This document shows, in pieces, positions 1 through 64,000 of a DNA stretch of 64,000 nt. The notes below the pieces were generated by a model. It was given only the letters and a program-made list of their open reading frames with translations, was not told where the DNA came from and searched no databases. The stretch covers positions 186,001-250,000 of the forward strand of contig NZ_JBBEOG010000004.1 of assembly GCF_037860835.1 (NCBI RefSeq), in the 5' to 3' direction. Made by a program: the position numbers and the translations under genes. The first letter of the stretch is position 1; every line of letters starts with the position of its first letter. The stretch is from Aquipuribacter nitratireducens (GTDB taxonomy: Bacteria; Actinomycetota; Actinomycetes; Actinomycetales; JBBAYJ01).

Positions 1-521
1 GGGAAGTCGCTCGCGTCCAGCAGGCGCCACCGCACTCCGCCCTCCCAATCGAGTCGCAGCTCGAGGGTCGTCCAGACCAGAGGCGGCCGGAGGCGCAGGT
101 ATGGCCAGGTCCGGTGGGTCCGTGGGAGGGGCACGGCGGTACGAGCTCCGAAGGTCTGGACGAAGCTCGCCCCGGACGACGTGATGACCGGTGGGCGGCG
201 CGTCAGCGGCATGGACACGGCGGGGAAGCGGAGCCGCGCCGGCCCGAGCGTCAAGGTCGTTCCGCCTGCAAAGCCGTCGCTGTCGGCCCCGAACGCCGCG
301 TCCACCCTGCCGTTGCGCCGTCGGAGCCGACCGGACACCCGGTGCACGACCCGCACAGCGTCGCTGTCCACTAGATCTCGAAGAGCACCCGGCGGCAGCC
401 GGGGGCCTGGTGGCCGGTCATAGTGGCCGAGACCGACGTCGAATCCCGCCCGCAGAATCCCGTCGACGAGCTCGGACGGGATCCAGCTGACGCTCGTCAC
501 CGAGCCTTCCACCAGGTCCAT
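1..521 (-). CDS. Conserved protein of unknown function, 3' end cut off by the window
   Basis: An open frame runs leftward from an ATG at 521 through position 1 without a stop, so 173 codons are visible and the C-terminus lies outside. The start is well supported: GGAGGAG sits a few bases before the ATG. Codon use has strong G/C at third positions and the translation has ordinary protein composition (MDLVEGSVTSVSWIPSE at the start, later FVQTFGARTAVPLP and a Trp/Leu/Arg-rich LRLRPPLVWTTLELRLDW). I see no signal peptide or membrane segment. It resembles actinobacterial proteins of unknown role, but I cannot name the family. It is divergent from the adenylate cyclase gene. The frame is easily missed because it has no stop inside the window. 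Confidence 0.75.
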   Translation of the reverse strand, partial: MDLVEGSVTSVSWIPSELVDGILRAGFDVGLGHYDRPPGPRLPPGALRDLVDSDAVRVVHRVSGRLRRRNGRVDAAFGADSDGFAGGTTLTLGPARLRFPAVSMPLTRRPPVITSSGASFVQTFGARTAVPLPRTHRTWPYLRLRPPLVWTTLELRLDWEGGVRWRLLDASDF

Positions 522-667
522 GGCTCCTCCGGCGCCGTCGTCGGCGCTGACCGCAGATGCCGATGCTCCTCCGCTCGACGCCCCACGACAAGGTCCTGGC
601 CCGGTTCCCCAGGCGGGTGTTTGATGCGCTCACGCCCGAGTCCCGCATGCTGGCGAAGGGGGTCGTC

Positions 668-2146
668 GTGGTCGAGGTCCGTGAGGTGCGTACCAGGCTC
701 ATGGGACGACAGGGCCGTCGGAGCCCGTGGGTGAGGGTCGCGACGGGGGCCGCCCTCCTCCTCCCTCTCGCCGGTCTCGTCGCCCTCCTCCTCGTGGCGC
801 CCGAGGACCTTCGCTGGCACCAGGCCGGGGTGCACTTCACCGTCTTCCTCCTGGTCGGCTCCACCGCGACCGGCCTGGCCCTCGGTGCAGTGCGGGCTGC
901 CACGCGTCGCGGGGACGCCAGGGTCCTGCTGCTCGCGATCGCCTTCTTCGTGATCGGCGGCTTCATGGCGCTCCACGCGCTCGGAACGCCCGGTGTGCTC
1001 ATCGCCGGTCGGCCGGGGCTGACGGTGGCCATCTCGGTCGGGGTCGCTGTCGCGTCGATCTGGGCACTGGCCGCGGCATGGGTCGACTCGCGCCCTTCGT
1101 GGCCGGGGCTGGTCGTGCGGTACCGGTCCTGGCTGCTGTGGGGCGTCGTAGTGTCGCTCGGGGCGTGGCTGGTGTGGTCGGTCGTCGGCCTGTGGCCGGT
1201 CGCATCGGCCGGCAGCGAGGGACCAGGTGACGTCCTGACCTGGTTCTACGCCCTGTCCGCCGCCTGCTACCTCGTGGCCGCCGCGAGGCTCGGGTGGCGG
1301 CACCGCGAACACCTGGGACTTCTCGTCACCAGCGTCGTCGGGTGCTTCGTGCTCTTGGCCGAGTCCTTGGTGGGGGTCGCTCTGGCCGGGGAGCGCACGT
1401 GGCACGGCGCCTGGTGGCTCTGGCACGCAATGATCGTCTGTGCGTTCGCGCTCGTGATCGTGGCCGCGCAGCGGCAGTGGCGCGAGGAGCGCTTTCGGGG
1501 CCTCTACCTGCCCGCGACACGCGAACACCGTCAGGAGGTGACGGTCCTGTTCTCCGACCTCGCCGGCTTCACCACCTACACCGCTCGGCACCCGGCGTCC
1601 GAGGTGGCGGCCATGCTCCGCGCCTTCTACGAGATGGCGGCGCCGTTGCTGCACCGGACATTCGGCGCAGAGGTCGAGAAGTTCATGGGCGACGGTGTGT
1701 TCGCGACCTTCAACCGTGACGGTCGGGACCTCGACCACGCCACGACCGCCTGTCGGGCTGCTCTGGCGTTGCAGGCGGAGGTGGCTCGCGTGCGGCGCTC
1801 GCATCGCGACTGGCCCGGCCTCCGCGTCGGAGTCAACACCGGTGAGGTCGTCATCTGCGAGCTCGGCGGCGACGGGTATGTCGTTTACCCGGCCGTCGGG
1901 GACGCGGTCAATCTCGGCTCGAGGCTCGAGGCCCATGCTCCCGTCGGGGGAGTCCTCGTCGGCCGGGCCACGGCCGAGCGACTGCCCGGAGGCACACACA
2001 CGATCCCCCGTGAGCTGGAGCTCAAGGGGTACGAGCAGCCGGTCGTCGCCTACGAACTCTTGTCTCTGGGGCAGGAGGTCCCGGCCCGGACGGCACGGCG
2101 CTCCGATGGTGTCCGTGGGGGCACTGACCACGTCACGGGTCGGTAA
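668..2146 (+). CDS. Membrane-anchored class III adenylate cyclase
   Basis: Makes cAMP from ATP at the inner face of the membrane. About six or seven hydrophobic segments occupy roughly residues 25-280, followed by a class III catalytic domain. Visible catalytic residues (numbered from this start): metal-binding Asp297 in LFSDLAGFT and Asp342 in KFMGDG, adenine-contacting Lys338 and Asp412, and transition-state Asn415 and Arg419 in GDAVNLGSR, so the enzyme looks active and ATP-specific. The open frame extends upstream to ATG 557; I prefer GTG 668 because AGGGGG stands five bases before it. ATG 701 is also possible. The gene is single, divergent from the partial gene on its left. The N-terminal membrane domain is not a recognised sensor family, so the signal it reads is unknown. 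Confidence 0.85.
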   Translation: MVEVREVRTRLMGRQGRRSPWVRVATGAALLLPLAGLVALLLVAPEDLRWHQAGVHFTVFLLVGSTATGLALGAVRAATRRGDARVLLLAIAFFVIGGFMALHALGTPGVLIAGRPGLTVAISVGVAVASIWALAAAWVDSRPSWPGLVVRYRSWLLWGVVVSLGAWLVWSVVGLWPVASAGSEGPGDVLTWFYALSAACYLVAAARLGWRHREHLGLLVTSVVGCFVLLAESLVGVALAGERTWHGAWWLWHAMIVCAFALVIVAAQRQWREERFRGLYLPATREHRQEVTVLFSDLAGFTTYTARHPASEVAAMLRAFYEMAAPLLHRTFGAEVEKFMGDGVFATFNRDGRDLDHATTACRAALALQAEVARVRRSHRDWPGLRVGVNTGEVVICELGGDGYVVYPAVGDAVNLGSRLEAHAPVGGVLVGRATAERLPGGTHTIPRELELKGYEQPVVAYELLSLGQEVPARTARRSDGVRGGTDHVTGR

Positions 2147-2244
2147 GCCCTTCGTCACCGTCCCGTTCTGTCCTGCCGGTCCGCACCGACCTTCGATGGA
2201 GGGACCGGTCAGGTAGGCCGGGTCACCCGACACGAGGAGCCCTC

Positions 2245-3330
2245 ATGTCCCACCTCGCCCGCACCTCCCCCCGGTCGGCGGCTGCCGTCGTCGCGCTCGG
2301 CCTCTCCGGGGCCGCGCTGGCCTTCGCCCCGCCCGCACTGGCCTCCGGCCCCGCGACGGAGGAGGAGCGCGACGTCCTGCCGCGGTCCGCGATCGAGGAC
2401 GTCGTCGCGGACACCGCCTCGCTCCCGCTGCACGTCGGTCGCGTCGGGTCGGTGGACGGCCCCGTCGTCCGGTACGTCGTCACCGAGTCCTCGCGCCGGG
2501 GGGACGCCTCCCGGCGCGGGGTCAACCACGCGCCGCGGCTCGCGGCGGCCGCGGGGACGGAGGCCGTCCAGCAGGTCGACGTCGTCGACGGCGTCGTCGT
2601 CTTCCCCGCGACGGTCGACTTCTCCCCGCACCTGCGCGTCGAACCCGGTCCCACCGCCTTCCCGCCCGCGGTCGCCGAGCCCGGGTCCGTCGGCGAGGCC
2701 GGCTACTCCCCGCTCGTGCAGCTGCCGGACGGCACCGTGCTCAACGCGTCGCACGTCGCCAACGCGACCGGCACCCACGACAAGCTGCTGCGGACGGAGC
2801 CCGGTCGCCGCGGCGTCGGGCGCGGCGTCGAGCGCGGGGTTTTCCGCGAGAGCGAGGGCTTCTACGAGGGCGAGGAGGTGTACTACGTGTCCTTCGAGGC
2901 GACGGACCCCGTGATCGCGGCGCTCGAGAACGCCACGTACGCCCCCGCGCTCGCCGCAGCGCCCTCGGCCGGCTCCGACGACGACGACAGCGCCCGGTCC
3001 GCGATCGTCCCCTTCACCAACGGGCGGACCGGTGCGGACGACCCCGACCGGCAGGGCCTCACGAGCGCACTGCTCGGCGAGGGCGACCCGCTCAACGTCA
3101 TCGACTCCCTGCCGGAGAACGGGAACGACGACGAGTACAGCCCGCTGTGGGACGTCCACGCCGCCGAGTGGACCGACGCCGCGGTCGCCGCCGGTCTCGA
3201 CACCGTCCAGACGGACGTCGACGACATCCGCGAGCTCGTCGCCGAGGGTCTCGTCACCGGTCCGGGCGGAGCCCCGTGGGGACCGGTCGGCGTCATCGTC
3301 AACTGCCCGGTGATCAGCATCGAGAGCTGA
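2245..3330 (+). CDS. Secreted protein of unknown function
   Basis: A 361-residue protein with a clear Sec-type signal peptide: basic start, hydrophobic stretch of about residues 11-30, and a likely cleavage after PALA near residue 34. The mature part is acidic, has an Asp-rich run (DDDD, near residue 249) and two conserved-looking regions (YSPLVQLPDGTVLNASHVANATG and EYSPLWDVHAAEW, both containing YSPL). These YSPL segments suggest two related halves, though I could not align them by hand. GAGGAG precedes the ATG at good distance. The protein is probably exported or cell-wall associated; I do not recognise the family. It lies between the cyclase and the molybdenum-cofactor genes with no sign of shared transcription. 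Confidence 0.75.
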   Translation: MSHLARTSPRSAAAVVALGLSGAALAFAPPALASGPATEEERDVLPRSAIEDVVADTASLPLHVGRVGSVDGPVVRYVVTESSRRGDASRRGVNHAPRLAAAAGTEAVQQVDVVDGVVVFPATVDFSPHLRVEPGPTAFPPAVAEPGSVGEAGYSPLVQLPDGTVLNASHVANATGTHDKLLRTEPGRRGVGRGVERGVFRESEGFYEGEEVYYVSFEATDPVIAALENATYAPALAAAPSAGSDDDDSARSAIVPFTNGRTGADDPDRQGLTSALLGEGDPLNVIDSLPENGNDDEYSPLWDVHAAEWTDAAVAAGLDTVQTDVDDIRELVAEGLVTGPGGAPWGPVGVIVNCPVISIES

Positions 3331-3376
3331 CGCGCGCTACCGCGTCGACCCGCACGACCCGCGACATGATGGGGAC

Positions 3377-4273
3377 GTGCGGGTCGACGGCGTCGTGCTG
3401 GCAGGAGGCGCCGCCCGGCGCATGGGCGGCACCGACAAGCCGGCGCTGCGGGTGGGCGGACGCAGCCTGCTCGGCACGGCCGTCACCGCCCTGGCGGGAG
3501 CCGGCCGGGTCGCCGTCGTGGGTCCGTCGCTGCCCGAGGACGCCGCGCCGGGCGGAGCCGACGTCGTCCTCACCCGGGAGGAACCGCCGGGATCGGGGCC
3601 CGTCACGGCCCTCCTGGCGGGGCTCGAGCTCGTGGTCGCTCCCGTGGTCGTCGTGCTCGCGGCGGACCTGCCCCGGGCGGACGCGCGCCTCGTCGAGGGG
3701 CTGCTCCGCTGTCTCCACGAGGCGGGACCGGCCGTCGACGCGGTCGTCCCCGTCGACGGGCACGGCCGGGAGCAGTGGCTCGCGGCGGCGTACCGGACCG
3801 CTCCGCTGCGGGCGGCGCTGGAGGCGGCGCTCGCCGCCCGGCCGGTGGGTCCGGAGGGGCGCGGCCCGGGCCTGCGTGACGTCGTCCCGCGGGTGCGGTG
3901 GACGGCCGCGACGGATCCGGTGCTGTCGGGCAGGCTGTCGGACGTGGACACCCCCGAGCAGCTGAGCCGCGCCCACCTCGAGGCCTGGACCGTCGCGCTG
4001 GCGGCCCGCTGGGGGCTCGAGCCCCAGCTGAGGGACCTGCTCGACGACCCGGGCGTGCTGGTGGCCGACGTCCTCGACGTCGCGAAGGACGCCGCGCACA
4101 CCGTCGCGCGGCCCGCCGCACCCCTCACGACCTTCCTGCTGGGGGCGGCGCTCGCAGCCAGGGCGGCGCTGGAGGACTCCCCGGCCGCCGGCGAGGACCT
4201 CGCGGCGCTGCGCGGCGAGCTCGCGGAGGCGCTGCGCGAGCACGGCGAGGACGCCGGCACCCCCGACCGTTGA
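3377..4273 (+). CDS. mobA: MobA-like nucleotidyltransferase fused to a DUF6457 domain
   Basis: The N-terminal two thirds is a MobA-type nucleotidyltransferase that would attach GMP (or CMP) to molybdopterin. It has LAGGAARRMGGTDKPAL near residues 8-24 (glycine-rich loop and the Lys that binds the nucleotide phosphate) and AADLPRAD near residue 95 (metal-binding Asp). From about residue 195 a second domain begins (LEAWTVALAARWGLEP, then VLDVAKDAAHTVARPAAPL), matching the DUF6457 tail often fused to MobA in actinobacteria. The GTG start has CATGAT six bases upstream, so it may be leaderless. The stop overlaps the start of the short moeA gene, so the two are probably co-translated. Confidence 0.85.
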   Translation: MRVDGVVLAGGAARRMGGTDKPALRVGGRSLLGTAVTALAGAGRVAVVGPSLPEDAAPGGADVVLTREEPPGSGPVTALLAGLELVVAPVVVVLAADLPRADARLVEGLLRCLHEAGPAVDAVVPVDGHGREQWLAAAYRTAPLRAALEAALAARPVGPEGRGPGLRDVVPRVRWTAATDPVLSGRLSDVDTPEQLSRAHLEAWTVALAARWGLEPQLRDLLDDPGVLVADVLDVAKDAAHTVARPAAPLTTFLLGAALAARAALEDSPAAGEDLAALRGELAEALREHGEDAGTPDR

Positions 4274-5175
4274 CGGGAGCCGCGCCGGGGCCGTTCACGG
4301 TCGACGAGGCCCGCTCGGCGGCACGGGCGCTCGGCGCGGCACGCGTGCCGCGGCACGTGCCGGTCGCGCTCGACCGGGCGCACGGCCGCGTCCTCGCCGT
4401 CGACGTCCGCGACCCCACCGGTCACGTGGTCGTGCCGCGCGGGTCCCGGCTGGGTCCCCTGGCGGTCGGTGCCGCCGCGGCTGCGGGCGCGGACGCCGTG
4501 CACGTGGTCGTCCCGCCGCGCGTGGCGCTCCTCGTCACCGGTGACGGCCTCCTCGCCGCGGGCGCCTCGCGCGGCGGGCGTACCCGCGACGTCCTGTCCC
4601 ACGTGCTGCCCGACCTGCTCGTCGCGCTCGGCGGGGACCTGGGCCCGGGGGAGGCCGGCGTGGCGTCGACCGGTGCCGACGGGGCTGCCGTCCTCGACGC
4701 CGTCGCGGGCCCCTACCGCGGCACGGTCGACGTGCTCGTGACGACGGGAGGCACCGGCGGGGGTGCGGAGGACCGGCTCCGCGGGGTGCTCCGGCGGGTC
4801 CGGGCCCGGCTCGTCGTGCCGGGGGTCGACGTCGAGCCCGGCGGCTCCGCGCTCGTCGCCGCCGTCCCCGACGGTCCGCTCGTCGTGGGGCTCCCGGGCC
4901 GACCTGTCGCTGCGGTCGCCCTGGGCCTCCTGCTCGCGGGACCGCTGCTCGGCGGCTGGCTCGGTGTGCCGGACGCGGGCCTCGCCGAGGTGGCGCTGGC
5001 CGGTCAGGTGACCGCCGGCCCGTGGCCACGGGTGCTCCCGGCTCGTCTCGACGTCGCGCAGGGCCGCGTCGAGGCCCGCGACCCGGGTGCGGTCGGGCTC
5101 GCGGGGGCGACCGGCGTCGTCGTCGTCGGCCGGGGCGGCGCGGCGCGGTGGGTGCCCCTTCCCGTCGCCGGGTGA
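4270..5175 (+). CDS. Short MoeA-like molybdopterin molybdotransferase lacking the central domain
   Basis: A MoeA relative for molybdenum cofactor assembly, 301 residues against about 400 for normal MoeA. The N-terminal helix (FTVDEARSAARALG, HVPVALDRAHGRVLAVDVRDP) and the molybdopterin-binding fold (VALLVTGDGLL, VLVTTGGTGGGAEDRLRGVL, VVGLPGRPVAAV) are present. Between them the usual beta-rich domain with the PPFDRSAMDGYA signature is missing: the chain passes straight from the first helix region to VVPRGSRLGPLAV. The proposed TTG start overlaps the stop of mobA by four bases (TTGA), which implies coupling. It may be an altered or non-catalytic MoeA; a frameshift is unlikely because the frame is open and the joint is smooth. 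Confidence 0.7.
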   Translation: MTGAAPGPFTVDEARSAARALGAARVPRHVPVALDRAHGRVLAVDVRDPTGHVVVPRGSRLGPLAVGAAAAAGADAVHVVVPPRVALLVTGDGLLAAGASRGGRTRDVLSHVLPDLLVALGGDLGPGEAGVASTGADGAAVLDAVAGPYRGTVDVLVTTGGTGGGAEDRLRGVLRRVRARLVVPGVDVEPGGSALVAAVPDGPLVVGLPGRPVAAVALGLLLAGPLLGGWLGVPDAGLAEVALAGQVTAGPWPRVLPARLDVAQGRVEARDPGAVGLAGATGVVVVGRGGAARWVPLPVAG

Positions 5176-5194
5176 CCGCGGGAACGAGGCCGGG

Positions 5195-6430
5195 TCAGCG
5201 CTGCCGCGGGTCGAACGCGACCTTGACGGTGCCGAGCCGCCCGGCGCTCGAGGCGTGGTCGAGCGCCTCCCGCCACCGGTGCAGCGGGTACACGGCGCCG
5301 AGCACGTCGCCCTCGCCGCCGACGCCGTCCCCGAGCGGCGCCGTCGCCGCGAGACGCAGGGCGGTCGGGAAGGCGTCCCCGGAGGAGGCGTACGTGCCGA
5401 CGACGTCCAGCTCGCGGAACCAGGCGGGGCTGAGGTCGGCGCCGCGGGCGGGCATCCCCGAGAGGACGACACGACCGCCGGCCCGGGTGGCGCGGAGGGC
5501 GAGGTCGAGCGAGGTCGTCGAGCCGACCGCGTCGACGGCGACGTCGACGCCGCCCAGCAGGTACTCCTGGTCGGCCCGCGACGCGAGGCCCGGGAGCTGG
5601 GTGCGGACCGTCAGCGCCTGGGTGACCCGGCGCACGCCGCGCAGGGCCTCGCCGGGGGCGACGACGTCCGTGGCGCCGAAACGGCGGGCGAGGGCCGCCT
5701 GGGCGCCGTGCTTCGCGACCACGACGATGCGGCCGGCGGCCGTGAGCTCGCGCAGGGCGAGGGTGGCGAAGAGGCCCACGGCGCCGGCGCCGGAGACGAG
5801 GACCGTCTGCCCGTCGGCGACCGCGGCGCGCTCGGCGAGCCGGACGGCGCACGCGAGCGGCTCGACGAGCACGGCACGCTCGTCCGGCAGGTCGTCGGGG
5901 ACCGCGTGCAGCTGGGAGCGGTGGGCGACGAGGCGCTCGCCCCAGCCGCCGCCCGTCGAGCGGCAGTACCCGGTCTGCAGCCCGGGGCGGAGGTGCCCGA
6001 CCGTCACGCGGTCGCAGAGGTTCGTGCGGCCGGCGGCGCACTGCTCACAGGGCTCGAGCCCACGGGCGGCGCACGCGAGGACCGGGTCGACGACGACCCG
6101 CGTGCCCGCGGCGAGGTCGCCGGAGTCCTCCGTCAGGGTGCCGACGACCTCGTGGCCCGGGATGCACGGCATCGACGAGACGCCGGCGAAGTACAGGGAC
6201 GTGGAGCCGGTGACGGCCCCGAGGTCGGACCCGCAGATCCCGGCGAGGTGGACCTTCACCCCGGCCCAGCCGTCGTGTCGCACGACCGGCTCCGACGTCG
6301 TGAGCAGCCGCAGCGGGGCCATCGGGCCGACGAGCAGGCCCGGCAGGCTGCCCACGGCGCTCACCGCGCGCGCGGCGGCGTAGCGGGGGACCGAGCGGAA
6401 GAGCTCCAGCGCCAGCATCACGGGCGCCAT
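5195..6430 (-). CDS. Zinc-dependent alcohol dehydrogenase family protein
   Basis: A 411-residue medium-chain dehydrogenase/reductase. The catalytic zinc site is seen in AGICGSDLG and PGHEVVG, a structural zinc site in four cysteines spaced through CAARGLEPCEQCAAGRTNLC, and an NAD(P)-binding motif in VLVSGAGAVGLFA. The N-terminus carries about 45 extra residues (ELFRSVPRYAAARAVSAVGSL) before the usual GroES-like start. The substrate cannot be inferred. It starts 15 bp after the stop of the tetR-like gene on the same strand, so the two probably form an operon and the dehydrogenase may be under its control. An internal ATG four codons later is an alternative start. It converges on the moeA-like gene. 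Confidence 0.85.
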   Translation of the reverse strand: MAPVMLALELFRSVPRYAAARAVSAVGSLPGLLVGPMAPLRLLTTSEPVVRHDGWAGVKVHLAGICGSDLGAVTGSTSLYFAGVSSMPCIPGHEVVGTLTEDSGDLAAGTRVVVDPVLACAARGLEPCEQCAAGRTNLCDRVTVGHLRPGLQTGYCRSTGGGWGERLVAHRSQLHAVPDDLPDERAVLVEPLACAVRLAERAAVADGQTVLVSGAGAVGLFATLALRELTAAGRIVVVAKHGAQAALARRFGATDVVAPGEALRGVRRVTQALTVRTQLPGLASRADQEYLLGGVDVAVDAVGSTTSLDLALRATRAGGRVVLSGMPARGADLSPAWFRELDVVGTYASSGDAFPTALRLAATAPLGDGVGGEGDVLGAVYPLHRWREALDHASSAGRLGTVKVAFDPRQR

Positions 6431-6444
6431 CCAACCGCACGCCG

Positions 6445-7176
6445 TCAGTCGCTCGGGACCACCGGTACGCCGAGCATCTCCGCGCCGAGCCGGTCGACCT
6501 GTGCGACGAAGGCGGTCGCGCGACCGTCGGGCTCGACGACCCGGTGGAGCTGGCCGAACAGCTCGAACGACACCCAGCCGAAGACGCTCGTCCACGCGAG
6601 GAGGCCCCGCTGGGCGAGGTCCGCCGGGACCTCCGGCCCGAGGTACTCGCGCATGGGGGCGATCGCGACGAGCGCGTCGTCCGTCCCCGACTGCGCCCCC
6701 GACCCCGACGCGCCGGGCTGCTCCCGGGCGACGTCGCGGAGGATCCCGGCGAGCAGGGCCGTCACGCGCGTCGCGGGGCCGACGGTGTCCTGCGGGGCGA
6801 CGTACCCGGGCACGGGCGAGCCGTACACCAGCGCGTACTGGTGGGGGTTCGCCAGCGCCCACGACCGCACCGCCGTCGCCGTCGCCCGCCAGCGACCGGC
6901 GACGTCGGACCGGTCGACCGCGGCCTCCGCGGCCTCCGCGGCCTCGCCGAGCGCGTTGTAGGCGTCGATGATGAGCGCGGTGAGGAGCGCGTCCCGGCTC
7001 TCGAAGTACCGGTAGACCGCCGACGACACCATGCCGACGTCGCGGGCGACCGCCCGCAGCGACAGCGACGCCGCGCCGTCCACGGCGAGGTGGTCCCGGG
7101 CCGCGTCGAGGATCGCCTGCCGCATCTCGGCCCGTGCGCGCGCCCGCACGCCTCCCGCCGTCGTCTGCGTTCCCAC
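6445..7176 (-). CDS. TetR-family transcriptional regulator
   Basis: A 243-residue repressor-type protein. Residues about 18-65 form a TetR DNA-binding domain (AILDAARDHLAVDG, then LRAVARDVGMVSSAVYRYFESRDALLTAL); the C-terminal helical part would bind a ligand and dimerise. The GTG start was chosen because a perfect 6-3-6 inverted repeat (7182-7196) stands just before it and the frame upstream loses protein character. It is the first gene of a pair with the downstream alcohol dehydrogenase and is divergent from an SDR gene whose promoter carries two more inverted repeats. Autoregulation and repression of the divergent operon are the natural inference; the inducer is unknown. Confidence 0.85.
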   Translation of the reverse strand: MGTQTTAGGVRARARAEMRQAILDAARDHLAVDGAASLSLRAVARDVGMVSSAVYRYFESRDALLTALIIDAYNALGEAAEAAEAAVDRSDVAGRWRATATAVRSWALANPHQYALVYGSPVPGYVAPQDTVGPATRVTALLAGILRDVAREQPGASGSGAQSGTDDALVAIAPMREYLGPEVPADLAQRGLLAWTSVFGWVSFELFGQLHRVVEPDGRATAFVAQVDRLGAEMLGVPVVPSD

Positions 7177-7181
7177 GGAGG

Positions 7182-7196
7182 TCAGTGAACCACTGA
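7182..7196. promoter_or_regulatory. Perfect inverted repeat, candidate TetR operator in front of the tetR-like gene
   Basis: TCAGTG-AAC-CACTGA, a perfect 6-3-6 palindrome ending six bases before the GTG of the TetR-like gene. Size and position fit an autoregulatory operator. Its half-site differs from the two GAGAGC-type repeats further right, so either one regulator reads both or two regulators act here. Confidence 0.5.
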
Positions 7197-7217
7197 TGTG
7201 AGCGCCGCACACGAAGG

Positions 7218-7230
7218 AGAGCGCTGCTCT
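7218..7230. promoter_or_regulatory. Inverted repeat overlapping the -35 region of the SDR promoter
   Basis: AGAGC-GCT-GCTCT, a 5-3-5 palindrome whose right edge touches the candidate -35 box of the SDR gene. It shares the half-site AGAGC with the repeat at 7269-7283, suggesting two sites for one dimeric repressor. Confidence 0.5.
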
Positions 7231-7258
7231 TGCTTTTGCCCGCGTAGCCGTGTCTACT
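7230..7258 (+). promoter_or_regulatory. Candidate promoter of the SDR operon
   Basis: TTGCTT (7230-7235) and TCTACT (7253-7258) are separated by 17 bp, as in a housekeeping promoter. The promoter is bracketed by inverted repeats at 7218-7230 and 7269-7283, the layout expected for steric repression. Confidence 0.45.
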
Positions 7259-7268
7259 GCTCTCAGCG

Positions 7269-7283
7269 GAGAGCACCGCTCTC
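7269..7283. promoter_or_regulatory. Perfect inverted repeat downstream of the SDR -10 box
   Basis: GAGAGC-ACC-GCTCTC, a perfect 6-3-6 palindrome between the candidate -10 box and the ribosome binding site of the SDR gene. Palindromes of this type are typical TetR-family operators, and the divergent neighbour is a TetR-family gene. Confidence 0.55.
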
Positions 7284-7303
7284 TCTCATCGAGAGGACCT
7301 GTC

Positions 7304-8245
7304 ATGACCGTCCGCCACGTCGTCGTCGGCGCCGGCCCCGTCGGTACCGCCGTCGCGCTGCTCCTCGCCGACGCCGGGCACGACGTCCGCGTCGTCACCC
7401 GCTCCGGCTCCGGGCCGGAGCACCCCCGCGTCGCCCGCGTCCGCGCCGACGCCTCCGACGCCGAACGCTTCCGCGAGGTGAGCGCCGGTGCCGCCGTGAT
7501 CTACAACTGCGTGAACCCGCCGTACGAGCGGTGGACGACCGACTGGCCGCCTGTCGCGGACTCCCTGCTCGCAGCCGCACAGGCGCACGACGCCGTCCTC
7601 GCGACGGTCAGCAACCTCTACGCATACGGCGTCGTCGACGGTCCGATCAGCGAGGACACCCCCGAGCGCCCGCACGACGCGAAGGGCGCCGTCCGGGCCC
7701 GGATGTGGGCCGACGCCCTCGCCGCGCACACCGCCGGCAGGGTCCGCGCGGTCGAGGTCCGCGCGAGCGACTTCGCCGACGCCGGCGACCAGTCGCACCT
7801 CGCGCGCAACGCCGGCGCCGTCCTCGCGGGCAGGCGCGCGACCGTCATGGGCTCCGCCGACCAGCCCCACACGTGGACGAGCACACGTGACGTCGCCCGG
7901 CTCCTCGTCGCAGCGGCTGCCGACCCCGACGCCCACGGCCGGGTGTGGCACGTCCCGAGCAACCCGCCCCGGACCCAGCGGGAGGCGCTCGCCGACCTCG
8001 CGCGCGTCGCCGGGGTCCGCGCGCCGCGCGTCTCCGTCCTCGGCCCCCGCGCCGTGCGGACCCTCGGGGTGGTGGTGCCGTTCGTGCGGGAGCTCGCCGG
8101 CACCGTCTACCAGTTCAGTGCCCCGTTCGTCCTCGACGACTCCGCCGCCCGCGCCTGCTTCGGCCTCGAGCCGGAGCCGTGGGAGGACGTCCTCGCCCGG
8201 GTCGTCGCCGACGCCCGCGCCCAGCGCCCGGGGCGGGCCGCCTGA
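7304..8245 (+). CDS. NAD-dependent epimerase/dehydratase family (SDR) protein
   Basis: A 313-residue Rossmann-fold protein related to nucleotide-sugar epimerases. The N-terminal VVVGAGPVGTAVALLLADAGHDV binds NAD(P); SNLYAYG lies where the catalytic Tyr is expected, but the usual Tyr-x-x-x-Lys is not obvious, so activity may be atypical. The ATG at 7304 is preceded by GAGAGGA, and the operator lies directly upstream. The frame can be extended further left, but that would put the operators inside the coding region. Its stop overlaps the next start (TGATG), so it is translationally coupled to a membrane protein. Expression is probably controlled by the divergent TetR-like regulator. Confidence 0.8.
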   Translation: MTVRHVVVGAGPVGTAVALLLADAGHDVRVVTRSGSGPEHPRVARVRADASDAERFREVSAGAAVIYNCVNPPYERWTTDWPPVADSLLAAAQAHDAVLATVSNLYAYGVVDGPISEDTPERPHDAKGAVRARMWADALAAHTAGRVRAVEVRASDFADAGDQSHLARNAGAVLAGRRATVMGSADQPHTWTSTRDVARLLVAAAADPDAHGRVWHVPSNPPRTQREALADLARVAGVRAPRVSVLGPRAVRTLGVVVPFVRELAGTVYQFSAPFVLDDSAARACFGLEPEPWEDVLARVVADARAQRPGRAA

Positions 8246-8979
8246 TGCGCCGGCTCCCCGCGACCGGTGGGTTCCTCCTCGCCTCGGGGGTCCTCGCGCT
8301 CGTCGGCTACGCGATCCTCGGCACGCAGTTCGGCTGGCCGGCGGTCCTCGACGAACCCGGCACGAGCGCCCTCGACGACTTCGTCGGCGCCGAGCAGTGG
8401 GTGCGCGCGGGCTTCTACGTGTTCCTCCTCTCCAGCGTCGTTCTCGTCCCCGCCGCCATCGGCGTGCAGGACGCGCTCACCCGCGGCGAGACCGCCGCGA
8501 AGGTCGTGACCGCGTTCGGGGTGCTCGGTGCGTTCGCGCAGACGCTCGGCTGGGTGCGCTGGCCCATCACCGTCCCCGGTCTCGCCGACCGGTGGAGCGA
8601 CCCGTCGCTGTCGGAGAGCGAGCGCGCGGCGACCGCCGCCACCTACGACCTCGTCAACACCTACGCGGGCGGCGCGCTCGGGGAGCACCTCGGGTGGCTG
8701 TTCCAGGGCGTGTGGGCCGTCGGGCTGTCGCTCATCGTGCTCCGGGCCGCCGGCCTGCCGCGGTGGTTCGGCGCCCTCGGCGTCCCGATCGCCGCCCTGT
8801 GGGCGGTCCTCGTCCCCGTCGCGACCGCGTTCGAGGCGGCCACGCTCGAGTTCTGGGCGCTCAACGTCTACACGGCCTGGTACCTGTGGGTCCTCGCGCT
8901 CGGTGCGCTGCTCGTCGCGCGCCGGGTCGGGCCACCGGCCGCGGAGAGCGGCCACGCCCCTGTGGCGGTGACGGCGTGA
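8245..8979 (+). CDS. Multi-pass membrane protein, DUF4386-like
   Basis: A 244-residue protein with about six hydrophobic segments (beginning at residues about 10-28, 54-72, 89-105, 150-168, 172-192 and 205-222). The overall pattern and the motif with RWSDPSLSESERAATAATYD before NTYAGGALGEHLGW resemble the DUF4386 family of unknown function. Its ATG overlaps the stop of the SDR gene by one base, and its own stop overlaps the next GTG, so it is the middle gene of a three-gene operon. The role is not known. Confidence 0.7.
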   Translation: MRRLPATGGFLLASGVLALVGYAILGTQFGWPAVLDEPGTSALDDFVGAEQWVRAGFYVFLLSSVVLVPAAIGVQDALTRGETAAKVVTAFGVLGAFAQTLGWVRWPITVPGLADRWSDPSLSESERAATAATYDLVNTYAGGALGEHLGWLFQGVWAVGLSLIVLRAAGLPRWFGALGVPIAALWAVLVPVATAFEAATLEFWALNVYTAWYLWVLALGALLVARRVGPPAAESGHAPVAVTA

Positions 8980-9350
8980 GGGGCGCCCTGCGCACCGCCG
9001 GTCGCTGGGGCGTGCGCGTCCTCGCCGGCGTCGGCGCGGTCCTCCTCGTCCTGACGGTCGTCGGTGCGGCGGTCGACGCGGCCGGCTTCGACCGGACCCG
9101 CGGCGGCTACGAGCCGCCCTACGAGGGGTGGACCGGCGAGCCGATCGACTGGGCCGCGGGCGCCGTCACCCCGACCGGCTTCCTCGACCCGGGACGCGTC
9201 GTCGACACGACCCTCGACTGCACGACGGGGATGATCGGGTTCGGCGTCTGGGGGGTGTCCGTCGACTTCCGCGTCGTGAGCGAGCGGGCCATCGTCGTCC
9301 ACCGCCCGCGCGAGGCGTGCGAGGCGGCAGGGTTCGACCCCCGGTTCTGA
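8976..9350 (+). CDS. Small membrane-anchored protein of unknown function
   Basis: 124 residues with one N-terminal membrane segment at about residues 13-34 and an extracytoplasmic part containing two Cys, DCTTG near residue 80 and EACEAAGF near the end, which could form a disulfide. The GTG start overlaps the TGA of the preceding gene (GTGA), the usual sign of coupling in this window. I do not recognise the family. It is the last gene of the SDR operon and is followed by a hairpin shared with the convergent gene. Confidence 0.6.
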   Translation: MRGALRTAGRWGVRVLAGVGAVLLVLTVVGAAVDAAGFDRTRGGYEPPYEGWTGEPIDWAAGAVTPTGFLDPGRVVDTTLDCTTGMIGFGVWGVSVDFRVVSERAIVVHRPREACEAAGFDPRF

Positions 9351-9381
9351 CCGGCCCTCCGGCACCGGGACGGGCGTGGGT

Positions 9382-9404
9382 CCACCTGTCAGCCCGGCAG
9401 GTGG
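9382..9404. terminator. Hairpin between convergent genes
   Basis: CCACCTG (9382-9388) pairs with CAGGTGG (9398-9404) around a nine-base loop that holds the stop codon of the leftward reductase gene. There is no T-tract. It may terminate both convergent transcripts. Confidence 0.4.
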
Positions 9405-11716
9405 GCCTGCGACGTGTCGACCGACGGCAGCGAGAGGCGGGCCGTGCGACCGGCCGTCCGCCACTCCTCGATCGGCCATCGGGCCCTGCGGGCCTCCCGG
9501 AACAGCGTGACGTCCGGGCTCACGGCGGTCGGCTTCCCGACCGCCTGGAGCATCGGCAGGTCGGAGTGGCTGTCGGCGTAGCCGTACGCCTGCGACAGGT
9601 CGGCTCCGACCAGGCCGGCGTAGCGGCGCAGCCACGCCGCCCGCGCCTCTCCGACCAGCGGCGGGCGCGTGAGGAACCCCGTGCAGCGGCCGCGGGAGTC
9701 GACGTCGAGCTCGGCGGACACGATCTCGTCGAACAGCGGTGCGAGCGGTCGGGTGATGGGCGTGACCGCGCCGGTGATGAGGACCGTCCGGTGCCCGGCG
9801 GCGCGGTGCTCCCGGACGCGTCGGATCGCCGCGCCGCTCACGCGCTCGAGGACGTGCGGGGTGAGGGTCTCGTCGACCATCTCCTCGAGCAGCCGCAGGT
9901 CGGCGCCCGCGTACCGGCGGTAGGCGCTGCGGATGAGCGCCCCGCGGTCGCGGCGCTCGGCGCGCAGGTACAGCGGCAGCCTCGCCGCGACCGCGGCGAG
10001 CTCCTTCGCGCGGCCGCGCGCCGACAGCTCCGGCAGGCGCACCCACAGGTACGTCTCGATGATGTTGGACGACAGCAGGGTGCCGTCCATGTCGAAGACC
10101 GCGAGCACCGGCGGTGCCGCCGGATCGAGCGGCTCCGCCGGGTCCCGCGGCGTGACGACCCGGGCGGTCGGCCCGCCCTGCTTGTTGCGCCGCTTGCGGA
10201 TGACGTCGTAGTCGCGGACGGCCTTCGTCACCGCAGGGCAGTGGACGTCGACGAGGTAGTGCTCCCAGTCGACGACGGCGGTGTCGAAGCCGAGCTCGGC
10301 CTTGTCGGCGTCGTCGAGGGCCTCGTGGAGGGCGAGCATGCGGTCGTCGACGAAGTAGAGCTCGACCTGCACGTAGGCGCGGTAGAGGTCCATGTACTTG
10401 CGGAGGAAGTCGAGGCGCCGCTTCTGTGTGTCGAGGGAGCGCGCCCATCCCCGCACGCGGTCGCTGCGCGGGGCGAGCGACAGCGCGCCCTCCGCCACCG
10501 AGTACGCGCGCTCGCCCGTCGCGAGCGCCCGCTCGACGATCCTCGCGCCGGGGAACCGCCACTCGGCGAGCCGCACGGCGCCGCGGGCGTCCATGTCGAA
10601 GGGGTGCCGGGCGAAGTACTCCCGGACGTAGGAGTACAGCTGCCGGAACGTCAGCGGGTTCCGCGCACCCGAGGCGAGGTGGAAGTACGCCGGCGCGCCG
10701 ACCGGCGGCGGCGTCGCCGCCACGACGACGATGGAGTTGACGACGAGGTCGATGGGGACGATGTCCATCACCGAGTCCGGCGCCGCCGGCAGCTCCGGCA
10801 GCTCCCCGCGGCCGTACGCGAGGATGATCGGGTCCGCCATCTTGAACCCCTCGATCCAGCCCGGGTGGGGCGTGGTGAGGGCGGACTCGATGATGCTCGG
10901 GCGGTAGACCGTCGTCGGGAGGACGGGGGCGGCGACCTCCTCGACGACGCGCTCGCCGAGCGCCTTGGTGAACGTGTAGACGTCGGTCCAGCCGAGGGTG
11001 CGGGCGCGCTCGCCGCCGGCGGCCTTCTGCTGCTCGAGCACCCACTCGGTGCGGCGGCGCTCGGCGTCGGCGGCCACGGCGAGCGGCCCCGCGCGGTCGT
11101 GGTCCTTCTCGGCGCGCGCGAGGAGCCTCGACAGCACGGCAGGGGTGCGGGAGGTGTCCTCGATGCGCGCGGCGACCCGCTCGGCGGCCTCGCGCTCGCT
11201 GCGCCAGTCGACGGTGTGCTCGACGGACGCCTCCATGACGGGACCGCGGCGGCGCCCGCCGACGTAGGCGGTGGAGACGTGGACGTAGTGGAGCGGGCGG
11301 TACGTGCCGTCGTCGCGCCGGGCGGCCTCGACGACCCGGTCGACGAGCCCCTTGACCCCGACGACGTTCGTCTGGAAGGCCGACTGGATCGGGGGGTCGA
11401 AGCTGACGTCGCCCGCGCAGTGGACGACGACGTCGAGGTCCGTCGGCAGCGGCGGGACGTCGTAGAGGTCGCCGGACAGCGTCTCGACGCGCGCCCTCGC
11501 GGCGTCGTCGAGGTCGGCGAAGATCGGCTTCGCGAGGAGCTTCGCGACGCGGTCCTCCGCGGGCTGGCCGGACTTCGGGCGCACCATCGCGACGACCGTG
11601 CAGCCGGGCACCGCGACGAGCAGCTTGTGGAGGAGGGCCTCGCCGACGAACCCCGTCACGCCGGTGAGGAGGATCCGCTTCCCGGCGAGTCTGTCGGCCA
11701 CGCGCATGCCCGGCAT
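9389..11716 (-). CDS. Fatty acyl-CoA reductase-like SDR fused to a HAD-IB phosphatase
   Basis: A 775-residue two-enzyme protein. The first part is an extended SDR of the fatty acyl-CoA reductase type: NADPH loop TGVTGFVGEALLHKLL near residue 15, VHVSTAYVGG, and catalytic YTFTK near residue 250, followed by a C-terminal reductase region. From about residue 555 comes a SerB-like HAD phosphatase: FDMDGTLLSSN (nucleophile and acid Asp), LITGAV (motif II) and YADSHSDLP (metal Asp). A likely role is in lipid or wax metabolism, reducing an acyl group and dephosphorylating a lipid or small molecule. ATG 11716 was chosen for its AGGTGG upstream; ATG 11707 is possible, and the open frame further left looks non-coding. 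Single gene, divergent from fbaA. Confidence 0.8.
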   Translation of the reverse strand: MPGMRVADRLAGKRILLTGVTGFVGEALLHKLLVAVPGCTVVAMVRPKSGQPAEDRVAKLLAKPIFADLDDAARARVETLSGDLYDVPPLPTDLDVVVHCAGDVSFDPPIQSAFQTNVVGVKGLVDRVVEAARRDDGTYRPLHYVHVSTAYVGGRRRGPVMEASVEHTVDWRSEREAAERVAARIEDTSRTPAVLSRLLARAEKDHDRAGPLAVAADAERRRTEWVLEQQKAAGGERARTLGWTDVYTFTKALGERVVEEVAAPVLPTTVYRPSIIESALTTPHPGWIEGFKMADPIILAYGRGELPELPAAPDSVMDIVPIDLVVNSIVVVAATPPPVGAPAYFHLASGARNPLTFRQLYSYVREYFARHPFDMDARGAVRLAEWRFPGARIVERALATGERAYSVAEGALSLAPRSDRVRGWARSLDTQKRRLDFLRKYMDLYRAYVQVELYFVDDRMLALHEALDDADKAELGFDTAVVDWEHYLVDVHCPAVTKAVRDYDVIRKRRNKQGGPTARVVTPRDPAEPLDPAAPPVLAVFDMDGTLLSSNIIETYLWVRLPELSARGRAKELAAVAARLPLYLRAERRDRGALIRSAYRRYAGADLRLLEEMVDETLTPHVLERVSGAAIRRVREHRAAGHRTVLITGAVTPITRPLAPLFDEIVSAELDVDSRGRCTGFLTRPPLVGEARAAWLRRYAGLVGADLSQAYGYADSHSDLPMLQAVGKPTAVSPDVTLFREARRARWPIEEWRTAGRTARLSLPSVDTSQAHLPG

Positions 11717-11874
11717 CCAACCACCTGGCGTGGGGTCGTCCTGGGCGGCGCCCGCCCGCCCGGCCGTCGGGACACCGGCGAGGAACCGGGCGCCGTGCGT
11801 GGAAGGATCGGGCCCGAGCGTGACCTGGGCCACAGGCCACGACGAGGCACCCCCGAGCCCTGAGGAGGCACGCG

Positions 11875-12909
<1,035 letters not shown>

Positions 12910-12930
12910 CCGGGGCGCCGGGTGGCGGGT

Positions 12931-12953
12931 GGCGGCGCTCAGGCGTCGCCGCC
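12931..12953. terminator. Hairpin between convergent fbaA and the STAS gene
   Basis: GGCGGCG (12931-12937) and CGCCGCC (12947-12953) can pair around nine bases that include the STAS stop codon. There is no T-tract. Same layout as the hairpin at 9382-9404. Confidence 0.35.
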
Positions 12954-13412
12954 CGCCTCCTGCTCCTCGCCCCGGCCGCCGCTCCCGGCGCGGTCCGCAC
13001 CACCGGGGTCGCCGCTGCGGACGACGTCGAGCAGCGACGAGATCCGCGTGGTGTCGATGAGGAACTGCACGACGTCGGGCGGGTCGATGAGCACCACCCG
13101 ACGCGGCGCGCGGGAGGCGAGCCGTGCGAGGAACGCGACGCCCGTGGAGTCCATGAACGTCACGAGGTGGCTGTCGACCTCGATGGGCCGCGACGTCGAG
13201 AGCGCGTCCTCCGCGGCCTCGAGGAGGTCCGGTCCCAGCTCGGCGTCGATCTCGCCCGTGAGGACGACCCGGGTCGTGCCGGGCTCGAAGAGCACGTGCA
13301 CGGAGCCGGGGTCGACCGGACGCACGGGGTAGGCGTCGCCCGCTCGGGGGTCCGACGCGGGGCGACCGCCCGGTTGCCCGGTCGGCTGACCCGTCTGGTC
13401 ATCCGGTGTCAT
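12939..13412 (-). CDS. STAS-domain anti-sigma factor antagonist
   Basis: A 157-residue SpoIIAA/RsbV-type protein. The STAS domain covers about residues 37-140; the phosphorylatable Ser is Ser89 in FMDSTGVAFL. In partner-switching systems the unphosphorylated form binds an anti-sigma kinase and frees a sigma factor. The N- and C-terminal tails are Gly/Pro/Asp-rich and probably disordered. GGGAG precedes the ATG. The divergent neighbour encodes both a PP2C phosphatase and a HATPase domain, the enzymes that would dephosphorylate and phosphorylate such a Ser, so the two genes probably form one switch. Confidence 0.85.
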   Translation of the reverse strand: MTPDDQTGQPTGQPGGRPASDPRAGDAYPVRPVDPGSVHVLFEPGTTRVVLTGEIDAELGPDLLEAAEDALSTSRPIEVDSHLVTFMDSTGVAFLARLASRAPRRVVLIDPPDVVQFLIDTTRISSLLDVVRSGDPGGADRAGSGGRGEEQEAGGDA

Positions 13413-13521
13413 CCTGCTCCCTGGTGCGGTGTCGCGACCGCTGCGCGCGTTGCGGGCACGCTAGCAAGACCGCGAGGATGCCGGGGCCCCCAGCCCCGGG
13501 GGGAAGAGACGAGGAGCCGGC

Positions 13522-16203
13522 GTGCCGTTGAGCAACCTGCCGCGCGTCATGCACGAGGCCGACGCCGCGGTGCTCGTCGTCGACCTCGCGACGAGCCGGG
13601 TCGAGTACGCCAACCTCAAGGCCGTCGCCATGGCCGGCAACCACGCCCTGCCCGTCGGGGTCGACGAGTGGGGCCGGCTCGCGGGGCTCGTCGACCCCGA
13701 GGGCGAGGACCTCGCGGGCACCGACGGCCCCCTCTCGCGCGTCGCGCGCGGCGAGCCCGTCGCCGGGGAGCTCATCCGACGTGAACCCGGTCGTGCCTCC
13801 GACGCGGCGGGGGACGAGCAGGAGCGCCAGAGCGCCGAGGCGGGCGGCGTCGTCGACGACGTCGTCGGCCCGCTGTGGGTGACGGGCTTCCCCCTGGGAG
13901 CCGACCTCGGTGGCCGCGCGCTCGTCGTCTTCATGCGGCTGACGGCGTCCTCCCGACCCGACCTCGGCCCGGCTGCGCAGGAGGCCGCCGACGCCGCCGG
14001 GCGGGCCGCGGAGGAGGCCCGCGTCCAGGCGGCGGCGCTGCGGGACCGCGCCGTCATCGCCACCGACCTGTCCTTCACGATCTCCGACCCGTCGAAGCCG
14101 GACAACCCCCTCGTGTGGGTCAACCCCGCGTTCACGCGGACGACGGGCTACGGCGTCGACGACGTCCTGGGGCTCAACTGCCGCTTCCTCCAGGGCCCGG
14201 ACACCGACCGCGCCGCCGTCAACCGCATCCGCGAGGCGCTGCGCGCGGGCGAGCCGATCGTCGAGACGCTCCTCAACTACCGCAAGGACGGCACCGCCTT
14301 CTGGAACCAGGTGTCGATCAGCCCCGTCCTCGACGCCGAGGGCCGGCTCGTCAACTTCGTCGGGGTGCAGGCCGACGTCACCGAGCGCGTCCTCGTGCAG
14401 GAGCAGCGCGAGCGGGCCCTCGCCGCGGAGAAGCGCGCCCGCGCCGGGCTCGTGCTGCTCGACCGCGTGAGCGACGCCGTCATCGAGCTCGACGCCGCGG
14501 CGTCGATGACGCGGCTCGCGCGGGTGCTCACCGAGACCATCGCCCCCTGGGCGGCCGTCGTCCAGCTCGACCGCTCGGTCGAGGTCGTCGCGGCCTCCGG
14601 GCCCGGGCTGCCCGAGCTCGTCGGGGTGCAGCGGCGCGTCGGTCCGCCTCGTGACGAGGACCCGGAGGAGGACCCCCTGCGCGCGGTCCTCGACGGCGGC
14701 GCCGACGAGGCCGTCGTCGACCTGTCGCGGCCGTACGGCACGGGCACCGTGACGGGCTGGTTCGCCGCGACGGTCGCGGGCCGGGCCGAGGGGCTGTACG
14801 TCGCGCTGCCGCTGGTGGGCCGCGGGAACGTCATCGCGGTGCTGCTGGTCGGGCTCGGCGGCGGGGCCGACGACGAGCTCGAGGCCGCGCTGACCGCCGA
14901 CGAGGACCAGCGCAAGCTCATCCGCGTCGCCGCCCGGCGCACCGGGCTCGCCCTGGAGAACGCCCGCCTGTACGCCCGCGAGCACGCGCTCGCCGAGACC
15001 CTCCAGCGCTCGATGCTGCCCGAGCGCTCGAGCATCCCCGGCCTCGACGTGTGGGCGCACTACATGCCGAACGTCGACCACGCCCAGGTCGGCGGCGACT
15101 GGTTCGACGTCCTGCCGATCGCCGACGACATCGCCGGCGTCGTCGTGGGGGACGTCGTCGGGCACGACGTCGAGGCCGCCGCGACGATGGGCCAGCTCCG
15201 CTCGGTCGTGCGCTCCTACGCCTACGAGCTCGAGGACCCCGGCAGCGTCCTCATGCGCGTCGACCACCTCGCGAGCGGCATGGGCATCGCCCGCATGGCG
15301 AGCGTCGTCCTCATGAGCCTGCACCGGCGCGACGACGGGGAGTGGGACCTCTCGTGGTCCTCCGCGGGGCACCTGCCGCCGCTGCTGTGCCGACCGACCG
15401 GGACGGCGGGCGACGGGGCGGCGGGGTACACCGTGCGGGCGCTGTCCGACGCGGTCGGCACCCTCATCGGCCTCGTCGACGGCCCGCGGCAGTCCGGCGC
15501 CACGCGGCTGCACCCGGGCGACGTCGTCGTCGCCTACACCGACGGGCTCATCGAGCGCCGCTCCCGGCCGATGCCCGACGGGCTGCGGCTGCTGGAGGAC
15601 GTCCTGCGGCGGACGACCGCCCGGGACGCGGCCGCGGTCGGGGAGCGGCTGCTCGCCGAGCTCGGGGACTCCCCGGAGGACGACACCGCCGTCGTCGTGC
15701 TCCGCGTGCCCGTCGACGTCACGGAGCTGCCGTCGCCGCGCAGCGCCGCCCCGCGGCAGCGGCGCTGGCAGCTGCCGAGCGACCCCAGCAGCGTCGGCAA
15801 GGCGCGGCACGCGACCCTGCGCGCGTGCGCGGTGTGGGGGGTGCCGCGGGCGCAGGTGGCGGAGGTCGTCGTCTCCGAGCTCGTCGCCAACGCGGTGCTC
15901 CACGGGTGGGGGGTCGTCCAGCTCCGCCTCTTCGAGACGGGCACCGGACTGCGCGTCGAGGTCGAGGACGGCAACCCGGAGCCGCCGCGGCTCGTGCCGG
16001 CCCGCCCGCTCGGCGAGGGCGGCCACGGCCTGCACGTCGTCGGGGAGGTCGCCCGCTGGGGCTGGTCGCCGACGCGCACCGGCAAGCTCGTGTGGGCGCA
16101 CCTCGCCACCGAGGCTGCCCACCACGACGCGACGGGCGCCCGGACCGGCTTCTCGTCCACCACCCACACCACGTCCCAGACCGGCCCGGAGGCCTCCCCG
16201 TGA
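13522..16203 (+). CDS. PAS-LOV-GAF-SpoIIE phosphatase-HATPase light-responsive partner-switching protein
   Basis: An 893-residue multidomain regulator. Domains in order: degenerate PAS (about 1-140); LOV domain (about 175-300) with the canonical GLNCRFLQGPDTD, so Cys220 should form the blue-light flavin adduct, plus NYRKDGTAFWN and VGVQADVTER; GAF (about 310-485); SpoIIE/RsbU PP2C phosphatase (about 490-725) with GGDWFD (Asp526) and VGDVVGHD; and an RsbW-like HATPase (about 745-870) with SELVANAVLHG and GHGLHVV. It would dephosphorylate and rephosphorylate a STAS antagonist, setting the free level of a sigma factor by blue light. The GTG start has GAGGAG upstream. The divergent STAS protein is the obvious substrate. 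The last codons overlap the DUF3151 gene. Confidence 0.9.
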   Translation: MPLSNLPRVMHEADAAVLVVDLATSRVEYANLKAVAMAGNHALPVGVDEWGRLAGLVDPEGEDLAGTDGPLSRVARGEPVAGELIRREPGRASDAAGDEQERQSAEAGGVVDDVVGPLWVTGFPLGADLGGRALVVFMRLTASSRPDLGPAAQEAADAAGRAAEEARVQAAALRDRAVIATDLSFTISDPSKPDNPLVWVNPAFTRTTGYGVDDVLGLNCRFLQGPDTDRAAVNRIREALRAGEPIVETLLNYRKDGTAFWNQVSISPVLDAEGRLVNFVGVQADVTERVLVQEQRERALAAEKRARAGLVLLDRVSDAVIELDAAASMTRLARVLTETIAPWAAVVQLDRSVEVVAASGPGLPELVGVQRRVGPPRDEDPEEDPLRAVLDGGADEAVVDLSRPYGTGTVTGWFAATVAGRAEGLYVALPLVGRGNVIAVLLVGLGGGADDELEAALTADEDQRKLIRVAARRTGLALENARLYAREHALAETLQRSMLPERSSIPGLDVWAHYMPNVDHAQVGGDWFDVLPIADDIAGVVVGDVVGHDVEAAATMGQLRSVVRSYAYELEDPGSVLMRVDHLASGMGIARMASVVLMSLHRRDDGEWDLSWSSAGHLPPLLCRPTGTAGDGAAGYTVRALSDAVGTLIGLVDGPRQSGATRLHPGDVVVAYTDGLIERRSRPMPDGLRLLEDVLRRTTARDAAAVGERLLAELGDSPEDDTAVVVLRVPVDVTELPSPRSAAPRQRRWQLPSDPSSVGKARHATLRACAVWGVPRAQVAEVVVSELVANAVLHGWGVVQLRLFETGTGLRVEVEDGNPEPPRLVPARPLGEGGHGLHVVGEVARWGWSPTRTGKLVWAHLATEAAHHDATGARTGFSSTTHTTSQTGPEASP

Positions 16204-16661
16204 CCACGCCCCACCAGCCCGGCGCCGACCTGCTCGGCGGACCCGCCCCCACGTACCTGCCCGCGGAGCTGTCGGAGCCGGCCGAGGCGGCCCTGGGGGC
16301 CGGTGAGCCCGCAGCCTCCGTCGCCGCCGCGCAGCCCGCCTCCAGCCTGCCGTGGGCCGTGCTCGCCGAGCAGGCCCTCGCGGGCGCCGACGACGCCCGC
16401 GCGGCCGGCGACGACGCCGCCCGGCTCGCCCACGCGGTCGCGGCGTACGCCTACGCCCGCACCGGCTACCACCGGGGGCTCGACGCGCTGCGTCGTGCGG
16501 GGTGGAAGGGCCGTGGCCCCGTGCCGTGGGAGCACGCGCCCAACCGCGGCTACCTGCGCAGCGTGCGGGCGCTCGCCGGCGCGGCGGCGCACGTCGGGGA
16601 GACCGCGGAGGTCGAGCGGCTCGGTGACCTGCTGCGCGACGGCGACCCCTCGATCGCCTGA
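16200..16661 (+). CDS. DUF3151 family protein
   Basis: 153 residues. The core (about 45-150) has the family look: PWAVLAEQAL, AYAYARTGYHRGLDALRRAGWKG, VPWEHAPNRGYLRSVRAL. The function of DUF3151 is unknown; it is common in actinobacteria. The GTG overlaps the TGA of the large LOV protein gene, implying co-translation, although elsewhere this family is usually near fbaA, which lies a short distance to the left here. A hairpin follows. Confidence 0.8.
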   Translation: MTTPHQPGADLLGGPAPTYLPAELSEPAEAALGAGEPAASVAAAQPASSLPWAVLAEQALAGADDARAAGDDAARLAHAVAAYAYARTGYHRGLDALRRAGWKGRGPVPWEHAPNRGYLRSVRALAGAAAHVGETAEVERLGDLLRDGDPSIA

Positions 16662-16711
16662 GCGTATCGGGGGCTGAGGGGCCGCGCGCCGTCGGCGTCG
16701 CGGCCCCCGGC

Positions 16712-16733
16712 GGTCCCGGACCCCTTCGGGACC
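16712..16733 (+). terminator. Hairpin after the DUF3151 gene
   Basis: GGTCCCG (16712-16718) and CGGGACC (16727-16733), a perfect seven-base stem with an eight-base loop. No T-tract follows. Placement between two genes on the same strand suggests a terminator. Confidence 0.45.
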
Positions 16734-16773
16734 ACCCGCCGGCCACCTCGCAGCAACCCGGCGCGCGCCCAGT

Positions 16774-17874
16774 GTGACGTGCGCGACCCCCGCTCCGGAA
16801 GGCGCCGCTCCGGGTGCCGCCCGGCGCGACGCACCCGACACTGACCCGGTGACCCTCCTCGACACCTCCGGCACGGTCGTCGTCGTCGGTGCGGGCATCG
16901 CCGGCGTCGAGTGCGCCCGGCAGCTGCACCGTGCGGGCGTGCCCGTCCGGCTCCTCGACCGGGGGCACCGGATCTCCGGCCGGATGGGCGCCCGGACCGT
17001 CGACAGCGTCCAGGGCCGCCACGTCGTCGACCTCGGCGCGTCGTACTTCACCGTCCGCGACGACGAGTTCCGGGAGGTCGCCGACGACTGGGAGCGGCGC
17101 GGGCTCGCGCGACCGTGGACCGACACCTTCCACCTCTCCGACGGCACGCGCCTCGTCGGCACGAAGGTCGGTCCCGTGCGGTGGGCGGCCGGCGGCGGGC
17201 TGCGCTCCCTCGTGGAGGACCTCGCCGACGGCCTCGACGTCGTCCACCCGTACGACGCGGTGGAGGTCGTCCGCGACGGCGACGGGGTCCGCGTCGACGG
17301 GCAGCGCTACCGGGCCGCGGTGCTCGCGATGCCCGACCCGCAGGTGCGCGACCTCGTCGACCCGGCGCTCGGCGACGAGCTGCTCGGGTCGGAGGCGTGG
17401 GCGTGGCGGCCGACCGTCGCCGTCCTCGCCGGCTGGTCCGGGCGCTGGTGGCCCGAGCTGGACGGCGTGTTCGTCTCGGACTCTCCCGTCGTCGAGTGGG
17501 TCGCCGACGACGGCAGGCGCCGCGGTGACGACGCGCCCGTCCTCGTCGCCCACACCACCGGCGTGTTCGCCGCCCGCCACCTCGACGACCCCGCCGAGGC
17601 AGTGACCCCCGTCCTCGCCGCGCTCGGGGAGGTGCTGGGCCGTCACCAGCCCGTCCCGGAGCCCGAGTGGGCCCGCGCGCACCGCTGGTCGCTCGCGAGC
17701 CCCACCCGCCCCCGGCCCGCGCCCGACTTCGTCCTCGACACGACCGGCACGGTCGGGGTGTGCGGCGACGGCTGGGGCGAGCGGTCCCGGGTGGAGGCGG
17801 CGTGGCTGTCGGGGCACCGCCTCGGCCGCGAGCTGGCCGCCCGGCTGGGCGGTCGCGTCGAGCAGGCCGTCTGA
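16774..17874 (+). CDS. Renalase-like FAD-dependent oxidoreductase
   Basis: A 366-residue flavoprotein. The FAD-binding loop is VVVVGAGIAGVECARQL near residue 30, followed by DRGHRISGRMGARTVD and HVVDLGASYFTVRD, the pattern of renalase-like amine oxidase relatives. Near the C-terminus GVCGDGWGERSRVEAAWLSGH is the second FAD-contact region. The reaction is not known; bacterial members of this group oxidise reduced nicotinamide isomers. The start is uncertain: GTG 16774 and GTG 16849 are in frame and neither has a clear ribosome binding site; the shorter form would begin only a few residues before the FAD motif. It precedes purA but shows no functional link. Confidence 0.8.
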   Translation: MTCATPAPEGAAPGAARRDAPDTDPVTLLDTSGTVVVVGAGIAGVECARQLHRAGVPVRLLDRGHRISGRMGARTVDSVQGRHVVDLGASYFTVRDDEFREVADDWERRGLARPWTDTFHLSDGTRLVGTKVGPVRWAAGGGLRSLVEDLADGLDVVHPYDAVEVVRDGDGVRVDGQRYRAAVLAMPDPQVRDLVDPALGDELLGSEAWAWRPTVAVLAGWSGRWWPELDGVFVSDSPVVEWVADDGRRRGDDAPVLVAHTTGVFAARHLDDPAEAVTPVLAALGEVLGRHQPVPEPEWARAHRWSLASPTRPRPAPDFVLDTTGTVGVCGDGWGERSRVEAAWLSGHRLGRELAARLGGRVEQAV

Positions 17875-19248
<1,374 letters not shown>

Positions 19249-19296
19249 CCTCAGGCCCGCGGAGCGGCATTACGCCGGACGGGCCCCCGAATTGTC

Positions 19297-19327
19297 GTTA
19301 GCCGCGGTAACTGTTACCGTCGCTAAC
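19297..19327. promoter_or_regulatory. 31-bp nested palindrome before the MFS transporter gene
   Basis: Two inverted repeats share one centre at 19312: inner CGGTAAC-T-GTTACCG (19305-19319) and outer GTTAGC (19297-19302) with GCTAAC (19322-19327). It ends two bases before the GTG start of the transporter gene and overlaps TACCGT (19315-19320), the only plausible -10 box. This looks like a strong operator, with four related half-sites of the type GTTANC. The regulator is not adjacent. Confidence 0.65.
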
Positions 19328-19329
19328 CA

Positions 19330-20613
19330 GTGCGTACCGACACCATCCTCTCGTCCCCGCCCGCCGGCGCCCCCGCGCGCCCCCGCACGGGCTTCTTCTC
19401 GCGCCTCGGCGTCCGCGAGCTCGTCCTCCTCGGCATGATCACGGCGGCCGGGCCGCTGACGATCGACCTCTACCTGCCGGCGTACCCCACGCTCGCGGCG
19501 GAGTTCGGCGTCGCCGAGACCCAGATCCAGCTCACCCTCACGGCGTGCGTCCTCGGCCTCGCCCTCGGCCAGCTCGTCATCGGTCCGGTCGCGGACCGGG
19601 TCGGTCGGCGCCTGCCCGTCGTCGTCGGGCTCGCCGGCTGGGCGGTGTCGTCGCTGCTCGTCGCTCTCGCCCCGACGCTCACGCTCATGACCGTCGGCCG
19701 CTTCCTCCAGGGGTTCGTCGTCTCCGCCGGCATGGTGACCGCGCGTGCGGTCCTGCGCGACCTGTCCGAGGGGCGCGACCTCGCACGGGCCTTCGCCCGG
19801 CTGTTCCTCGTCGTCGGCGCCGTCCCGATGGTCGCCCCGTTCCTCGGCTCCCTCGTCCTCGAGGTGACGAGCTGGCGCGGGGTGTTCGTCGTCCTCGCCG
19901 TCATCGGCGTGGTGCTCGCGTGCGTGACGGCGCTGCTGCTGCCGGAGACGCTGCCGAGGGAGCAGCGCCGGCCGGTGCCCGTCCGCTCGCTCGGCCGCGA
20001 GTACGGCCGCCTCCTCGTGGACCGCGACTTCATCGCGCCCGCGCTCGTCGCCTCGCTCGCTTTCGCCGGGCTCTTCGTCTACATCAACGGCTCCTCGTTC
20101 GTCCTGCAGGAGGAGTACGGGATCTCGAGCCTCGCGTACGGGTTCGTCTTCGCCGTCGTGACGGTCGCCCTCATCACCGGCAGCCAGATCTCGAGCTGGC
20201 TCGTCGGCAGGGTCGGCCTGCTCGCCGTCCTGCGGGGCGCCCCCGTGGTCGGCGCCGTGACGATCGGCGCGCTCGCCGTCGTGTCGGTGCTCGGCACGCT
20301 GCCCCTGCCGGTGCTCGTCGTCGGGCTCGCCGTCGCCATGGGCGTCGTCGGCCTCGCGATGCCGGCCGCCTCCGCCCACGTGCTGAGCGGCCAGCCGCCG
20401 CACCGGGCCGGACTCGCCTCCGGGCTCGTCGGCGTCCTGCAGTTCGCCGTCGGCGGCACGATCAGCCCGCTCGCCTCCGCGTTCGGCGCCGTGACGCCCA
20501 CGACCATGACGGGTCTCATGGCGGTGCTGTTCGCCGCCTCCGCCGCCATGGCCGTGCTCGTGCGCGCGGAGCCCGAGCCGGCGCGGGACCCGGCCGACCT
20601 CCTCGAGGCCTGA
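19330..20613 (+). CDS. Bcr/CflA-type MFS drug efflux transporter
   Basis: 427 residues with about twelve membrane segments. The first loop has MFS motif A in GPVADRVGRR, TM1 contains GPLTIDLYLPAYP, typical of the Bcr/CflA (DHA1) drug/proton antiporters such as bicyclomycin and chloramphenicol exporters. The long N-terminal tail ends at about residue 26. The GTG is very close to a probable -10 box, so the mRNA may be leaderless. A large palindrome directly upstream implies tight repression, perhaps released by a toxic compound. Substrate not predictable. Confidence 0.88.
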   Translation: MRTDTILSSPPAGAPARPRTGFFSRLGVRELVLLGMITAAGPLTIDLYLPAYPTLAAEFGVAETQIQLTLTACVLGLALGQLVIGPVADRVGRRLPVVVGLAGWAVSSLLVALAPTLTLMTVGRFLQGFVVSAGMVTARAVLRDLSEGRDLARAFARLFLVVGAVPMVAPFLGSLVLEVTSWRGVFVVLAVIGVVLACVTALLLPETLPREQRRPVPVRSLGREYGRLLVDRDFIAPALVASLAFAGLFVYINGSSFVLQEEYGISSLAYGFVFAVVTVALITGSQISSWLVGRVGLLAVLRGAPVVGAVTIGALAVVSVLGTLPLPVLVVGLAVAMGVVGLAMPAASAHVLSGQPPHRAGLASGLVGVLQFAVGGTISPLASAFGAVTPTTMTGLMAVLFAASAAMAVLVRAEPEPARDPADLLEA

Positions 20614-20638
20614 CGGCGGGCGCCGCGGCCCGCGGGCG

Positions 20639-21670
20639 TCAGGGCCGCAGCAGGACCTTGACCGACTCCCGGGCGTCCATCCGCCGGTAGGCCTCCGGCG
20701 CCTGCTCGAGCGGGAGCTCGGTGTCGAAGACCGCCCCGGGGCGCAGGGCACCGTCGAGGACCTTCGGCAGCAGCGTCGGCAGGTAGGCGCGGACGGACGC
20801 GACACCCCCGGCGAGCCCGACGTTGCGGCCGAACATCTGCCGGACCGGCACCTCGACGCCGTGCGGGACCCCGACGAAGCCGACCGTCGCGCCCGGCCGG
20901 GCCACGGCGAACGCCGTCGACATCGCCTGGCCGGTGCCGACGCACTCCAGCACGGCGTCGGCGCCCACGCCGTCGGTGAGGCCGAGCACCGCCTGCTCGC
21001 CGGCCTCGCCGCGCTCCTCGACGACGTCGGTGGCGCCGAAGGCCCGCGCGAGCGCCTGCCGGTCCGCATGACGGCTCATCGCGACGATGCGCCCGGCCCC
21101 CTGCTCCCGGGCCGCGAGGACGCCGCACAGCCCGACCGCGCCGTCGCCCACCACGACGACCGACGACCCCTCCCGCACGCCCGCGGCACGTGCGGCGTGC
21201 CAACCGGTCCCCATGACGTCGCTGCAGGCGAGCAGGTCCCGAAGCACGTCGTCGGGCGGCGGGGAGGCCGCGTCGTAGCCGTCGACCGCCACGAGGGTGC
21301 CGTCCGCCATCGGCACGCGCACGAGCTCCGCCTGGCAGCCGTTGACGCCGCCCCCGACGACGCACGAGGTCTGGACCCCGGCGAGGCAGTGGGCGCAGTG
21401 CCCGCAGCTGTAGGTGAAGGGCGAGACGACGACCTGCCCGGGGCGGACGGCGCGGACGTCGCGCCCCACCTCCGCCACCACCCCGACGTGCTCGTGCCCG
21501 ATCGGCCGGGGCTCGCGCACCGGGCTCTCGCCTCGGTAGGGCCACAGGTCCGAGCCGCACACGCAGGCGGCGAGGACCCGGACCACGGCGTCGGTCGGCT
21601 CGACGACCGCCGCGTCGGGCCGGGTCTCGGAGCGGACGTCACGGGGGGCGTGGATGACGGTGGCGCGCAC
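20639..21670 (-). CDS. Zinc-dependent alcohol dehydrogenase
   Basis: A 343-residue medium-chain dehydrogenase. Catalytic zinc ligands lie in AACVCGSDLWPY and IGHEHVG; structural zinc cysteines in SCGHCAHCLAGVQTSC; the NAD(P) loop is VVVGDGAVGLCGVLAA. The GTG at 21670 is chosen over ATG 21682 because TATGGT stands seven bases before it and the protein then begins with the family's usual RATVIHAPRDVR. It is divergent from purD across 68 bp and converges on the transporter gene. Substrate unknown. Confidence 0.88.
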   Translation of the reverse strand: MRATVIHAPRDVRSETRPDAAVVEPTDAVVRVLAACVCGSDLWPYRGESPVREPRPIGHEHVGVVAEVGRDVRAVRPGQVVVSPFTYSCGHCAHCLAGVQTSCVVGGGVNGCQAELVRVPMADGTLVAVDGYDAASPPPDDVLRDLLACSDVMGTGWHAARAAGVREGSSVVVVGDGAVGLCGVLAAREQGAGRIVAMSRHADRQALARAFGATDVVEERGEAGEQAVLGLTDGVGADAVLECVGTGQAMSTAFAVARPGATVGFVGVPHGVEVPVRQMFGRNVGLAGGVASVRAYLPTLLPKVLDGALRPGAVFDTELPLEQAPEAYRRMDARESVKVLLRP

Positions 21671-21677
21671 GCCCGTG

Positions 21678-21683
21678 ACCATA
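21678..21683 (-). promoter_or_regulatory. -10 box of the alcohol dehydrogenase gene, probably leaderless
   Basis: TATGGT on the minus strand, seven bases before the GTG at 21670. The spacing puts the transcription start at or next to the start codon. Confidence 0.5.
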
Positions 21684-21724
21684 CGGGCATCCGGGCGGAC
21701 CGACCCGCCGGGTGCTCCTGGCGC

Positions 21725-21730
21725 TAGCCT
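21725..21730 (+). promoter_or_regulatory. -10 box of purD, probably leaderless
   Basis: TAGCCT eight bases before the GTG at 21739. There is no ribosome binding site. Divergent from the -10 box at 21678-21683. Confidence 0.5.
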
Positions 21731-21738
21731 CGCGGACC

Positions 21739-23004
21739 GTGCGGGTCCTCGTCGTCGGGTCAGGTGCCAGGGAGCACGCCATCGTCCGGTCGCTGCTGGC
21801 CGAGGAGGGCGTCGACCACGTCGTCGCGGCGCCGGGCAACCCCGGCATGGCAGCGGCCGGCGCGGAGTGCCGTGACCACGACCCGGTCGACGTCGCCGGT
21901 GTCGCCGAGCTCGCCGTCGGCGTGCAGGCGGACCTCGTCGTCGTCGGACCGGAGGCGCCGCTCGTCGCCGGGGTCGCCGACGCCGTCCGTGCCGCGGGCA
22001 TCCCGTGCTTCGGGCCGTCGGCCGCCGCGGCCCGGCTCGAGGCGAGCAAGGCGTTCGCGAAGGAGGTCATGGCCGACGCCGGCGTCGCGACGGCCCGGCC
22101 GCGGGTGTGCCGGGACCTCGCGGAGGTGGAGGCCGCCCTCGACGAGCTCGGTGCCCCCCACGTGGTGAAGGACGACGGGCTCGCCGCCGGCAAGGGCGTC
22201 GTCGTCACCGACAGCCGCGAGGTCGCCCTCGCCCACGCGCGGGCGTGCCTCGAGCAGCCGCACTCGACGGTCGTCGTCGAGGAGTACCTCGACGGGCCCG
22301 AGCTGTCGGTGTTCTGCGTGTGCGACGGGCGCGACGTCGTCGCGCTCCCGCCCGCGCAGGACTTCAAGCGGCTCCGCGACGGCGGCCAGGGCCCGAACAC
22401 GGGTGGGATGGGCGCGTACTCGCCGGTGCCGTGGCTGCCGGAGGGTGTCGTCGACGACGTCGTCGAGCACGTGGCCCGGCCGGTGCTCGCGGAGATGGAC
22501 CGGCGGGGCACGCCGTTCACGGGCGTCCTCTACTGCGGGCTCGCCCTCACCGCGGAGGGCATCCGCGTCGTCGAGTTCAACGTGCGGCTCGGCGACCCGG
22601 AGGCGCAGGTCGTCCTCGCCCGGCTCGGGACGCCGCTCGGCCACCTGCTCCTCGCCGCCGCGCAGGGCCGGCTCGCCGAGCACGTGCGTGCGGCGGGCGG
22701 GCTGCGGGAGTCGGCCGCGGCGGCCGTCGGGGTGGTCCTCGCCGCGGCCGGCTACCCGGAGTCGCCCCGCACCGGCGACGCCGTCCTCGGGCTCGAGTCC
22801 GTCGACGACGTCGCGGGCGCCCACGTCCTCCACGCCGGCACCGCGGTCCGCGACGGCCACGTCGTGACCGCCGGCGGGCGGGTCGTGACGGTCGTCGGGA
22901 CCGGAGCGGACGTCGCCGCGGCCCGCGACACCGCCTACCGGGCGGTGGAGCGGGTGCACGTGCCGGGCGGCCAGCTGCGGCTCGACGTCGCCGCCGGGGT
23001 CTGA
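21739..23004 (+). CDS. purD: Phosphoribosylamine--glycine ligase
   Basis: Makes GAR from phosphoribosylamine, glycine and ATP, the second step of purine synthesis. 421 residues, standard for PurD. Visible: VLVVGSGAREHAI at residue 3, KAFAKEVMADAGVATA near 109, GLAAGKGVVV near 148 (ATP-grasp loop), LDGPELSVF near 183, RLRDGGQGPNTGGMGAYSP near 213 and FNVRLGDPEAQ near 285. GTG 21739 gives the normal N-terminus; the frame extends nine codons further left with no support. It converges with the carboxypeptidase gene. Confidence 0.97.
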   Translation: MRVLVVGSGAREHAIVRSLLAEEGVDHVVAAPGNPGMAAAGAECRDHDPVDVAGVAELAVGVQADLVVVGPEAPLVAGVADAVRAAGIPCFGPSAAAARLEASKAFAKEVMADAGVATARPRVCRDLAEVEAALDELGAPHVVKDDGLAAGKGVVVTDSREVALAHARACLEQPHSTVVVEEYLDGPELSVFCVCDGRDVVALPPAQDFKRLRDGGQGPNTGGMGAYSPVPWLPEGVVDDVVEHVARPVLAEMDRRGTPFTGVLYCGLALTAEGIRVVEFNVRLGDPEAQVVLARLGTPLGHLLLAAAQGRLAEHVRAAGGLRESAAAAVGVVLAAAGYPESPRTGDAVLGLESVDDVAGAHVLHAGTAVRDGHVVTAGGRVVTVVGTGADVAAARDTAYRAVERVHVPGGQLRLDVAAGV

Positions 23005-23017
23005 GGCCCCGCGCCGC

Positions 23018-24562
23018 TCAGCCGGTCGCGCGGGCCACGAACGCCCGGAGGTCCTCGCACTGCTGCAGCCGCGAGGGCTCGTGCAGGTACATCATGTGCC
23101 CGCTCTCGTAGTACGCGGTCTCCACCCGCTCGAGCGCCTCGGCGGGCACCCGCAGCTGCGCGACCGTGTCCTCCGCGGCCGCGAAGGGCGTCGCGCCGTC
23201 GTAGTAGCCGCACGCGACGTGGACGCGCAGGTGGGGGTTGCGCCGCAGCAGCGCCCCGAGGTCCTCCGTCACGCTGACAGCGCGACCCTCGAACTCCTTG
23301 TAGCTCCACGGGTGGACGAGCTCGCTCAGCACCTTGTACGGCAGGTCGTTGCGGTAGCCGAGCTCCGTCGCGGAGTAGTGGAGGTACGCGGCGGTGTAGG
23401 GCCCGCCGGTCGCGGTGATAAAGGGGTCGACGCTCGGGCGCTCGTGGACGGCGTCGTCCTCGTGCCCGACGAAGCGGCCGTCGAGGCGCCCGACGACCTT
23501 CCGCTCGTGGCGCAGCAGCTCCGCGTAGAACCGCTGGTGCTCCACCCGCAGGCCCGCGCGGTCGAGGTAGTCCTCCGACAGCCCGGTGAGCTCGGCGGCG
23601 CGGGCGACGACGCGGGCGCGCTCCTCGGCATCGAGGTGGGAGCCGGCGGCGAGCGCGGCGGCGTACGCGCCGCGGGCGAAGTCGGCGGCCGCGGCGAGGT
23701 GGTCGGCGAGCGCCACCCCCTGCCCGGCCGCGCCGTGGTAGTGCGCGATGGCCGCGTACGTCGGGAGGAAGCCGACGTACGCGCGGTCGTCGCCGGGGTG
23801 GAACCGGATGGTCCCCATGTCGAGGACCATGCTGATGAGCATGATCCCGTTGACGTGCAGGTGGTGGCGCTGCTGGAGGTGGGAGGCGACGGCGACCGCG
23901 CGCAGGGTCCCGTAGGACTCGCCCGCGAGGAGCTTCGGCGACAGCCACCGGTCGTTGCGGGTGGTCCACAGCCGGATGAGCTCCGACACCGACTCGACGT
24001 CGCCGCCGTAGCCGTGGAACTCCTTGGCGTCCCGCCCGGACCGCACGCGCGACCAGCCCGTCGAGACGGGGTCGATGAACACGAGGTCGCTGACGGCGAG
24101 CAGGGTCTGCGGGTTGTCGGCGAGGCGGCCGGGCGGCGGCAGGAGGTCGCCGGCGTCGCCGAGCACGACCCGGCGCGGGCCGAGCAGACCGAGGTGGAGC
24201 CACACGCTCGAGGCGCCGGGACCGCCGTTGAAGACGAACGTCACGGGGCGGGCCGGGTCGGGGGAGCCGCCGCCGTCGAGGACCTCGTAGCTCGTGACGG
24301 CGATCTCTGCGACCGCCGTGTGGCCCTCGAACCCCTTCTCCCCGGAGGTCTCCCGGCGGAGCACGAGGCGGCCCGAGCGCGCCCGGTACCGCAGGTCGCC
24401 GGTGCCGGTGGCGAGGGTGTGCTCGGTGGTGACGAGGGTGTCGGCGGGCTCCTCGGCCAGGGTGGTGGTCGTGCTGGGCCGCTCCGGTGCCGTGCCTGCG
24501 CCCGCGGTCGCGTCGTCGTGCGCGGTGTCGGGACCGGGGTCGGGCGTCGTCTCCTCGCTCAC
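23018..24562 (-). CDS. S10 family serine carboxypeptidase-like protein
   Basis: A 514-residue alpha/beta hydrolase of peptidase family S10. Catalytic triad visible: Ser216 in GESYGTLR, Asp455 in CGYYDGATPF and His489 in ESGHMMY; the oxyanion region is FNGGPGASSVW. There is no signal peptide: the first 60 residues are acidic and Thr-rich, so it is probably cytoplasmic, as for other actinobacterial members. GTG 24562 is preferred over GTG 24571 because the first lies seven bases after TAGGGT, whereas the second would overlap that box. Divergent from purC. Substrate unknown. Confidence 0.87.
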   Translation of the reverse strand: MSEETTPDPGPDTAHDDATAGAGTAPERPSTTTTLAEEPADTLVTTEHTLATGTGDLRYRARSGRLVLRRETSGEKGFEGHTAVAEIAVTSYEVLDGGGSPDPARPVTFVFNGGPGASSVWLHLGLLGPRRVVLGDAGDLLPPPGRLADNPQTLLAVSDLVFIDPVSTGWSRVRSGRDAKEFHGYGGDVESVSELIRLWTTRNDRWLSPKLLAGESYGTLRAVAVASHLQQRHHLHVNGIMLISMVLDMGTIRFHPGDDRAYVGFLPTYAAIAHYHGAAGQGVALADHLAAAADFARGAYAAALAAGSHLDAEERARVVARAAELTGLSEDYLDRAGLRVEHQRFYAELLRHERKVVGRLDGRFVGHEDDAVHERPSVDPFITATGGPYTAAYLHYSATELGYRNDLPYKVLSELVHPWSYKEFEGRAVSVTEDLGALLRRNPHLRVHVACGYYDGATPFAAAEDTVAQLRVPAEALERVETAYYESGHMMYLHEPSRLQQCEDLRAFVARATG

Positions 24563-24569
24563 GCGGGCC

Positions 24570-24575
24570 ACCCTA
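24570..24575 (-). promoter_or_regulatory. -10 box of the S10 peptidase gene, probably leaderless
   Basis: TAGGGT on the minus strand, seven bases before the GTG at 24562, back to back with the purC box. Confidence 0.45.
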
Positions 24576-24584
24576 CGAGCGCCC

Positions 24585-24590
24585 TACGAT
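24585..24590 (+). promoter_or_regulatory. -10 box of purC, probably leaderless
   Basis: TACGAT seven bases before the GTG at 24598, with no ribosome binding site between. Confidence 0.5.
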
Positions 24591-24597
24591 CGCGCAG

Positions 24598-25503
24598 GTG
24601 CCCGCACCCTCCCTGCCCGCGCCGCCCGACCTCGACGGCTGGGTGCACCGCTTCTCCGGCAAGGTCCGCGACGTCTACGCGCCCGCGACGCCGCACCCGG
24701 CCGGTGACGTCCTGCTCCTGGTCGCCAGCGACCGGGTGAGCGCGTACGACCACGTGCTGTCGACGCCCGTGCCGGGCAAGGGCGCCGTGCTCACCGCCCT
24801 GTCGCGGTGGTGGTTCGAGCAGCTGGCCGATCTCGTCGACCACCACGTCGTCGACGCGCCGGTGCCCGCTGCCGTGGCCGGGCGGGCGGTCGTCGTCCGC
24901 GCCCTCGACATGGTCCCGGTCGAGTGCGTCGCGCGCGGGTGGCTGTCCGGCTCCGGCACCGCGGAGTACCGCGCGAGCGGCGCGGTGTGCGGCGTGCCGC
25001 TGCCGGCAGGGCTCACCGAGGGCTCGCGCCTGCCGGAGCCGGTGTTCACCCCGGCCACGAAGGCCGCCCTCGGCGACCACGACGAGAACGTCACCTTCGA
25101 GCACGTCGTCGGGACCGTCGGCCGCGACACGGCTGAGGAGCTGCGGCGGATCACCCTCGCCGTGTACGCCCGCGCCGTCGAGGTCGCCGCGCGCGCGGGG
25201 ATCATCGTCGCCGACACGAAGCTCGAGCTGGGCCGCGTGCCCGGCGGCGACGGCCGCCTCGTGCTGGGCGACGAGGTCCTGACACCGGACTCCAGCCGCT
25301 ACTGGCCCGCCGACGCGTGGTCGCCCGGCCGGCCGCAGCCGAGCCTCGACAAGCAGGTGGTGCGCGACTGGCTCACCTCGCCTGCCTCGGGCTGGGACCG
25401 GGACTCCGGCGAGGCCCCGCCGCCGCTGCCCGACGACGTCGTCGACCGCACGGCGGCGGGCTACCGGGAGGTGTACCGGCGGCTCACGGGAGCCGATCTC
25501 TAG
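24598..25503 (+). CDS. purC: Phosphoribosylaminoimidazole-succinocarboxamide synthase (SAICAR synthetase)
   Basis: Condenses CAIR with aspartate using ATP in purine synthesis. 301 residues, the length of the longer PurC type. Signatures: FSGKVRDVYA near residue 18 (phosphate loop), LVASDRVSAYDHVL near 40-53, VPVECVARGWLSGSG near 107-121, KAALGDHDENVTFE near 156-169, ADTKLELG near 205 and LTPDSSRYWPAD near 228. The GTG start is supported by TACGAT seven bases upstream. It is divergent from the S10 peptidase and converges on the MBL-fold gene. Confidence 0.97.
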   Translation: MPAPSLPAPPDLDGWVHRFSGKVRDVYAPATPHPAGDVLLLVASDRVSAYDHVLSTPVPGKGAVLTALSRWWFEQLADLVDHHVVDAPVPAAVAGRAVVVRALDMVPVECVARGWLSGSGTAEYRASGAVCGVPLPAGLTEGSRLPEPVFTPATKAALGDHDENVTFEHVVGTVGRDTAEELRRITLAVYARAVEVAARAGIIVADTKLELGRVPGGDGRLVLGDEVLTPDSSRYWPADAWSPGRPQPSLDKQVVRDWLTSPASGWDRDSGEAPPPLPDDVVDRTAAGYREVYRRLTGADL

Positions 25504-25527
25504 CGGAGCCGTGGCGGGTCAGGCGGG

Positions 25528-26190
25528 TCAGGCGGACCAGGGGCCCTCGGTCGCGAGGTCGTGGACGGCGGCCCTGCCGAGCCGGCGGACGTGGCCGAGG
25601 TACACCTCGCGTCGCTCCTCCCGCAGCAGCGCGTCGTGGACGGGGAGCACGACCCGCGGCTCGACGGTCCGGACGAACTCGACCGTCTCCTTCACCGCGG
25701 CCCACGGGGCGTTGAGCGGCACCGCGAGAGCGTCGACGCTGCCGGGCGTCGCCTCGTAGGAGTCGCCCGGGTGGAACAGCGTCGCGCGGTCCCCGCGGAC
25801 GACGAGACCGACGTTGCCGACGCGCGGCACGTCCGCGTGGATGAGGGCGTGCCGACCACCGACGGCTGTCACGTGGAGGTCGCCGAGGTCGAGCCGGTCG
25901 GCCACCGCCAGCGTCTCCGCGGTGACGCCCTCGGCCGCGAGGGTCTCCTGCGCCCCGGCCTCGGCGAGCAGGCGCGCGGCGGGGTGCGCGTCGGCGAGCG
26001 CGCGGACGGTCGCGGGGTCGCAGTGGTCGGCGTGGGTGTGGGTCACGAGGACCGCGTCGAGGGCGGCGCCGTCGAGGAGAGCGGCGAGGCGGCCCGGCAC
26101 GTCGGGGGAGAAGGCGCCGGGGTCGACGAGCAGCCGGCTGCCGCCCTCCTCGACGAGCAGGCACGAGTGGCCGAGCGACGTCACGCGCAT
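25528..26190 (-). CDS. MBL-fold metal-dependent hydrolase
   Basis: A 220-residue metallo-beta-lactamase fold protein of the UlaG-like type: GHSCLLVEEGG at the start, the metal motif HTHADHCD near residue 50, and LFHPGDSYEA near residue 142 with a C-terminal VLPVHDALL. The second metal site is kept, so it is probably an active hydrolase on a phosphorylated or lactone-type substrate. TAGGAC stands six bases before the ATG, so the mRNA may be leaderless. It converges with purC and is divergent from an uncharacterised gene. Confidence 0.85.
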   Translation of the reverse strand: MRVTSLGHSCLLVEEGGSRLLVDPGAFSPDVPGRLAALLDGAALDAVLVTHTHADHCDPATVRALADAHPAARLLAEAGAQETLAAEGVTAETLAVADRLDLGDLHVTAVGGRHALIHADVPRVGNVGLVVRGDRATLFHPGDSYEATPGSVDALAVPLNAPWAAVKETVEFVRTVEPRVVLPVHDALLREERREVYLGHVRRLGRAAVHDLATEGPWSA

Positions 26191-26274
26191 GCAGCGGTCC
26201 TACACCCGCGCGGGCGCCGGCGCAGCACGGCGCGAGCCTTGTGCGGGCGGCCGCCGGGTGCTGCGATGGGGGAC

Positions 26275-26913
26275 GTGTCGAGCCCCTCCGCCGATGACCT
26301 GCGCCGCACCGTCGTCGCCCTGCACGCCGTCGCCGAGCACGTCATGTCCGGGCCGCAGCACCGCGACAGCGGCACCATCCGGTTGCAGGTCACGCCCGGC
26401 GCGATCGAGACCGTGGCGCCGCCGGCGGTCCGGCTGCTCGGCGACCGGGTCGTCGGGCCGGGCGGCGAGGTCGTGCTCGACGGCGGCCGGACGCTCGCCG
26501 AGGTGGGCGCCGCGGTCGGCGTCACCGCGGGCGTCCCGGTCGACCTCTACACCGACCACGCGGAGCTCGGGCCGGACGAGCCCGTCGCCGTGAGCGCCGA
26601 TGCCGCCACCGTGGTCCTCGAGTGGTTCGCCGTCGGGGCCGCCGCCCTCGTGACCTTCGCCCCGGAGGAGACGCCCGTGCTGTGGCCGGAGCACTTCGAC
26701 CTCGCCGTCACGGTCGACGGGGTGAACTACGGCGTCTCACCCGGCGACGGGTTCTCCGCCACGCCGTACGCCTACGTCGGCCCCCACTCCCCGGTCGACG
26801 ACCCGTTCTTCGACGCGCCCTTCGGTGCCGTCCGCACGTGGGACCAGGTGCCCGACGCCGCCTCGCTCGCCGCGTTCTTCACCGAGGGCAGGCAGCACGC
26901 CCGACGCGATTAG
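26275..26913 (+). CDS. Conserved protein of unknown function
   Basis: A 212-residue acidic protein with no signal peptide or membrane segment. Notable stretches are LRRTVVALHAVAEHVMSGPQ at the start and LWPEHFDLAVTVDGVNYGVSPGD near residue 140; the second, Trp-Pro-Glu-His-Phe-Asp, recalls a conserved actinobacterial family of unknown role. GTG 26275 follows TGCGAT by seven bases and is preferred; ATG 26266 is in frame. The stop lies just before purS (nine bases to its start), and the purS -10 box is right at the stop codon. Confidence 0.7.
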   Translation: MSSPSADDLRRTVVALHAVAEHVMSGPQHRDSGTIRLQVTPGAIETVAPPAVRLLGDRVVGPGGEVVLDGGRTLAEVGAAVGVTAGVPVDLYTDHAELGPDEPVAVSADAATVVLEWFAVGAAALVTFAPEETPVLWPEHFDLAVTVDGVNYGVSPGDGFSATPYAYVGPHSPVDDPFFDAPFGAVRTWDQVPDAASLAAFFTEGRQHARRD

Positions 26914-26916
26914 GCT
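26911..26916 (+). promoter_or_regulatory. -10 box of purS, probably leaderless
   Basis: TAGGCT six bases before the purS ATG, overlapping the stop codon of the preceding gene. Confidence 0.45.
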
Positions 26917-26922
26917 CGCGGC

Positions 26923-27168
26923 ATGCCGCGCATCGTCGTCGAGGTCATGCCGAAGCCCGAGATCCTCGACCCCCAGGGCACCGCCATCACCCACGCCCTG
27001 GGCCGGCTCGGCTTCGAGGGGCTCGGCGAGGTCCGGCAGGGCAAGCGCTTCGAGGTGGCCGTCGACGCGGTCGACGACGCCACCCTCGCCCGCGTCCGCG
27101 AGGCTGCCGAGACCCTGCTGAGCAACCCGGTGATCGAGGACGTGGTGGCGGTCCGCGCCGCCGACTGA
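26923..27168 (+). CDS. purS: Phosphoribosylformylglycinamidine synthase subunit PurS
   Basis: The small structural subunit of the three-part FGAM synthase (PurS-PurQ-PurL), which channels ammonia between the glutaminase and synthetase. 81 residues, normal. Visible: VVEVMPKPEILDPQGTAI at residues 5-22 and GRLGFEGLGEVRQGKRFEV near 27-45, both typical. Its partners purQ and purL are not downstream; they lie about 34 kb to the right, beyond the flagellar island. A hairpin and one copy of a 19-bp inverted repeat follow the stop. Confidence 0.95.
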   Translation: MPRIVVEVMPKPEILDPQGTAITHALGRLGFEGLGEVRQGKRFEVAVDAVDDATLARVREAAETLLSNPVIEDVVAVRAAD

Positions 27169-27192
27169 GCGCGAGCCGCGGCCGACCGGCAT

Positions 27193-27211
27193 GAAAGGGG
27201 GATTCGTCCCG
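27193..27211 (+). repeat. Left copy of a 19-bp inverted repeat flanking the DUF559 gene
   Basis: GAAAGGGGGATTCGTCCCG, matching 18 of 19 bases of the reverse complement of 28231-28249. It contains a small internal palindrome, GGGA with TCCC. The two copies bracket a single gene. Confidence 0.75.
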
Positions 27212-27224
27212 CGACACGCCGCCG

Positions 27225-27245
27225 ACGGTGGGACAGACCCACCGT
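27225..27245. terminator. Perfect hairpin between purS and the convergent DUF559 gene
   Basis: ACGGTGGG (27225-27232) and CCCACCGT (27238-27245), an eight-base perfect stem with a five-base loop ending next to the DUF559 stop codon. Probably a bidirectional terminator; no T-tract. Confidence 0.5.
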
Positions 27246-28136
27246 TCACCGCCGGGGGGAGCGCAGGGCGGATCGCACTCGGGTGAGGACCCGGTCCGGT
27301 CGGCCCAGCAGGTCGGCTCCGGTGACGACGACGACGCGCCAGCCCAGGGCGTCGAGAGCCTCGCGGCGGCGGAGGTCCGAACGCCACTGAGTGCGGTCGT
27401 AGCGGTGGTGGTCCCCGTCGTACTCGACGGCGACCTTCTCTACGGGAAACGCCAGGTCCACTCGCGCGACGAAGTGGCCTTCGGGGGTCCTGACCTCGTG
27501 CTGGGGGACCGGAGCGAGGCCGCCCCTCACCATGAGCACGCGCAGCCGCGACTCCGGCGGCGACTCGGCGCGCGTGTCGACGAGCGCGAGGGCTTCCCGC
27601 GCCTCCGCGACACCCCGCTCGCCCGGTCGCGACGCGAGGTGGTCGAGGACACGGGCAAGCGTCTCGGGTCGGTCGGCGAAGAGCACGTCCGCCGCTGCGA
27701 CGAGGTCGGCGAGGTCGCCGTGAGGCGGACGTGCTCCCGAGCGCACCACGAGGGCTGCGGCGTCGCACCACGCGCGACCCGGTCCGCTACGACGCGGGTC
27801 GGTACGCAGGGACACGGGCGGGTCGGTGCACCGGTGCACGATCACACCACCGGGGCGCCGGCCCAGGCTCGGTGGGCCCGCGACATGCAGCGCACCCCGT
27901 CGGTCGGTCGGAACCGGTAGCCCTGCCAGCTCGAGCGCCGTCCAGTGGCTGACGACCGACCCGGGCACGGCGGCCACGGCGGCGGCGCAGCGGGTGGGCA
28001 GGTGCTCGGCCCAGCAGGCCTCGACGTAGTGCCCGGTGACGACCCGGACGAACTCCCGACCCGCCGTGAGCCGTCGGCGGCTGAGACCCTCATGACGGGC
28101 GCGCTCGTGGGTCCAGACCCGGTCGCTCAGCGGCAC
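27246..28136 (-). CDS. DUF559 endonuclease-like protein with an AbiEi-type N-terminal region
   Basis: A 296-residue protein. The N-terminal half has features of the AbiEi antitoxin-like winged helix family (GLSRRRLTAGREFVRV, VVSHWTALELAGLP). The C-terminal part is DUF559, a Vsr/PD-(D/E)XK-like nuclease fold: Glu195 in ESRLR, Asp227 in RVDLAFP and Glu238 in VEYDGDHH are placed as a catalytic set, followed by LDALGWRVVVVTGADL. Function in bacteria is not known; many actinobacteria hold several solitary copies. Here it stands alone between purS and the flagellar locus, bracketed by 19-bp inverted repeats, which suggests it moves or has moved as a unit. The GTG start has no obvious ribosome binding site. 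Confidence 0.8.
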   Translation of the reverse strand: MPLSDRVWTHERARHEGLSRRRLTAGREFVRVVTGHYVEACWAEHLPTRCAAAVAAVPGSVVSHWTALELAGLPVPTDRRGALHVAGPPSLGRRPGGVIVHRCTDPPVSLRTDPRRSGPGRAWCDAAALVVRSGARPPHGDLADLVAAADVLFADRPETLARVLDHLASRPGERGVAEAREALALVDTRAESPPESRLRVLMVRGGLAPVPQHEVRTPEGHFVARVDLAFPVEKVAVEYDGDHHRYDRTQWRSDLRRREALDALGWRVVVVTGADLLGRPDRVLTRVRSALRSPRR

Positions 28137-28230
28137 CCACCGAGCCTGCGACGGGCAAGGCCGGGATGGCCCAGGTGTGCCGCCTGTGGACGACGACAGG
28201 AGGATGTGGACCAGCCACCCCGGCGTGTCC

Positions 28231-28249
28231 CGGGACGGATCCCCCTTTC
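28231..28249 (-). repeat. Right copy of the 19-bp inverted repeat flanking the DUF559 gene
   Basis: Reverse complement of this stretch reads GAAAGGGGGATCCGTCCCG, differing at one base from 27193-27211. It lies about 95 bp upstream of the DUF559 start and about 30 bp from the fliW stop. Confidence 0.75.
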
Positions 28250-28280
28250 GCCGCGGACGGGACCGGGCGCGCGGCGGGAG

Positions 28281-28730
28281 TCAGGCGGCGAGAGGGGCGC
28301 GGACCGGGTGGTCCGTGCCGGTGAGGAGCACCTGGAGCGCCGAGCCGTCGCGCTGGTTGAGCACGACGGGGGCGAGCAGGTTGGCCGTCGACGCGGCCGC
28401 GGACTCCCCGGGCGTCAGAACGACGAACAGCAGCGCGTCCTCGGCGCCGTGGAGGCCGAGGAGGTCGACGTCCTCGTCCGACAGCACGGGGGCGTAGTCG
28501 GGGAAGAACGCCCACGGCGCCGCCAGGAGGAGCGAGACCTCGTCGTCGGGCGACTCGAGCGAGAACAGCGTCCCGCTCGCCTCGAGACCACGGAGCACGT
28601 AGTCCGTGTGCCGCGGCAGCCCGGGCAGGGGCGTCACGAACCGCACCTGACGTCCGTCGCTCACCTGATCACCCAATCCCACGGCCCGGACCTCGGTCAA
28701 CCGGGGCGCGACCGCCGGGACGGCGCTCAC
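28281..28730 (-). CDS. fliW: Flagellar assembly factor FliW
   Basis: Binds free flagellin in the cytoplasm; when released it binds CsrA and relieves CsrA repression of flagellin translation. The FliW core is clear: RFVTPLPGLPRHTDYVL, GTLFSLESPDDEVSLLLAAPW, FFPDYAPVLSDEDVDLLGL and LNQRDGSALQVLL. The GTG at 28730 overlaps the flgL stop (GTGA), giving 149 residues; GTG 28682 and GTG 28664 are in-frame alternatives giving the shorter N-terminus seen in some actinobacteria. Last gene of the flgN-flgK-flgL-fliW operon. Its regulatory partner csrA lies at the far end of the island. Confidence 0.88.
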   Translation of the reverse strand: MSAVPAVAPRLTEVRAVGLGDQVSDGRQVRFVTPLPGLPRHTDYVLRGLEASGTLFSLESPDDEVSLLLAAPWAFFPDYAPVLSDEDVDLLGLHGAEDALLFVVLTPGESAAASTANLLAPVVLNQRDGSALQVLLTGTDHPVRAPLAA

Positions 28731-29605
28731 CGGAGGAAGTCCAGGAGCGTCGGCTGGATCACGCGGGCCGTGGCGCCGAGCGCCGCCTGGTACGCCGTCT
28801 GCTGCAGCTGGAGCTCGAGGATCGTGCCCGGCAGGTCGACGTCCTCGATCTGCGACTGCGACGAGCGCAGCGTGATCGCGAGGTCGGTGGCCGTGGCCTT
28901 GAGCGTGTCGATCCGGTTGGCGCGGGCGCCGACGTCCGACAGCGTCCCCAGGACGCGGTCGAGGTGGCCGTCGAGGTCGGCGAGCCGCGTCGCACCCGGC
29001 TGCGAGCCGCCCTCGAGGTCGGCGACGACCGCGTCGATCACCGCGAACACGCTGGCGGCGCCGTCCCCGAACGCCGTGCGGCCGTCCGCGTCGACGCGGA
29101 CCACCGAGCCCGGTCCCACGCGGCGCTCGACCACGCCGCCGTCCCCCACGTAGGCGCCGGTCGCGTCGAAGGCGACCCCGCCGGCCGTCGTGCCCCCGAA
29201 GACGGGTCGTCCGAGGTACTGCGTGTTGGCGAGCTCGAGGAGGCCGTCGCGGGCCGCCCGGAGCTCCCTGGCCACGGCGTCGCGGCCGGCCTGCGGCAGG
29301 GCGCCGTTGCCGCCCTGGACGGTGAGGTCGCGGGCGCGGCGGACGAGCGCGCTCGCCTGCTGGAGCGCCTGGTCCGCGGTGCCGAGCCACGACAGCCCGT
29401 TGTCGGCGTTGCGGACGTGCTGGTCGGTCGCCGCTCGCTCCGAGCGCAGCTGGAGGACGTCGGTCGCGCCGGTGGGGGAGTCCGACGGCACGCCGACGCG
29501 CTTGCCGCTCGACAGCTGCTCCTGCAGCGCGGAGCTGCGGGCGAGGGAGGCCTGGAGGTTGGCGTACGTGGTGTCGGCCATCGTCCGCTGGGTGATCCGG
29601 AGCAT
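28727..29605 (-). CDS. flgL: Flagellar hook-filament junction protein FlgL (HAP3)
   Basis: 292 residues. Joins the hook to the flagellin filament, outside the cell. The N-terminal flagellin-like helix region (MLRITQRTMADTTYANLQ, LARSSALQEQLSSGKRV, PSDSPTGATDVLQLRS) and the C-terminal helix (YQAALGATARVIQPTLLDFL) are typical. No signal peptide, as expected for an axial protein secreted by the flagellar export machine. The ATG overlaps the flgK stop by one base (TGATG) and the stop overlaps the fliW start. Confidence 0.95.
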   Translation of the reverse strand: MLRITQRTMADTTYANLQASLARSSALQEQLSSGKRVGVPSDSPTGATDVLQLRSERAATDQHVRNADNGLSWLGTADQALQQASALVRRARDLTVQGGNGALPQAGRDAVARELRAARDGLLELANTQYLGRPVFGGTTAGGVAFDATGAYVGDGGVVERRVGPGSVVRVDADGRTAFGDGAASVFAVIDAVVADLEGGSQPGATRLADLDGHLDRVLGTLSDVGARANRIDTLKATATDLAITLRSSQSQIEDVDLPGTILELQLQQTAYQAALGATARVIQPTLLDFLR

Positions 29606-31014
29606 CAGCGACCCACCAGCCCGGTGCGGTTGATGAGGGTGTCGAGCGCCTCGTCGACCGCGGTCAGCATGCGGGCCGCACCCTCGTAGGCGCGCTGGAA
29701 CATGACCATGTTGGTGAGCTCCTCGTCGATGTCGACGCCGCTCGCGGCCTCGCGGGCGGCGTTCACGTCCCGCACGACGACCGACTGGGCCTCCGAGCGG
29801 CGGGTCGCGGACTGGGCGGCCGAGCCGACGTCGCCGACGAGGCGCCGCCAGGCGGCGTCCGGCGACGCCGGGCCGTTGCCCACCTGGGAGAGCCGGTCGG
29901 CGAGGCTGCCGTCCAGGGCGCCCGCACCGGCGGCCGCGGCGGCGACGGCACGGGTGTCGGTCACCCCGACGGCGATCGTCCGGGCGGTCACGGGACCGCC
30001 GCCGCGGCTGGTGAAGAAGGCGCCGGCGACGGCACCGTCCTGCGTCTGCCCGCTGCTGTGGACGGCGTCGACCCGGGCGGCGACGTCGGCGGCCGTCGCG
30101 TCGAGCCGGCGCATTATGCCGGGCCAGGTCCGGTGCAGGCTGTCGAGGAGCGCCCCGACCCGGCCGCCGGCGACGTCGACGGGAGCACCTGCCGCGCCCG
30201 TCACGCGCACCGCGCCCCCGGCGAGGACCTCGTCGATGCTGCCGGCGGACGTCGCGTCGAGCGCCAGCGGCGTCGTGCGGTCGGCGCGGACGACGGCGGT
30301 GCCGCCGACGAAGACGTCGACCATGCCGAGCTCGGTCGGCCGGACCGTCGCACCGGTCAGCTCGCTGAGCCGGAGGACGAGCTGGTCGCGGCGGTCCAGC
30401 AGCTCGTTGACGCTGCCGCCCGCGGCGGTCGCGTCCCTGATGGCGGAGTTGAGGTCGGCGACGGCGGCTGCGGTCGCGTTGACCTCGGCCACGAGCTGCC
30501 CCACCTGCGTGCGGGCGTCCGTCCACGCCTGCGCGACCGACGCGCCGAACGTGTTGAGGGTGTCCGTGACGCCCGTGCCCACCTGGAGGACCTGCGACCG
30601 GGCGGCGGTGCTGCCGGGGGAGTTCGCGAGGTCCTCCCACGCCGCCCAGAAGCCCGAGAGCCGGGCCTGCAGCCCGTTGTCGCCGGGCTCGCCGAGGGCG
30701 ACCTCGAGCCGCGACCAGGCCGCGCGGTCGACGTCGATGAACGCCGCCGTCGACGTCTCCTGGCGCACGCGCTGGACGACGAGCTCGTCCGCGACGCGCT
30801 GCAGGTCCGTGACCCGGACGCCGGTGCCGGGACCGTCCCAGCGCGAGAAGACGGCCGTGCCGGTCGTCACGGGCGTGCTCGGGTCGAGGACCGCGCGCTG
30901 GCGGGAGTAGCCGGGGGTGTTGGCGTTCGCGACGTTCGCGCCCGTGACGTCGAGCCCGTAGCGCTGGGCGACCAGACCCGACAGGGCGGTGTGGAGGCCG
31001 GCGAACGACGACAT
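29605..31014 (-). CDS. flgK: Flagellar hook-associated protein FlgK (HAP1)
   Basis: 469 residues. First junction protein between hook and filament. N-terminal rod/hook signature SGLVAQRYGLDVTGANVANANTPGYSRQ at residues 12-39 in pieces, C-terminal helix GVDIDEELTNMVMFQRAYEGAARMLTAVDE near 425-455. A bit shorter than the enteric protein, reflecting a smaller middle domain. The ATG overlaps the flgN stop (ATGA). Transcribed leftward from the promoter at 31542-31568. Confidence 0.95.
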   Translation of the reverse strand: MSSFAGLHTALSGLVAQRYGLDVTGANVANANTPGYSRQRAVLDPSTPVTTGTAVFSRWDGPGTGVRVTDLQRVADELVVQRVRQETSTAAFIDVDRAAWSRLEVALGEPGDNGLQARLSGFWAAWEDLANSPGSTAARSQVLQVGTGVTDTLNTFGASVAQAWTDARTQVGQLVAEVNATAAAVADLNSAIRDATAAGGSVNELLDRRDQLVLRLSELTGATVRPTELGMVDVFVGGTAVVRADRTTPLALDATSAGSIDEVLAGGAVRVTGAAGAPVDVAGGRVGALLDSLHRTWPGIMRRLDATAADVAARVDAVHSSGQTQDGAVAGAFFTSRGGGPVTARTIAVGVTDTRAVAAAAAGAGALDGSLADRLSQVGNGPASPDAAWRRLVGDVGSAAQSATRRSEAQSVVVRDVNAAREAASGVDIDEELTNMVMFQRAYEGAARMLTAVDEALDTLINRTGLVGR

Positions 31015-31499
31015 CAGAGCGCCTCGTCGACCAGGCGGCCTGCGCCCTGCCGGGGGACGCTGCGGGACGCGCCCGGCCCGTACGTCCCGACCGGCTCCTC
31101 CACGGCGGCGAGCGCCTCGGACAGGCTCACCATGCCCTCGTGGAGCAGGCGGCGGTTGGCCTGGGCGAGCTCGGTGATCTCCGCGGTGAGGGCGAGGAAG
31201 GAGTCCCGGTGGGCGAGCAGCATCGCGCTGTAGGGCTCCGGCGCGACGCGGGCGATCGCCGCCAGCGACGGTCCGACGGGCAGCCCCAGCTCGAGCGCGA
31301 CGACGTCGGTCTCGAGGGAGCGGACCTGCTCGGACCTCCGGATCTGCTCGAGGACCGCCTCGACCTCGCGGGTCGCGTGGGCGAGCCAGCGGCTGCGGCC
31401 GGAGGCGAGCACGAGCTGCTCCTCCTCGAGCTTGAACAGGAGCAGCTCGAGCAGCTCCCGCTCACGCCACAGGATGCGGCAGAAGTCAGCGAGCGCCAC
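31014..31499 (-). CDS. flgN: FlgN-like export chaperone
   Basis: 161 residues, highly helical: FCRILWRERELLELLLFKLE at residues 5-24 in pieces, then EEEQLVLASGRSRWLAHATREVEAVLEQIR and a long C-terminal helix (SAMLLAHRDSFLALTAEITEL). This is the FlgN family layout; FlgN guards FlgK and FlgL before secretion. GTG start with GGGAGG at good spacing. First gene of the leftward operon, which encodes its two clients directly downstream. Confidence 0.85.
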   Translation of the reverse strand: MALADFCRILWRERELLELLLFKLEEEQLVLASGRSRWLAHATREVEAVLEQIRRSEQVRSLETDVVALELGLPVGPSLAAIARVAPEPYSAMLLAHRDSFLALTAEITELAQANRRLLHEGMVSLSEALAAVEEPVGTYGPGASRSVPRQGAGRLVDEAL

Positions 31500-31541
31500 G
31501 ACGCCTCCCCTCGGTGCGACGGCCGGTCCGTCACGTGGACG

Positions 31542-31568
31542 GGGTCGGCGGGCAGAGGGCCGATCTGA
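31542..31568 (-). promoter_or_regulatory. FliA/WhiG-type promoter for flgN-flgK-flgL-fliW
   Basis: Minus strand: TCAG (31568-31565), 15 bp, GCCGACCC (31549-31542). Fits the sigma-28 pattern TAAA-N15-GCCGATAA. It lies about 43 bp before the flgN start, in the gap divergent from the sigma factor gene. Confidence 0.6.
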
Positions 31569-31637
31569 GGGCTCGAGGGCATCCGGGCGCCCCCGGGCCG
31601 TGCCGTCACCCGTTCGGCGCAGCGCTGCGCCGGAGGC

Positions 31638-32570
31638 GTGGAAATCCTCAAGCGGTCTCAGGTCGGCGACGACATCGGCAGGGTGCAGACCCCGCCCGCC
31701 GCCGCCGAGCGCACGGACCCCGAGGCCCTCGTCCTCGCGCACCTGCCGCTCGTCGGGCACTGCGTCGGTGAGGTGATCTCGCGGCTGCCGTCCCACGTCG
31801 ACCGCGACGACCTCGCCGGCGCCGGCGTCGAGGGGCTCGTGCAGGCCGCCCGCAGCTGGCGGCCCGAGACGGGCGTCCCGTTCTCCGCGCACGCCCGCAC
31901 GAGGATCCGCGGCGCCATCGTCGACGAGCTCCGCGCCGCCGACTGGGCCTCGCGCGGCGCAAGGTCGCGCGCCCGGCAGACGCAGCAGACGCAGGAGCAC
32001 CTGACGGCCCACCTCGGCCGGGTGCCGACGACGGACGAGGTCGCCGACGCCATGGGTGTCGCCGCCGACCAGGTGCACCGGGTACGGGCGGAGACCCACC
32101 GCGCCTACCTCACGAGCCTCGACGAGGCGCGTGAGGCGGGGGAGGGCGGCGCCCACGACACCGTCGCGGACCCGGGTCGCTCGCCGGAGGACCACGTGGT
32201 TCTCGCCGAGCACGTCGGAGCGCTCTTCGCCGCCGTCGACCTGCTCCCGGAGCGCGTCCGGGAGGCCGTGCGCGGCCACTACATCGACGAGGAGCCGATG
32301 GCGGCGATCGCCGCCCGCCTCGGGGTGACGGAGTCCCGCGTCTCCCAGCTACGAGCCGAGGGCATCGCGATGCTCCGTGCGGCCCTCGCCGCAGAAGGCG
32401 ACCGGCCCGCGGCGGAGCGTGCGACGGCGCGCACGCAGGCGTACGTCGCGACGGTCGCCGCCGCCGCCGACGTCCGCGCGAGCGTCGCGACGGGCGCGAG
32501 CGTCCTCAGCGGCCGTGTCCCGGCGCCACGCAGCCGGTGGGCGACCAGCACGCTCTCGGCGATCGGGTGA
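31638..32570 (+). CDS. fliA: FliA/WhiG family RNA polymerase sigma factor
   Basis: 310 residues. Directs RNA polymerase to late flagellar genes. Region 2 is seen in HVDRDDLAGAGVEGLVQAARSWRPETGVPFSAHARTRIRGAIVDELR (about 52-98), region 3 in LTAHLGRVPTTDEVADAMG, region 4 in LPERVREAVRGHYIDEEPMAAIAARLGVTESRVSQLRAEG (about 205-245). A 60-residue Ala/Arg-rich tail after region 4 is unusual. The GTG at 31638 has GGAGG too close to be ideal; GTG 31683 is another in-frame candidate. It stands at the head of the rightward gene series, next to flagellin. No anti-sigma factor FlgM is encoded in the window. Confidence 0.92.
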   Translation: MEILKRSQVGDDIGRVQTPPAAAERTDPEALVLAHLPLVGHCVGEVISRLPSHVDRDDLAGAGVEGLVQAARSWRPETGVPFSAHARTRIRGAIVDELRAADWASRGARSRARQTQQTQEHLTAHLGRVPTTDEVADAMGVAADQVHRVRAETHRAYLTSLDEAREAGEGGAHDTVADPGRSPEDHVVLAEHVGALFAAVDLLPERVREAVRGHYIDEEPMAAIAARLGVTESRVSQLRAEGIAMLRAALAAEGDRPAAERATARTQAYVATVAAAADVRASVATGASVLSGRVPAPRSRWATSTLSAIG

Positions 32571-32596
32571 TCAGGGCCGCTCAAGTCCCGAGCGCC

Positions 32597-32623
32597 TCAG
32601 GTCGACACCGCTAGCGCCGATCA
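32597..32623 (+). promoter_or_regulatory. FliA/WhiG-type promoter for flagellin
   Basis: TCAG (32597-32600), 15 bp, GCCGATCA (32616-32623), about 53 bp before the flagellin ATG. Close fit to the sigma-28 pattern. CsrA could act on the leader between this site and the strong ribosome binding site GGAGGAG. Confidence 0.65.
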
Positions 32624-32676
32624 CCACCCCGGCCACGGAAGGCCACCCACCACCATCACGGAGGAGCACACAGACC

Positions 32677-33498
32677 ATGGGTCTTCAGATCAACAACAAC
32701 ATCGCGGCGTTCAACAGCTACCGGAACCTCTCGGTCACCCAGGGGCAGATGGAGAAGTCGCTGGAGAAGCTCTCGAGCGGTCTCCGCATCAACCGCGCGG
32801 CCGACGACGCGGCCGGCCTCTCGATCTCCGAGGGTCTCCGCGCCCAGGTCGGTGGGCTCAAGCAGGCCGTCCGCAACGCCCAGGACGGCATCAGCGTCGT
32901 CCAGACCGCGGAGGGCGCGCTCACCGAGGTCCACTCGATCCTCCAGCGCGTCCGTGACCTCTCGGTGCAGGCCGCCAACGACGGCTCGAACAACGCGGAC
33001 TCCCTCGCCGCGATCCAGGGCGAGATCGACCAGCTCGGCGAGGCCGTCAGCGACATCGCCACCCGCACGAAGTTCAACGGCAAGGCCCTGCTCGACGGCA
33101 CCAACGCCACCCTCACCTTCCAGACCGGCGCCAACTCCGGTGACACGGTCGACGTCGCGCTCACCGACATCACGGCCGTCGCCACGGCCGTCGCTGCGAT
33201 CGACGTCACGGCCGCCGGCGGCGGTGCCGCGGGCATCACCGCCGCGGACGCCCAGATCACCGCGGTCTCCACCGCCCGTTCCACCCTCGGCGCCTCGCAG
33301 AACCGCTTCGAGTCGACGATCAAGTCCCTCAACGTCGCGGTCGAGAACCTGTCCGCGTCCGAGAGCCGCATCCGCGACACCGACATGGCGCTCGAGATGG
33401 TCAACTTCACGAAGAACCAGATCCTGTCCCAGGCCGGCACCGCGATGCTCGCGCAGGCCAACCAGGCCCCCCAGGGCGTCCTGCAGCTCCTCCGCTGA
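32677..33498 (+). CDS. fliC: Flagellin
   Basis: 273 residues, the filament subunit. The N-terminal D0/D1 helices (GLQINNNIAAFNSYRNL, LEKLSSGLRINRAADDAAGL, ISEGLRAQVGGLKQAVRNAQ) and C-terminal helices (STLGASQNRFESTIKSL, ESRIRDTDMALEMVNFTKNQ, AMLAQANQAPQGVLQLLR) are complete. Only about 75 residues lie between them, so the variable outer domain is minimal. Strong ribosome binding site GGAGGAG. Own sigma-28 promoter and a very stable hairpin downstream, so it is a single-gene transcript, fitting a highly expressed filament protein controlled by CsrA and FliW. Confidence 0.97.
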   Translation: MGLQINNNIAAFNSYRNLSVTQGQMEKSLEKLSSGLRINRAADDAAGLSISEGLRAQVGGLKQAVRNAQDGISVVQTAEGALTEVHSILQRVRDLSVQAANDGSNNADSLAAIQGEIDQLGEAVSDIATRTKFNGKALLDGTNATLTFQTGANSGDTVDVALTDITAVATAVAAIDVTAAGGGAAGITAADAQITAVSTARSTLGASQNRFESTIKSLNVAVENLSASESRIRDTDMALEMVNFTKNQILSQAGTAMLAQANQAPQGVLQLLR

Positions 33499-33529
33499 TC
33501 CCGGCCACCCCGGTAGCAGCCTGACGGCC

Positions 33530-33562
33530 GACCGCCGGGGACCCGCGAGGTCCCCGGCGGTC
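33530..33562 (+). terminator. Strong hairpin after flagellin
   Basis: GACCGCCGGGGAC (33530-33542) and GTCCCCGGCGGTC (33550-33562) form a perfect 13-base stem with a seven-base loop. No T-tract follows, but this is one of the two longest hairpins in the window and lies right after the most highly expressed gene. Confidence 0.7.
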
Positions 33563-33609
33563 GCCCGTATCCCCCGCGCCACACCTGCGCACCCAGACCC
33601 GGAGGCGAC

Positions 33610-34953
33610 ATGAGCTCGTTCGCGGTCGACGGCCTCGTCAGCGGCCTCGACACCACTGCGCTCATCGGCCAGCTCATGCAGATCGAGCGGATCCCCCGCA
33701 ACCGGCTGCAGAACCAGGTCACCCAGCAGACCTCGACCATCACCGCGTACCAGGCCGTCGCGAGCGCACTGAAGAAGCTCGACGACGCCGCGAGGGCCCT
33801 CACCGACACGAGGACGTGGACGGGGGTCACCGCGTCCGTCACAGGTGACGCGCTCGCCGCCACCGCGAAGCCGGGCGCTCCCACCGCGCCGGTCGACGTC
33901 TGGGTCGAGCAGCTCGCGACCGCGACGGCGTTCACCACCCAGGCCGCCTACCGGCTCGAGGACCAGGTCGTGCCCGCGCCGACCATCGACGTGACCAGGG
34001 CCGATGGGACCCTCGTCTCCCTCCAGCCGGCCTCCGGGTCGCTGCAGGACGTCATGTCCGCCATCAACAGCGCCGACGGGCTCGGTGTCCGCGCCGTCGC
34101 GGTGCGCGTCTCCACCGACACCTACCGGCTGCAGATCGTGTCGACGACCACCGGCGCGGCGGGCGGTCCCACGAGCATCACCGGCTTCGCCGCCGGTGAC
34201 CTCGTCCGCGCCGCCGGCCAGGACGCGCAGTACCGCGTCGGCAGCACCGACGGCACCGGCGGGATCGTCGCGACGTCCCCCTCGAACTCGATCATCGACC
34301 TCGTGACGGGCGTGGACGCGACCCTGCGCCGCCCCGGCGCCGCCAGCATCGCGCTGGCTGCGGACACCCCGACCACGGTCTCCGCGGTCGAGGCCCTCGT
34401 CACCGCGGCGAACGACGCCATCGCCGTCCTGAAGAAGCAGACGGCGACCGACCCGAACGCGTCGTCCCGCGGCCCGCTCGCGTCCGACACGCAGGTGCGC
34501 GCACTGACGGGCCGCATCGTCCAGGCGGTCACCGATGCGCTGGGCGGCGCGAGCGCCGCCACCGTCGGCCTGCAGTCGACGCGTGACGGCACCCTCGTCC
34601 TCGACAAGGAGACGCTCGGGTCCGCGCTCGCGGCAGACCCCGCGGCGGTGCGCGGGCTCCTCGCGCCGGCCGACGGCGGCCCGGGGGTCGTCGCGCGCCT
34701 GCGGGCCGTCGTCGACGCCGCCACCAACGCCGGGAGCGGCTTCATCACCACGGCGATCCAGGGCCGGGAGACGACCAAGCGCGACCTGCAGACGCAGATC
34801 GACTCCTGGGACCGCCGGCTCGAGCTCCGGAAGGCGACCCTGCAGCGCCAGTTCTCCGCGCTCGAGGTCTCGCTCGGGCGCCTCAACTCGCAGTCGAGCT
34901 GGCTCGCCGGTCAGCTCGCCGGCCTCAACGCCGGCCTCGGGAGGGACTCGTGA
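33610..34953 (+). CDS. fliD: Flagellar filament cap protein FliD (HAP2)
   Basis: 447 residues. Sits on the filament tip and folds arriving flagellin. Typical start FAVDGLVSGLDTTALIGQLM with LMQIERIPRNRLQNQV, a coiled C-terminus (TKRDLQTQIDSWDRRLELRK, LQRQFSALEVSLGRLNSQ, SSWLAGQLAGL). Preceded by CGGAGGCGAC as ribosome binding site. Its stop overlaps the GTG of fliS, so cap and flagellin chaperone are co-expressed. Confidence 0.95.
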   Translation: MSSFAVDGLVSGLDTTALIGQLMQIERIPRNRLQNQVTQQTSTITAYQAVASALKKLDDAARALTDTRTWTGVTASVTGDALAATAKPGAPTAPVDVWVEQLATATAFTTQAAYRLEDQVVPAPTIDVTRADGTLVSLQPASGSLQDVMSAINSADGLGVRAVAVRVSTDTYRLQIVSTTTGAAGGPTSITGFAAGDLVRAAGQDAQYRVGSTDGTGGIVATSPSNSIIDLVTGVDATLRRPGAASIALAADTPTTVSAVEALVTAANDAIAVLKKQTATDPNASSRGPLASDTQVRALTGRIVQAVTDALGGASAATVGLQSTRDGTLVLDKETLGSALAADPAAVRGLLAPADGGPGVVARLRAVVDAATNAGSGFITTAIQGRETTKRDLQTQIDSWDRRLELRKATLQRQFSALEVSLGRLNSQSSWLAGQLAGLNAGLGRDS

Positions 34954-35417
34954 CCACCGCCACCGGCTTCGGGTACGCGCTCGGCCGGCCCGCCGCCGCG
35001 CGCCTCGACCAGTTCAAGGCCGACGCCGTCACGACCGCGACCCCGGGTCAGCTGCTCGTGCGGCTCTACGACCGGCTGCTGCTCGACATCGACCGGGCGC
35101 ACGAGGCGCAGACCGCCGGCGACCACCTGGCGGCCGGCACGCAGCTCGTCCACGCCCAGGCGATCGTCAGCGAGCTCGCGAGCACCCTCGACGTCGACGC
35201 GTGGGACGGCGGGCCGCGCCTCATGTCGATCTACACGTTCCTCCTCGCCGAGCTCGTCCGCGCCAACGTCGAGAAGGCCCCGGACCGCACGCTCGCGTGC
35301 CGCGCGCTCGTCGCGCCGCTCGCGGAGGCGTGGCGCGAGGCCGCGAGCCAGCAGGGCGCCCCGCCCGCCGCCCAGCAGACCGGCGTCCCCGCCCAGCGCA
35401 TCAGCGCCGTCGGGTGA
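34950..35417 (+). CDS. fliS: Flagellin export chaperone FliS
   Basis: 155 residues. Binds the C-terminus of flagellin in the cytoplasm and delivers it to the export gate. Family features: FKADAVTTATPGQLLVRLYDRLLLDIDRA near residues 24-52 in pieces, then HAQAIVSELASTLDV and LMSIYTFLLAELVRANVEK. The last 25 residues are Ala/Gln/Pro-rich. GTG overlaps the fliD stop. Confidence 0.93.
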   Translation: MTTATGFGYALGRPAAARLDQFKADAVTTATPGQLLVRLYDRLLLDIDRAHEAQTAGDHLAAGTQLVHAQAIVSELASTLDVDAWDGGPRLMSIYTFLLAELVRANVEKAPDRTLACRALVAPLAEAWREAASQQGAPPAAQQTGVPAQRISAVG

Positions 35418-35421
35418 CACC

Positions 35422-35769
35422 GTGACCACGAGGACGGCGACCGACGTCGGCCACGACTTCACGGCCGCCTGGCACGCCGCCCTCGACGACCTCGAGCTGG
35501 AGGTCGACCGGGCCGAGGCGCTCCTGCACGCGCTGCACTCCCCGGCCGGCGCCGCGGACCCCGTCCCGCCGGGCGGGTGGACGCCGCCGGCCATCGGCGC
35601 CCCGCTGCCGGAGTCGCTGCGCGAGCGCGCCGAGCTCCTCCTCGAGCGCCAGCTGAGCGTCGCCGGACGCCTCAGCACCGCGATGACCGCCTCACGCAAG
35701 CACCAGGACGTCGTCGGCCGGCTCGTCGAGCGCGAACCGCGGCCCATGTACGTCGACGCGCGGCTCTGA
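35422..35769 (+). CDS. Small helical protein in the fliS position, possibly FliT-like
   Basis: 115 residues, helical ends with a Pro/Gly-rich middle (PPGGWTPPAIGAPLP). FTAAWHAALDDLELEVDRAEALLHAL forms the first helix; LRERAELLLERQLSVAGRLSTAM and a final HQDVVGRLVEREP the rest. Its place four bases after fliS and its size suggest a FliT-type chaperone, but the sequence gives no family signature. Some actinobacterial flagellar loci hold such a gene of unknown role here. Confidence 0.7.
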   Translation: MTTRTATDVGHDFTAAWHAALDDLELEVDRAEALLHALHSPAGAADPVPPGGWTPPAIGAPLPESLRERAELLLERQLSVAGRLSTAMTASRKHQDVVGRLVEREPRPMYVDARL

Positions 35770-35900
35770 GCGCGACTCACCCGAACGGCGCATGAACTCC
35801 CGGCCCCGACGGGACGAGAGACACAACGCAGCACCCGGGACGCACGGACCGCGCCCCGCACCGGCCACGGACAGGCCACGTCGATCCACCCCGCACCGGC

Positions 35901-35927
35901 TCCACCGGGCGCGGGGTCCGCCGATCG
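35901..35927 (+). promoter_or_regulatory. Candidate FliA/WhiG-type promoter before flgB
   Basis: TCCA (35901-35904), 15 bp, GCCGATCG (35920-35927). The -10 part is good, the -35 part differs by one base from the other sites. It ends eight bases before the GTG, overlapping the ribosome binding site GGAG, so a transcript would be nearly leaderless. Confidence 0.4.
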
Positions 35928-35935
35928 GAGCCCCC

Positions 35936-36289
35936 GTGACCGCCATCGCGTCCGTGACCGGCGCCGCCCTCCGCAGCGCCGTCGACGGCCTCGGCGCGCG
36001 CAGCCGCGCCATCGCCGACAACATCGCGAACGTCCAGACGCCCGGCTTCCAGTCGCGTCGCGTCGCGTTCGAGGAGGCCGTCGCCGCGGCCGCCCGGTCC
36101 GGCTCCCGTGAGCGCACCGGGTTCACGCAGGCGCTCTCGCTCGAGCCGACCCGCCTCGACGGCAACAACGTCAACCTCGACACCGAGACGCTGCAGTCCA
36201 TCGACACCGGCCTGCGCTACCAGCTCGCGCTCCGCGCCGTCGACGACCGGTTCGGTCTCGTCCGTGCCGCGCTGCGGACCCAGGGCTGA
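35936..36289 (+). CDS. flgB: Flagellar basal-body rod protein FlgB
   Basis: 117 residues. Proximal rod subunit. RSRAIADNIANVQTPGFQSRRVAFEEA near residues 20-47 in pieces is the rod signature, and DNNVNLDTET-like text (NNVNLDTETLQS) near 80 is typical of FlgB. GTG 35936 with GGAG upstream was chosen; the frame to the left is Pro/Arg-rich noise. First gene of the basal-body operon flgB-flgC-fliE-fliF-fliG-fliH-fliI-fliJ. Confidence 0.93.
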   Translation: MTAIASVTGAALRSAVDGLGARSRAIADNIANVQTPGFQSRRVAFEEAVAAAARSGSRERTGFTQALSLEPTRLDGNNVNLDTETLQSIDTGLRYQLALRAVDDRFGLVRAALRTQG

Positions 36290-36294
36290 GCACC

Positions 36295-36702
36295 ATGACG
36301 ACCTTCCCCGTCTTCGGCGTCGCCGGCTCCGGTGTCGCGGTCTACCGCAAGTGGCTCGACGCGGTCAGCGACAACATCTCCAACATCAACACGGTCCGCC
36401 CGACGAGCGAGGCCGCGTTCCGGGCCCGGTACGTCATCGCGCAGGCCACGCAGCTCGAGCCCGGCGTCGGGGGCGTCACCGTCGGCGGCATCCGGCTCGG
36501 CAGCGCCGAGGGCCGCATGGTCTACGACCCCACGCACCCCTTCGCCGACGAGGGCGGCTACGTGCGCCTGCCCGACATCGACCTCGGCAGCCAGATGACC
36601 CAGCTGATGATGGCCCAGCGCGGCTACCAGGCGAACCTCGCCGTCGTCGACCGCGCCCGCGACGCCTACAGCGCCGCCATCAACGTCGGGCGGAACGCAT
36701 GA
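36295..36702 (+). CDS. flgC: Flagellar basal-body rod protein FlgC
   Basis: 135 residues, proximal rod subunit. VFGVAGSGVAVYRKWLDAVSDNISNINT near the start in pieces, VYDPTHPFADEGGYVRLPDI near 77-96 (highly typical of FlgC) and MTQLMMAQRGYQANLAVVDRARD at the end. Five bases after flgB; its stop overlaps the fliE ATG. Confidence 0.95.
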   Translation: MTTFPVFGVAGSGVAVYRKWLDAVSDNISNINTVRPTSEAAFRARYVIAQATQLEPGVGGVTVGGIRLGSAEGRMVYDPTHPFADEGGYVRLPDIDLGSQMTQLMMAQRGYQANLAVVDRARDAYSAAINVGRNA

Positions 36703-37058
36703 GCCTCCAGCCCATCACCTCCGTGGCCCCCACCGCGCCGACCGGACCCGTCGCGGGCCTCACGCCCGCCCTGCCGGCGCTCGACGCCGACCCCGCCGCC
36801 GGCGGCCGCTTCGACGCGGCCCTCGCGCAGGCCACCGGCAGCAGCCTCGGGGCGTCGGCCGTCGGCCGGCTCGAGGACCTCCAGCGCCTGCACGCGACGA
36901 GCGACGACCTCGCCGTCAAGGCCGTCACCGGCCAGCTCGCCGACCCCAGCCAGTACACGATCGCCGCCACCGAGGCGAACCTCGCGACGCAGATGACGGT
37001 GGCGCTGCGCAACAAGGCCGTCGAGGCCTACTCGGAGATCATGAGGATGCAGCTGTGA
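36699..37058 (+). CDS. fliE: Flagellar hook-basal body complex protein FliE
   Basis: 119 residues. Links the MS ring to the rod. The C-terminal half carries the family pattern: RLEDLQRLHATSDDLAVKAVTG, then YTIAATEANLATQMTVALRNKAVEAYSEIMRMQL read in sections. The N-terminal 40 residues are Pro/Ala-rich. ATG overlaps the flgC stop (ATGA) and the stop overlaps the fliF GTG. Confidence 0.93.
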   Translation: MSLQPITSVAPTAPTGPVAGLTPALPALDADPAAGGRFDAALAQATGSSLGASAVGRLEDLQRLHATSDDLAVKAVTGQLADPSQYTIAATEANLATQMTVALRNKAVEAYSEIMRMQL

Positions 37059-38713
37059 GCCCCCGCGGACCCCGTCAGGGCCAGGTCGTGAGCAACGACC
37101 CCCGGGTCCTCGCCACGCAGAAGGCCCGCCAGGCCCGCTCGGCGTGGTCGGAGCTTCCCGGCGCCCAGAAGACCGTCGCGACGGTCGTGCTCGTCGCGCT
37201 CCTCGCGGGCGGCTACGCCTTCTGGCAGTGGCAGAGCACGCCCGCCTACGGCCCGCTGTTCACGGGGATGTCGAGCAGCGACGGCGGCGCGGTCGTCCAG
37301 CAGCTCCAGGCCGCGGGTGTGCCCTACAAGCTGACCGACGGCGGCGCCACCGTCCTCGTCCCCAGCGACCAGGTCTACGAGCAGCGCCTCCAGATGTCGG
37401 CCGCGGGCCTTCCCTCCGGTGACGGCGGCGGCTACTCCCTCCTCGACGAGCAGGGTGTGACGGCGTCGCAGTTCCAGCAGAAGGTCGCCTACCAGCGCGC
37501 GGTCGAGGGCGAGCTCGCGAGCACGATCCAGGCCATCGACGGCGTCGAGGCGGCGGTCGTCCACCTCGCGATCCCGGAGAAGGACGTCTTCCTCGAGGCC
37601 GACGACGCCCCCACCGCCAGCGTCCTCGTGAAGACGCAGGCCGGCCGCAGCCTCGAGAAGGGGCAGGTCCAGGCGGTCGTCAACCTCGTCTCGTCCTCGG
37701 TCGAGGGCATGGAGCCGGACGCCGTCACGGTCGTCGACGGCGAGGGCACCCTGCTGTCGGCCTCCGGCACGGGAGTCGGCGGTGCGGGCTCCATGGGCGG
37801 CGGCGAGGCCGCCGACATGACGGCCGAGTACGAGCAGCGCGTCGCGGGCAGCCTCCAGACCCTCCTCGACACCGTCGTGGGCCGCGGCAAGGCCGTCGCG
37901 ACCGTCACCGCCGACCTCGACTTCGACGCCCGCGACACCACCACCGAGCGCTTCATCGCCGAGGACGGCGTCCCGCCGCTCAGCGAGACCAGCGACACCG
38001 AGACGTACACCGGCGCCGGCAGCGGCGAGGCCGGGGTGCTCGGCCCCGACAACATCGTCGTCCCCAACGGGACGCTCGGAGGCGCCGAGTCGGCGTACGA
38101 GTCGGAGTCCCGCACCGTCAACAACGCCGTCGGCAAGGTGACGGAGAAGGTCCAGTCCGCGCCCGGCGCGGTGCAGCGGCTCAACGTCTCCGTCGTCGTC
38201 GACCGTGACGCCGTCGCCCGGACCGACATGCTCGCCCTCCAGAACACGGTGTCCGCCGCCGTCGGGTTCGACGCCGCACGCGGGGACCAGATCAACGTCA
38301 CGCAGATGCCGTTCGACACCGGTGACGCGGAGGCCGTCGCCGAGGAGCTCGAGGCCGCGGAGGCCGCGGAGGCCGCGGCCGGCCAGCAGCAGACGATCTG
38401 GAACGCCGCCCTCGCCGGGCTCGTCCTCGTCGTCGTGATCCTCTCGATCATCCTCGGGGCCCGCGGGCGCCGCCGTCGCAGCGAGCCCGTCGACCTCGGC
38501 CTCTACGCCCCCCTCGAGGAGGAGCCGGAGCCCGCGCCCCTGCCGCCCGTCCCGGCTCCCCGGGAGGCCCTGCCGCCGGCCGCGGACGCCGAGCGCATGC
38601 AGCTAGACGCCCTGTCGCGGCAGCGCGAGGAGGTCCTCGAGCTCGTCGACCGCGAGCCGGCCGAGGTGGCCGAGCTCCTCCGCTCCTGGCTCGCCGACCG
38701 GAGGAGCTCGTGA
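37055..38713 (+). CDS. fliF: Flagellar MS-ring protein FliF
   Basis: 552 residues. Forms the membrane ring on which the rod, export gate and C ring are built. First membrane segment about residues 40-58 (TVATVVLVALLAGGYAFW), second about 448-468, with a large extracytoplasmic part between them including YSLLDEQGVTASQFQQKVAYQRAVEGELA in pieces and AAVVHLAIPEK. The cytoplasmic tail (LDALSRQREEVLELVDREPAEVAELLRSWL read in parts) binds FliG. GTG overlaps fliE. Confidence 0.97.
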   Translation: MSPRGPRQGQVVSNDPRVLATQKARQARSAWSELPGAQKTVATVVLVALLAGGYAFWQWQSTPAYGPLFTGMSSSDGGAVVQQLQAAGVPYKLTDGGATVLVPSDQVYEQRLQMSAAGLPSGDGGGYSLLDEQGVTASQFQQKVAYQRAVEGELASTIQAIDGVEAAVVHLAIPEKDVFLEADDAPTASVLVKTQAGRSLEKGQVQAVVNLVSSSVEGMEPDAVTVVDGEGTLLSASGTGVGGAGSMGGGEAADMTAEYEQRVAGSLQTLLDTVVGRGKAVATVTADLDFDARDTTTERFIAEDGVPPLSETSDTETYTGAGSGEAGVLGPDNIVVPNGTLGGAESAYESESRTVNNAVGKVTEKVQSAPGAVQRLNVSVVVDRDAVARTDMLALQNTVSAAVGFDAARGDQINVTQMPFDTGDAEAVAEELEAAEAAEAAAGQQQTIWNAALAGLVLVVVILSIILGARGRRRRSEPVDLGLYAPLEEEPEPAPLPPVPAPREALPPAADAERMQLDALSRQREEVLELVDREPAEVAELLRSWLADRRSS

Positions 38714-39828
38714 CCGCGCCCGTCGCCGAGGCGGTCGGTGCCACCGGTGCCGCCGGTACCGCCCCGACCGTCGAGCAGGCCCTGGCCGCCGTCGAGGCGG
38801 CCGCCCGGCCCGCACCCGCAGTCGACCTCAGCGGGCTGCAGAAGGCCGCCGTGCTCCTCGTCATGCTCGGCAAGGACCGTGCCGCCAGCGTCCTCACCCA
38901 CCTCAAGGGCACCGACCTCGACGAGCTCGTCGCACAGGTCGTGCGGCTGCGGGACGTGCCGCCCGTCGTCGCCGGCGAGGTGCTGAGCCAGTTCCACTCC
39001 CTCGCCGTCCGGCAGGGCGTGGTCGGGGCCGGTGGCGAGGGGTTCGCCCGCGAGGTCCTCGAGCGGTCCCTCGGCAAGGAGTCCGCGGGCGACGTCATGC
39101 GCCGGATCGCCTCCGTCGTCGCGGAGCGGCCCCTGAAGTTCCTCCAGGACATCGACCCGCAGCAGCTCATGAGCATCCTGCGCGGCGAGCACCCCCAGAC
39201 CCTCGCGGCGGTGCTCGTCCACCTGCGTCCCGACCAGGCCTCCGTCGTGATGGCCGGTCTGTCGCCGGCCGACCAGGCCGCCGTCGCCCGTCGCATCGCC
39301 ACCACGGGCCGGTTCTCCCCGCACGCCCTCGTCGTGCTCCAGGACGCCCTCAAGGCCCGCACGTCGTCGGTGCTGCCCCAGTCGCAGAGCGAGACCGCGA
39401 CCGGAGGCGTGCAGTCCCTCGTCGAGGTCATCAACCGCGCCGACGCCGCGACGGAGAAGTCCATCCTCGAGGGGCTCGAGGCGACCGACGCCGCCCTCGC
39501 CGACGAGGTCAAGGCGCGCCTGTTCGTCTTCGCCGACATCGTCGGCCTCGAGGACCGGGCCGTGCAGATGGTGCTGCGGCAGGTCGACTCCGTCGTCCTC
39601 GCGACGGCCCTCAAGAGCGTCGCGCAGAACGTCCGCGACAAGGTCCTGCAGAACGTCTCCGAGCGTGCCCGCGCCGACCTCCTCGAGGAGATCGAGGTCA
39701 TGGGTGCGGTCCGGGTCAGCGCGGTCGAGGAGGCCCAGGCGACGATCGTCCAGGTCATCCGCGCCCTCGAGGAGTCGGGCCAGCTCGTGGTCCGGCGCGG
39801 CGGAGGGGACGACGAGTATGTCTCGTGA
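38710..39828 (+). CDS. fliG: Flagellar motor switch protein FliG
   Basis: 372 residues. Torque-generating rotor protein. The N-terminal 40 residues are Ala/Val-rich and extra; then GLQKAAVLLVMLGKDRAASVL (FliF binding), middle domain LKFLQDIDPQQLMSILRGEHPQTLAAVL in parts with the EHPQT motif, and C-terminal domain LFVFADIVGLEDRAVQMVLR with the charged residues that meet MotA. GTG overlaps the fliF stop. Confidence 0.97.
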   Translation: MTAPVAEAVGATGAAGTAPTVEQALAAVEAAARPAPAVDLSGLQKAAVLLVMLGKDRAASVLTHLKGTDLDELVAQVVRLRDVPPVVAGEVLSQFHSLAVRQGVVGAGGEGFAREVLERSLGKESAGDVMRRIASVVAERPLKFLQDIDPQQLMSILRGEHPQTLAAVLVHLRPDQASVVMAGLSPADQAAVARRIATTGRFSPHALVVLQDALKARTSSVLPQSQSETATGGVQSLVEVINRADAATEKSILEGLEATDAALADEVKARLFVFADIVGLEDRAVQMVLRQVDSVVLATALKSVAQNVRDKVLQNVSERARADLLEEIEVMGAVRVSAVEEAQATIVQVIRALEESGQLVVRRGGGDDEYVS

Positions 39829-40486
39829 GGCCGGCACGCTCACCGTCCGCACGTTCACCCCGGGCCGGGTGCCCGGCGCCGTCGCCGGGGCACCCGCGAC
39901 GGCCCCCGGCGGTGCCGGCTTCACGTCCGGGTACGCCGCCGGCTACGCCGAGGGCGTCCGGCGCGCCGCCGCCGCGGCCGCCGCCGAGCAGAGCGCGTGG
40001 CTCGCCGCCCGGGAGGACGCCGCCGCCCGCGAGCGGGCCCGGCTCGTCGACCTCCTCCTCGGTCTGCGGGCCGCGGAGGTCGCCCGCGCCGAGGCCGCCC
40101 GCACCGAGCTCGCGCCGCACCTCGACGTCGTCGCCGCCGCCGCTGCGCGACTGGCCCGCGACGTCGTCCTCGAGGCCGCACCCACGGCGGCCGCCCTGCG
40201 CGCGCGCCTCGACCGCGCGGTCGCCGCCTGCGGGCCCGTGACGGGCCCCGTCGAGGTCCGCGTGTCCCCCGACGGTGCCGCCGTCCTCGGCGCCACCGGA
40301 GTGCGGCCCGACGCGCTCCCGACCGGGCTCTCGGTCGTCGCCGACGGCTCCCTCGCCCCCGGCGACGTCGTCGTCCGCGCGGGCGCGGCCACGGTCACCG
40401 ACCTCGTCACCGACGCCGTCGCGGCCCTCGACCTCGTCCGCGAGGACCCCGACGCCGCGGCGCCCACCTCCGGGGGGACCGCGTGA
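39818..40486 (+). CDS. fliH: Flagellar export ATPase regulator FliH
   Basis: 222 residues. Stator-like partner of the FliI ATPase. It has a [21 protein letters not shown] segment, the glycine-repeat then Ala-rich coiled-coil layout of FliH, and a C-terminal domain (VEVRVSPDGAAVL, LSVVADGSLAPGDVVVRAG) like the V-ATPase E subunit. ATG 39818 overlaps fliG by 11 bases. Highly Ala/Arg-rich, so family assignment rests on layout and position between fliG and fliI. Confidence 0.88.
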   Translation: MSREAGTLTVRTFTPGRVPGAVAGAPATAPGGAGFTSGYAAGYAEGVRRAAAAAAAEQSAWLAAREDAAARERARLVDLLLGLRAAEVARAEAARTELAPHLDVVAAAAARLARDVVLEAAPTAAALRARLDRAVAACGPVTGPVEVRVSPDGAAVLGATGVRPDALPTGLSVVADGSLAPGDVVVRAGAATVTDLVTDAVAALDLVREDPDAAAPTSGGTA

Positions 40487-41829
40487 GCCGCGCGCTCGCC
40501 GCCGCCACCGCGTCGGCGCTCGCTCCCCGGCTCGAGCGGGCGGGTGACGCCGCGGCGCCGCGCCGCAGCGGCCGCGTGTGCGGCGTCGTCGGTCTCGGCG
40601 TCGAGGTGGACGGGGTCCAGGCCGCCGTCGGCGAGATCCTCGAGCTCGACGCCCCGACCGGCCCCCTGGAGGCGGAGGTCGTCGCCGCGCACGGACCCCG
40701 CCTCAGCTGCACGCCGCTTCACGGCACGACCGGGCTGTCCGTCGGCACCCCGGTGCGGGCCACGGGAACGACGGCCCGCGTGCCGCTCGGCCCCGGGCTC
40801 CTCGGACGCGTCATCGACCCCACCGGCCGCCCCCTCGACGGGCGCCCCGCACCGGTCGCGGCCGCCTGGGGTGCCGTCGAGGCCAGCGCCCCGAGCCCGC
40901 TCGCCCGCGGCCGCATCGACGCCCGGCTGCCGCTCGGGGTCCGCGTGCTCGACGCGTTCACCCCCGTCGGGCGCGGTCAGCGCATCGGTGTGTTCGCCGG
41001 CTCCGGCGTCGGCAAGTCGTCGCTGCTGTCGATGATCACGCGGAACAACGCCGCGACCGTCACCGTCGTCGCGCTCGTGGGCGAGCGCGGTCGCGAGGTC
41101 CGCCAGTTCGTCGAGGACGACCTCGGTCCCGAGGGCCTCGCCCGCTCCGTCGTCGTCGTCGCCACCTCCGACGACCCGCCCCTGCTCCGCCTCCGGGCGG
41201 CCTTCGCCGCCACCCGCATCGCGGAGGGGTTCGCCGCCGCCGGCCACGACGTCGTCCTGCTCATGGACTCCCTCACCCGCGTCGCGCACGCGCAGCGCGA
41301 GGTCGCGCTCAGCGCCGGCGAGCCACCGGCCACGCGCGGCTTCCCGCCGTCGGTGTTCGCCGTGCTGCCGCGGCTGCTCGAGCGCGCCGGACCGCTGCCC
41401 GTCGGGTCGATCACGGGCGTCTACACCGTCCTCGTCGACGGCGACGACCACAACGAGCCCGTCGCCGACAACGTCCGCGCCGTCCTCGACGGCCACGTCG
41501 TCCTCGACCGGGCCATCGCCACCGCCGGACGCTTCCCCAGCGTCGACGTCCTCGCGAGCATCTCCCGCCTCGACCGCCACGTCAGCGCCCCGGACGACCT
41601 CGCCGCGGCGGCCCGGGTGCGCCGGCTGCTCGCCGCGCACCGCGATGCCCGCGACCTCGTGGAGGTCGGCGCGTACGTGCCGGGCAGCAACGCCGACGTC
41701 GACGCGGCCCTGCGACTGCAGCGCCCGATCGAGGACTTCTGCCGCCAGGGGCTCGCCGAGCCCGCCCCCCTCGCCCGGACCCTCGACGGTCTGCGCGCCC
41801 TCGCCCACGCCGCCGGAGGTGCATCGTGA
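40483..41829 (+). CDS. fliI: Flagellum-specific ATP synthase FliI
   Basis: 448 residues, the ATPase of the type III export apparatus. Walker A GSGVGKSS near residue 173, Walker [19 protein letters not shown] near 260-278 (family signature), then [14 protein letters not shown] and the catalytic-core text [22 protein letters not shown] start overlaps the fliH stop. The order fliG-fliH-fliI-fliJ is the classic one. Confidence 0.97.
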
Positions 41830-42248
41830 GCTTCGCCGCCCTGCTGGGTCTGCGCCGACGCGAGCGCGCGACGGCCGAGCGCAGCCTCGCCACCGCGACC
41901 GCCGTGCGCGTGCGCGCGGAGGCCGCGCGCGCCGAGGTCGTCGGTCGGCTGCACAACGACCCCTTCCTGCTCGACAGCGCGGGCGACCCCCGCCTCGCGC
42001 TCGCCCGGCGCGCCGGTCTGCTCGCCGACCTGTCGCGGGCCGGGGACGCGGTCGTCGCGTCTTCGACGGAGGAGGAGCGCGAACGGCTCCTCGCCTCCCA
42101 GGCCCGGGTGCGGCTGCGGGCGGTCGAGCGTCTGGAGGAACGTCGCGTCGCGGAGGAGCGCGCCCGACGGGCCGCCGCCGAGGCCGCCGAGCTCGACGAC
42201 GTCGTCGCGTCGCGTCGCCCCGCGGCCCGGACGGAGGTGGGGTCGTGA
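41826..42248 (+). CDS. fliJ: Flagellar export protein FliJ
   Basis: 140 residues, almost entirely helical and rich in Ala, Arg and Glu, as expected for the FliJ coiled coil that fits into the FliI ring. The first helix is [20 protein letters not shown]; the second is centred on [23 protein letters not shown] overlaps fliI and the stop overlaps the next GTG. Sequence identity to other FliJ proteins would be low, so position is the main evidence. Confidence 0.85.
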
Positions 42249-43363
42249 GCGTCGTCGAGGTGCAGGCCCGCATCGCCGCCATCAGCGGCCAGCTGCAGCA
42301 GCTCACCGGGCGCCGCGCCGCGGTCGACCCGCTGCAGGCCGACGCCTTCGCCGCCCAGCTCGGTCAGGCCGGCGCCGCGCTCGGGCTGTCGTCGCCCGCT
42401 GCGGGCGGCCCCGGGCAGCCCGTGACCGACGTCGCCGCGCTCCAGCGGCTCCTGGGGGCGGGGGGGACGGGCGGGGTGGCCGCCGTGGGCGGCACGTCGC
42501 CGACGGCGGGCGGGAGCGCCGACGACGGCCGGGTCACCGGCGGCGACGTCGTCGCCGCGGCGCGCAAGTACCTCGGCGTGCCGTACAAGTGGGGCGGTAC
42601 CGACCCCCGGACGGGGCTCGACTGCTCCGGCCTCGTCCAGCGGGTGTTCAAGGACCTCGGCGTCGACGTCCCCCGTACCGTCGCCGACCAGCGCCGCGCC
42701 GGCGACGCCGTCCCCTCGCTCGCGCAGGCCCGACCCGGCGACCTCATCGCCTTCTCCAGCGAGCGCTCCCCGAGCGGGCGCCACATCGGCATCTACATCG
42801 GCGACGGAAAGATGATCAACGCCCCGCGGGCCGGCAAGGACGTCATGATCTCCGACGTCTGGGCCCCGGAACGGATCACCGCCATCCGTCGCATCGTGCC
42901 CGCCGACGCGCCCGCGACGGCGCAGCCGGCCCAGCCCGCTCAGGCCGCTCAGGCCGCTCAGGCGGCGGCCCGTCCGGGTTGGGCGGCGACGGCGGGCGGT
43001 CTCGCCGAGGCGTTCACGGCGGCCACCGCCCGCTACGACCTGCCCACCGGGCTGCTCGAGGCGGTCGCGCGCCGGGAGTCGGGCATGCGCTCCGACGCCG
43101 TCAGCCCCGCCGGTGCGATCGGGCTCATGCAGCTGATGCCCGGCACCGCCCGCGAGCTGGGCGTCGACCCCCGCGACCCGGTCGCCTCCATCGACGGGGC
43201 CGCGCGCTACCTGCGGCAGCAGCTGAACGCGTTCGGGACGCTCGAGCTCGCGCTCGCCGCCTACAACGCAGGCCCCGGCAACGTCCGCCGCTACGACGGC
43301 ATCCCGCCTTTCGCCGAGACCCACGCCTACGTCTCGGCGATCCTCGCCGACCTTCGGGCCTGA
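42245..43363 (+). CDS. Dual peptidoglycan hydrolase: NlpC/P60 endopeptidase plus lytic transglycosylase
   Basis: 372 residues with two cell-wall-cutting domains. NlpC/P60 (about 98-225): [20 protein letters not shown] with catalytic Cys127, and [16 protein letters not shown] with His180. Lytic transglycosylase (about 255-372): catalytic Glu278 in [12 protein letters not shown], then [13 protein letters not shown] and [14 protein letters not shown]. No signal peptide is seen: the N-terminus ([18 protein letters not shown]) looks like a rod/hook-type or FlgJ-like region, so export may be through the flagellar machine. Between fliJ and fliK it probably opens the wall for the growing rod, in place of FlgJ. 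GTG overlaps fliJ. Confidence 0.9.
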
Positions 43364-43384
43364 CGGCCCACGACCGGAGCAGCC

Positions 43385-44851
43385 ATGAGGACACCACCCC
43401 CCGCCGCGGCCCTCGCCGACGCGGTCGTGCCCGCGCGACGGACGAGCGAGCGTGGTGCGGAGCGCGCCCAGCGCGACGAGCGGGCCGCCGGGTTCGAGCG
43501 CGCCCTCGCGCGAGCGGGGTCCGGCGACGCGCGCGAGCCCGCGCCGCGCCGCGCCCCCGCTCCGCACGACGGCGGTCCGGAACCCGTCCGGGCCGTGCGC
43601 GCCGGACACGCCGACGACCGCACCGACGACCGCACGGTGACGGACCCCGCGACGCCCAGCACCGACGGCGACGCCCCGACGGACCGGCCCGCCGTCGACC
43701 CCACGACGGGGTCGGCCGCGACCGTCGACACCGGCGCTCAGGCCGAGGCCGCGGCCGCCGACACCCCGGCCGCCGCCCTCGCAGCCGCGCGGGAGCGCCT
43801 CGGCCTGCGGGGCGCGGCACCGGCGTCCGCGGACCCCACCCTCGGGACGACGGCAGCGGGTACCGGTCGGGCGGGGGTCGGCCCGACGGGCCCCACCGGT
43901 CCCGTGGTCACCCTCACGACGTCCCCTGCGCCGGCACCCGCTCCCGACGCGGCGGCGGGCGGCGGGGCCGCAGGACGACCGGCTCCGGGCGCACCCGGCG
44001 CGGACGTCGCGGTGCTCCCGGTGGCCCCGACCGCGGCGTCCCCTGCCTCGTCGACCGAGGCGGCCGGTCCGGTCGCCACGAGCGACGCGACGTCCCTGCC
44101 GGGCGCGACCCCGGGCACCCCGACCGGCGCAGCCGCTGCACCCGGCGCCGCCGCCACCACCGGGGCGCCGCACGCCGCGGACGCGGGCGCCTCCGGCGAC
44201 AGGCCCGCGCCGTCGCAGGTCCCGGCCGCGGCCAGCACGAGCGCGGCGGCGTCCGGGGCCGCCGGGGCGACCCGGTCCGTGTCCGGCGTCGCGACCGTGC
44301 GGCCGGCGCCCGCCGAGCCCGCCGGCCCCCCGGTGCCGACCGCGGCGACCCTCGCCCCGTCGACGGCCGGCCCGACCGTCACCGGACCGGCCGCCGCACC
44401 GGCGTCGACGCCCGTCGGCGGAACGGTCGGCATCGGGCCGTTCACCCTCGACCAGCTCGACCGGGTGGCGGCCGCGACCCGCGCCCGTGTCGCGGTCGCG
44501 GAGGCCGGCGAGGTCACGCGCCTCGTCGTCCACCTGTCACCCGCGGAGCTCGGTCCTGTCCGCATCACCGCCGAGCTCGCCCCCGCCGGTCTCCAGCTGT
44601 CGCTGGCGGGCGGCGACGAGGCGACGCGAGACGCCCTGCGCGACGCCCTCGGCGACCTCCGCCAGCAGCTCGGCTCCGGCTCCCACGACGCCGGTCGCGA
44701 GCACCGCGGCGGCCACCGGGAGCCCGGTGGGACCGCCGGTGGCCCGGGTGCCCCGGTCCTCGTCCCGTCCCGCCCCGAGGGGGCTCCCGCGGCCGTCGCC
44801 GTCGAGCGGCCCGCCGGGGGTCCCCGGCGGGGGGTGGACGTCCGTGCGTGA
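43385..44851 (+). CDS. fliK: Flagellar hook-length control protein FliK
   Basis: 488 residues. The first 360 are a disordered Ala/Pro/Thr/Gly-rich ruler; the C-terminal domain carries the Flg_hook pattern VTRLVVHLSPAELGPVRI and LAPAGLQLSLAGGDEATRDAL, used to switch the export gate from hook to filament substrates. The last 60 residues are Gly/Arg/Pro-rich. The ATG is preceded by GGAGCAGCC. Followed by flgD after 54 bp. Confidence 0.9.
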   Translation: MRTPPPAAALADAVVPARRTSERGAERAQRDERAAGFERALARAGSGDAREPAPRRAPAPHDGGPEPVRAVRAGHADDRTDDRTVTDPATPSTDGDAPTDRPAVDPTTGSAATVDTGAQAEAAAADTPAAALAAARERLGLRGAAPASADPTLGTTAAGTGRAGVGPTGPTGPVVTLTTSPAPAPAPDAAAGGGAAGRPAPGAPGADVAVLPVAPTAASPASSTEAAGPVATSDATSLPGATPGTPTGAAAAPGAAATTGAPHAADAGASGDRPAPSQVPAAASTSAAASGAAGATRSVSGVATVRPAPAEPAGPPVPTAATLAPSTAGPTVTGPAAAPASTPVGGTVGIGPFTLDQLDRVAAATRARVAVAEAGEVTRLVVHLSPAELGPVRITAELAPAGLQLSLAGGDEATRDALRDALGDLRQQLGSGSHDAGREHRGGHREPGGTAGGPGAPVLVPSRPEGAPAAVAVERPAGGPRRGVDVRA

Positions 44852-44905
44852 GAGCCGCCCGACGCCCCTGCAGCCCCGCGACGCCACCACCCCGAGGAGC
44901 GCACC

Positions 44906-45409
44906 ATGACCGTCCCCACCTCCGGCCTCGTGACGGGGTCGCTGCAGACGACCGCGTATCAGCCCCAGAGCACCGCGCCCACCGCCGGTGACGAGCTCGG
45001 GAAGGACGCCTTCCTCAAGCTCCTCGTCGCGCAGCTGCGCTACCAGGATCCGCTCAACCCGGCGGAGGGCGCGGAGTTCATCGCCCAGACCGCGCAGTTC
45101 ACCCAGGTCGAGAAGCTCCAGGAGGTGGCCGACGCCACCGCCGGGTCGTACGCCCTCCAGCAGCGCTGGGGAGCGGCCGCGGCGGTGGGGGCCGACGTCA
45201 CGTTCCTCGCCGCCGACGGGGTGCCCGCGACCGGGACCGTCGTCGCCGCCGTCCTGACGGGTGACGAGCCGGTGCTCAAGGTCAAGACCGGCACGACCAC
45301 GACCGAGGTCCCGTTCGGGAAGGTCCAGGAGCTCCTCGCTCCCGGCAGCAGAACCACCAGCACCACGGAGAGCACCACCCCAGGCACGGATGCCGCCCCT
45401 TCGGCCTGA
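44906..45409 (+). CDS. flgD: Flagellar hook assembly protein FlgD
   Basis: 167 residues. Scaffold for hook polymerisation. [41 protein letters not shown] near residues 31-70, read in sections, is the full FlgD N-terminal signature; the C-terminal part is short ([19 protein letters not shown]) and the usual extra domain is lacking, as in other short FlgD. GAGGAG precedes the ATG. Confidence 0.95.
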
Positions 45410-45452
45410 CGACCGTCAGAGCCCCACCGCGACACCGACCCAGGAGGCCACC

Positions 45453-46628
45453 GTGCTCCGCTCCATGTTCAGCTCCATCAGCGGGCTCCGTGCCCACCAG
45501 ACCATGATGGACGTCACCGGCAACAACATCGCCAACGTCAACACGACGGGCTTCAAGGGCTCGCAGACGATCTTCCAGGACACCCTCAGCCAGCTCCTGC
45601 AGGGAGCCGGCGCCCCCGACGCCAACAGCGGCGGCACCAACCCCGCCCAGGTCGGCCTCGGCACGCGCGTCGCGGGCATCTCGACGAACTTCAGCCAGGG
45701 CGCCGCCCAGACGACCGGCCGCGCGACCGACCTCATGATCAGTGGGGACGGGTTCTTCGTCGTCGACAACGGCAACGAGACGCTCTACACCCGCGCCGGC
45801 TCCTTCAGCTTCGACGCGCAGGGTCGGCTCGTCACGCCCGACGGCGCGATGGTGCAGGGCTGGGGCGCGACCGGTGGTGTCGTCGACACCAACGGCCCGC
45901 TCGGCCCCCTCACGCTCCCGATCGGCGTGCTCATGCAGCCGCAGGCGACGTCGACGGTCACGATGGGCGGCAACCTGCCGGCGGACTCCGCGGGCACGAC
46001 CCCGATCACGACCGCGCTCGAGGTGTACGACGCGCAGGGCAACGCGCGCACCGTCACGGTGCAGTTCACGAAGGTGAGCGCGACGCAGTGGACGGTCACC
46101 GCGACCGACCCGCTGAGCGGCACGACGACCGGCACGGTGACGTTCGCGGCCGACGGGACCAACCCGACACCGCCGACCATGACCGTCGGCGGGATCGCCC
46201 TCGACCTGTCGGGGATGACCGGCTACGCCGGCACGAGCACGGCCGCGGCGCTGAGCCAGGACGGCTACGCCGTCGGCACCCTCACGTCGTTCGGCGTGGG
46301 ACCGGACGGCGGGCTCGTCGGCGTGTTCTCCAACGGACGCCGCGAGGTGCTCGGCCAGCTCGCCCTCGCGACCTTCGCCAACCCCAACGGCCTGGAGAAG
46401 GCGGGCGGCTCGATGTACCGCCCGAGCGTCAACACCGGTGCCGTGCAGGTCGGCGTCCCCGGCGACGGCCGCGGCACCCTCGCCGGCGGCATGCTCGAGA
46501 TGAGCAACGTCGACCTCTCCCAGGAGTTCACCAACCTCATCATCGCCCAGCGCGGCTTCCAGGCGAACTCCCGCGTCATCACGGCCTCCGACGAGATCCT
46601 CCAGGACCTCGTCAACATGAAGCGCTGA
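45453..46628 (+). CDS. flgE: Flagellar hook protein FlgE
   Basis: 391 residues, the main hook subunit. N-terminal SSISGLRAHQTMMDVTGNNIANVNTTGFKGS in pieces is the rod/hook signature; MISGDGFFVVDNGNETLYTRAGSF is shared by FlgE and FlgG; the C-terminus EMSNVDLSQEFTNLIIAQRGFQANSRVITASDEI in pieces closes the helix bundle. GTG with AGGAGG upstream was chosen over earlier in-frame codons inside flgD. As there is no flgG in the window, some caution is needed on hook versus distal rod, but size and the neighbour flgD favour hook. A strong hairpin follows. Confidence 0.92.
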   Translation: MLRSMFSSISGLRAHQTMMDVTGNNIANVNTTGFKGSQTIFQDTLSQLLQGAGAPDANSGGTNPAQVGLGTRVAGISTNFSQGAAQTTGRATDLMISGDGFFVVDNGNETLYTRAGSFSFDAQGRLVTPDGAMVQGWGATGGVVDTNGPLGPLTLPIGVLMQPQATSTVTMGGNLPADSAGTTPITTALEVYDAQGNARTVTVQFTKVSATQWTVTATDPLSGTTTGTVTFAADGTNPTPPTMTVGGIALDLSGMTGYAGTSTAAALSQDGYAVGTLTSFGVGPDGGLVGVFSNGRREVLGQLALATFANPNGLEKAGGSMYRPSVNTGAVQVGVPGDGRGTLAGGMLEMSNVDLSQEFTNLIIAQRGFQANSRVITASDEILQDLVNMKR

Positions 46629-46648
46629 CACGCGCACCGGGGCAGGGG

Positions 46649-46684
46649 TCCCCCGGACGGACGCACGTTCGCCCGTCCGGGGGA
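46649..46684 (+). terminator. Strong hairpin after flgE
   Basis: TCCCCCGGACGG (46649-46660) and CCGTCCGGGGGA (46673-46684), a perfect 12-base stem with a 12-base loop. It separates the flgE transcript from the flbD-mot operon, whose promoter starts 17 bp downstream. Confidence 0.65.
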
Positions 46685-46700
46685 TGACCCGGTCGGCCCC

Positions 46701-46727
46701 TCACCGGCCCGGCGGCCCTGCCGATCC
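46701..46727 (+). promoter_or_regulatory. FliA/WhiG-type promoter for flbD-motA-motB-fliL
   Basis: TCAC (46701-46704), 15 bp, GCCGATCC (46720-46727), 72 bp before the flbD start and directly after the flgE terminator. Confidence 0.55.
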
Positions 46728-46799
46728 ACCCACCAGCACCACCCGGCACCACGGCCCGCCACGGACGGCGGACCGGACCACACCCCACGGACGGACATC

Positions 46800-47102
46800 G
46801 TGATCAGACTGACCAGGCTCAACGGGACCGAGTTCTCGCTCAACCCGGACCTGATCCACCGGGCGGAGGAGACCCCGGACACCGTGCTGACCCTCATCGA
46901 CGGCAGCCGGTACGTCGTCACGCAGTCCCTCTCCGAGATCGTCGACAGCGTCGTCGCCTACCGCGCGCGCGTCGTCGCCGAGGCCAACCGGCTCACCGCC
47001 GAGGGCGAGTGGGTCGCCGACGACGACGCCGACGAGCGGCGTCAGGACCAGGCCCACCACGACGGCGCGGACGTCGTCGAGCTCCGGACCAGGAGGGCCT
47101 GA
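46800..47102 (+). CDS. flbD: FlbD/SwrD family protein
   Basis: 100 residues. IRLTRLNGTEFSLNPDLIHRAEETPDTVLTLIDGSRYVVTQSLSEIVD at the start, read in parts, is the whole FlbD/SwrD domain; in Bacillus the homologue raises motor power. The last 40 residues are an added acidic and basic tail (DDDADERRQDQ). GTG start; stop overlaps the motA ATG, which supports a motor-related role. Confidence 0.9.
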   Translation: MIRLTRLNGTEFSLNPDLIHRAEETPDTVLTLIDGSRYVVTQSLSEIVDSVVAYRARVVAEANRLTAEGEWVADDDADERRQDQAHHDGADVVELRTRRA

Positions 47103-47884
47103 TGGACCCGATGACCCTCATCGGGATCGCCCTCGCGTTCGCGGCGATCTTCACCTCCGCCATCCTCGAGGGCGGCAACCCGATGGCGATGTTCTTCCTG
47201 CCGCCCATGCTCCTCGTGTTCGGTGGCGCGCTCGGCGCCGGCCTCGCCGGCAACACGCTCAAGGACGCCCCGAAGTTCGGCAAGGCCGCGATCAAGTCCC
47301 TCGCCGGGAAGGCCGTCCAGCCCGACCGGTCCCTCGGGACCGTCGTCCAGCTCGCCGAGCAGGCGCGCCGCGAGGGTCTCCTCGGGCTCGAGGAGGCCGC
47401 CGCGAAGGTCGACGACCCCTTCCTCAAGGAGGCGCTCGAGCTCGCGATCGACGGCACCGACCCCGAGGACCTCCAGGACGTCCTCATGGGCCGCATCGAG
47501 GCGAAGAAGGCCGCCGACAAGCACGGCGCGAAGTTCTTCGCCGACCTCGGCGCCTACGCGCCGACCGTCGGCATCATCGGCACCGTCCTCGGCCTCGTCC
47601 ACGTGCTGGAGAACCTCTCCGAGCCGGAGACGCTCGGGCACCTCATCGCCGCCGCGTTCCTCGCGACGCTGTGGGGCGTCCTGTCGGCCAACGTCCTGTT
47701 CCTGCCGATGGCGGCCCGCCTCAAGCGGCTCAGCGAGCTCGAGGTCGCGAGCATGGAGGTCGTCCTCGAGGGCGTCCTCGCCATCCAGGCCGGCTCCAGC
47801 CCGCGCGTCGTCGCGCGCAAGCTCGCGAGCCTGCTGCCCCCGGGGACGGCCGCGCCCGCCACCGGTGCGAAGAAGGCGGCCTGA
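47102..47884 (+). CDS. motA: Flagellar motor stator protein MotA
   Basis: 260 residues with four membrane segments (about 3-20, 30-50, 155-175, 188-205). Cytoplasmic loop between segments 2 and 3 carries the charged residues that meet FliG. YAPTVGIIGTVLGLVHVLENL and LIAAAFLATLWGVLSANVLFLP, read in pieces, are typical. The ATG overlaps the flbD stop; motB follows three bases after its stop. Whether it uses protons or sodium cannot be fixed from sequence alone; protons are the usual case here. Confidence 0.95.
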   Translation: MDPMTLIGIALAFAAIFTSAILEGGNPMAMFFLPPMLLVFGGALGAGLAGNTLKDAPKFGKAAIKSLAGKAVQPDRSLGTVVQLAEQARREGLLGLEEAAAKVDDPFLKEALELAIDGTDPEDLQDVLMGRIEAKKAADKHGAKFFADLGAYAPTVGIIGTVLGLVHVLENLSEPETLGHLIAAAFLATLWGVLSANVLFLPMAARLKRLSELEVASMEVVLEGVLAIQAGSSPRVVARKLASLLPPGTAAPATGAKKAA

Positions 47885-47887
47885 GCC

Positions 47888-48784
47888 ATGGCGAGGCGCC
47901 ACGCGAAGCACGAGGAGGAGGAGCACGAGAACCACGAACGGTGGCTCATCTCCTACGCCGACATGATCACGCTGCTCATGGTCCTGTTCGTCGTGATGTT
48001 CGCCATCAGCAACGTCGACCAGAAGAAGTTCGCCGCCCTCAGCGAGGGCCTCGCCGCCGGCTTCGGTGCGCCGCGCTACATCGTGAGCGACGGCGGGCAG
48101 GCCGTCATCGACGGCAAGGGCGCCATGATCGACCCGGTCCAGGTCTCGGTCATCGCCCCGCCCGTGCCCGTGCCGCCCGCGCAAGGGGAGACCGCGCTCG
48201 AGCAGGCCTCGCCCGCCGACGCCGCCGAGGCGCAGCAGGCGGTCGGCGACGCGCAGGCCGAGCTCGCGTCCCTCGACGAGATCGCCGCCGAGGCCCGGGA
48301 GGCGCTGGCGACCGAGGGCCTCGAGAGCCGCGCCGACTTCCGAGTGACGGAGGACGGGCTCGTCGTCGTCCTCTTCGCCGACGACGTCTTCTTCACCAGC
48401 GCGAGCGCGGAGCTGCAGCCCACCGGCGCGCGGGTCGTCGACGCCCTCGCTCCCGTCCTCGCCGACAGCGGCCGTCCCGTCGACGCCGAGGGTCACGCCA
48501 ACCACCTGCCCGTACGCAGCACGAGCGCGTACCCGTCGAACTGGGAGCTGTCCGCCGCGCGCGCCGCGTCGGTCGTCCGCCGCCTCATCGAGGTCGACGG
48601 CCTCGACGGCTCGCGGCTCACCGCCGCCGGCTACAGCGACACCCGGCCGCTGGTCCCGCCGTCGGACCCGACGTCGATCGAGGTCAACCGCCGGGTCGAC
48701 CTGCTCGTCCGCTCGACCGCCCGCCCCGAGGTGCGCGCGCTGCTCCCGCAGCTCGCCGAGGCCCGACGGACGGCGGCCGGATGA
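47888..48784 (+). CDS. motB: Flagellar motor stator protein MotB
   Basis: 298 residues. One membrane segment (about 20-40) with the ion-binding Asp25 in WLISYADMITLLMVLF. The outer part ends in an OmpA-like peptidoglycan-binding domain: GHANHLPVRSTSAYPSNWELS and RAASVVRRLIE. Together with MotA it forms the stator. An extended, acidic linker lies between (about residues 95-150). Confidence 0.95.
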   Translation: MARRHAKHEEEEHENHERWLISYADMITLLMVLFVVMFAISNVDQKKFAALSEGLAAGFGAPRYIVSDGGQAVIDGKGAMIDPVQVSVIAPPVPVPPAQGETALEQASPADAAEAQQAVGDAQAELASLDEIAAEAREALATEGLESRADFRVTEDGLVVVLFADDVFFTSASAELQPTGARVVDALAPVLADSGRPVDAEGHANHLPVRSTSAYPSNWELSAARAASVVRRLIEVDGLDGSRLTAAGYSDTRPLVPPSDPTSIEVNRRVDLLVRSTARPEVRALLPQLAEARRTAAG

Positions 48785-48873
48785 GCACCACGACCACTCC
48801 GACGACCAGCCCGACGACCAGCCCGACCTGCACCGCACACCACCACCCGGAGGACCCGACATGTCGACCGTGA
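48781..48873 (+). CDS. Possible 30-residue Thr/Pro-rich peptide between motB and fliL
   Basis: ATG overlaps the motB stop (ATGA), the frame runs for 30 codons and ends 13 bases into fliL. The product would be MSTTTTPTTSPTTSPT followed by CTAHHHPEDPTCRP. The overlap at both ends resembles a coupled gene, but the frame is short and of low complexity, so it may only be a spacer that carries ribosomes to fliL. Confidence 0.2.
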   Translation: MSTTTTPTTSPTTSPTCTAHHHPEDPTCRP

Positions 48874-49388
48874 CCGACCGCGCGCTCACCAAGGGCGCGA
48901 AGGTGCCCCAGCAGCGCGGCGCCGGCGACGGCGTCGAGGAGGCCGCTCCCAAGGGGAAGAAGAAGCTGCTCCTCGTGGTCGTCGCCGTCGTCGTGCTCCT
49001 GCTCGGCGGAGGGGCCGCCGCGTTCGTCCTCCTCGGCGGGTCCGGCGAGGCGACGGCCGAGGAGGCGGCCACCGCGGAGGAGCACGCCGAGCCCGAGCCG
49101 GGGGAGGTGCTCGCGCTCGAGCCCGTCACCATCAACCTCGCCGACGGCCACTACCTCCAGGTCGGCATCGCCCTGCAGGCGGCGCTGGAGGAGGGCGGTG
49201 GCCACGGCGAGCTCGAGGGGAGCAAGGCCCTCGACATCCTCATCGCCGACCTCACGGGCAAGGAGATGACCGAGCTGCAGGACCCGGCGAAGCGCGCGGA
49301 GGTCAAGGCCCACCTCGTCGAGGAGATCGCGCACGCGTACCACGAGGCCGTCTACGACATCTACTTCACGACGTTCGTCATGCAGTAG
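48861..49388 (+). CDS. fliL: Flagellar basal-body associated protein FliL
   Basis: 175 residues. One membrane segment (about 34-58, LLLVVVAVVVLLLGGGAAAFVLL in parts) and a periplasmic-side domain that in other bacteria surrounds the stator: EPVTINLADGHYLQVGIALQ and a C-terminal IYFTTFVMQ, both typical. Preceded by GGAGGACCCGAC as ribosome binding site. Last gene of the flbD-mot operon; the fliM promoter follows. Confidence 0.93.
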   Translation: MSTVTDRALTKGAKVPQQRGAGDGVEEAAPKGKKKLLLVVVAVVVLLLGGGAAAFVLLGGSGEATAEEAATAEEHAEPEPGEVLALEPVTINLADGHYLQVGIALQAALEEGGGHGELEGSKALDILIADLTGKEMTELQDPAKRAEVKAHLVEEIAHAYHEAVYDIYFTTFVMQ

Positions 49389-49447
49389 GCCCACCGAGCA
49401 CGAGAGCGCAGCGGGCGGGCTCCCCCGAGCGGGGTCACCCGTCAGGC

Positions 49448-49474
49448 TCAAGGACCACGGAGAGCCGCCGATAG
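49448..49474 (+). promoter_or_regulatory. FliA/WhiG-type promoter for fliM, probably leaderless
   Basis: TCAA (49448-49451), 15 bp, GCCGATAG (49467-49474): the best match in the window. The -10 part ends only seven bases before the fliM GTG, so the transcript would begin at or next to the start codon. Confidence 0.7.
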
Positions 49475-49481
49475 GTGATCC

Positions 49482-50384
49482 GTGCGGACACCTCACGCCT
49501 CGACGGCCCCCGGCCGCGGGCGCGCCGTCGGGACGCCCGAGCCCTACGACTTCCGGCGACCCACGAAGCTGTCGCGGGAGCACGCCCGTGCGCTGCAGGT
49601 GGTGTCGGAGACGTTCGCGCGGCAGTGGGGGACGCAGATGTCGTCGATCCTCCGCGACGGCGTCGTCGAGCCCGGTCCGGTGTCCCAGACGACGTACGGC
49701 AAGTGGGTGGCCGGGCTGCCCGCGCCGTCGCTGCTCGCGACGGTCGCGACCGGCGAGATCGGTGACCTCGTGCTCCACGTGCCGCAGGAGCTCGCGATGG
49801 TGTGGGTCGACCGGCTCCTCGGGGGCCGCGGCGAGGCCGAGCAGCCGTCGCGGCCCGCCACCCAGCTGGAGTCGCAGCTGCTCCGCGGGCTCCTCGACCG
49901 GGTCGTGGCGGAGCTGCCGTACGCCTTCGCGCCGCTCGGCAGCGTCACCGCCCGCGTCGGCGCGCTCGAGACCAATCCGCAGTTCGCCCAGGTCGTCGGC
50001 TCCGCCGAGGCGATGGTCGTCATCGAGTTCGTCGTCACGGTCGCCGAGGTGACAGCGACCGCGTCGCTCGCCGCGCCCTTCGACGCCCTCCAGCCGCTGC
50101 TCGACCCCGCGGGCGACGAGCGCGCCGTCGTCCGCACGAACCCGGCCGCCCAGCAGGGCCTCGCCGAGGTCCCCATGACCGTCGGGGCCCGCATGCGGGG
50201 GGTCGCCATGGCGTCCGAGGACGTCCTCGCCCTCGCCGTCGGCGACGTCGTCCGGCTCGGGCACGGCGCCGACCACCCCCTCCTCCTCGTCGCCGGCGAG
50301 CGCGCGTTCGCGCGCGCCGTGCCCGCCGACCGCCGCAACCGCCTCGCCTGCATCGTCGTCGACCCGCGGAAGGACCTCCCGTGA
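49482..50384 (+). CDS. fliM: Flagellar motor switch protein FliM
   Basis: 300 residues. C-ring protein. YDFRRPTKLSREHARALQVVSETFARQ near residues 22-48 in pieces opens the CheC-like middle domain, and LPVTVGARM-like text (VPMTVGARMRGVAMASEDVLAL) is the SpoA domain. The usual N-terminal CheY-P-binding peptide (of the LSQxEIDALL type) is absent; instead there is a short Thr/Pro/Arg-rich tail. GTG chosen for its spacing from the promoter. The stop overlaps the next GTG. Confidence 0.95.
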   Translation: MRTPHASTAPGRGRAVGTPEPYDFRRPTKLSREHARALQVVSETFARQWGTQMSSILRDGVVEPGPVSQTTYGKWVAGLPAPSLLATVATGEIGDLVLHVPQELAMVWVDRLLGGRGEAEQPSRPATQLESQLLRGLLDRVVAELPYAFAPLGSVTARVGALETNPQFAQVVGSAEAMVVIEFVVTVAEVTATASLAAPFDALQPLLDPAGDERAVVRTNPAAQQGLAEVPMTVGARMRGVAMASEDVLALAVGDVVRLGHGADHPLLLVAGERAFARAVPADRRNRLACIVVDPRKDLP

Positions 50385-51205
50385 CCAGCCTCTCCTCCTC
50401 GACACCCGGCACCGGCACGACCGCCAGCACCCACGCCGAGGCCGCCGCCGCGACCGCCGGCGCCGCCGCGTGCGCGCTGCTGCCGCTCGAGCCGGGCTCG
50501 GTGCCGGTGCCCGTCGCCGTCTCCACGGTCCCCGGGGTGCCCACGACCGCCGTGCCGGCCGACCACGTCGCCGTCACCGCCCGCTGGACCGGCGCCGGCG
50601 ACGGGCTCGTCGCGCTCCTGCTCTCCCCGGACGCGCTCCTCGCGCTGTCGGGCGGCGAGTCCCCCGACGCCGCGGCGCTCGTGCCGGCCCTCGAGGCCGC
50701 CGCCTCCGCTCTCGGGCCGTGCGTGCTGGGACCCGCGGAGACCACGAGCGCCCCCGGGCTCCTCGAGCAGCTGCTCGCCGAGGGCGCCGACGCCGCCCTC
50801 GTCCGGCTCGGTGCCGACGGCGACCCCGCGGCCACCGTCCACCTCGCCGTCGTGGCCCGCGCCACCGCGCCGACGACCGCGCACGTGCCCGGTCAGCGCA
50901 CGCCCGCCGGCGCCGGCGCCGGCGCGGCGACGCGCAGCGCGACCGGGCGCGGCATCGAGATGCTCCGCGGTGTCCACATGGAGGTCACGGCCGAGATCGG
51001 CCGCACCCGCATGACGGTCCAGGAGCTCCTCGAGCTCGCCGCCGGGTCCGTCGTCGAGCTCGACCGGCCCATCGGCAGCCCCGCCGACCTGCTCGTCAAC
51101 GGCCGCCTCTTCGCGCGCGGTGAGGTCGTCGTGGTCGACGAGGAGTTCGCCCTGCGGATCACGGAGATCGTCGAGCCCGACGACGACGTCCACCGGACCG
51201 CCTGA
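50381..51205 (+). CDS. fliN: Flagellar motor switch protein FliN/FliY
   Basis: 274 residues. The C-terminal 80 form a FliN/SpoA domain: LRGVHMEVTAEIGRTRMTVQELLELAAGSVVELDRPIG in parts and VNGRLFARGEVVVVDEEFALRITEIV. The first 190 residues resemble the extra domain of FliY without its CheC phosphatase motifs being clear. It forms the bottom of the C ring. GTG overlaps fliM. Confidence 0.92.
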   Translation: MTSLSSSTPGTGTTASTHAEAAAATAGAAACALLPLEPGSVPVPVAVSTVPGVPTTAVPADHVAVTARWTGAGDGLVALLLSPDALLALSGGESPDAAALVPALEAAASALGPCVLGPAETTSAPGLLEQLLAEGADAALVRLGADGDPAATVHLAVVARATAPTTAHVPGQRTPAGAGAGAATRSATGRGIEMLRGVHMEVTAEIGRTRMTVQELLELAAGSVVELDRPIGSPADLLVNGRLFARGEVVVVDEEFALRITEIVEPDDDVHRTA

Positions 51206-51214
51206 GGCCGACCC

Positions 51215-51643
51215 GTGGAGACCCTCGAGCTCGTGGTGCGCAGCGCCGGCGGCCTGCTGGCGGTGCTCGGCACCGTCTGGCTGCTCACGCGGGTGGCACG
51301 CGCGCGAGGCGGCGCGGGCACCCCGACCGGGCACCGGCTGCGGGTCGTCACACGCGCGTCGGTCGGGCGTCGCGCCAGCGTCGTGAGCGTCGACGCCGGG
51401 GACCGGGTCCTCGTGCTCGGCGTCACCGACGGCGCCGTCCGCCTGCTCGCCGAGCAGCCGGCGCTGCCGGTGACCGACGACCCCGCGGCCCCGGTCGAGC
51501 GCAGCACGGTCGCTCCCGGCGTGGTGGAGCCGGGCGCTGCCGTCGTGCCGTCACCGCGCTCGCCCGTCGCGGGCTCGCTGCTCGACGCGGCGACGTGGCG
51601 CAGCGTCGTGCAGGTCGCCCGCGACCGGACCGTCCGCCGGTGA
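51215..51643 (+). CDS. fliO: Flagellar biosynthetic protein FliO
   Basis: 142 residues. One N-terminal membrane segment (about 5-25, LVVRSAGGLLAVLGTVWLLT) and a short cytoplasmic domain with RASVGRRASVVSVDAGDRVLVLGVTDGAVRLL, the typical FliO/FliZ text. It helps FliP to assemble. GTG start; stop overlaps the fliP GTG. Confidence 0.88.
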   Translation: METLELVVRSAGGLLAVLGTVWLLTRVARARGGAGTPTGHRLRVVTRASVGRRASVVSVDAGDRVLVLGVTDGAVRLLAEQPALPVTDDPAAPVERSTVAPGVVEPGAAVVPSPRSPVAGSLLDAATWRSVVQVARDRTVRR

Positions 51644-52503
51644 GCGCGGCCCGTGCAGGACGCCCGTCGCGCGTCCTGCTGCTCCTCGTCGCGCTCGGCG
51701 TGCTCCTCGGCGCGCTCGGTCTCGGCGCCGTGCTCGCGGACGGGGCCGCCGCCGCCACGCCCGCGCCGGTCGCCACCCCCACGGCTCCCGCGGAGCCGAG
51801 CGCACCCGCCGCGCCCGCGGGGCCGTCGGAGGGCGGGACGGTGTCCCTGGAGGTCAACGGCCCTGACGGCACACCGGCGTCCGCGCTCGTCCTCATCCTC
51901 GTCATCACCGGTCTGTCGGTGGCGCCGGGCCTGCTCCTCATGACGACGGCGTTCACGAAGATCGCTGTGGTCCTCGCGCTCACGCGCAACGCCATCGGGC
52001 TGCAGATGACCCCGCCGAACCAGGTCCTCATCGGGCTCGCGCTGTTCCTCACGCTCTTCGTCATGGCGCCGACGGTGAGCACGATCAACGACACGGCCGT
52101 GCAGCCCTACCTCGCGGGCGACCTGCCGGTCGGGGAGGCCTTCACCGTCGGGCTCGGGCCGCTGCGGGAGTTCATGCTCGGGAGCACGCGACCGGAGGAG
52201 CTCGCGCTCATCACGCGCGCGGCGGGCCAGGAGCTGCCCGCCGACGCCGAGTCGGTGCCGATCACGACGCTCATCCCGGCGTTCGTCCTCAGCGAGCTCC
52301 GCTCGGCGTTCATCATCGGCTTCGTCATCTTCGTGCCGTTCCTCGTCATCGACCTCGTCGTGTCGAGCGCGCTCATGAGCGTCGGCATGATGATGCTCCC
52401 GCCGGTCATCATCAGCCTGCCGTTCAAGATCCTCCTCTTCGTCCTCGTCGACGGCTGGGGCCTCGTGGTCCGTGCCCTCGTCGGCTCCTACGGCGGGGGG
52501 TGA
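51640..52503 (+). CDS. fliP: Flagellar export gate protein FliP
   Basis: 287 residues with a signal-like first segment (about 10-30) and four membrane segments. Very typical: FTKIAVVLALTRNAIGLQMTPPNQVLIGLALFLTLFVM in parts, and IPAFVLSELRSAFIIGFVIFVPFLVIDLVVSSALMSVGMMMLPP near 210-252 in parts. Core of the type III export gate with FliQ and FliR. GTG overlaps fliO. Confidence 0.97.
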   Translation: MSAARAGRPSRVLLLLVALGVLLGALGLGAVLADGAAAATPAPVATPTAPAEPSAPAAPAGPSEGGTVSLEVNGPDGTPASALVLILVITGLSVAPGLLLMTTAFTKIAVVLALTRNAIGLQMTPPNQVLIGLALFLTLFVMAPTVSTINDTAVQPYLAGDLPVGEAFTVGLGPLREFMLGSTRPEELALITRAAGQELPADAESVPITTLIPAFVLSELRSAFIIGFVIFVPFLVIDLVVSSALMSVGMMMLPPVIISLPFKILLFVLVDGWGLVVRALVGSYGGG

Positions 52504-52507
52504 CGCG

Positions 52508-52783
52508 GTGACCGACGCCACCGTCGTCGAGATCGCCCTCGCCGCGCTCTGGCTCGGGGCGAAGCTCGCCGCCCCCGTCCTCGTCGCCTCCCTCGTGGTC
52601 GGCTTCGTCGTCTCCCTGTTCCAGTCGGTCACGCAGATGCAGGACCCGTCGCTGGCGTTCGTGCCGAAGCTCGTCGCCGTCGGGATCTGCCTCCTCGTCT
52701 TCGGCAGCTGGATGATCACGGAGGCGACGCTGTTCACGGAGGAGCTGTACGGGCGCATCCCGGACCTCGTCCGGGGCGGCTGA
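52508..52783 (+). CDS. fliQ: Flagellar export gate protein FliQ
   Basis: 91 residues, two membrane segments (about 14-38 and 53-72). PVLVASLVVGFVVSLFQSVTQMQDPSLAFVPKLVAVGI, read in parts, is the family signature. GTG four bases after the fliP stop. Confidence 0.96.
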   Translation: MTDATVVEIALAALWLGAKLAAPVLVASLVVGFVVSLFQSVTQMQDPSLAFVPKLVAVGICLLVFGSWMITEATLFTEELYGRIPDLVRGG

Positions 52784-52803
52784 GCCGGTCGGGTGCACGG
52801 CTG

Positions 52804-53565
52804 ATGGTCGTCGACGTCCCCTCCGAGACCCTCGCGGCGCTGCTGCTCGGCATGCTGCGCGTCGTCGGGTGGCTCGTCGTCGCGCCGCCGTTCTCCGGTC
52901 GCGCGGTCCCGGCGCCCCTCAAGGCGCTGCTCGCGGTCGGGCTCACCCTGCCGGTGCTGCCCGCCGTCCGGGCGGACCTGCCCCCGCTCGAGCCCGGTCC
53001 CTTCGCCGCGGCCGCCGTCGTGCAGCTGCTCACCGGGCTCGGGCTCGGCTTCGTCGCCTTCCTGCTGTTCCAGGCGTTCCGCACCGCCGGCGACCTCGTC
53101 GACAACCTCGGCGGCTTCGCCCTCGCCACCGCGTTCGACCCGACGAACCAGACCCAGGCCTCGGTCATCGGCCGGTTCCAGGGGATGCTCGCCGGGGCGC
53201 TGCTCCTCGTCACCGACGGCTGGCTCGTCGTGTGGCACGGCTTCTTCCGCAGCTGGGAGGTGCTGCCCGTCGACGCCGCGTTCGACGCGCGCGCGTTCGC
53301 CGTCGCCGCGACCGACGGGCTCGGGCAGATGCTGCTCCTCGGGGTGCAGATCGCCGCGCCGATGCTCGCGGTCCTCTTCGTCGCCGACGTCGGCCTCGGC
53401 CTCGCGACCCGCATCGCCCCGCAGCTCAACGCCTTCGCCACGGCCTTCCCCGTCAAGATCCTCCTCACGCTCACCCTCGTCGGGTACACGTTCGTCGCGA
53501 TGCCGGGCGCCGTCACGAGCACCGCGGACACCATCGGCGCCACGCTCCTGCAGGTCGCGGGGTAG
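52804..53565 (+). CDS. fliR: Flagellar export gate protein FliR
   Basis: 253 residues, about six membrane segments. Typical pieces are LLGMLRVVGWLVVAPPFSGRAVPAPLKALLAVGLTL in parts, GLGFVAFLLFQAFRTAGDLVDNLGGF near 80-105, and LNAFATAFPVKILLTLTLV near 214. ATG start. FliR joins FliP and FliQ in the gate. flhB follows five bases after its stop. Confidence 0.96.
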   Translation: MVVDVPSETLAALLLGMLRVVGWLVVAPPFSGRAVPAPLKALLAVGLTLPVLPAVRADLPPLEPGPFAAAAVVQLLTGLGLGFVAFLLFQAFRTAGDLVDNLGGFALATAFDPTNQTQASVIGRFQGMLAGALLLVTDGWLVVWHGFFRSWEVLPVDAAFDARAFAVAATDGLGQMLLLGVQIAAPMLAVLFVADVGLGLATRIAPQLNAFATAFPVKILLTLTLVGYTFVAMPGAVTSTADTIGATLLQVAG

Positions 53566-53570
53566 CGGGG

Positions 53571-54743
53571 GTGGCGAAGGACGGCGGCGGCCAGGAGAAG
53601 ACCGAGGCCCCCACACCGCGCAAGCTCAAGGAGGCGCGGGACCAGGGGCAGCAGCCGCGCACGCAGGACCTGTCGGCGTGGGCGTCGGTGGCGGCGATGG
53701 CGGTGACGGCGCCCGCCGTCGTGGGCGCCGGGCACCGGCAGCTCGCCGATGTCGTCCAGCGGGCGGCCGCCGTCGCCGAGGACCCGGACCCGGCCGTCGC
53801 GGTCGGGCTGCTGGGGGACGCGGTCGGCTCCGGGATGCTCCTGCTCGTGCCGCTGGTGGGCGCGGCGGTCCTCGCCACAGTCGTCTCCCACGTCATCCAG
53901 GGCGGCGTGCACCCGGCGTGGCAGAAGGCCAAGCCCGACCTCAAGCGGCTCAACCCCGTCGAGGGCGTCAAGCGGATGTTCGGGCTCATGACGCTGTGGG
54001 AGGCGGCGAAGACCCTGCTGAAGAGCGTCGTCCTCGTCCTCGTCGCGTGGTGGGCCGTCGCCCGCATGATGCCCGCCCTCCTCGGGGCGGGGTCGGCACC
54101 CCTCGGCGGCACGCTCGACACGATGCGGGACTCCCTCGCCCTCCTCCTGCAGGTCGCGGTCGCGACCGGCGTCGTCATGGCCGCGGCCGACTTCGCCGTC
54201 CAGAAGCGGAAGTCGATGAAGGACCTCCGCATGACGAAGCAGGAGGTGAAGGAGGAGGCGAAGACGACCGAGGGCAACCCGCTGGTGAAGCAGGCCCGCC
54301 GCTCGCGGCAGATCGCCCTCACCCGCAACCGCATGATGGCTGCGGTCGCGACCGCGGACGTCGTCGTCGTCAACCCCACCCACTACGCCGTCGCCCTGCG
54401 CTACGAGGCGGGGAAGGGGGCACCGAAGGTCGTCGCGAAGGGCGTCGACGCCGTCGCGGGGAAGATCCGCGAGCGCGCCGGCGAGCACCGCGTGCCGATG
54501 GTGGAGGACGTCCCCCTCGCCCGCTCCCTCCACGCCGCGTGCGAGGTCGGCGACGAGATCCCCGGCGAGCTGTTCGAGGCGGTCGCCCACGTCCTCGCCT
54601 TCGTCATGCAGCTGCGGGCGAAGGGCAGCGCCGCCGGCACCCACCGCGACGCCCGCCGGCGCGGCGAGGTGCCGGACGGCACGGCCCTGCGCCGCGAGCG
54701 CGCCCGCCGGCGGCGCCGCCGCCCTGCGCCCGCGCCCGGCTGA
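53571..54743 (+). CDS. flhB: Flagellar export switch protein FlhB
   Basis: 390 residues. Four membrane segments then a cytoplasmic domain with the self-cleavage site NPTH at 268-271 (VVNPTHYAVALRYE), which switches export from hook to filament proteins together with FliK. The N-terminus (GGQEKTEAPTPRKLKEARDQGQ) is typical. The tail is very Arg-rich (RRRRRR) and about 20 residues longer than usual. GTG start. Confidence 0.97.
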   Translation: MAKDGGGQEKTEAPTPRKLKEARDQGQQPRTQDLSAWASVAAMAVTAPAVVGAGHRQLADVVQRAAAVAEDPDPAVAVGLLGDAVGSGMLLLVPLVGAAVLATVVSHVIQGGVHPAWQKAKPDLKRLNPVEGVKRMFGLMTLWEAAKTLLKSVVLVLVAWWAVARMMPALLGAGSAPLGGTLDTMRDSLALLLQVAVATGVVMAAADFAVQKRKSMKDLRMTKQEVKEEAKTTEGNPLVKQARRSRQIALTRNRMMAAVATADVVVVNPTHYAVALRYEAGKGAPKVVAKGVDAVAGKIRERAGEHRVPMVEDVPLARSLHAACEVGDEIPGELFEAVAHVLAFVMQLRAKGSAAGTHRDARRRGEVPDGTALRRERARRRRRRPAPAPG

Positions 54744-54762
54744 GGGACGCGGCGCCGGGCGC

Positions 54763-54790
54763 TCAAGTCCGGGACCCCGTCTGCCGACGG
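54763..54790 (+). promoter_or_regulatory. Candidate FliA/WhiG-type promoter for flhA
   Basis: TCAA (54763-54766), 16 bp, GCCGACGG (54783-54790), 65 bp before the flhA GTG. Spacing is one base longer than at the other sites. Confidence 0.45.
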
Positions 54791-54855
54791 AGCACGTGCC
54801 AGGACGGCGCAGCACGGCCACGGAACGGCCACGAGCACCATGAGCTGAGGTCTGC

Positions 54856-56895
54856 GTGAGCGCGTCCGGCATCGGTCGTTACGCCCTGCCCGTCGGGGTC
54901 GTCGGCATCGTGCTGCTGCTCGTTGTGCCGCTGCCCCCGGCCCTGCTCGACGGCCTCATCGTGCTGAGCATCGCCATCAGCGTGCTCGTGCTCCTCACCG
55001 CCATGTACGTCGAGCGACCCCTCGACTTCTCGATCTTCCCGGCGCTGCTGCTCGTCATCACGCTGTTCCGGCTCGGGCTCAACGTCGCCTCGACGCGGCT
55101 CGTGCTGCTCGACGGCTACGCGGGCGACGTCATCGGCGCCTTCGGCGAGTTCGTCATCGGCGGGTCCCTCGTCGTCGGCCTCGTGATCTTCCTCATCCTC
55201 ACCGTCATCCAGTTCGCCGTCATCACCAACGGCGCCACCCGCGTGGCGGAGGTCGGCGCGCGCTTCACCCTCGACGCCCTGCCCGGCAAGCAGATGGCGA
55301 TCGACGCCGACCTCAACGCGGGCCTCATCGACGAGGACACGGCCCGCACGCGGCGCGCGGAGGTCACGGCCGAGGCCGACTTCTACGGCGCGATGGACGG
55401 TGCCTCGAAGTTCGTCAAGGGCGACGCGATCGCCGCGATCATCATCACGATCATCAACCTCCTCGGCGGGTTCGGCGTCGGCGTCGCGCAGAAGGGCATG
55501 GGCTGGGGCGACGCCCTGTCGACGTACTCGCTGCTGACGGTCGGCGACGGTCTCGTCTCCCAGATCCCCGCCCTGCTCACCTCGGTCGCGACCGGCCTCA
55601 TCGTCACCCGCGCCACCTCGCAGGGCGACATGGGCTCCGACGCCGCCTCGCAGCTGCTGCGGAGCACCCGCGCCCTCACCATCGGCGGCGCCGCCATCGC
55701 CGGCCTCGCCGTCGTGCCGGGGCTGCCGAAGCTGCCGTTCCTCCTCGTCGGCGGAGCCATGCTCGCCCTCGCCGTGCGCGCCCGCCGCGCCGGCAGCGAC
55801 GAGGACGAGCCCGGCGACGACCTCGAGCCCGCTCCCGTCGACCCCACCCAGCAGCTCGTCGAGGACATGTCCGTCGACCCGCTCGAGGTGGTCCTCGCGA
55901 GCGACCTCGTCGACCTCGTCGACGCCGGCGCCGGTGGCGACCTCCTCGACCGGGTCCGTGCCCTGCGGCGCAAGGTCGCCCTCGAGATCGGGCTCGTCCT
56001 GCCGCCCGTCCGCACCCGGGACTCCCTCGACCTGCCGCCCGGCTCGTACTCCGTCGTCGTGTCCGGCGTCGAGGTCGGGCGCGGGCAGGCGCCCGCCGGG
56101 AAGGTCCTCGCCCTCGGCGACATGCTCGACGGCCTGCCGGGCGTCACGACCGTCGAGCCCGTGTTCGGGCTTCCCGGCAAGTGGCTGCCGGTCGAGGCCC
56201 GGCACCAGGCCGAGCTCGCCGGCGCGACGGTCGTCGACCGCGGGTCGGTCCTCATCACCCACCTCGGTGAGGTGGTCCGGGCGAACGCCTCGCGGCTGCT
56301 GTCGCGGGAGGACGTCAAGGGCCTCGTGGAGTCCGTCCGGCGCCAGCACCCCGTGGTGGTCGAGGAGCTCGTGCCGTCCCAGCTGTCGCTGGGGGAGGTG
56401 CAGCGGGTGCTGCGCGGCCTGCTCGACGAGCGGGTGCCCGTCCGCGACCTCGTCAGCATCTTCGAGGCGCTGTCGCTGCGCGCCCGGGTGTCGAGCGACG
56501 TCGACGGCCTCGTCGAGGCCGCCCGCGCCGGCCTCGGCCCCGCGGTGGCGGACGCGTTCACCCGCGACGGCGTCCTCCGCGTCCTCACCCTCGACCCGCT
56601 GCTGGAGCACGAGCTCGCCGAGCACGTCCGCCCCGGTGAGGACGGCCCGGTCGTGCAGCTGGAACCCGGCACCCTCGGCCGCGTCCTCGACGCGCTGACC
56701 GCGGCCGTGCAGCGGGTGGACGCCCTCGGCGTCGAGTACGTGCTGGTGTGCGCGCCGGGCCTCCGCTCGGCGCTGCGCCGGCTGGTCCAGGCCGCGGTGC
56801 CGACGCTCGCGGTCCTCTCCTACACCGAGGCCGGTCAGGCGCCTCGGGTCGAAGCAGTTGGGACGGTGACGAATGCCTCGGCAGTTGCGTCTTGA
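54856..56895 (+). CDS. flhA: Flagellar export platform protein FlhA
   Basis: 679 residues, with about eight membrane segments in the first 310 and a cytoplasmic docking domain after it. Strong signatures: [34 protein letters not shown] in parts, [22 protein letters not shown] (the FHIPEP region), [30 protein letters not shown] in parts. GTG start about 110 bp after flhB. The stop lies inside the next gene (23-base overlap). Confidence 0.97.
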   Translation: [679 protein letters not shown]

Positions 56896-58360
56896 GGGCC
56901 CCGCCCTGGAGCCCCTCCTCGAGCAGGCACGACGGGAGCACGGCGCCGACGTCGCCGTCGTCGACGCCCAGCGCGTGCGGACCGGCGGGATCGGCGGGTT
57001 CTTCGCCCGCGAGCACTACGAGGTGACGGTGAGCGTCGCCGACCCGGTGGCCAGGCCGGTCGTCGGGCCGGTCGCCGGGCCGGTCGACGGGCCGGTCGAC
57101 GGGCCGGTCGCCGACCCGGTGGCCAGGCCGGTCGTCGGGCCGGTCGCCGGGGCGGTCGACGGCTCCATCGGCGCCCTCCTCGCCGCCGCGGACGGCGGCG
57201 ACGTCGCGAGCGTCGCCGGACCGGCTCCCGCCCCGGTCCCGGCCCCGCGGCCCCCGGCGCGTCCGCTGTCGACCGAGTCGCCGGCCTTCGACGACGTGCT
57301 CGCCGCCCTCCGGGCCGACCTGCTCGGGGTGCCCGAGGACGCCGTCACGGCCCTGCCGGTGACCGCTGCCGCGCTCGCCGGCGCGAGGACCTGGGCGCCC
57401 ACGGCCGTGCTCGACGTCGAGGGCGGGGCGGCACCGGACACCGAGCCCGCCCCGACGACCGCACCCGTTTCCGAGCCGGCGTCCGGCCCCGTCGGGTCGA
57501 CCACCCCGAGCGGTGTGGTGCTCGAACCCCGTCGCCAGGTCCCGGCGCAGCCCGTGCCGCCCGCGGCGGACGACCGCCAGGTCGGTCAGGAGATCGACCG
57601 GAAGATCGACCGGGAGATCGACCGGGAGATCGGCCGGAGGATCGACGAGGAGATCGACCCCGTCGCGCACCTCGCCGCGCTCGCGGTCGCCGTCGGGGCG
57701 CCGTCGCGGCTCGCCCGGCTCGCCGCCGAGGACGTCGTCGCGTCGGGCTGCACGACCGCCCACCTGCGCCTGCCGCTCCTCGCGGCCGCCCTCGGCTCCC
57801 GGCTCGCCGCCGACACGGTCCCGCTGTCCGCCGCCGCGGGGGAGCTCGTCGTCGTCACCGGGCCCGCCGCCCACGTCGTGACGACGGCTGCCGCCGTCGC
57901 CGCACGACTCGGTCGCGCCCGCACGGCGCGCTGGGACGACTCGACCACCGGGTCCCGCGCGCGACGCCGCACGGGCGTCGCGACGCCCGCGGACCTGCCG
58001 ACCGAGGCCGTCGCCGACGTGCACGAGGTCGCCGGCCTCCGCGAGCGTGCCCGCGCCGCCGGCGCCGCGCTCGTCCTCCACGTCGTCGACGCCGACGCCG
58101 GCCTCCTCGACGTGCTCGCCCCCGACCTCGTCGTCGCGGTCGTCGACGCCTCGCGGGCGGTCCGCCCGGCCGAGCGGGAGCCGCTCGCCCCGACCACCGC
58201 CGTGGTCCCCGACGTCGTCGCGCTCGTCGGGGCGGCGACGGCGATCGCCCCGGCGACGCCGCGTCCGGCGCCGCTGACGCTCCTCGACGACCGGCACGCG
58301 ACCGAGGGTGCGTGGACGGGGGTCCTGCTCGACGCCCTGCGCTGGGTCGACGGCACGTGA
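56873..58360 (+). CDS. FlhF-like protein with a degenerate nucleotide-binding site
   Basis: 495 residues, in the flhF position after flhA. The N-terminal domain matches FlhF (ADVAVVDAQRVRTGGIGGFFAREHYEVTV in parts). The middle is low-complexity: a repeated Asp-Pro-Val-Ala-Arg-Pro-Val block (about 56-100) and an Ile-Asp-Arg-rich stretch (240-262). In the C-terminal GTPase region the P-loop is replaced by GPAAHVVTTA at residues 330-339, so neither the Gly-x-Gly nor the Lys needed for GTP is present. It probably keeps a structural or polar-placement role without GTP hydrolysis. ATG overlaps flhA by 23 bases. An unrelated origin is less likely because of the N-terminus and place. Confidence 0.7.
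   Translation: MPRQLRLEGPALEPLLEQARREHGADVAVVDAQRVRTGGIGGFFAREHYEVTVSVADPVARPVVGPVAGPVDGPVDGPVADPVARPVVGPVAGAVDGSIGALLAAADGGDVASVAGPAPAPVPAPRPPARPLSTESPAFDDVLAALRADLLGVPEDAVTALPVTAAALAGARTWAPTAVLDVEGGAAPDTEPAPTTAPVSEPASGPVGSTTPSGVVLEPRRQVPAQPVPPAADDRQVGQEIDRKIDREIDREIGRRIDEEIDPVAHLAALAVAVGAPSRLARLAAEDVVASGCTTAHLRLPLLAAALGSRLAADTVPLSAAAGELVVVTGPAAHVVTTAAAVAARLGRARTARWDDSTTGSRARRRTGVATPADLPTEAVADVHEVAGLRERARAAGAALVLHVVDADAGLLDVLAPDLVVAVVDASRAVRPAEREPLAPTTAVVPDVVALVGAATAIAPATPRPAPLTLLDDRHATEGAWTGVLLDALRWVDGT
57038..57168 (+). repeat. 72-bp imperfect direct repeat inside the flhF-like gene
   Basis: A 72-bp unit beginning GCCGACCCGGTGGCCAGG at 57038 starts again at 57110. In frame, it encodes a 24-residue Pro/Val/Gly/Asp block that occurs nearly twice. 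Smaller 12- to 15-base units make up each copy. Confidence 0.7.
57590..57658 (+). repeat. 12-bp tandem repeat inside the flhF-like gene
   Basis: About six copies of a 12-base unit like GAGATCGACCGG, encoding Glu-Ile-Asp-Arg repeats at residues 240-262. Likely a charged helix or a slippage-prone spacer before the GTPase-like region. Confidence 0.65.
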
Positions 58361-59058
58361 GCCGCAGCCCCGCCGTCGAGCTGCCCCGGGTCAACACCCC
58401 GGTGCTGCTCACCATGCCGGGCGTGGACGGCGACGTCCGCAGCCGGCTGGAGGACACGTGGGGCGCCGACCTCGTCGTCGCCGCGGTCGTCGTGCCCGGC
58501 AGGGTGGGGGTCCGGCGCGTCGGCACGCAGATGACCGTCGCGTGGGCGGTCCCGCCGCGCGGTCTGCTCGAGCTGCCGTGCACGCTCGTGGAGTCGCGGC
58601 AGCACGAGCAACCGCCCCTGTGGGTGCTGCGTCCGGTCGGCGCGCCGCGTCGCGTCCAACGGCGGCGGTTCGTGCGGGCCGACGTCGTGGCGCGTGCCCT
58701 CCTCGCCGAGTGGGTGGACCCCGTCGTCCCGACGCCCGCCCGTCCGGACCCGCGGGCGGTGTCCGCCCCCGCGTGGCTGGTGCCGGGCCAGGTCGTCGAC
58801 CTCTGCGAGGGCGGGGCGCGGGTCGTCGTGCCCGCCGGGCACGTCGTGCCGGTGGAGGTCGGTGACCGGCTGCGGCTCACCGTCGACCTGCCGGGCGCCG
58901 TCGTCGTGGCCGAGGCGCACGTCGTCGCCTCGGAGCCGATGACCGAGCGTCGCCACCAGCTGCGGCTGTGGTTCGAGCTGTCCGACCGTGACGCCGAGGC
59001 GGTGCGGCGTGAGGTCCTGCGCCGACAGACCGAGGCGCGTGGCATGAGGGAGTCGTGA
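58357..59058 (+). CDS. PilZ-domain (YcgR-like) c-di-GMP receptor
   Basis: 233 residues. Layout of YcgR/PilZ flagellar brakes: an N-terminal domain (VTMPGVDGDVRSRLEDTWGADLV-like region) and a C-terminal PilZ domain with the arginine motif RRVQRRRFVRADV near residue 95 and the second motif as VDLCEGGARVVV near 147, where Cys takes the place of the usual Ser. It would bind c-di-GMP and slow the motor. GTG overlaps the flhF-like stop. Confidence 0.85.
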   Translation: MSRSPAVELPRVNTPVLLTMPGVDGDVRSRLEDTWGADLVVAAVVVPGRVGVRRVGTQMTVAWAVPPRGLLELPCTLVESRQHEQPPLWVLRPVGAPRRVQRRRFVRADVVARALLAEWVDPVVPTPARPDPRAVSAPAWLVPGQVVDLCEGGARVVVPAGHVVPVEVGDRLRLTVDLPGAVVVAEAHVVASEPMTERRHQLRLWFELSDRDAEAVRREVLRRQTEARGMRES

Positions 59059-59291
59059 TGGGGTTCGTCCCGCTGTACGGGCTGGTGCTCGCCTCGCCCG
59101 TGGTCCTGCAGGCTCTGCAGGGGCACCGACCGGTCCACGAGGCCCTCGTGGTGTGGCTCGTCGCGATGCTGCTCGCGATGGGCGGGGTCAGGCTCTGGTC
59201 CGTCGTCACGACCCCGGCGCCCGCCCCTGCCGTGCGGCCGACGCCCTACGACGGACGCGCCGAGCCGCGCCGCCGACGCGACGACGCCTGA
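59058..59291 (+). CDS. Small two-helix membrane protein at the end of the flagellar operon
   Basis: 77 residues. Two hydrophobic segments (about 3-18 and 29-48, LVVWLVAMLLAMGGVRLW) then a Pro/Arg-rich tail. ATG overlaps the PilZ gene stop by one base (TGATG); a GTG one codon earlier is also possible. Unknown function; place at the end of the flhA operon suggests a link with the export apparatus or PilZ protein. Confidence 0.6.
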   Translation: MGFVPLYGLVLASPVVLQALQGHRPVHEALVVWLVAMLLAMGGVRLWSVVTTPAPAPAVRPTPYDGRAEPRRRRDDA

Positions 59292-59313
59292 TCCGCCCCG
59301 CCCGGCCACAGGG

Positions 59314-59772
59314 TCACCGCGACAGGCCTCGGGCCAGCGCGGCCTCGAACAGCGTCCGGGCAACGTCCTCGGCCTTCACGGTCGCGGCCGCACCCACCGG
59401 CCTCGCCTGGTACTGGTCCTGGTTCCGAGCGCGTCGAAGGCGGTCGAACTCCCGCGCCGCCTTCTCGGCAGGCGGCTCGTCGACGACCGCACGCAGGAAG
59501 CGGCCGAGCGCCTCGTGCTGGCCGGGCCCGTTCGTCGTCCGGAAGCCGTACGCCGCGAGCAGCGCCTCCCCGGTGTCATGGCAGGCGTCGTAGGCGATGC
59601 CGTACCTGACGACGACGCTCGTGAGCAACGGAAGCTGGTCCAGGCGTTCCTCCGCCTGACGGAGGAAGGAGGTCGCCCGCGCGCTGTCCGCGGGGACGAC
59701 AGCGAGACGTCCCGCCTCGACCAGCGCGAGGACGGTCGCCTGCTGGACTCGGGTGAGCGGAGTCAGCGCCAC
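59314..59772 (-). CDS. HEPN-domain protein, likely toxin of a HEPN/MNT pair
   Basis: 152 residues, all helical, of the HEPN nuclease fold. It has RATSFLRQAEERLDQLP in the first half and a basic motif (RLRRARNQDQYQA near residue 113) in place of the classic R-x4-6-H, so catalytic capacity is not certain. ATG-like GTG start overlaps the stop of the nucleotidyltransferase gene by ten bases, so the two are co-translated. In type VII pairs the MNT partner adds AMP to the HEPN toxin to silence it. Confidence 0.8.
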   Translation of the reverse strand: MALTPLTRVQQATVLALVEAGRLAVVPADSARATSFLRQAEERLDQLPLLTSVVVRYGIAYDACHDTGEALLAAYGFRTTNGPGQHEALGRFLRAVVDEPPAEKAAREFDRLRRARNQDQYQARPVGAAATVKAEDVARTLFEAALARGLSR

Positions 59773-60371
59773 GGGAGCTCACCGATCACGACCACTGCGG
59801 GGCCGCTGCGCACGGTGTCGAGGAAGCCCGACGACGCCGCGAACTCCTCCGTGGTGAGGATCGTCGGGTTGACGGGCCGGTGCACCGCGGACTCGACCCG
59901 CGTGCACGCCTGGTAGACGGCGTCGACATCCGGATCACCGAGCACCATGAGGTCGATGTCGTGCGGTGCCGGACCGGCGACCCCGAGCATCCGCGCGGCG
60001 AACGACCCGTAGACGAACGCGGAGTCGATCGAGGGGACGCGACCGAGCTCCTCGGTCAGCATCGCCACCGGCCCGGCCGCGACCCTGAGGATCTCGCGCA
60101 GCGGGCTGGTCAACGGGCTCTCGTCGTTGCCGCGGATCAGCCGCGTGCGACCCACCAGCCTCTCGCTCAGGATGCCGGCGTCCAGCAGTCGCGCGACCTC
60201 ACGGTGTGCCGTCGGGTACGCGAGGCCGGCCCGGGTGGCCAGCTCGGTCAGGCTGAGCTCGTCGCCGGTCAGCAGCACTTCCGTGAGAAGACGCGCCTGA
60301 CCGTCCGATCGGAAGATCGGGGCGAGGAGCGGGGCCGCCGTTCTCATATGATGGAGGTTATCCTCCGTCAT
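59763..60371 (-). CDS. Winged-helix / MNT nucleotidyltransferase, likely antitoxin
   Basis: 202 residues. The N-terminal part (about 20-85) is a winged helix (LTELATRAGLAYPTAHREVARLLDAGILS). The C-terminal part is a minimal nucleotidyltransferase with G122-S123 in VYGSFAARM and the metal pair Asp138 and Asp140 in HDIDLMVLGD. Thus one protein may both silence the HEPN partner by nucleotide transfer and repress its own promoter. A palindrome covers the first nine codons. ATG 60371 gives the longest form; ATG 60347 is an in-frame alternative with the palindrome outside. The start region is more AT-rich than its surroundings. Confidence 0.82.
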   Translation of the reverse strand: MTEDNLHHMRTAAPLLAPIFRSDGQARLLTEVLLTGDELSLTELATRAGLAYPTAHREVARLLDAGILSERLVGRTRLIRGNDESPLTSPLREILRVAAGPVAMLTEELGRVPSIDSAFVYGSFAARMLGVAGPAPHDIDLMVLGDPDVDAVYQACTRVESAVHRPVNPTILTTEEFAASSGFLDTVRSGPAVVVIGELPWR

Positions 60372-60373
60372 AT
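60346..60373. promoter_or_regulatory. Palindrome over the start of the MNT gene, candidate autoregulatory operator
   Basis: ATATGATGGAGG (60346-60357) and CCTCCGTCATAT (60362-60373) around TTAT: 12-base arms with one mismatch. It lies across the first codons of the winged-helix-MNT gene, and that protein has a DNA-binding domain. Confidence 0.6.
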
Positions 60374-60428
60374 CGACAATTAACCTTCAGCGACCGCCGG
60401 TCTCACCCCCTGGTGCTCAGGAGTCTCC

Positions 60429-60434
60429 TAGAGT
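60429..60434 (+). promoter_or_regulatory. -10 box of csrA, probably leaderless
   Basis: TAGAGT six bases before the csrA GTG. No GCCGAT-type site is seen, so csrA seems to use the housekeeping sigma factor, apart from the flagellar regulon. Confidence 0.45.
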
Positions 60435-60440
60435 GAGCCG

Positions 60441-60815
60441 GTGCTCGTCCTCAGCCGCCGAACCGGCGAGAGCGTCGTCATCGGGGACGACGTCGTCGTC
60501 ACAGTGCTCGAGCTCAAGGGCGACGGCGCCGTGCGGCTCGGCATCGACGCGCCCCGTTCCACGCGGGTGTACCGCGCGGAGGTCTACGCCGCGGTGAAGG
60601 CCGCCAACGCCGAGGCCAGCCGCGCGGGTCAGCCCGCCTCCAGCGCGGTCGAGGCGCTCATGGGCCTGGCGGGGGCGCGTCGTCCCGCCTCCGCGTCGTC
60701 GGAGTCTGCGCCGCAGCCCGCGACCTCGGACGACCCGCCCATCCCGCCGCCCTCGACGCGACCGGCCGCCCCGGCCCGCCCCGGCCCCCGACCAGGACCC
60801 CCACCCCGTCGCTGA
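60441..60815 (+). CDS. csrA: Carbon storage regulator CsrA with a long C-terminal tail
   Basis: 124 residues. The CsrA core is residues 1-60: MLVLSRRTGESVVIGDDVVV, VLELKGDGAVRLGIDAPRST, RVYRAEVYAAV, with the Arg and the GIDAPR loop used in RNA binding. It should repress flagellin translation and be countered by FliW. The rest is a 60-residue Ser/Pro/Ala/Arg tail (PPIPPPSTRPAAPARPG), not part of normal CsrA. Directly downstream is the 52-bp repeat array. Confidence 0.93.
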   Translation: MLVLSRRTGESVVIGDDVVVTVLELKGDGAVRLGIDAPRSTRVYRAEVYAAVKAANAEASRAGQPASSAVEALMGLAGARRPASASSESAPQPATSDDPPIPPPSTRPAAPARPGPRPGPPPRR

Positions 60816-60827
60816 CGGCAGCACAGC

Positions 60828-61062
60828 CCCTGCGGCACAGGGGTTGTTGCGCGGGATCGGCCTGTTTCGGCGCTGCGTTCCCTGCGGCACAGGGGTTGTT
60901 GCGCGAGATCGGCCTGTTTCGGCGCTGCGTTCCCTGCGGCACAGGGGTTGTAGCGCGGGATCGGCCTGTTTCGGCGCTGCGTTCCCTGCGGCACAGGGGT
61001 TGTAGCGCGGGATCGGGCCGTTTCGGCGCCGCGTTCCCTGCGGCACAGGGGTTGTAGCGCGG
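60828..61062 (+). repeat. 52-bp tandem repeat array between csrA and purQ
   Basis: Five copies of CCCTGCGGCACAGGGGTTG start at 60828, 60880, 60932, 60984 and 61036, an exact 52-bp period; four units are full, the fifth stops at about 61062. Units differ at only a few bases (for example GCGCGGGATC is GCGCGAGATC in unit 2). Each unit holds a short hairpin, CCCTG with CAGGG, around five bases. Spacers are as conserved as the cores, so this is not a CRISPR. The frames through it shift from copy to copy, so it is not coding. With the sequence to 61142 it forms the only gene-free stretch of over 300 bases in the window. Confidence 0.9.
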
Positions 61063-61083
61063 TTGTAGCGCGGTTGTAGCGTG
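61051..61083 (+). repeat. 11-bp microrepeat at the end of the array
   Basis: GTTGTAGCGCG at 61051 and 61062, then GTTGTAGCGTG at 61073: three tandem copies, starting inside the last 52-bp unit and made of a piece of it. Followed by a small hairpin, GTGCG-ATCG-CGCAC, at 61081-61094, about 37 bp before the purQ -10 box. Confidence 0.75.
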
Positions 61084-61130
61084 CGATCGCGCACCGCGGC
61101 CGCCCTGCGGGACGACCCTCGCGGTGCGCC

Positions 61131-61136
61131 TACGCT
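61131..61136 (+). promoter_or_regulatory. -10 box of purQ-purL, probably leaderless
   Basis: TACGCT six bases before the purQ GTG. Confidence 0.45.
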
Positions 61137-61142
61137 GGGCGC

Positions 61143-61823
61143 GTGCGCGTCGGTATCGTCACGTTCCCCGGGTCCCTCGACGACGGCGACGCGGCACGGG
61201 CCGTGCGCCTCGCGGGGGGTGATCCCGTCCGGCTGTGGCATGGTGACCACGACCTGCAGCGCGTCGACGCCGTCGTCCTGCCCGGCGGGTTCTCCTACGG
61301 CGACTACCTGCGCGCGGGTGCCATCGCGCGCTTCGCGCCCGTCATGACCGAGGTCGTCGACGCGGCACGGAAGGGGATGCCGGTCCTCGGCATCTGCAAC
61401 GGCTTCCAGGTCCTGTGCGAGTCGCACCTGCTGCCCGGCGCCCTCGTACGCAACGACCACCAGAAGTTCGTGTGCCGCGACCAGCGCCTCCGCGTCGAGA
61501 GCACGGCGACCGCGTGGACCAGCGCCTTCGAGCCCGGTGCGGAGATCACGATCCCCCTGAAGAACGGTGAGGGCGGCTACATCGCGGACGCGGCGACCCT
61601 CGACGCCCTCGAGGGCGAGGGGCGCGTCGTGTTCCGCTACCTCGACGTCAACCCGAACGGCTCCCGCCGCGACATCGCCGGCATCAGCGACGCCTCCGGT
61701 CGGGTCGTCGGTCTCATGCCGCACCCCGAGCACGCGGTCGAGGCCGGGTACGGGCCGACGACCGACGGGCTCGGGCTCTTCACCTCCGTGCTCGCGACGG
61801 CCCTCGAGGGGGTCCTCGCGTGA
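61143..61823 (+). CDS. purQ: Phosphoribosylformylglycinamidine synthase subunit PurQ (glutaminase)
   Basis: 226 residues. Releases ammonia from glutamine for FGAM synthase. Class I amidotransferase: [18 protein letters not shown] near residue 43, nucleophile Cys in [11 protein letters not shown] near 83, and the His-x-Glu in [10 protein letters not shown] near 192. The GTG start is supported by TACGCT six bases upstream. The stop overlaps the purL GTG. The third subunit gene purS lies 34 kb to the left. Confidence 0.97.
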
Positions 61824-64000
61824 GCCCGCACGGCGCCACCAGCCCCGACCTCGTCGAGGTCCCGACGACGGCTACGAGCAGCGCGGTCGACACCGTCGAG
61901 CACGCCGCCGAGACCCCGGACACCGAGCAGCCGTGGGCCGAGCTCGGCCTCAAGCCCGACGAGTACGGCCGCATCCGCGAGATCCTCGGACGCCGGCCCA
62001 CCTCCGCCGAGCTCGCCATGTACTCCGTCATGTGGTCCGAGCACTGCTCGTACAAGTCGAGCAAGGTCCACCTGCGCCGCTTCGGCGACGCGACGCAGCA
62101 GGCGCTGGAGAAGGGCCGCACGACGCTCCTCGCCGGCATCGGCGAGAACGCCGGCGTCGTCGACATCGGCGACGGCTGGGCCGTCACGTTCAAGGCCGAG
62201 TCGCACAACCACCCCAGCTACGTCGAGCCCTACCAGGGGGCGGCGACCGGCGTCGGTGGCATCGTCCGCGACATCCTCGCGATGGGCGCCCGCCCGGTCG
62301 CCGTCATGGACTCCCTGCGCTTCGGTGCGCCGGAGCACCCCGACACCACCCGGGTCGTCCACGGCGTCGTCGCCGGGGTCGGCGGCTACGGCAACTGCCT
62401 GGGCCTGCCCAACGTCGGCGGCGAGGTGTACTTCGACCCCTGCTACCAGGGCAACCCCCTCGTCAACGCGCTGTGCGTGGGCGCACTGCGGCACGAGGAC
62501 CTCCACCTCGCCAACGCCACCGGCGAGGGCAACCTCGTCGTCCTCTTCGGCGCCCGCACCGGCGGCGACGGGATCGGGGGCGTCAGCGTCCTCGCCTCGG
62601 AGACCTTCGCGGAGGGCGGGCCGAGCAAGCGGCCGGCGGTCCAGGTCGGCGACCCGTTCCGGGAGAAGCTCCTCATCGAGTGCTGCCTCGAGCTGTACGC
62701 CGCCGGGGTCGTCGAGGGCATCCAGGACCTCGGGGGCGCGGGCCTGTCGTGCGCGACGAGCGAGCTCGCCTCCGCCGGCGACGGCGGCATGCGCGTCGCA
62801 CTCGACAAGGTGCCCCTGCGCGACGCGACGCTGCGCCCGGAGGAGATCCTCATGAGCGAGTCGCAGGAGCGGATGATGGCCGTCGTCCGCCCGGACCGGC
62901 TCGAGGCGTTCCTCGCGGTCACGACGAAGTGGGAGGTCGAGGCGGCCGTTCTCGGCGAGGTCACCGACGGCGACCGGCTCGAGATCACGTGGCACGGCGA
63001 GACCGTCGTCGACGTCCCGCCGCGGACCGTCGCCCACGAGGGACCGGTCTACGAGCGCCCCTACGCGCGTCCCGACTGGCTCGACGCGCGCCAGGCCGAC
63101 CGCGCGGAGGACCTCCCGCGTGCGACGACCCAGGAGGAGCTCCGCGCCCAGCTGCTCGCGCTCGTCTCGTCGCCCGACCAGTGCTCGAGGGCGTGGGTCA
63201 CCGACCAGTACGACCGCTACGTGCTCGGCAACACGACCCTCGCGACGCCCGACGACGCCGGCGTCGTCCGGGTCGACGAGGCCACCGGCCGCGGGGTCGC
63301 ACTGAGCCTCGACGGCAACGGCCGCCTCGCCGCCCTCGACCCCTACACCGGCGCGCAGCTCGCGCTGTCCGAGGCCTACCGCAACGTGGCCGTCACCGGC
63401 GCCACCCCGGTCGCCGTCACCGACTGCCTCAACGCCGGCTCGCCGGAGGAGCCGGGGGCCATGTGGCAGTTCGCCGAGGTCGTCCGCGGGCTCGCCGACG
63501 CGACGGCGACCCTCGGCACCCCCGTCACGGGCGGGAACGTCAGCTTCTACAACTCGACCGGTGACGTCGCGATCCACCCGACGCCGGTCGTCGGCGTGCT
63601 CGGCGTGCTCGACGACGTCTCCCGTCGCATCGGCTCCGGCTGGGACCGGGCGGGGCTCGCGCTGTACCTGCTCGGCACGACGCGCGAGGAGCTGTCCGGC
63701 TCGGCGTGGGCCGGCGTCGTCCACGACCACCTCGGCGGGCTGCCGCCGCGGGTCGACCTCGACGCCGAGCAGCTCCTCGCCGGCGTCATGCTCGCCGCGT
63801 CCCGCGACGGGCTCGTCGACGCCGCGCACGACCTGTCGGACGGCGGGCTCGCGCAGGCGCTGGTCGAGGGCTGCCTCCGCCACGGGGTCGGCGCCCGCGT
63901 GTGGCTCGACGACGTGCTCCGCCGCGACGGCGTCGACCTCACGACGGCCCTCTTCGCCGAGTCCGTCGCCCGCGCACTCGTCGCGGTGCCGCGCAGCGAG
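61820..64000 (+). CDS. purL: Phosphoribosylformylglycinamidine synthase subunit PurL, cut off by the window end
   Basis: 727 codons are visible to the last base, so only about the last 20-60 residues are missing for a normal small-type PurL. The catalytic half-domains are clear: [16 protein letters not shown] near residue 67, [25 protein letters not shown] in parts near 120, [16 protein letters not shown] near 305, and [21 protein letters not shown] and [13 protein letters not shown] in the second half. The first 45 residues are a Thr/Glu-rich extension. GTG overlaps purQ. It amidates FGAR to FGAM with ATP. Confidence 0.96.

Follow-up and report, generated by a model that had tools for sequence, protein, structure and literature searches.

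Among described systems, the closest in layout are the REP-RAYT pairs of Pseudomonas and Stenotrophomonas, in which the RAYT gene has REPs on either side, REPs vary in abundance with their cognate RAYT, and RAYTs at syntenic positions have changed REP class (PMC3686654). A second point of reference is the homing endonuclease I-Bth0305I, whose dimer reportedly occupies a target of nearly 60 bp (PMC3943268). DUF559/MTES_1575 nucleases, by comparison, are common as orphan genes in actinobacteria and have no established role. The Pfam entry for DUF559/MTES_1575 gives no function, and the literature that we searched contained no description of a link between these proteins and flanking repeats.

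Here we analyzed a 64-kb stretch of the Aquipuribacter nitratireducens genome (the window) in which one such gene lies between two copies of a palindromic element. From sequence comparisons, we propose with a probability of roughly 60% that this gene and its relatives encode nucleases that each have a cognate repeat family, a REPtron-like layout built on an unrelated, Vsr/EDxHD-type nuclease.

A DUF559 gene between two imperfect palindromes

The preliminary description had reported a 19-bp inverted repeat around a single gene. Both copies were found as claimed: GAAAGGGGGATTCGTCCCG at 27193-27211 on the forward strand and GAAAGGGGGATCCGTCCCG at 28231-28249 on the reverse strand, identical at 18 of 19 positions. 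A third copy is indeed absent from the window, as a search allowing up to three mismatches returned two matches in total across the 64 kb; shuffled versions of the window gave a mean of 0.03 matches, and two were reached in 0 of 100 shuffles. Each 19-mer forms the outer arm of a longer, imperfect palindrome of ~57 bp, hereafter family A. The left element, on the purS side (27193..27247, + strand), overlaps the nuclease stop codon and comprises the outer arm (27193-27211), the loop CGACACGCCG (27212-27221) and a decayed inner arm extending to 27247. The right element (28194..28249, − strand) follows the same consensus in the opposite orientation, with its outer arm at 28231-28249, the loop GGACACGCCG at 28221-28230 and a decayed inner arm down to 28194. 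Two further places in the genome are close inverted pairs, showing that the unit is the whole ~57-bp palindrome and that a simple terminal repeat does not describe it. Folding revealed that the inner arms are decayed in both window elements, and the window unit may therefore be inactive.

The bracketed gene (27246..28136, − strand; start codons are predicted) is an intact open reading frame encoding 296 aa with a C-terminal DUF559/MTES_1575 (Vsr-like) domain. Its assignment as the one DUF559 gene between the repeats was confirmed by a Pfam DUF559 match of 5.3e-5, above the cut-off for that model, while the MTES_1575 match of 1.9e-8 fell under its own. Among 38 homologues, two of the residues previously singled out as catalytic-looking, E195 and D227, are invariant and the third, E238, is conserved in at least 90%; S192, R199, G241, H244 and D254 are likewise invariant. 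The proposed AbiEi-like N-terminus found no support in Pfam for the window protein, which gave no AbiEi match; of the genome's six other family members, three matched AbiEi_4, two of them above its cut-off.

When a profile of the homologues was compared with solved structures, it matched 3hrl (7e-5) and, weakly, the 'mobile intron protein' 3r3p (0.0099). The latter is I-Bth0305I, on which the EDxHD class of homing endonucleases is typified. The length of the I-Bth0305I site fits the ~57-bp palindromes, a parallel that is suggestive only. Structure prediction of the window protein from its single sequence yielded a pLDDT of 39.

About 50 bp upstream of the nuclease start lies the DnaA-box-like sequence GTCCACAG (28184-28191, − strand). 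The motif CTGTGGA/TCCACAG (extended form GTYRTCCACAG) occurs upstream of the start, in either orientation, in 52 of 77 homologues, most often 40-60 bp before it, compared with 1/218 and 2/359 in controls. The extended form is close to the DnaA box TTRTCCACA, and the motif may tie the nuclease gene to replication.

Family A and a second palindrome family elsewhere in the genome

We then surveyed the genome for further copies. Rather than being scattered all over it, the 19-mer has few additional copies by whole-genome search. An alignment of five family-A copies spans about 60 bp and gives approximately the consensus GAAAGGGGGATCCGTCCCGCGACACGCCGnnnnnGGCGGGACAGATCCCCCTTTC, with the loop (C/G)G(A/G)CACGCCG. 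A covariance model detected six family-A elements, from five of which it had been built: the two at the gene and four solo copies, located at C1:342868, C2:492062, C5:206847 and, with a weaker match, C4:39517. The C1 copy folds at −44 kcal/mol (z −6.9), and the best solo copies form near-perfect hairpins on folding. A paralogue on contig C12, 62% identical to the window nuclease, is flanked on both sides by a different palindrome with the same loop; this family B (GAGAGGTCACC...) is likewise represented by solo copies, at least three in number. Compared with REPs, the copy number is low, at about 5-9 per family.

The loop motif SGACACGCCG is about two-fold enriched (127 vs 60). A generic or ubiquitous loop repeat was considered and rejected, as 400 kb of contig C1 contain only two clear palindromes with the loop motif, one each from families A and B.

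Related structures were also seen apart from these families. An orphan tandem array with a 52-bp period (L181, G000:C1:643193-643410) carries GGGGTTGTGGACGCGACACGCCG, and no DUF559-like gene was found in the surrounding 20-kb stretch. In genome G001, nested palindromes in which two inverted CGACACGCCG motifs enclose the core GAGCCAGCACTCGTC occur at two places (L113, C6:152524-152585; L131, C5:154444-154505), one of which adjoins the fliW-like gene.

Gene-specific repeats bracket most of the family

The genome has eight DUF559-like genes, and all eight are bracketed by a gene-specific repeat. The repeat takes the form of a ~57-bp palindrome, of an array with a period of 52 or 31 bp, or of single copies. 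Apart from the window gene and its C12 paralogue, the other six of the eight are more distant and were scored with somewhat wider flanks than the rest; three of them have arrays on both sides. The array repeats GTCCGGYTTCCGGAC and CTGYGCCGCAGG recur every 52 bp, and GTCTGCGTTTCTGTCGAC every 31 bp. As 52 and 31 bp correspond to about five and three turns of DNA, the arrays suggest a protein bound on one face.

Across the order, matching flank repeats were present at 57 of 76 testable homologues, with no flank match above threshold at the remaining 19; since the order was sampled and homologues came mostly from the best matches, the 75% should not be read as a population-wide rate. The score is blurred where flanks are of array type or copies have decayed, and low-complexity sequence accounts for a few of the 57 matches. 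Random pairs within the genome gave a fat-tailed null (99% at 31.5), and we therefore used ORF-based and shifted controls; a first cross-locus null had included one pair scoring 44.5. In the control subset, 41 of 50 genes were bracketed, versus 3/192 shifted positions and 7/198 ORFs. The flank segment is palindromic in itself in 36 of 48 cases. Among four named plasmid records, three (Tsukamurella and two Arthrobacter) also scored well above the null.

DUF559 genes elsewhere thus mostly have their own flanking version of the repeat. The expectation of a single shared motif fails, each nuclease lineage having its own repeat, and orientation varies as well: the flanks at G001:C22 and G002:C69 match directly and are not inverted. 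The idea of the preliminary description that, as in REP/RAYT, a nuclease is paired with the repeats surrounding its gene is well supported and general in the family.

Repeat type tracks nuclease lineage

Next, we compared repeats between genes. They are alike within a pair and unrelated between genes, except where the nucleases are close: 47% of nuclease pairs at ≥60% identity have a palindrome in common, compared with none of about 1,100 pairs below 50%. The association between nuclease and repeat had a permutation p of 0.003, with a rank correlation of only 0.15. Palindrome A had no match in 57 of 58 relatives, both congeners included, and a single half-site match in the remaining one (G058). 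For the palindrome of G117, a search of 38 genomes of genus g12 found that half-sites number 17 and 12 in the two genomes encoding its nuclease, versus 8 in the 36 others combined. Compensatory arm changes among 19 copies of the G117 palindrome, the one family tested in this way, amounted to 15 cells versus 5.4 in shuffled data (0/500) and exceeded both shuffled and slid controls. At the syntenic locus G000:C12/G001:C22, both flanks have changed together. These links between protein and repeat are all correlations.

Proposed mechanism and alternative explanations

We propose that the nuclease would bind its own repeat, as a dimer on a palindrome or as phased multimers on arrays, and would nick or cut it, whereupon repair would copy one repeat over another. 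Such copying would keep the flanks alike, let a new repeat type sweep the genome and occasionally seed new sites, thereby accounting for like flanks, sweeping type changes and lone copies. The gene itself would be mostly stationary, vertically inherited and often lost, leaving behind a lone repeat or a clean gap. Since phased arrays take the place of palindromes at some genes, a single mode of recognition may not hold throughout the family.

An explanation that we consider unlikely, yet deserving of real weight, is that the repeats act as terminators, insulators or autoregulatory operators and are not nuclease substrates, with gene conversion keeping the flanks alike. Their placement agrees with such a role: on one side palindromes closely follow the stop codon, at a median of 12 bp, and on the other they precede the start by about 100 bp. 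Solo copies are, by ORF inspection, intergenic, mostly between convergent genes and in many cases within a few bases of a stop codon. Protein binding is also suggested by array periods that come close to whole numbers of DNA turns. However, a search of the window region found no intrinsic-terminator-like site, and regulation accounts neither for a repeat type that follows the nuclease lineage nor for solo repeats confined to genomes with that nuclease.

We are more doubtful that repeat, gene and repeat move as a block, as in an autonomous single-gene transposable or homing unit whose ends are the flanking repeats, for example if the nuclease cut a lone palindrome elsewhere and repair copied the unit in. 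A nuclease related to homing endonucleases and paralogues at different sites of one genome would suit such a unit, as would the occupancy of individual loci. One intergenic site in g12 holds a DUF559 gene in nine of the species examined and elsewhere is either empty (42, 72, 114 or 129 bp) or contains palindromes only. In the window, the nuclease unit sits, within 27170-28281, where the SIS-domain-like gene of the congeners is missing; in both congeners, the purS-fliW-like interval has a SIS-domain isomerase gene and no DUF559 (gene names by inspection). The predicted empty sites therefore do exist, and so do repeat-only versions, but the tree favours another reading, and the original proposal of a single-gene mobile unit is supported only in part. 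The eight g12 hotspot genes group together, requiring one change, although the branch itself lacks support; inheritance with frequent loss is therefore the simpler reading. The genes also cluster by genus. Moreover, no genome was seen to have near-identical units at two sites, the repeats vary in orientation, and the flanking sites are intact, whereas a homing gene usually interrupts its own target. Target-site duplications were not in evidence at junctions too diverged for scoring, and a global alignment of the G117/G253 left junction was uninformative.

In the same two genomes, we noted that a neighbour of the nuclease in G117 (L186:459-1531), methyltransferase-like by inspection, is bracketed by the same palindrome, and that in G253 a copy of this neighbour occupies the g12 site, with no DUF559 gene there.

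A defence or abortive system, in which the flanking sites restrain or titrate a nuclease that replication stress or phage attack sets free, is improbable. It would fit the eight diverse family members in one genome, their patchy presence at the g12 site, the AbiEi-type N-terminal domain of some members and the DnaA-box-like site upstream. Nevertheless, it offers no account of solo repeats far from the gene, an anti-phage model was matched by one of 38 members, and weakly, and searches of phage and viral collections returned no relatives. Finally, that chance or generic GC-rich intergenic palindromes merely happen to flank the gene can be dismissed, fat-tailed random-pair scores notwithstanding, as it is refuted by the shifted-position, ORF and shuffle controls (41/50 versus 3/192 and 7/198; 0.03 matches expected in the window).

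Returning to a nuclease with its cognate repeat family, we tentatively extend it to a new genome-resident system, selfish or domesticated, in which a Vsr/EDxHD-type nuclease would recognise, propagate and homogenise a private palindrome or helically phased array, switch specificity quickly and be tied to replication through the DnaA-box-like site. It would have evolved independently as a counterpart to REP-RAYT and would occur in many copies across actinobacteria. If this is true, a second, unrelated enzyme family maintains extragenic palindromes. The gene-specific repeat on both sides of most tested genes names the likely substrate of these nucleases, turning the 'function unknown' of DUF559/MTES_1575 into a simple binding and cutting assay, and dozens of natural nuclease-repeat pairs would provide a resource on how DNA specificity switches.

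Comparison with known systems

Some paralogues have an AbiEi domain, but the window protein has none, which separates it from AbiE type IV toxin-antitoxin systems. The arrangement of one gene between two repeats recalls single-gene insertion sequences with terminal inverted repeats; here, in contrast, each end is a whole palindrome or array, orientation varies and there is little sign of jumping. With I-Bth0305I, an EDxHD (Vsr-like) homing endonuclease, the family has in common a catalytic domain that is probably related, by a weak profile match, and the reported dimer site of nearly 60 bp is similar in length to the palindromes. Unlike I-Bth0305I, the window nuclease has a different N-terminal region, and its gene stands alone on the chromosome, outside any intron, with an intact site on either side instead of interrupting one.

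A RAYT origin of the repeats was ruled out, as the genome has no match to Y1_Tnp (PF01797), the RAYT gene. The repeats themselves also differ: REPs are 20-50 nt long, carry GTAG and number in the hundreds, whereas those described here are ~57-bp palindromes or phased arrays, the consensus of the ~57-bp element is devoid of a GTAG-type tag, and copies number under ten (six for family A). The behaviour of the two systems is nonetheless alike. As in REP-RAYT and REPtron systems (PMC3686654, PMC8266576), the gene is flanked by its own palindrome and further copies are dispersed in extragenic positions; repeat abundance follows the cognate nuclease, and syntenic genes switch repeat type. The enzymes, by contrast, are unrelated: RAYT (TnpA-REP) is an HUH Y1 transposase, and its place is taken here by a Vsr-like DUF559/MTES_1575 protein.
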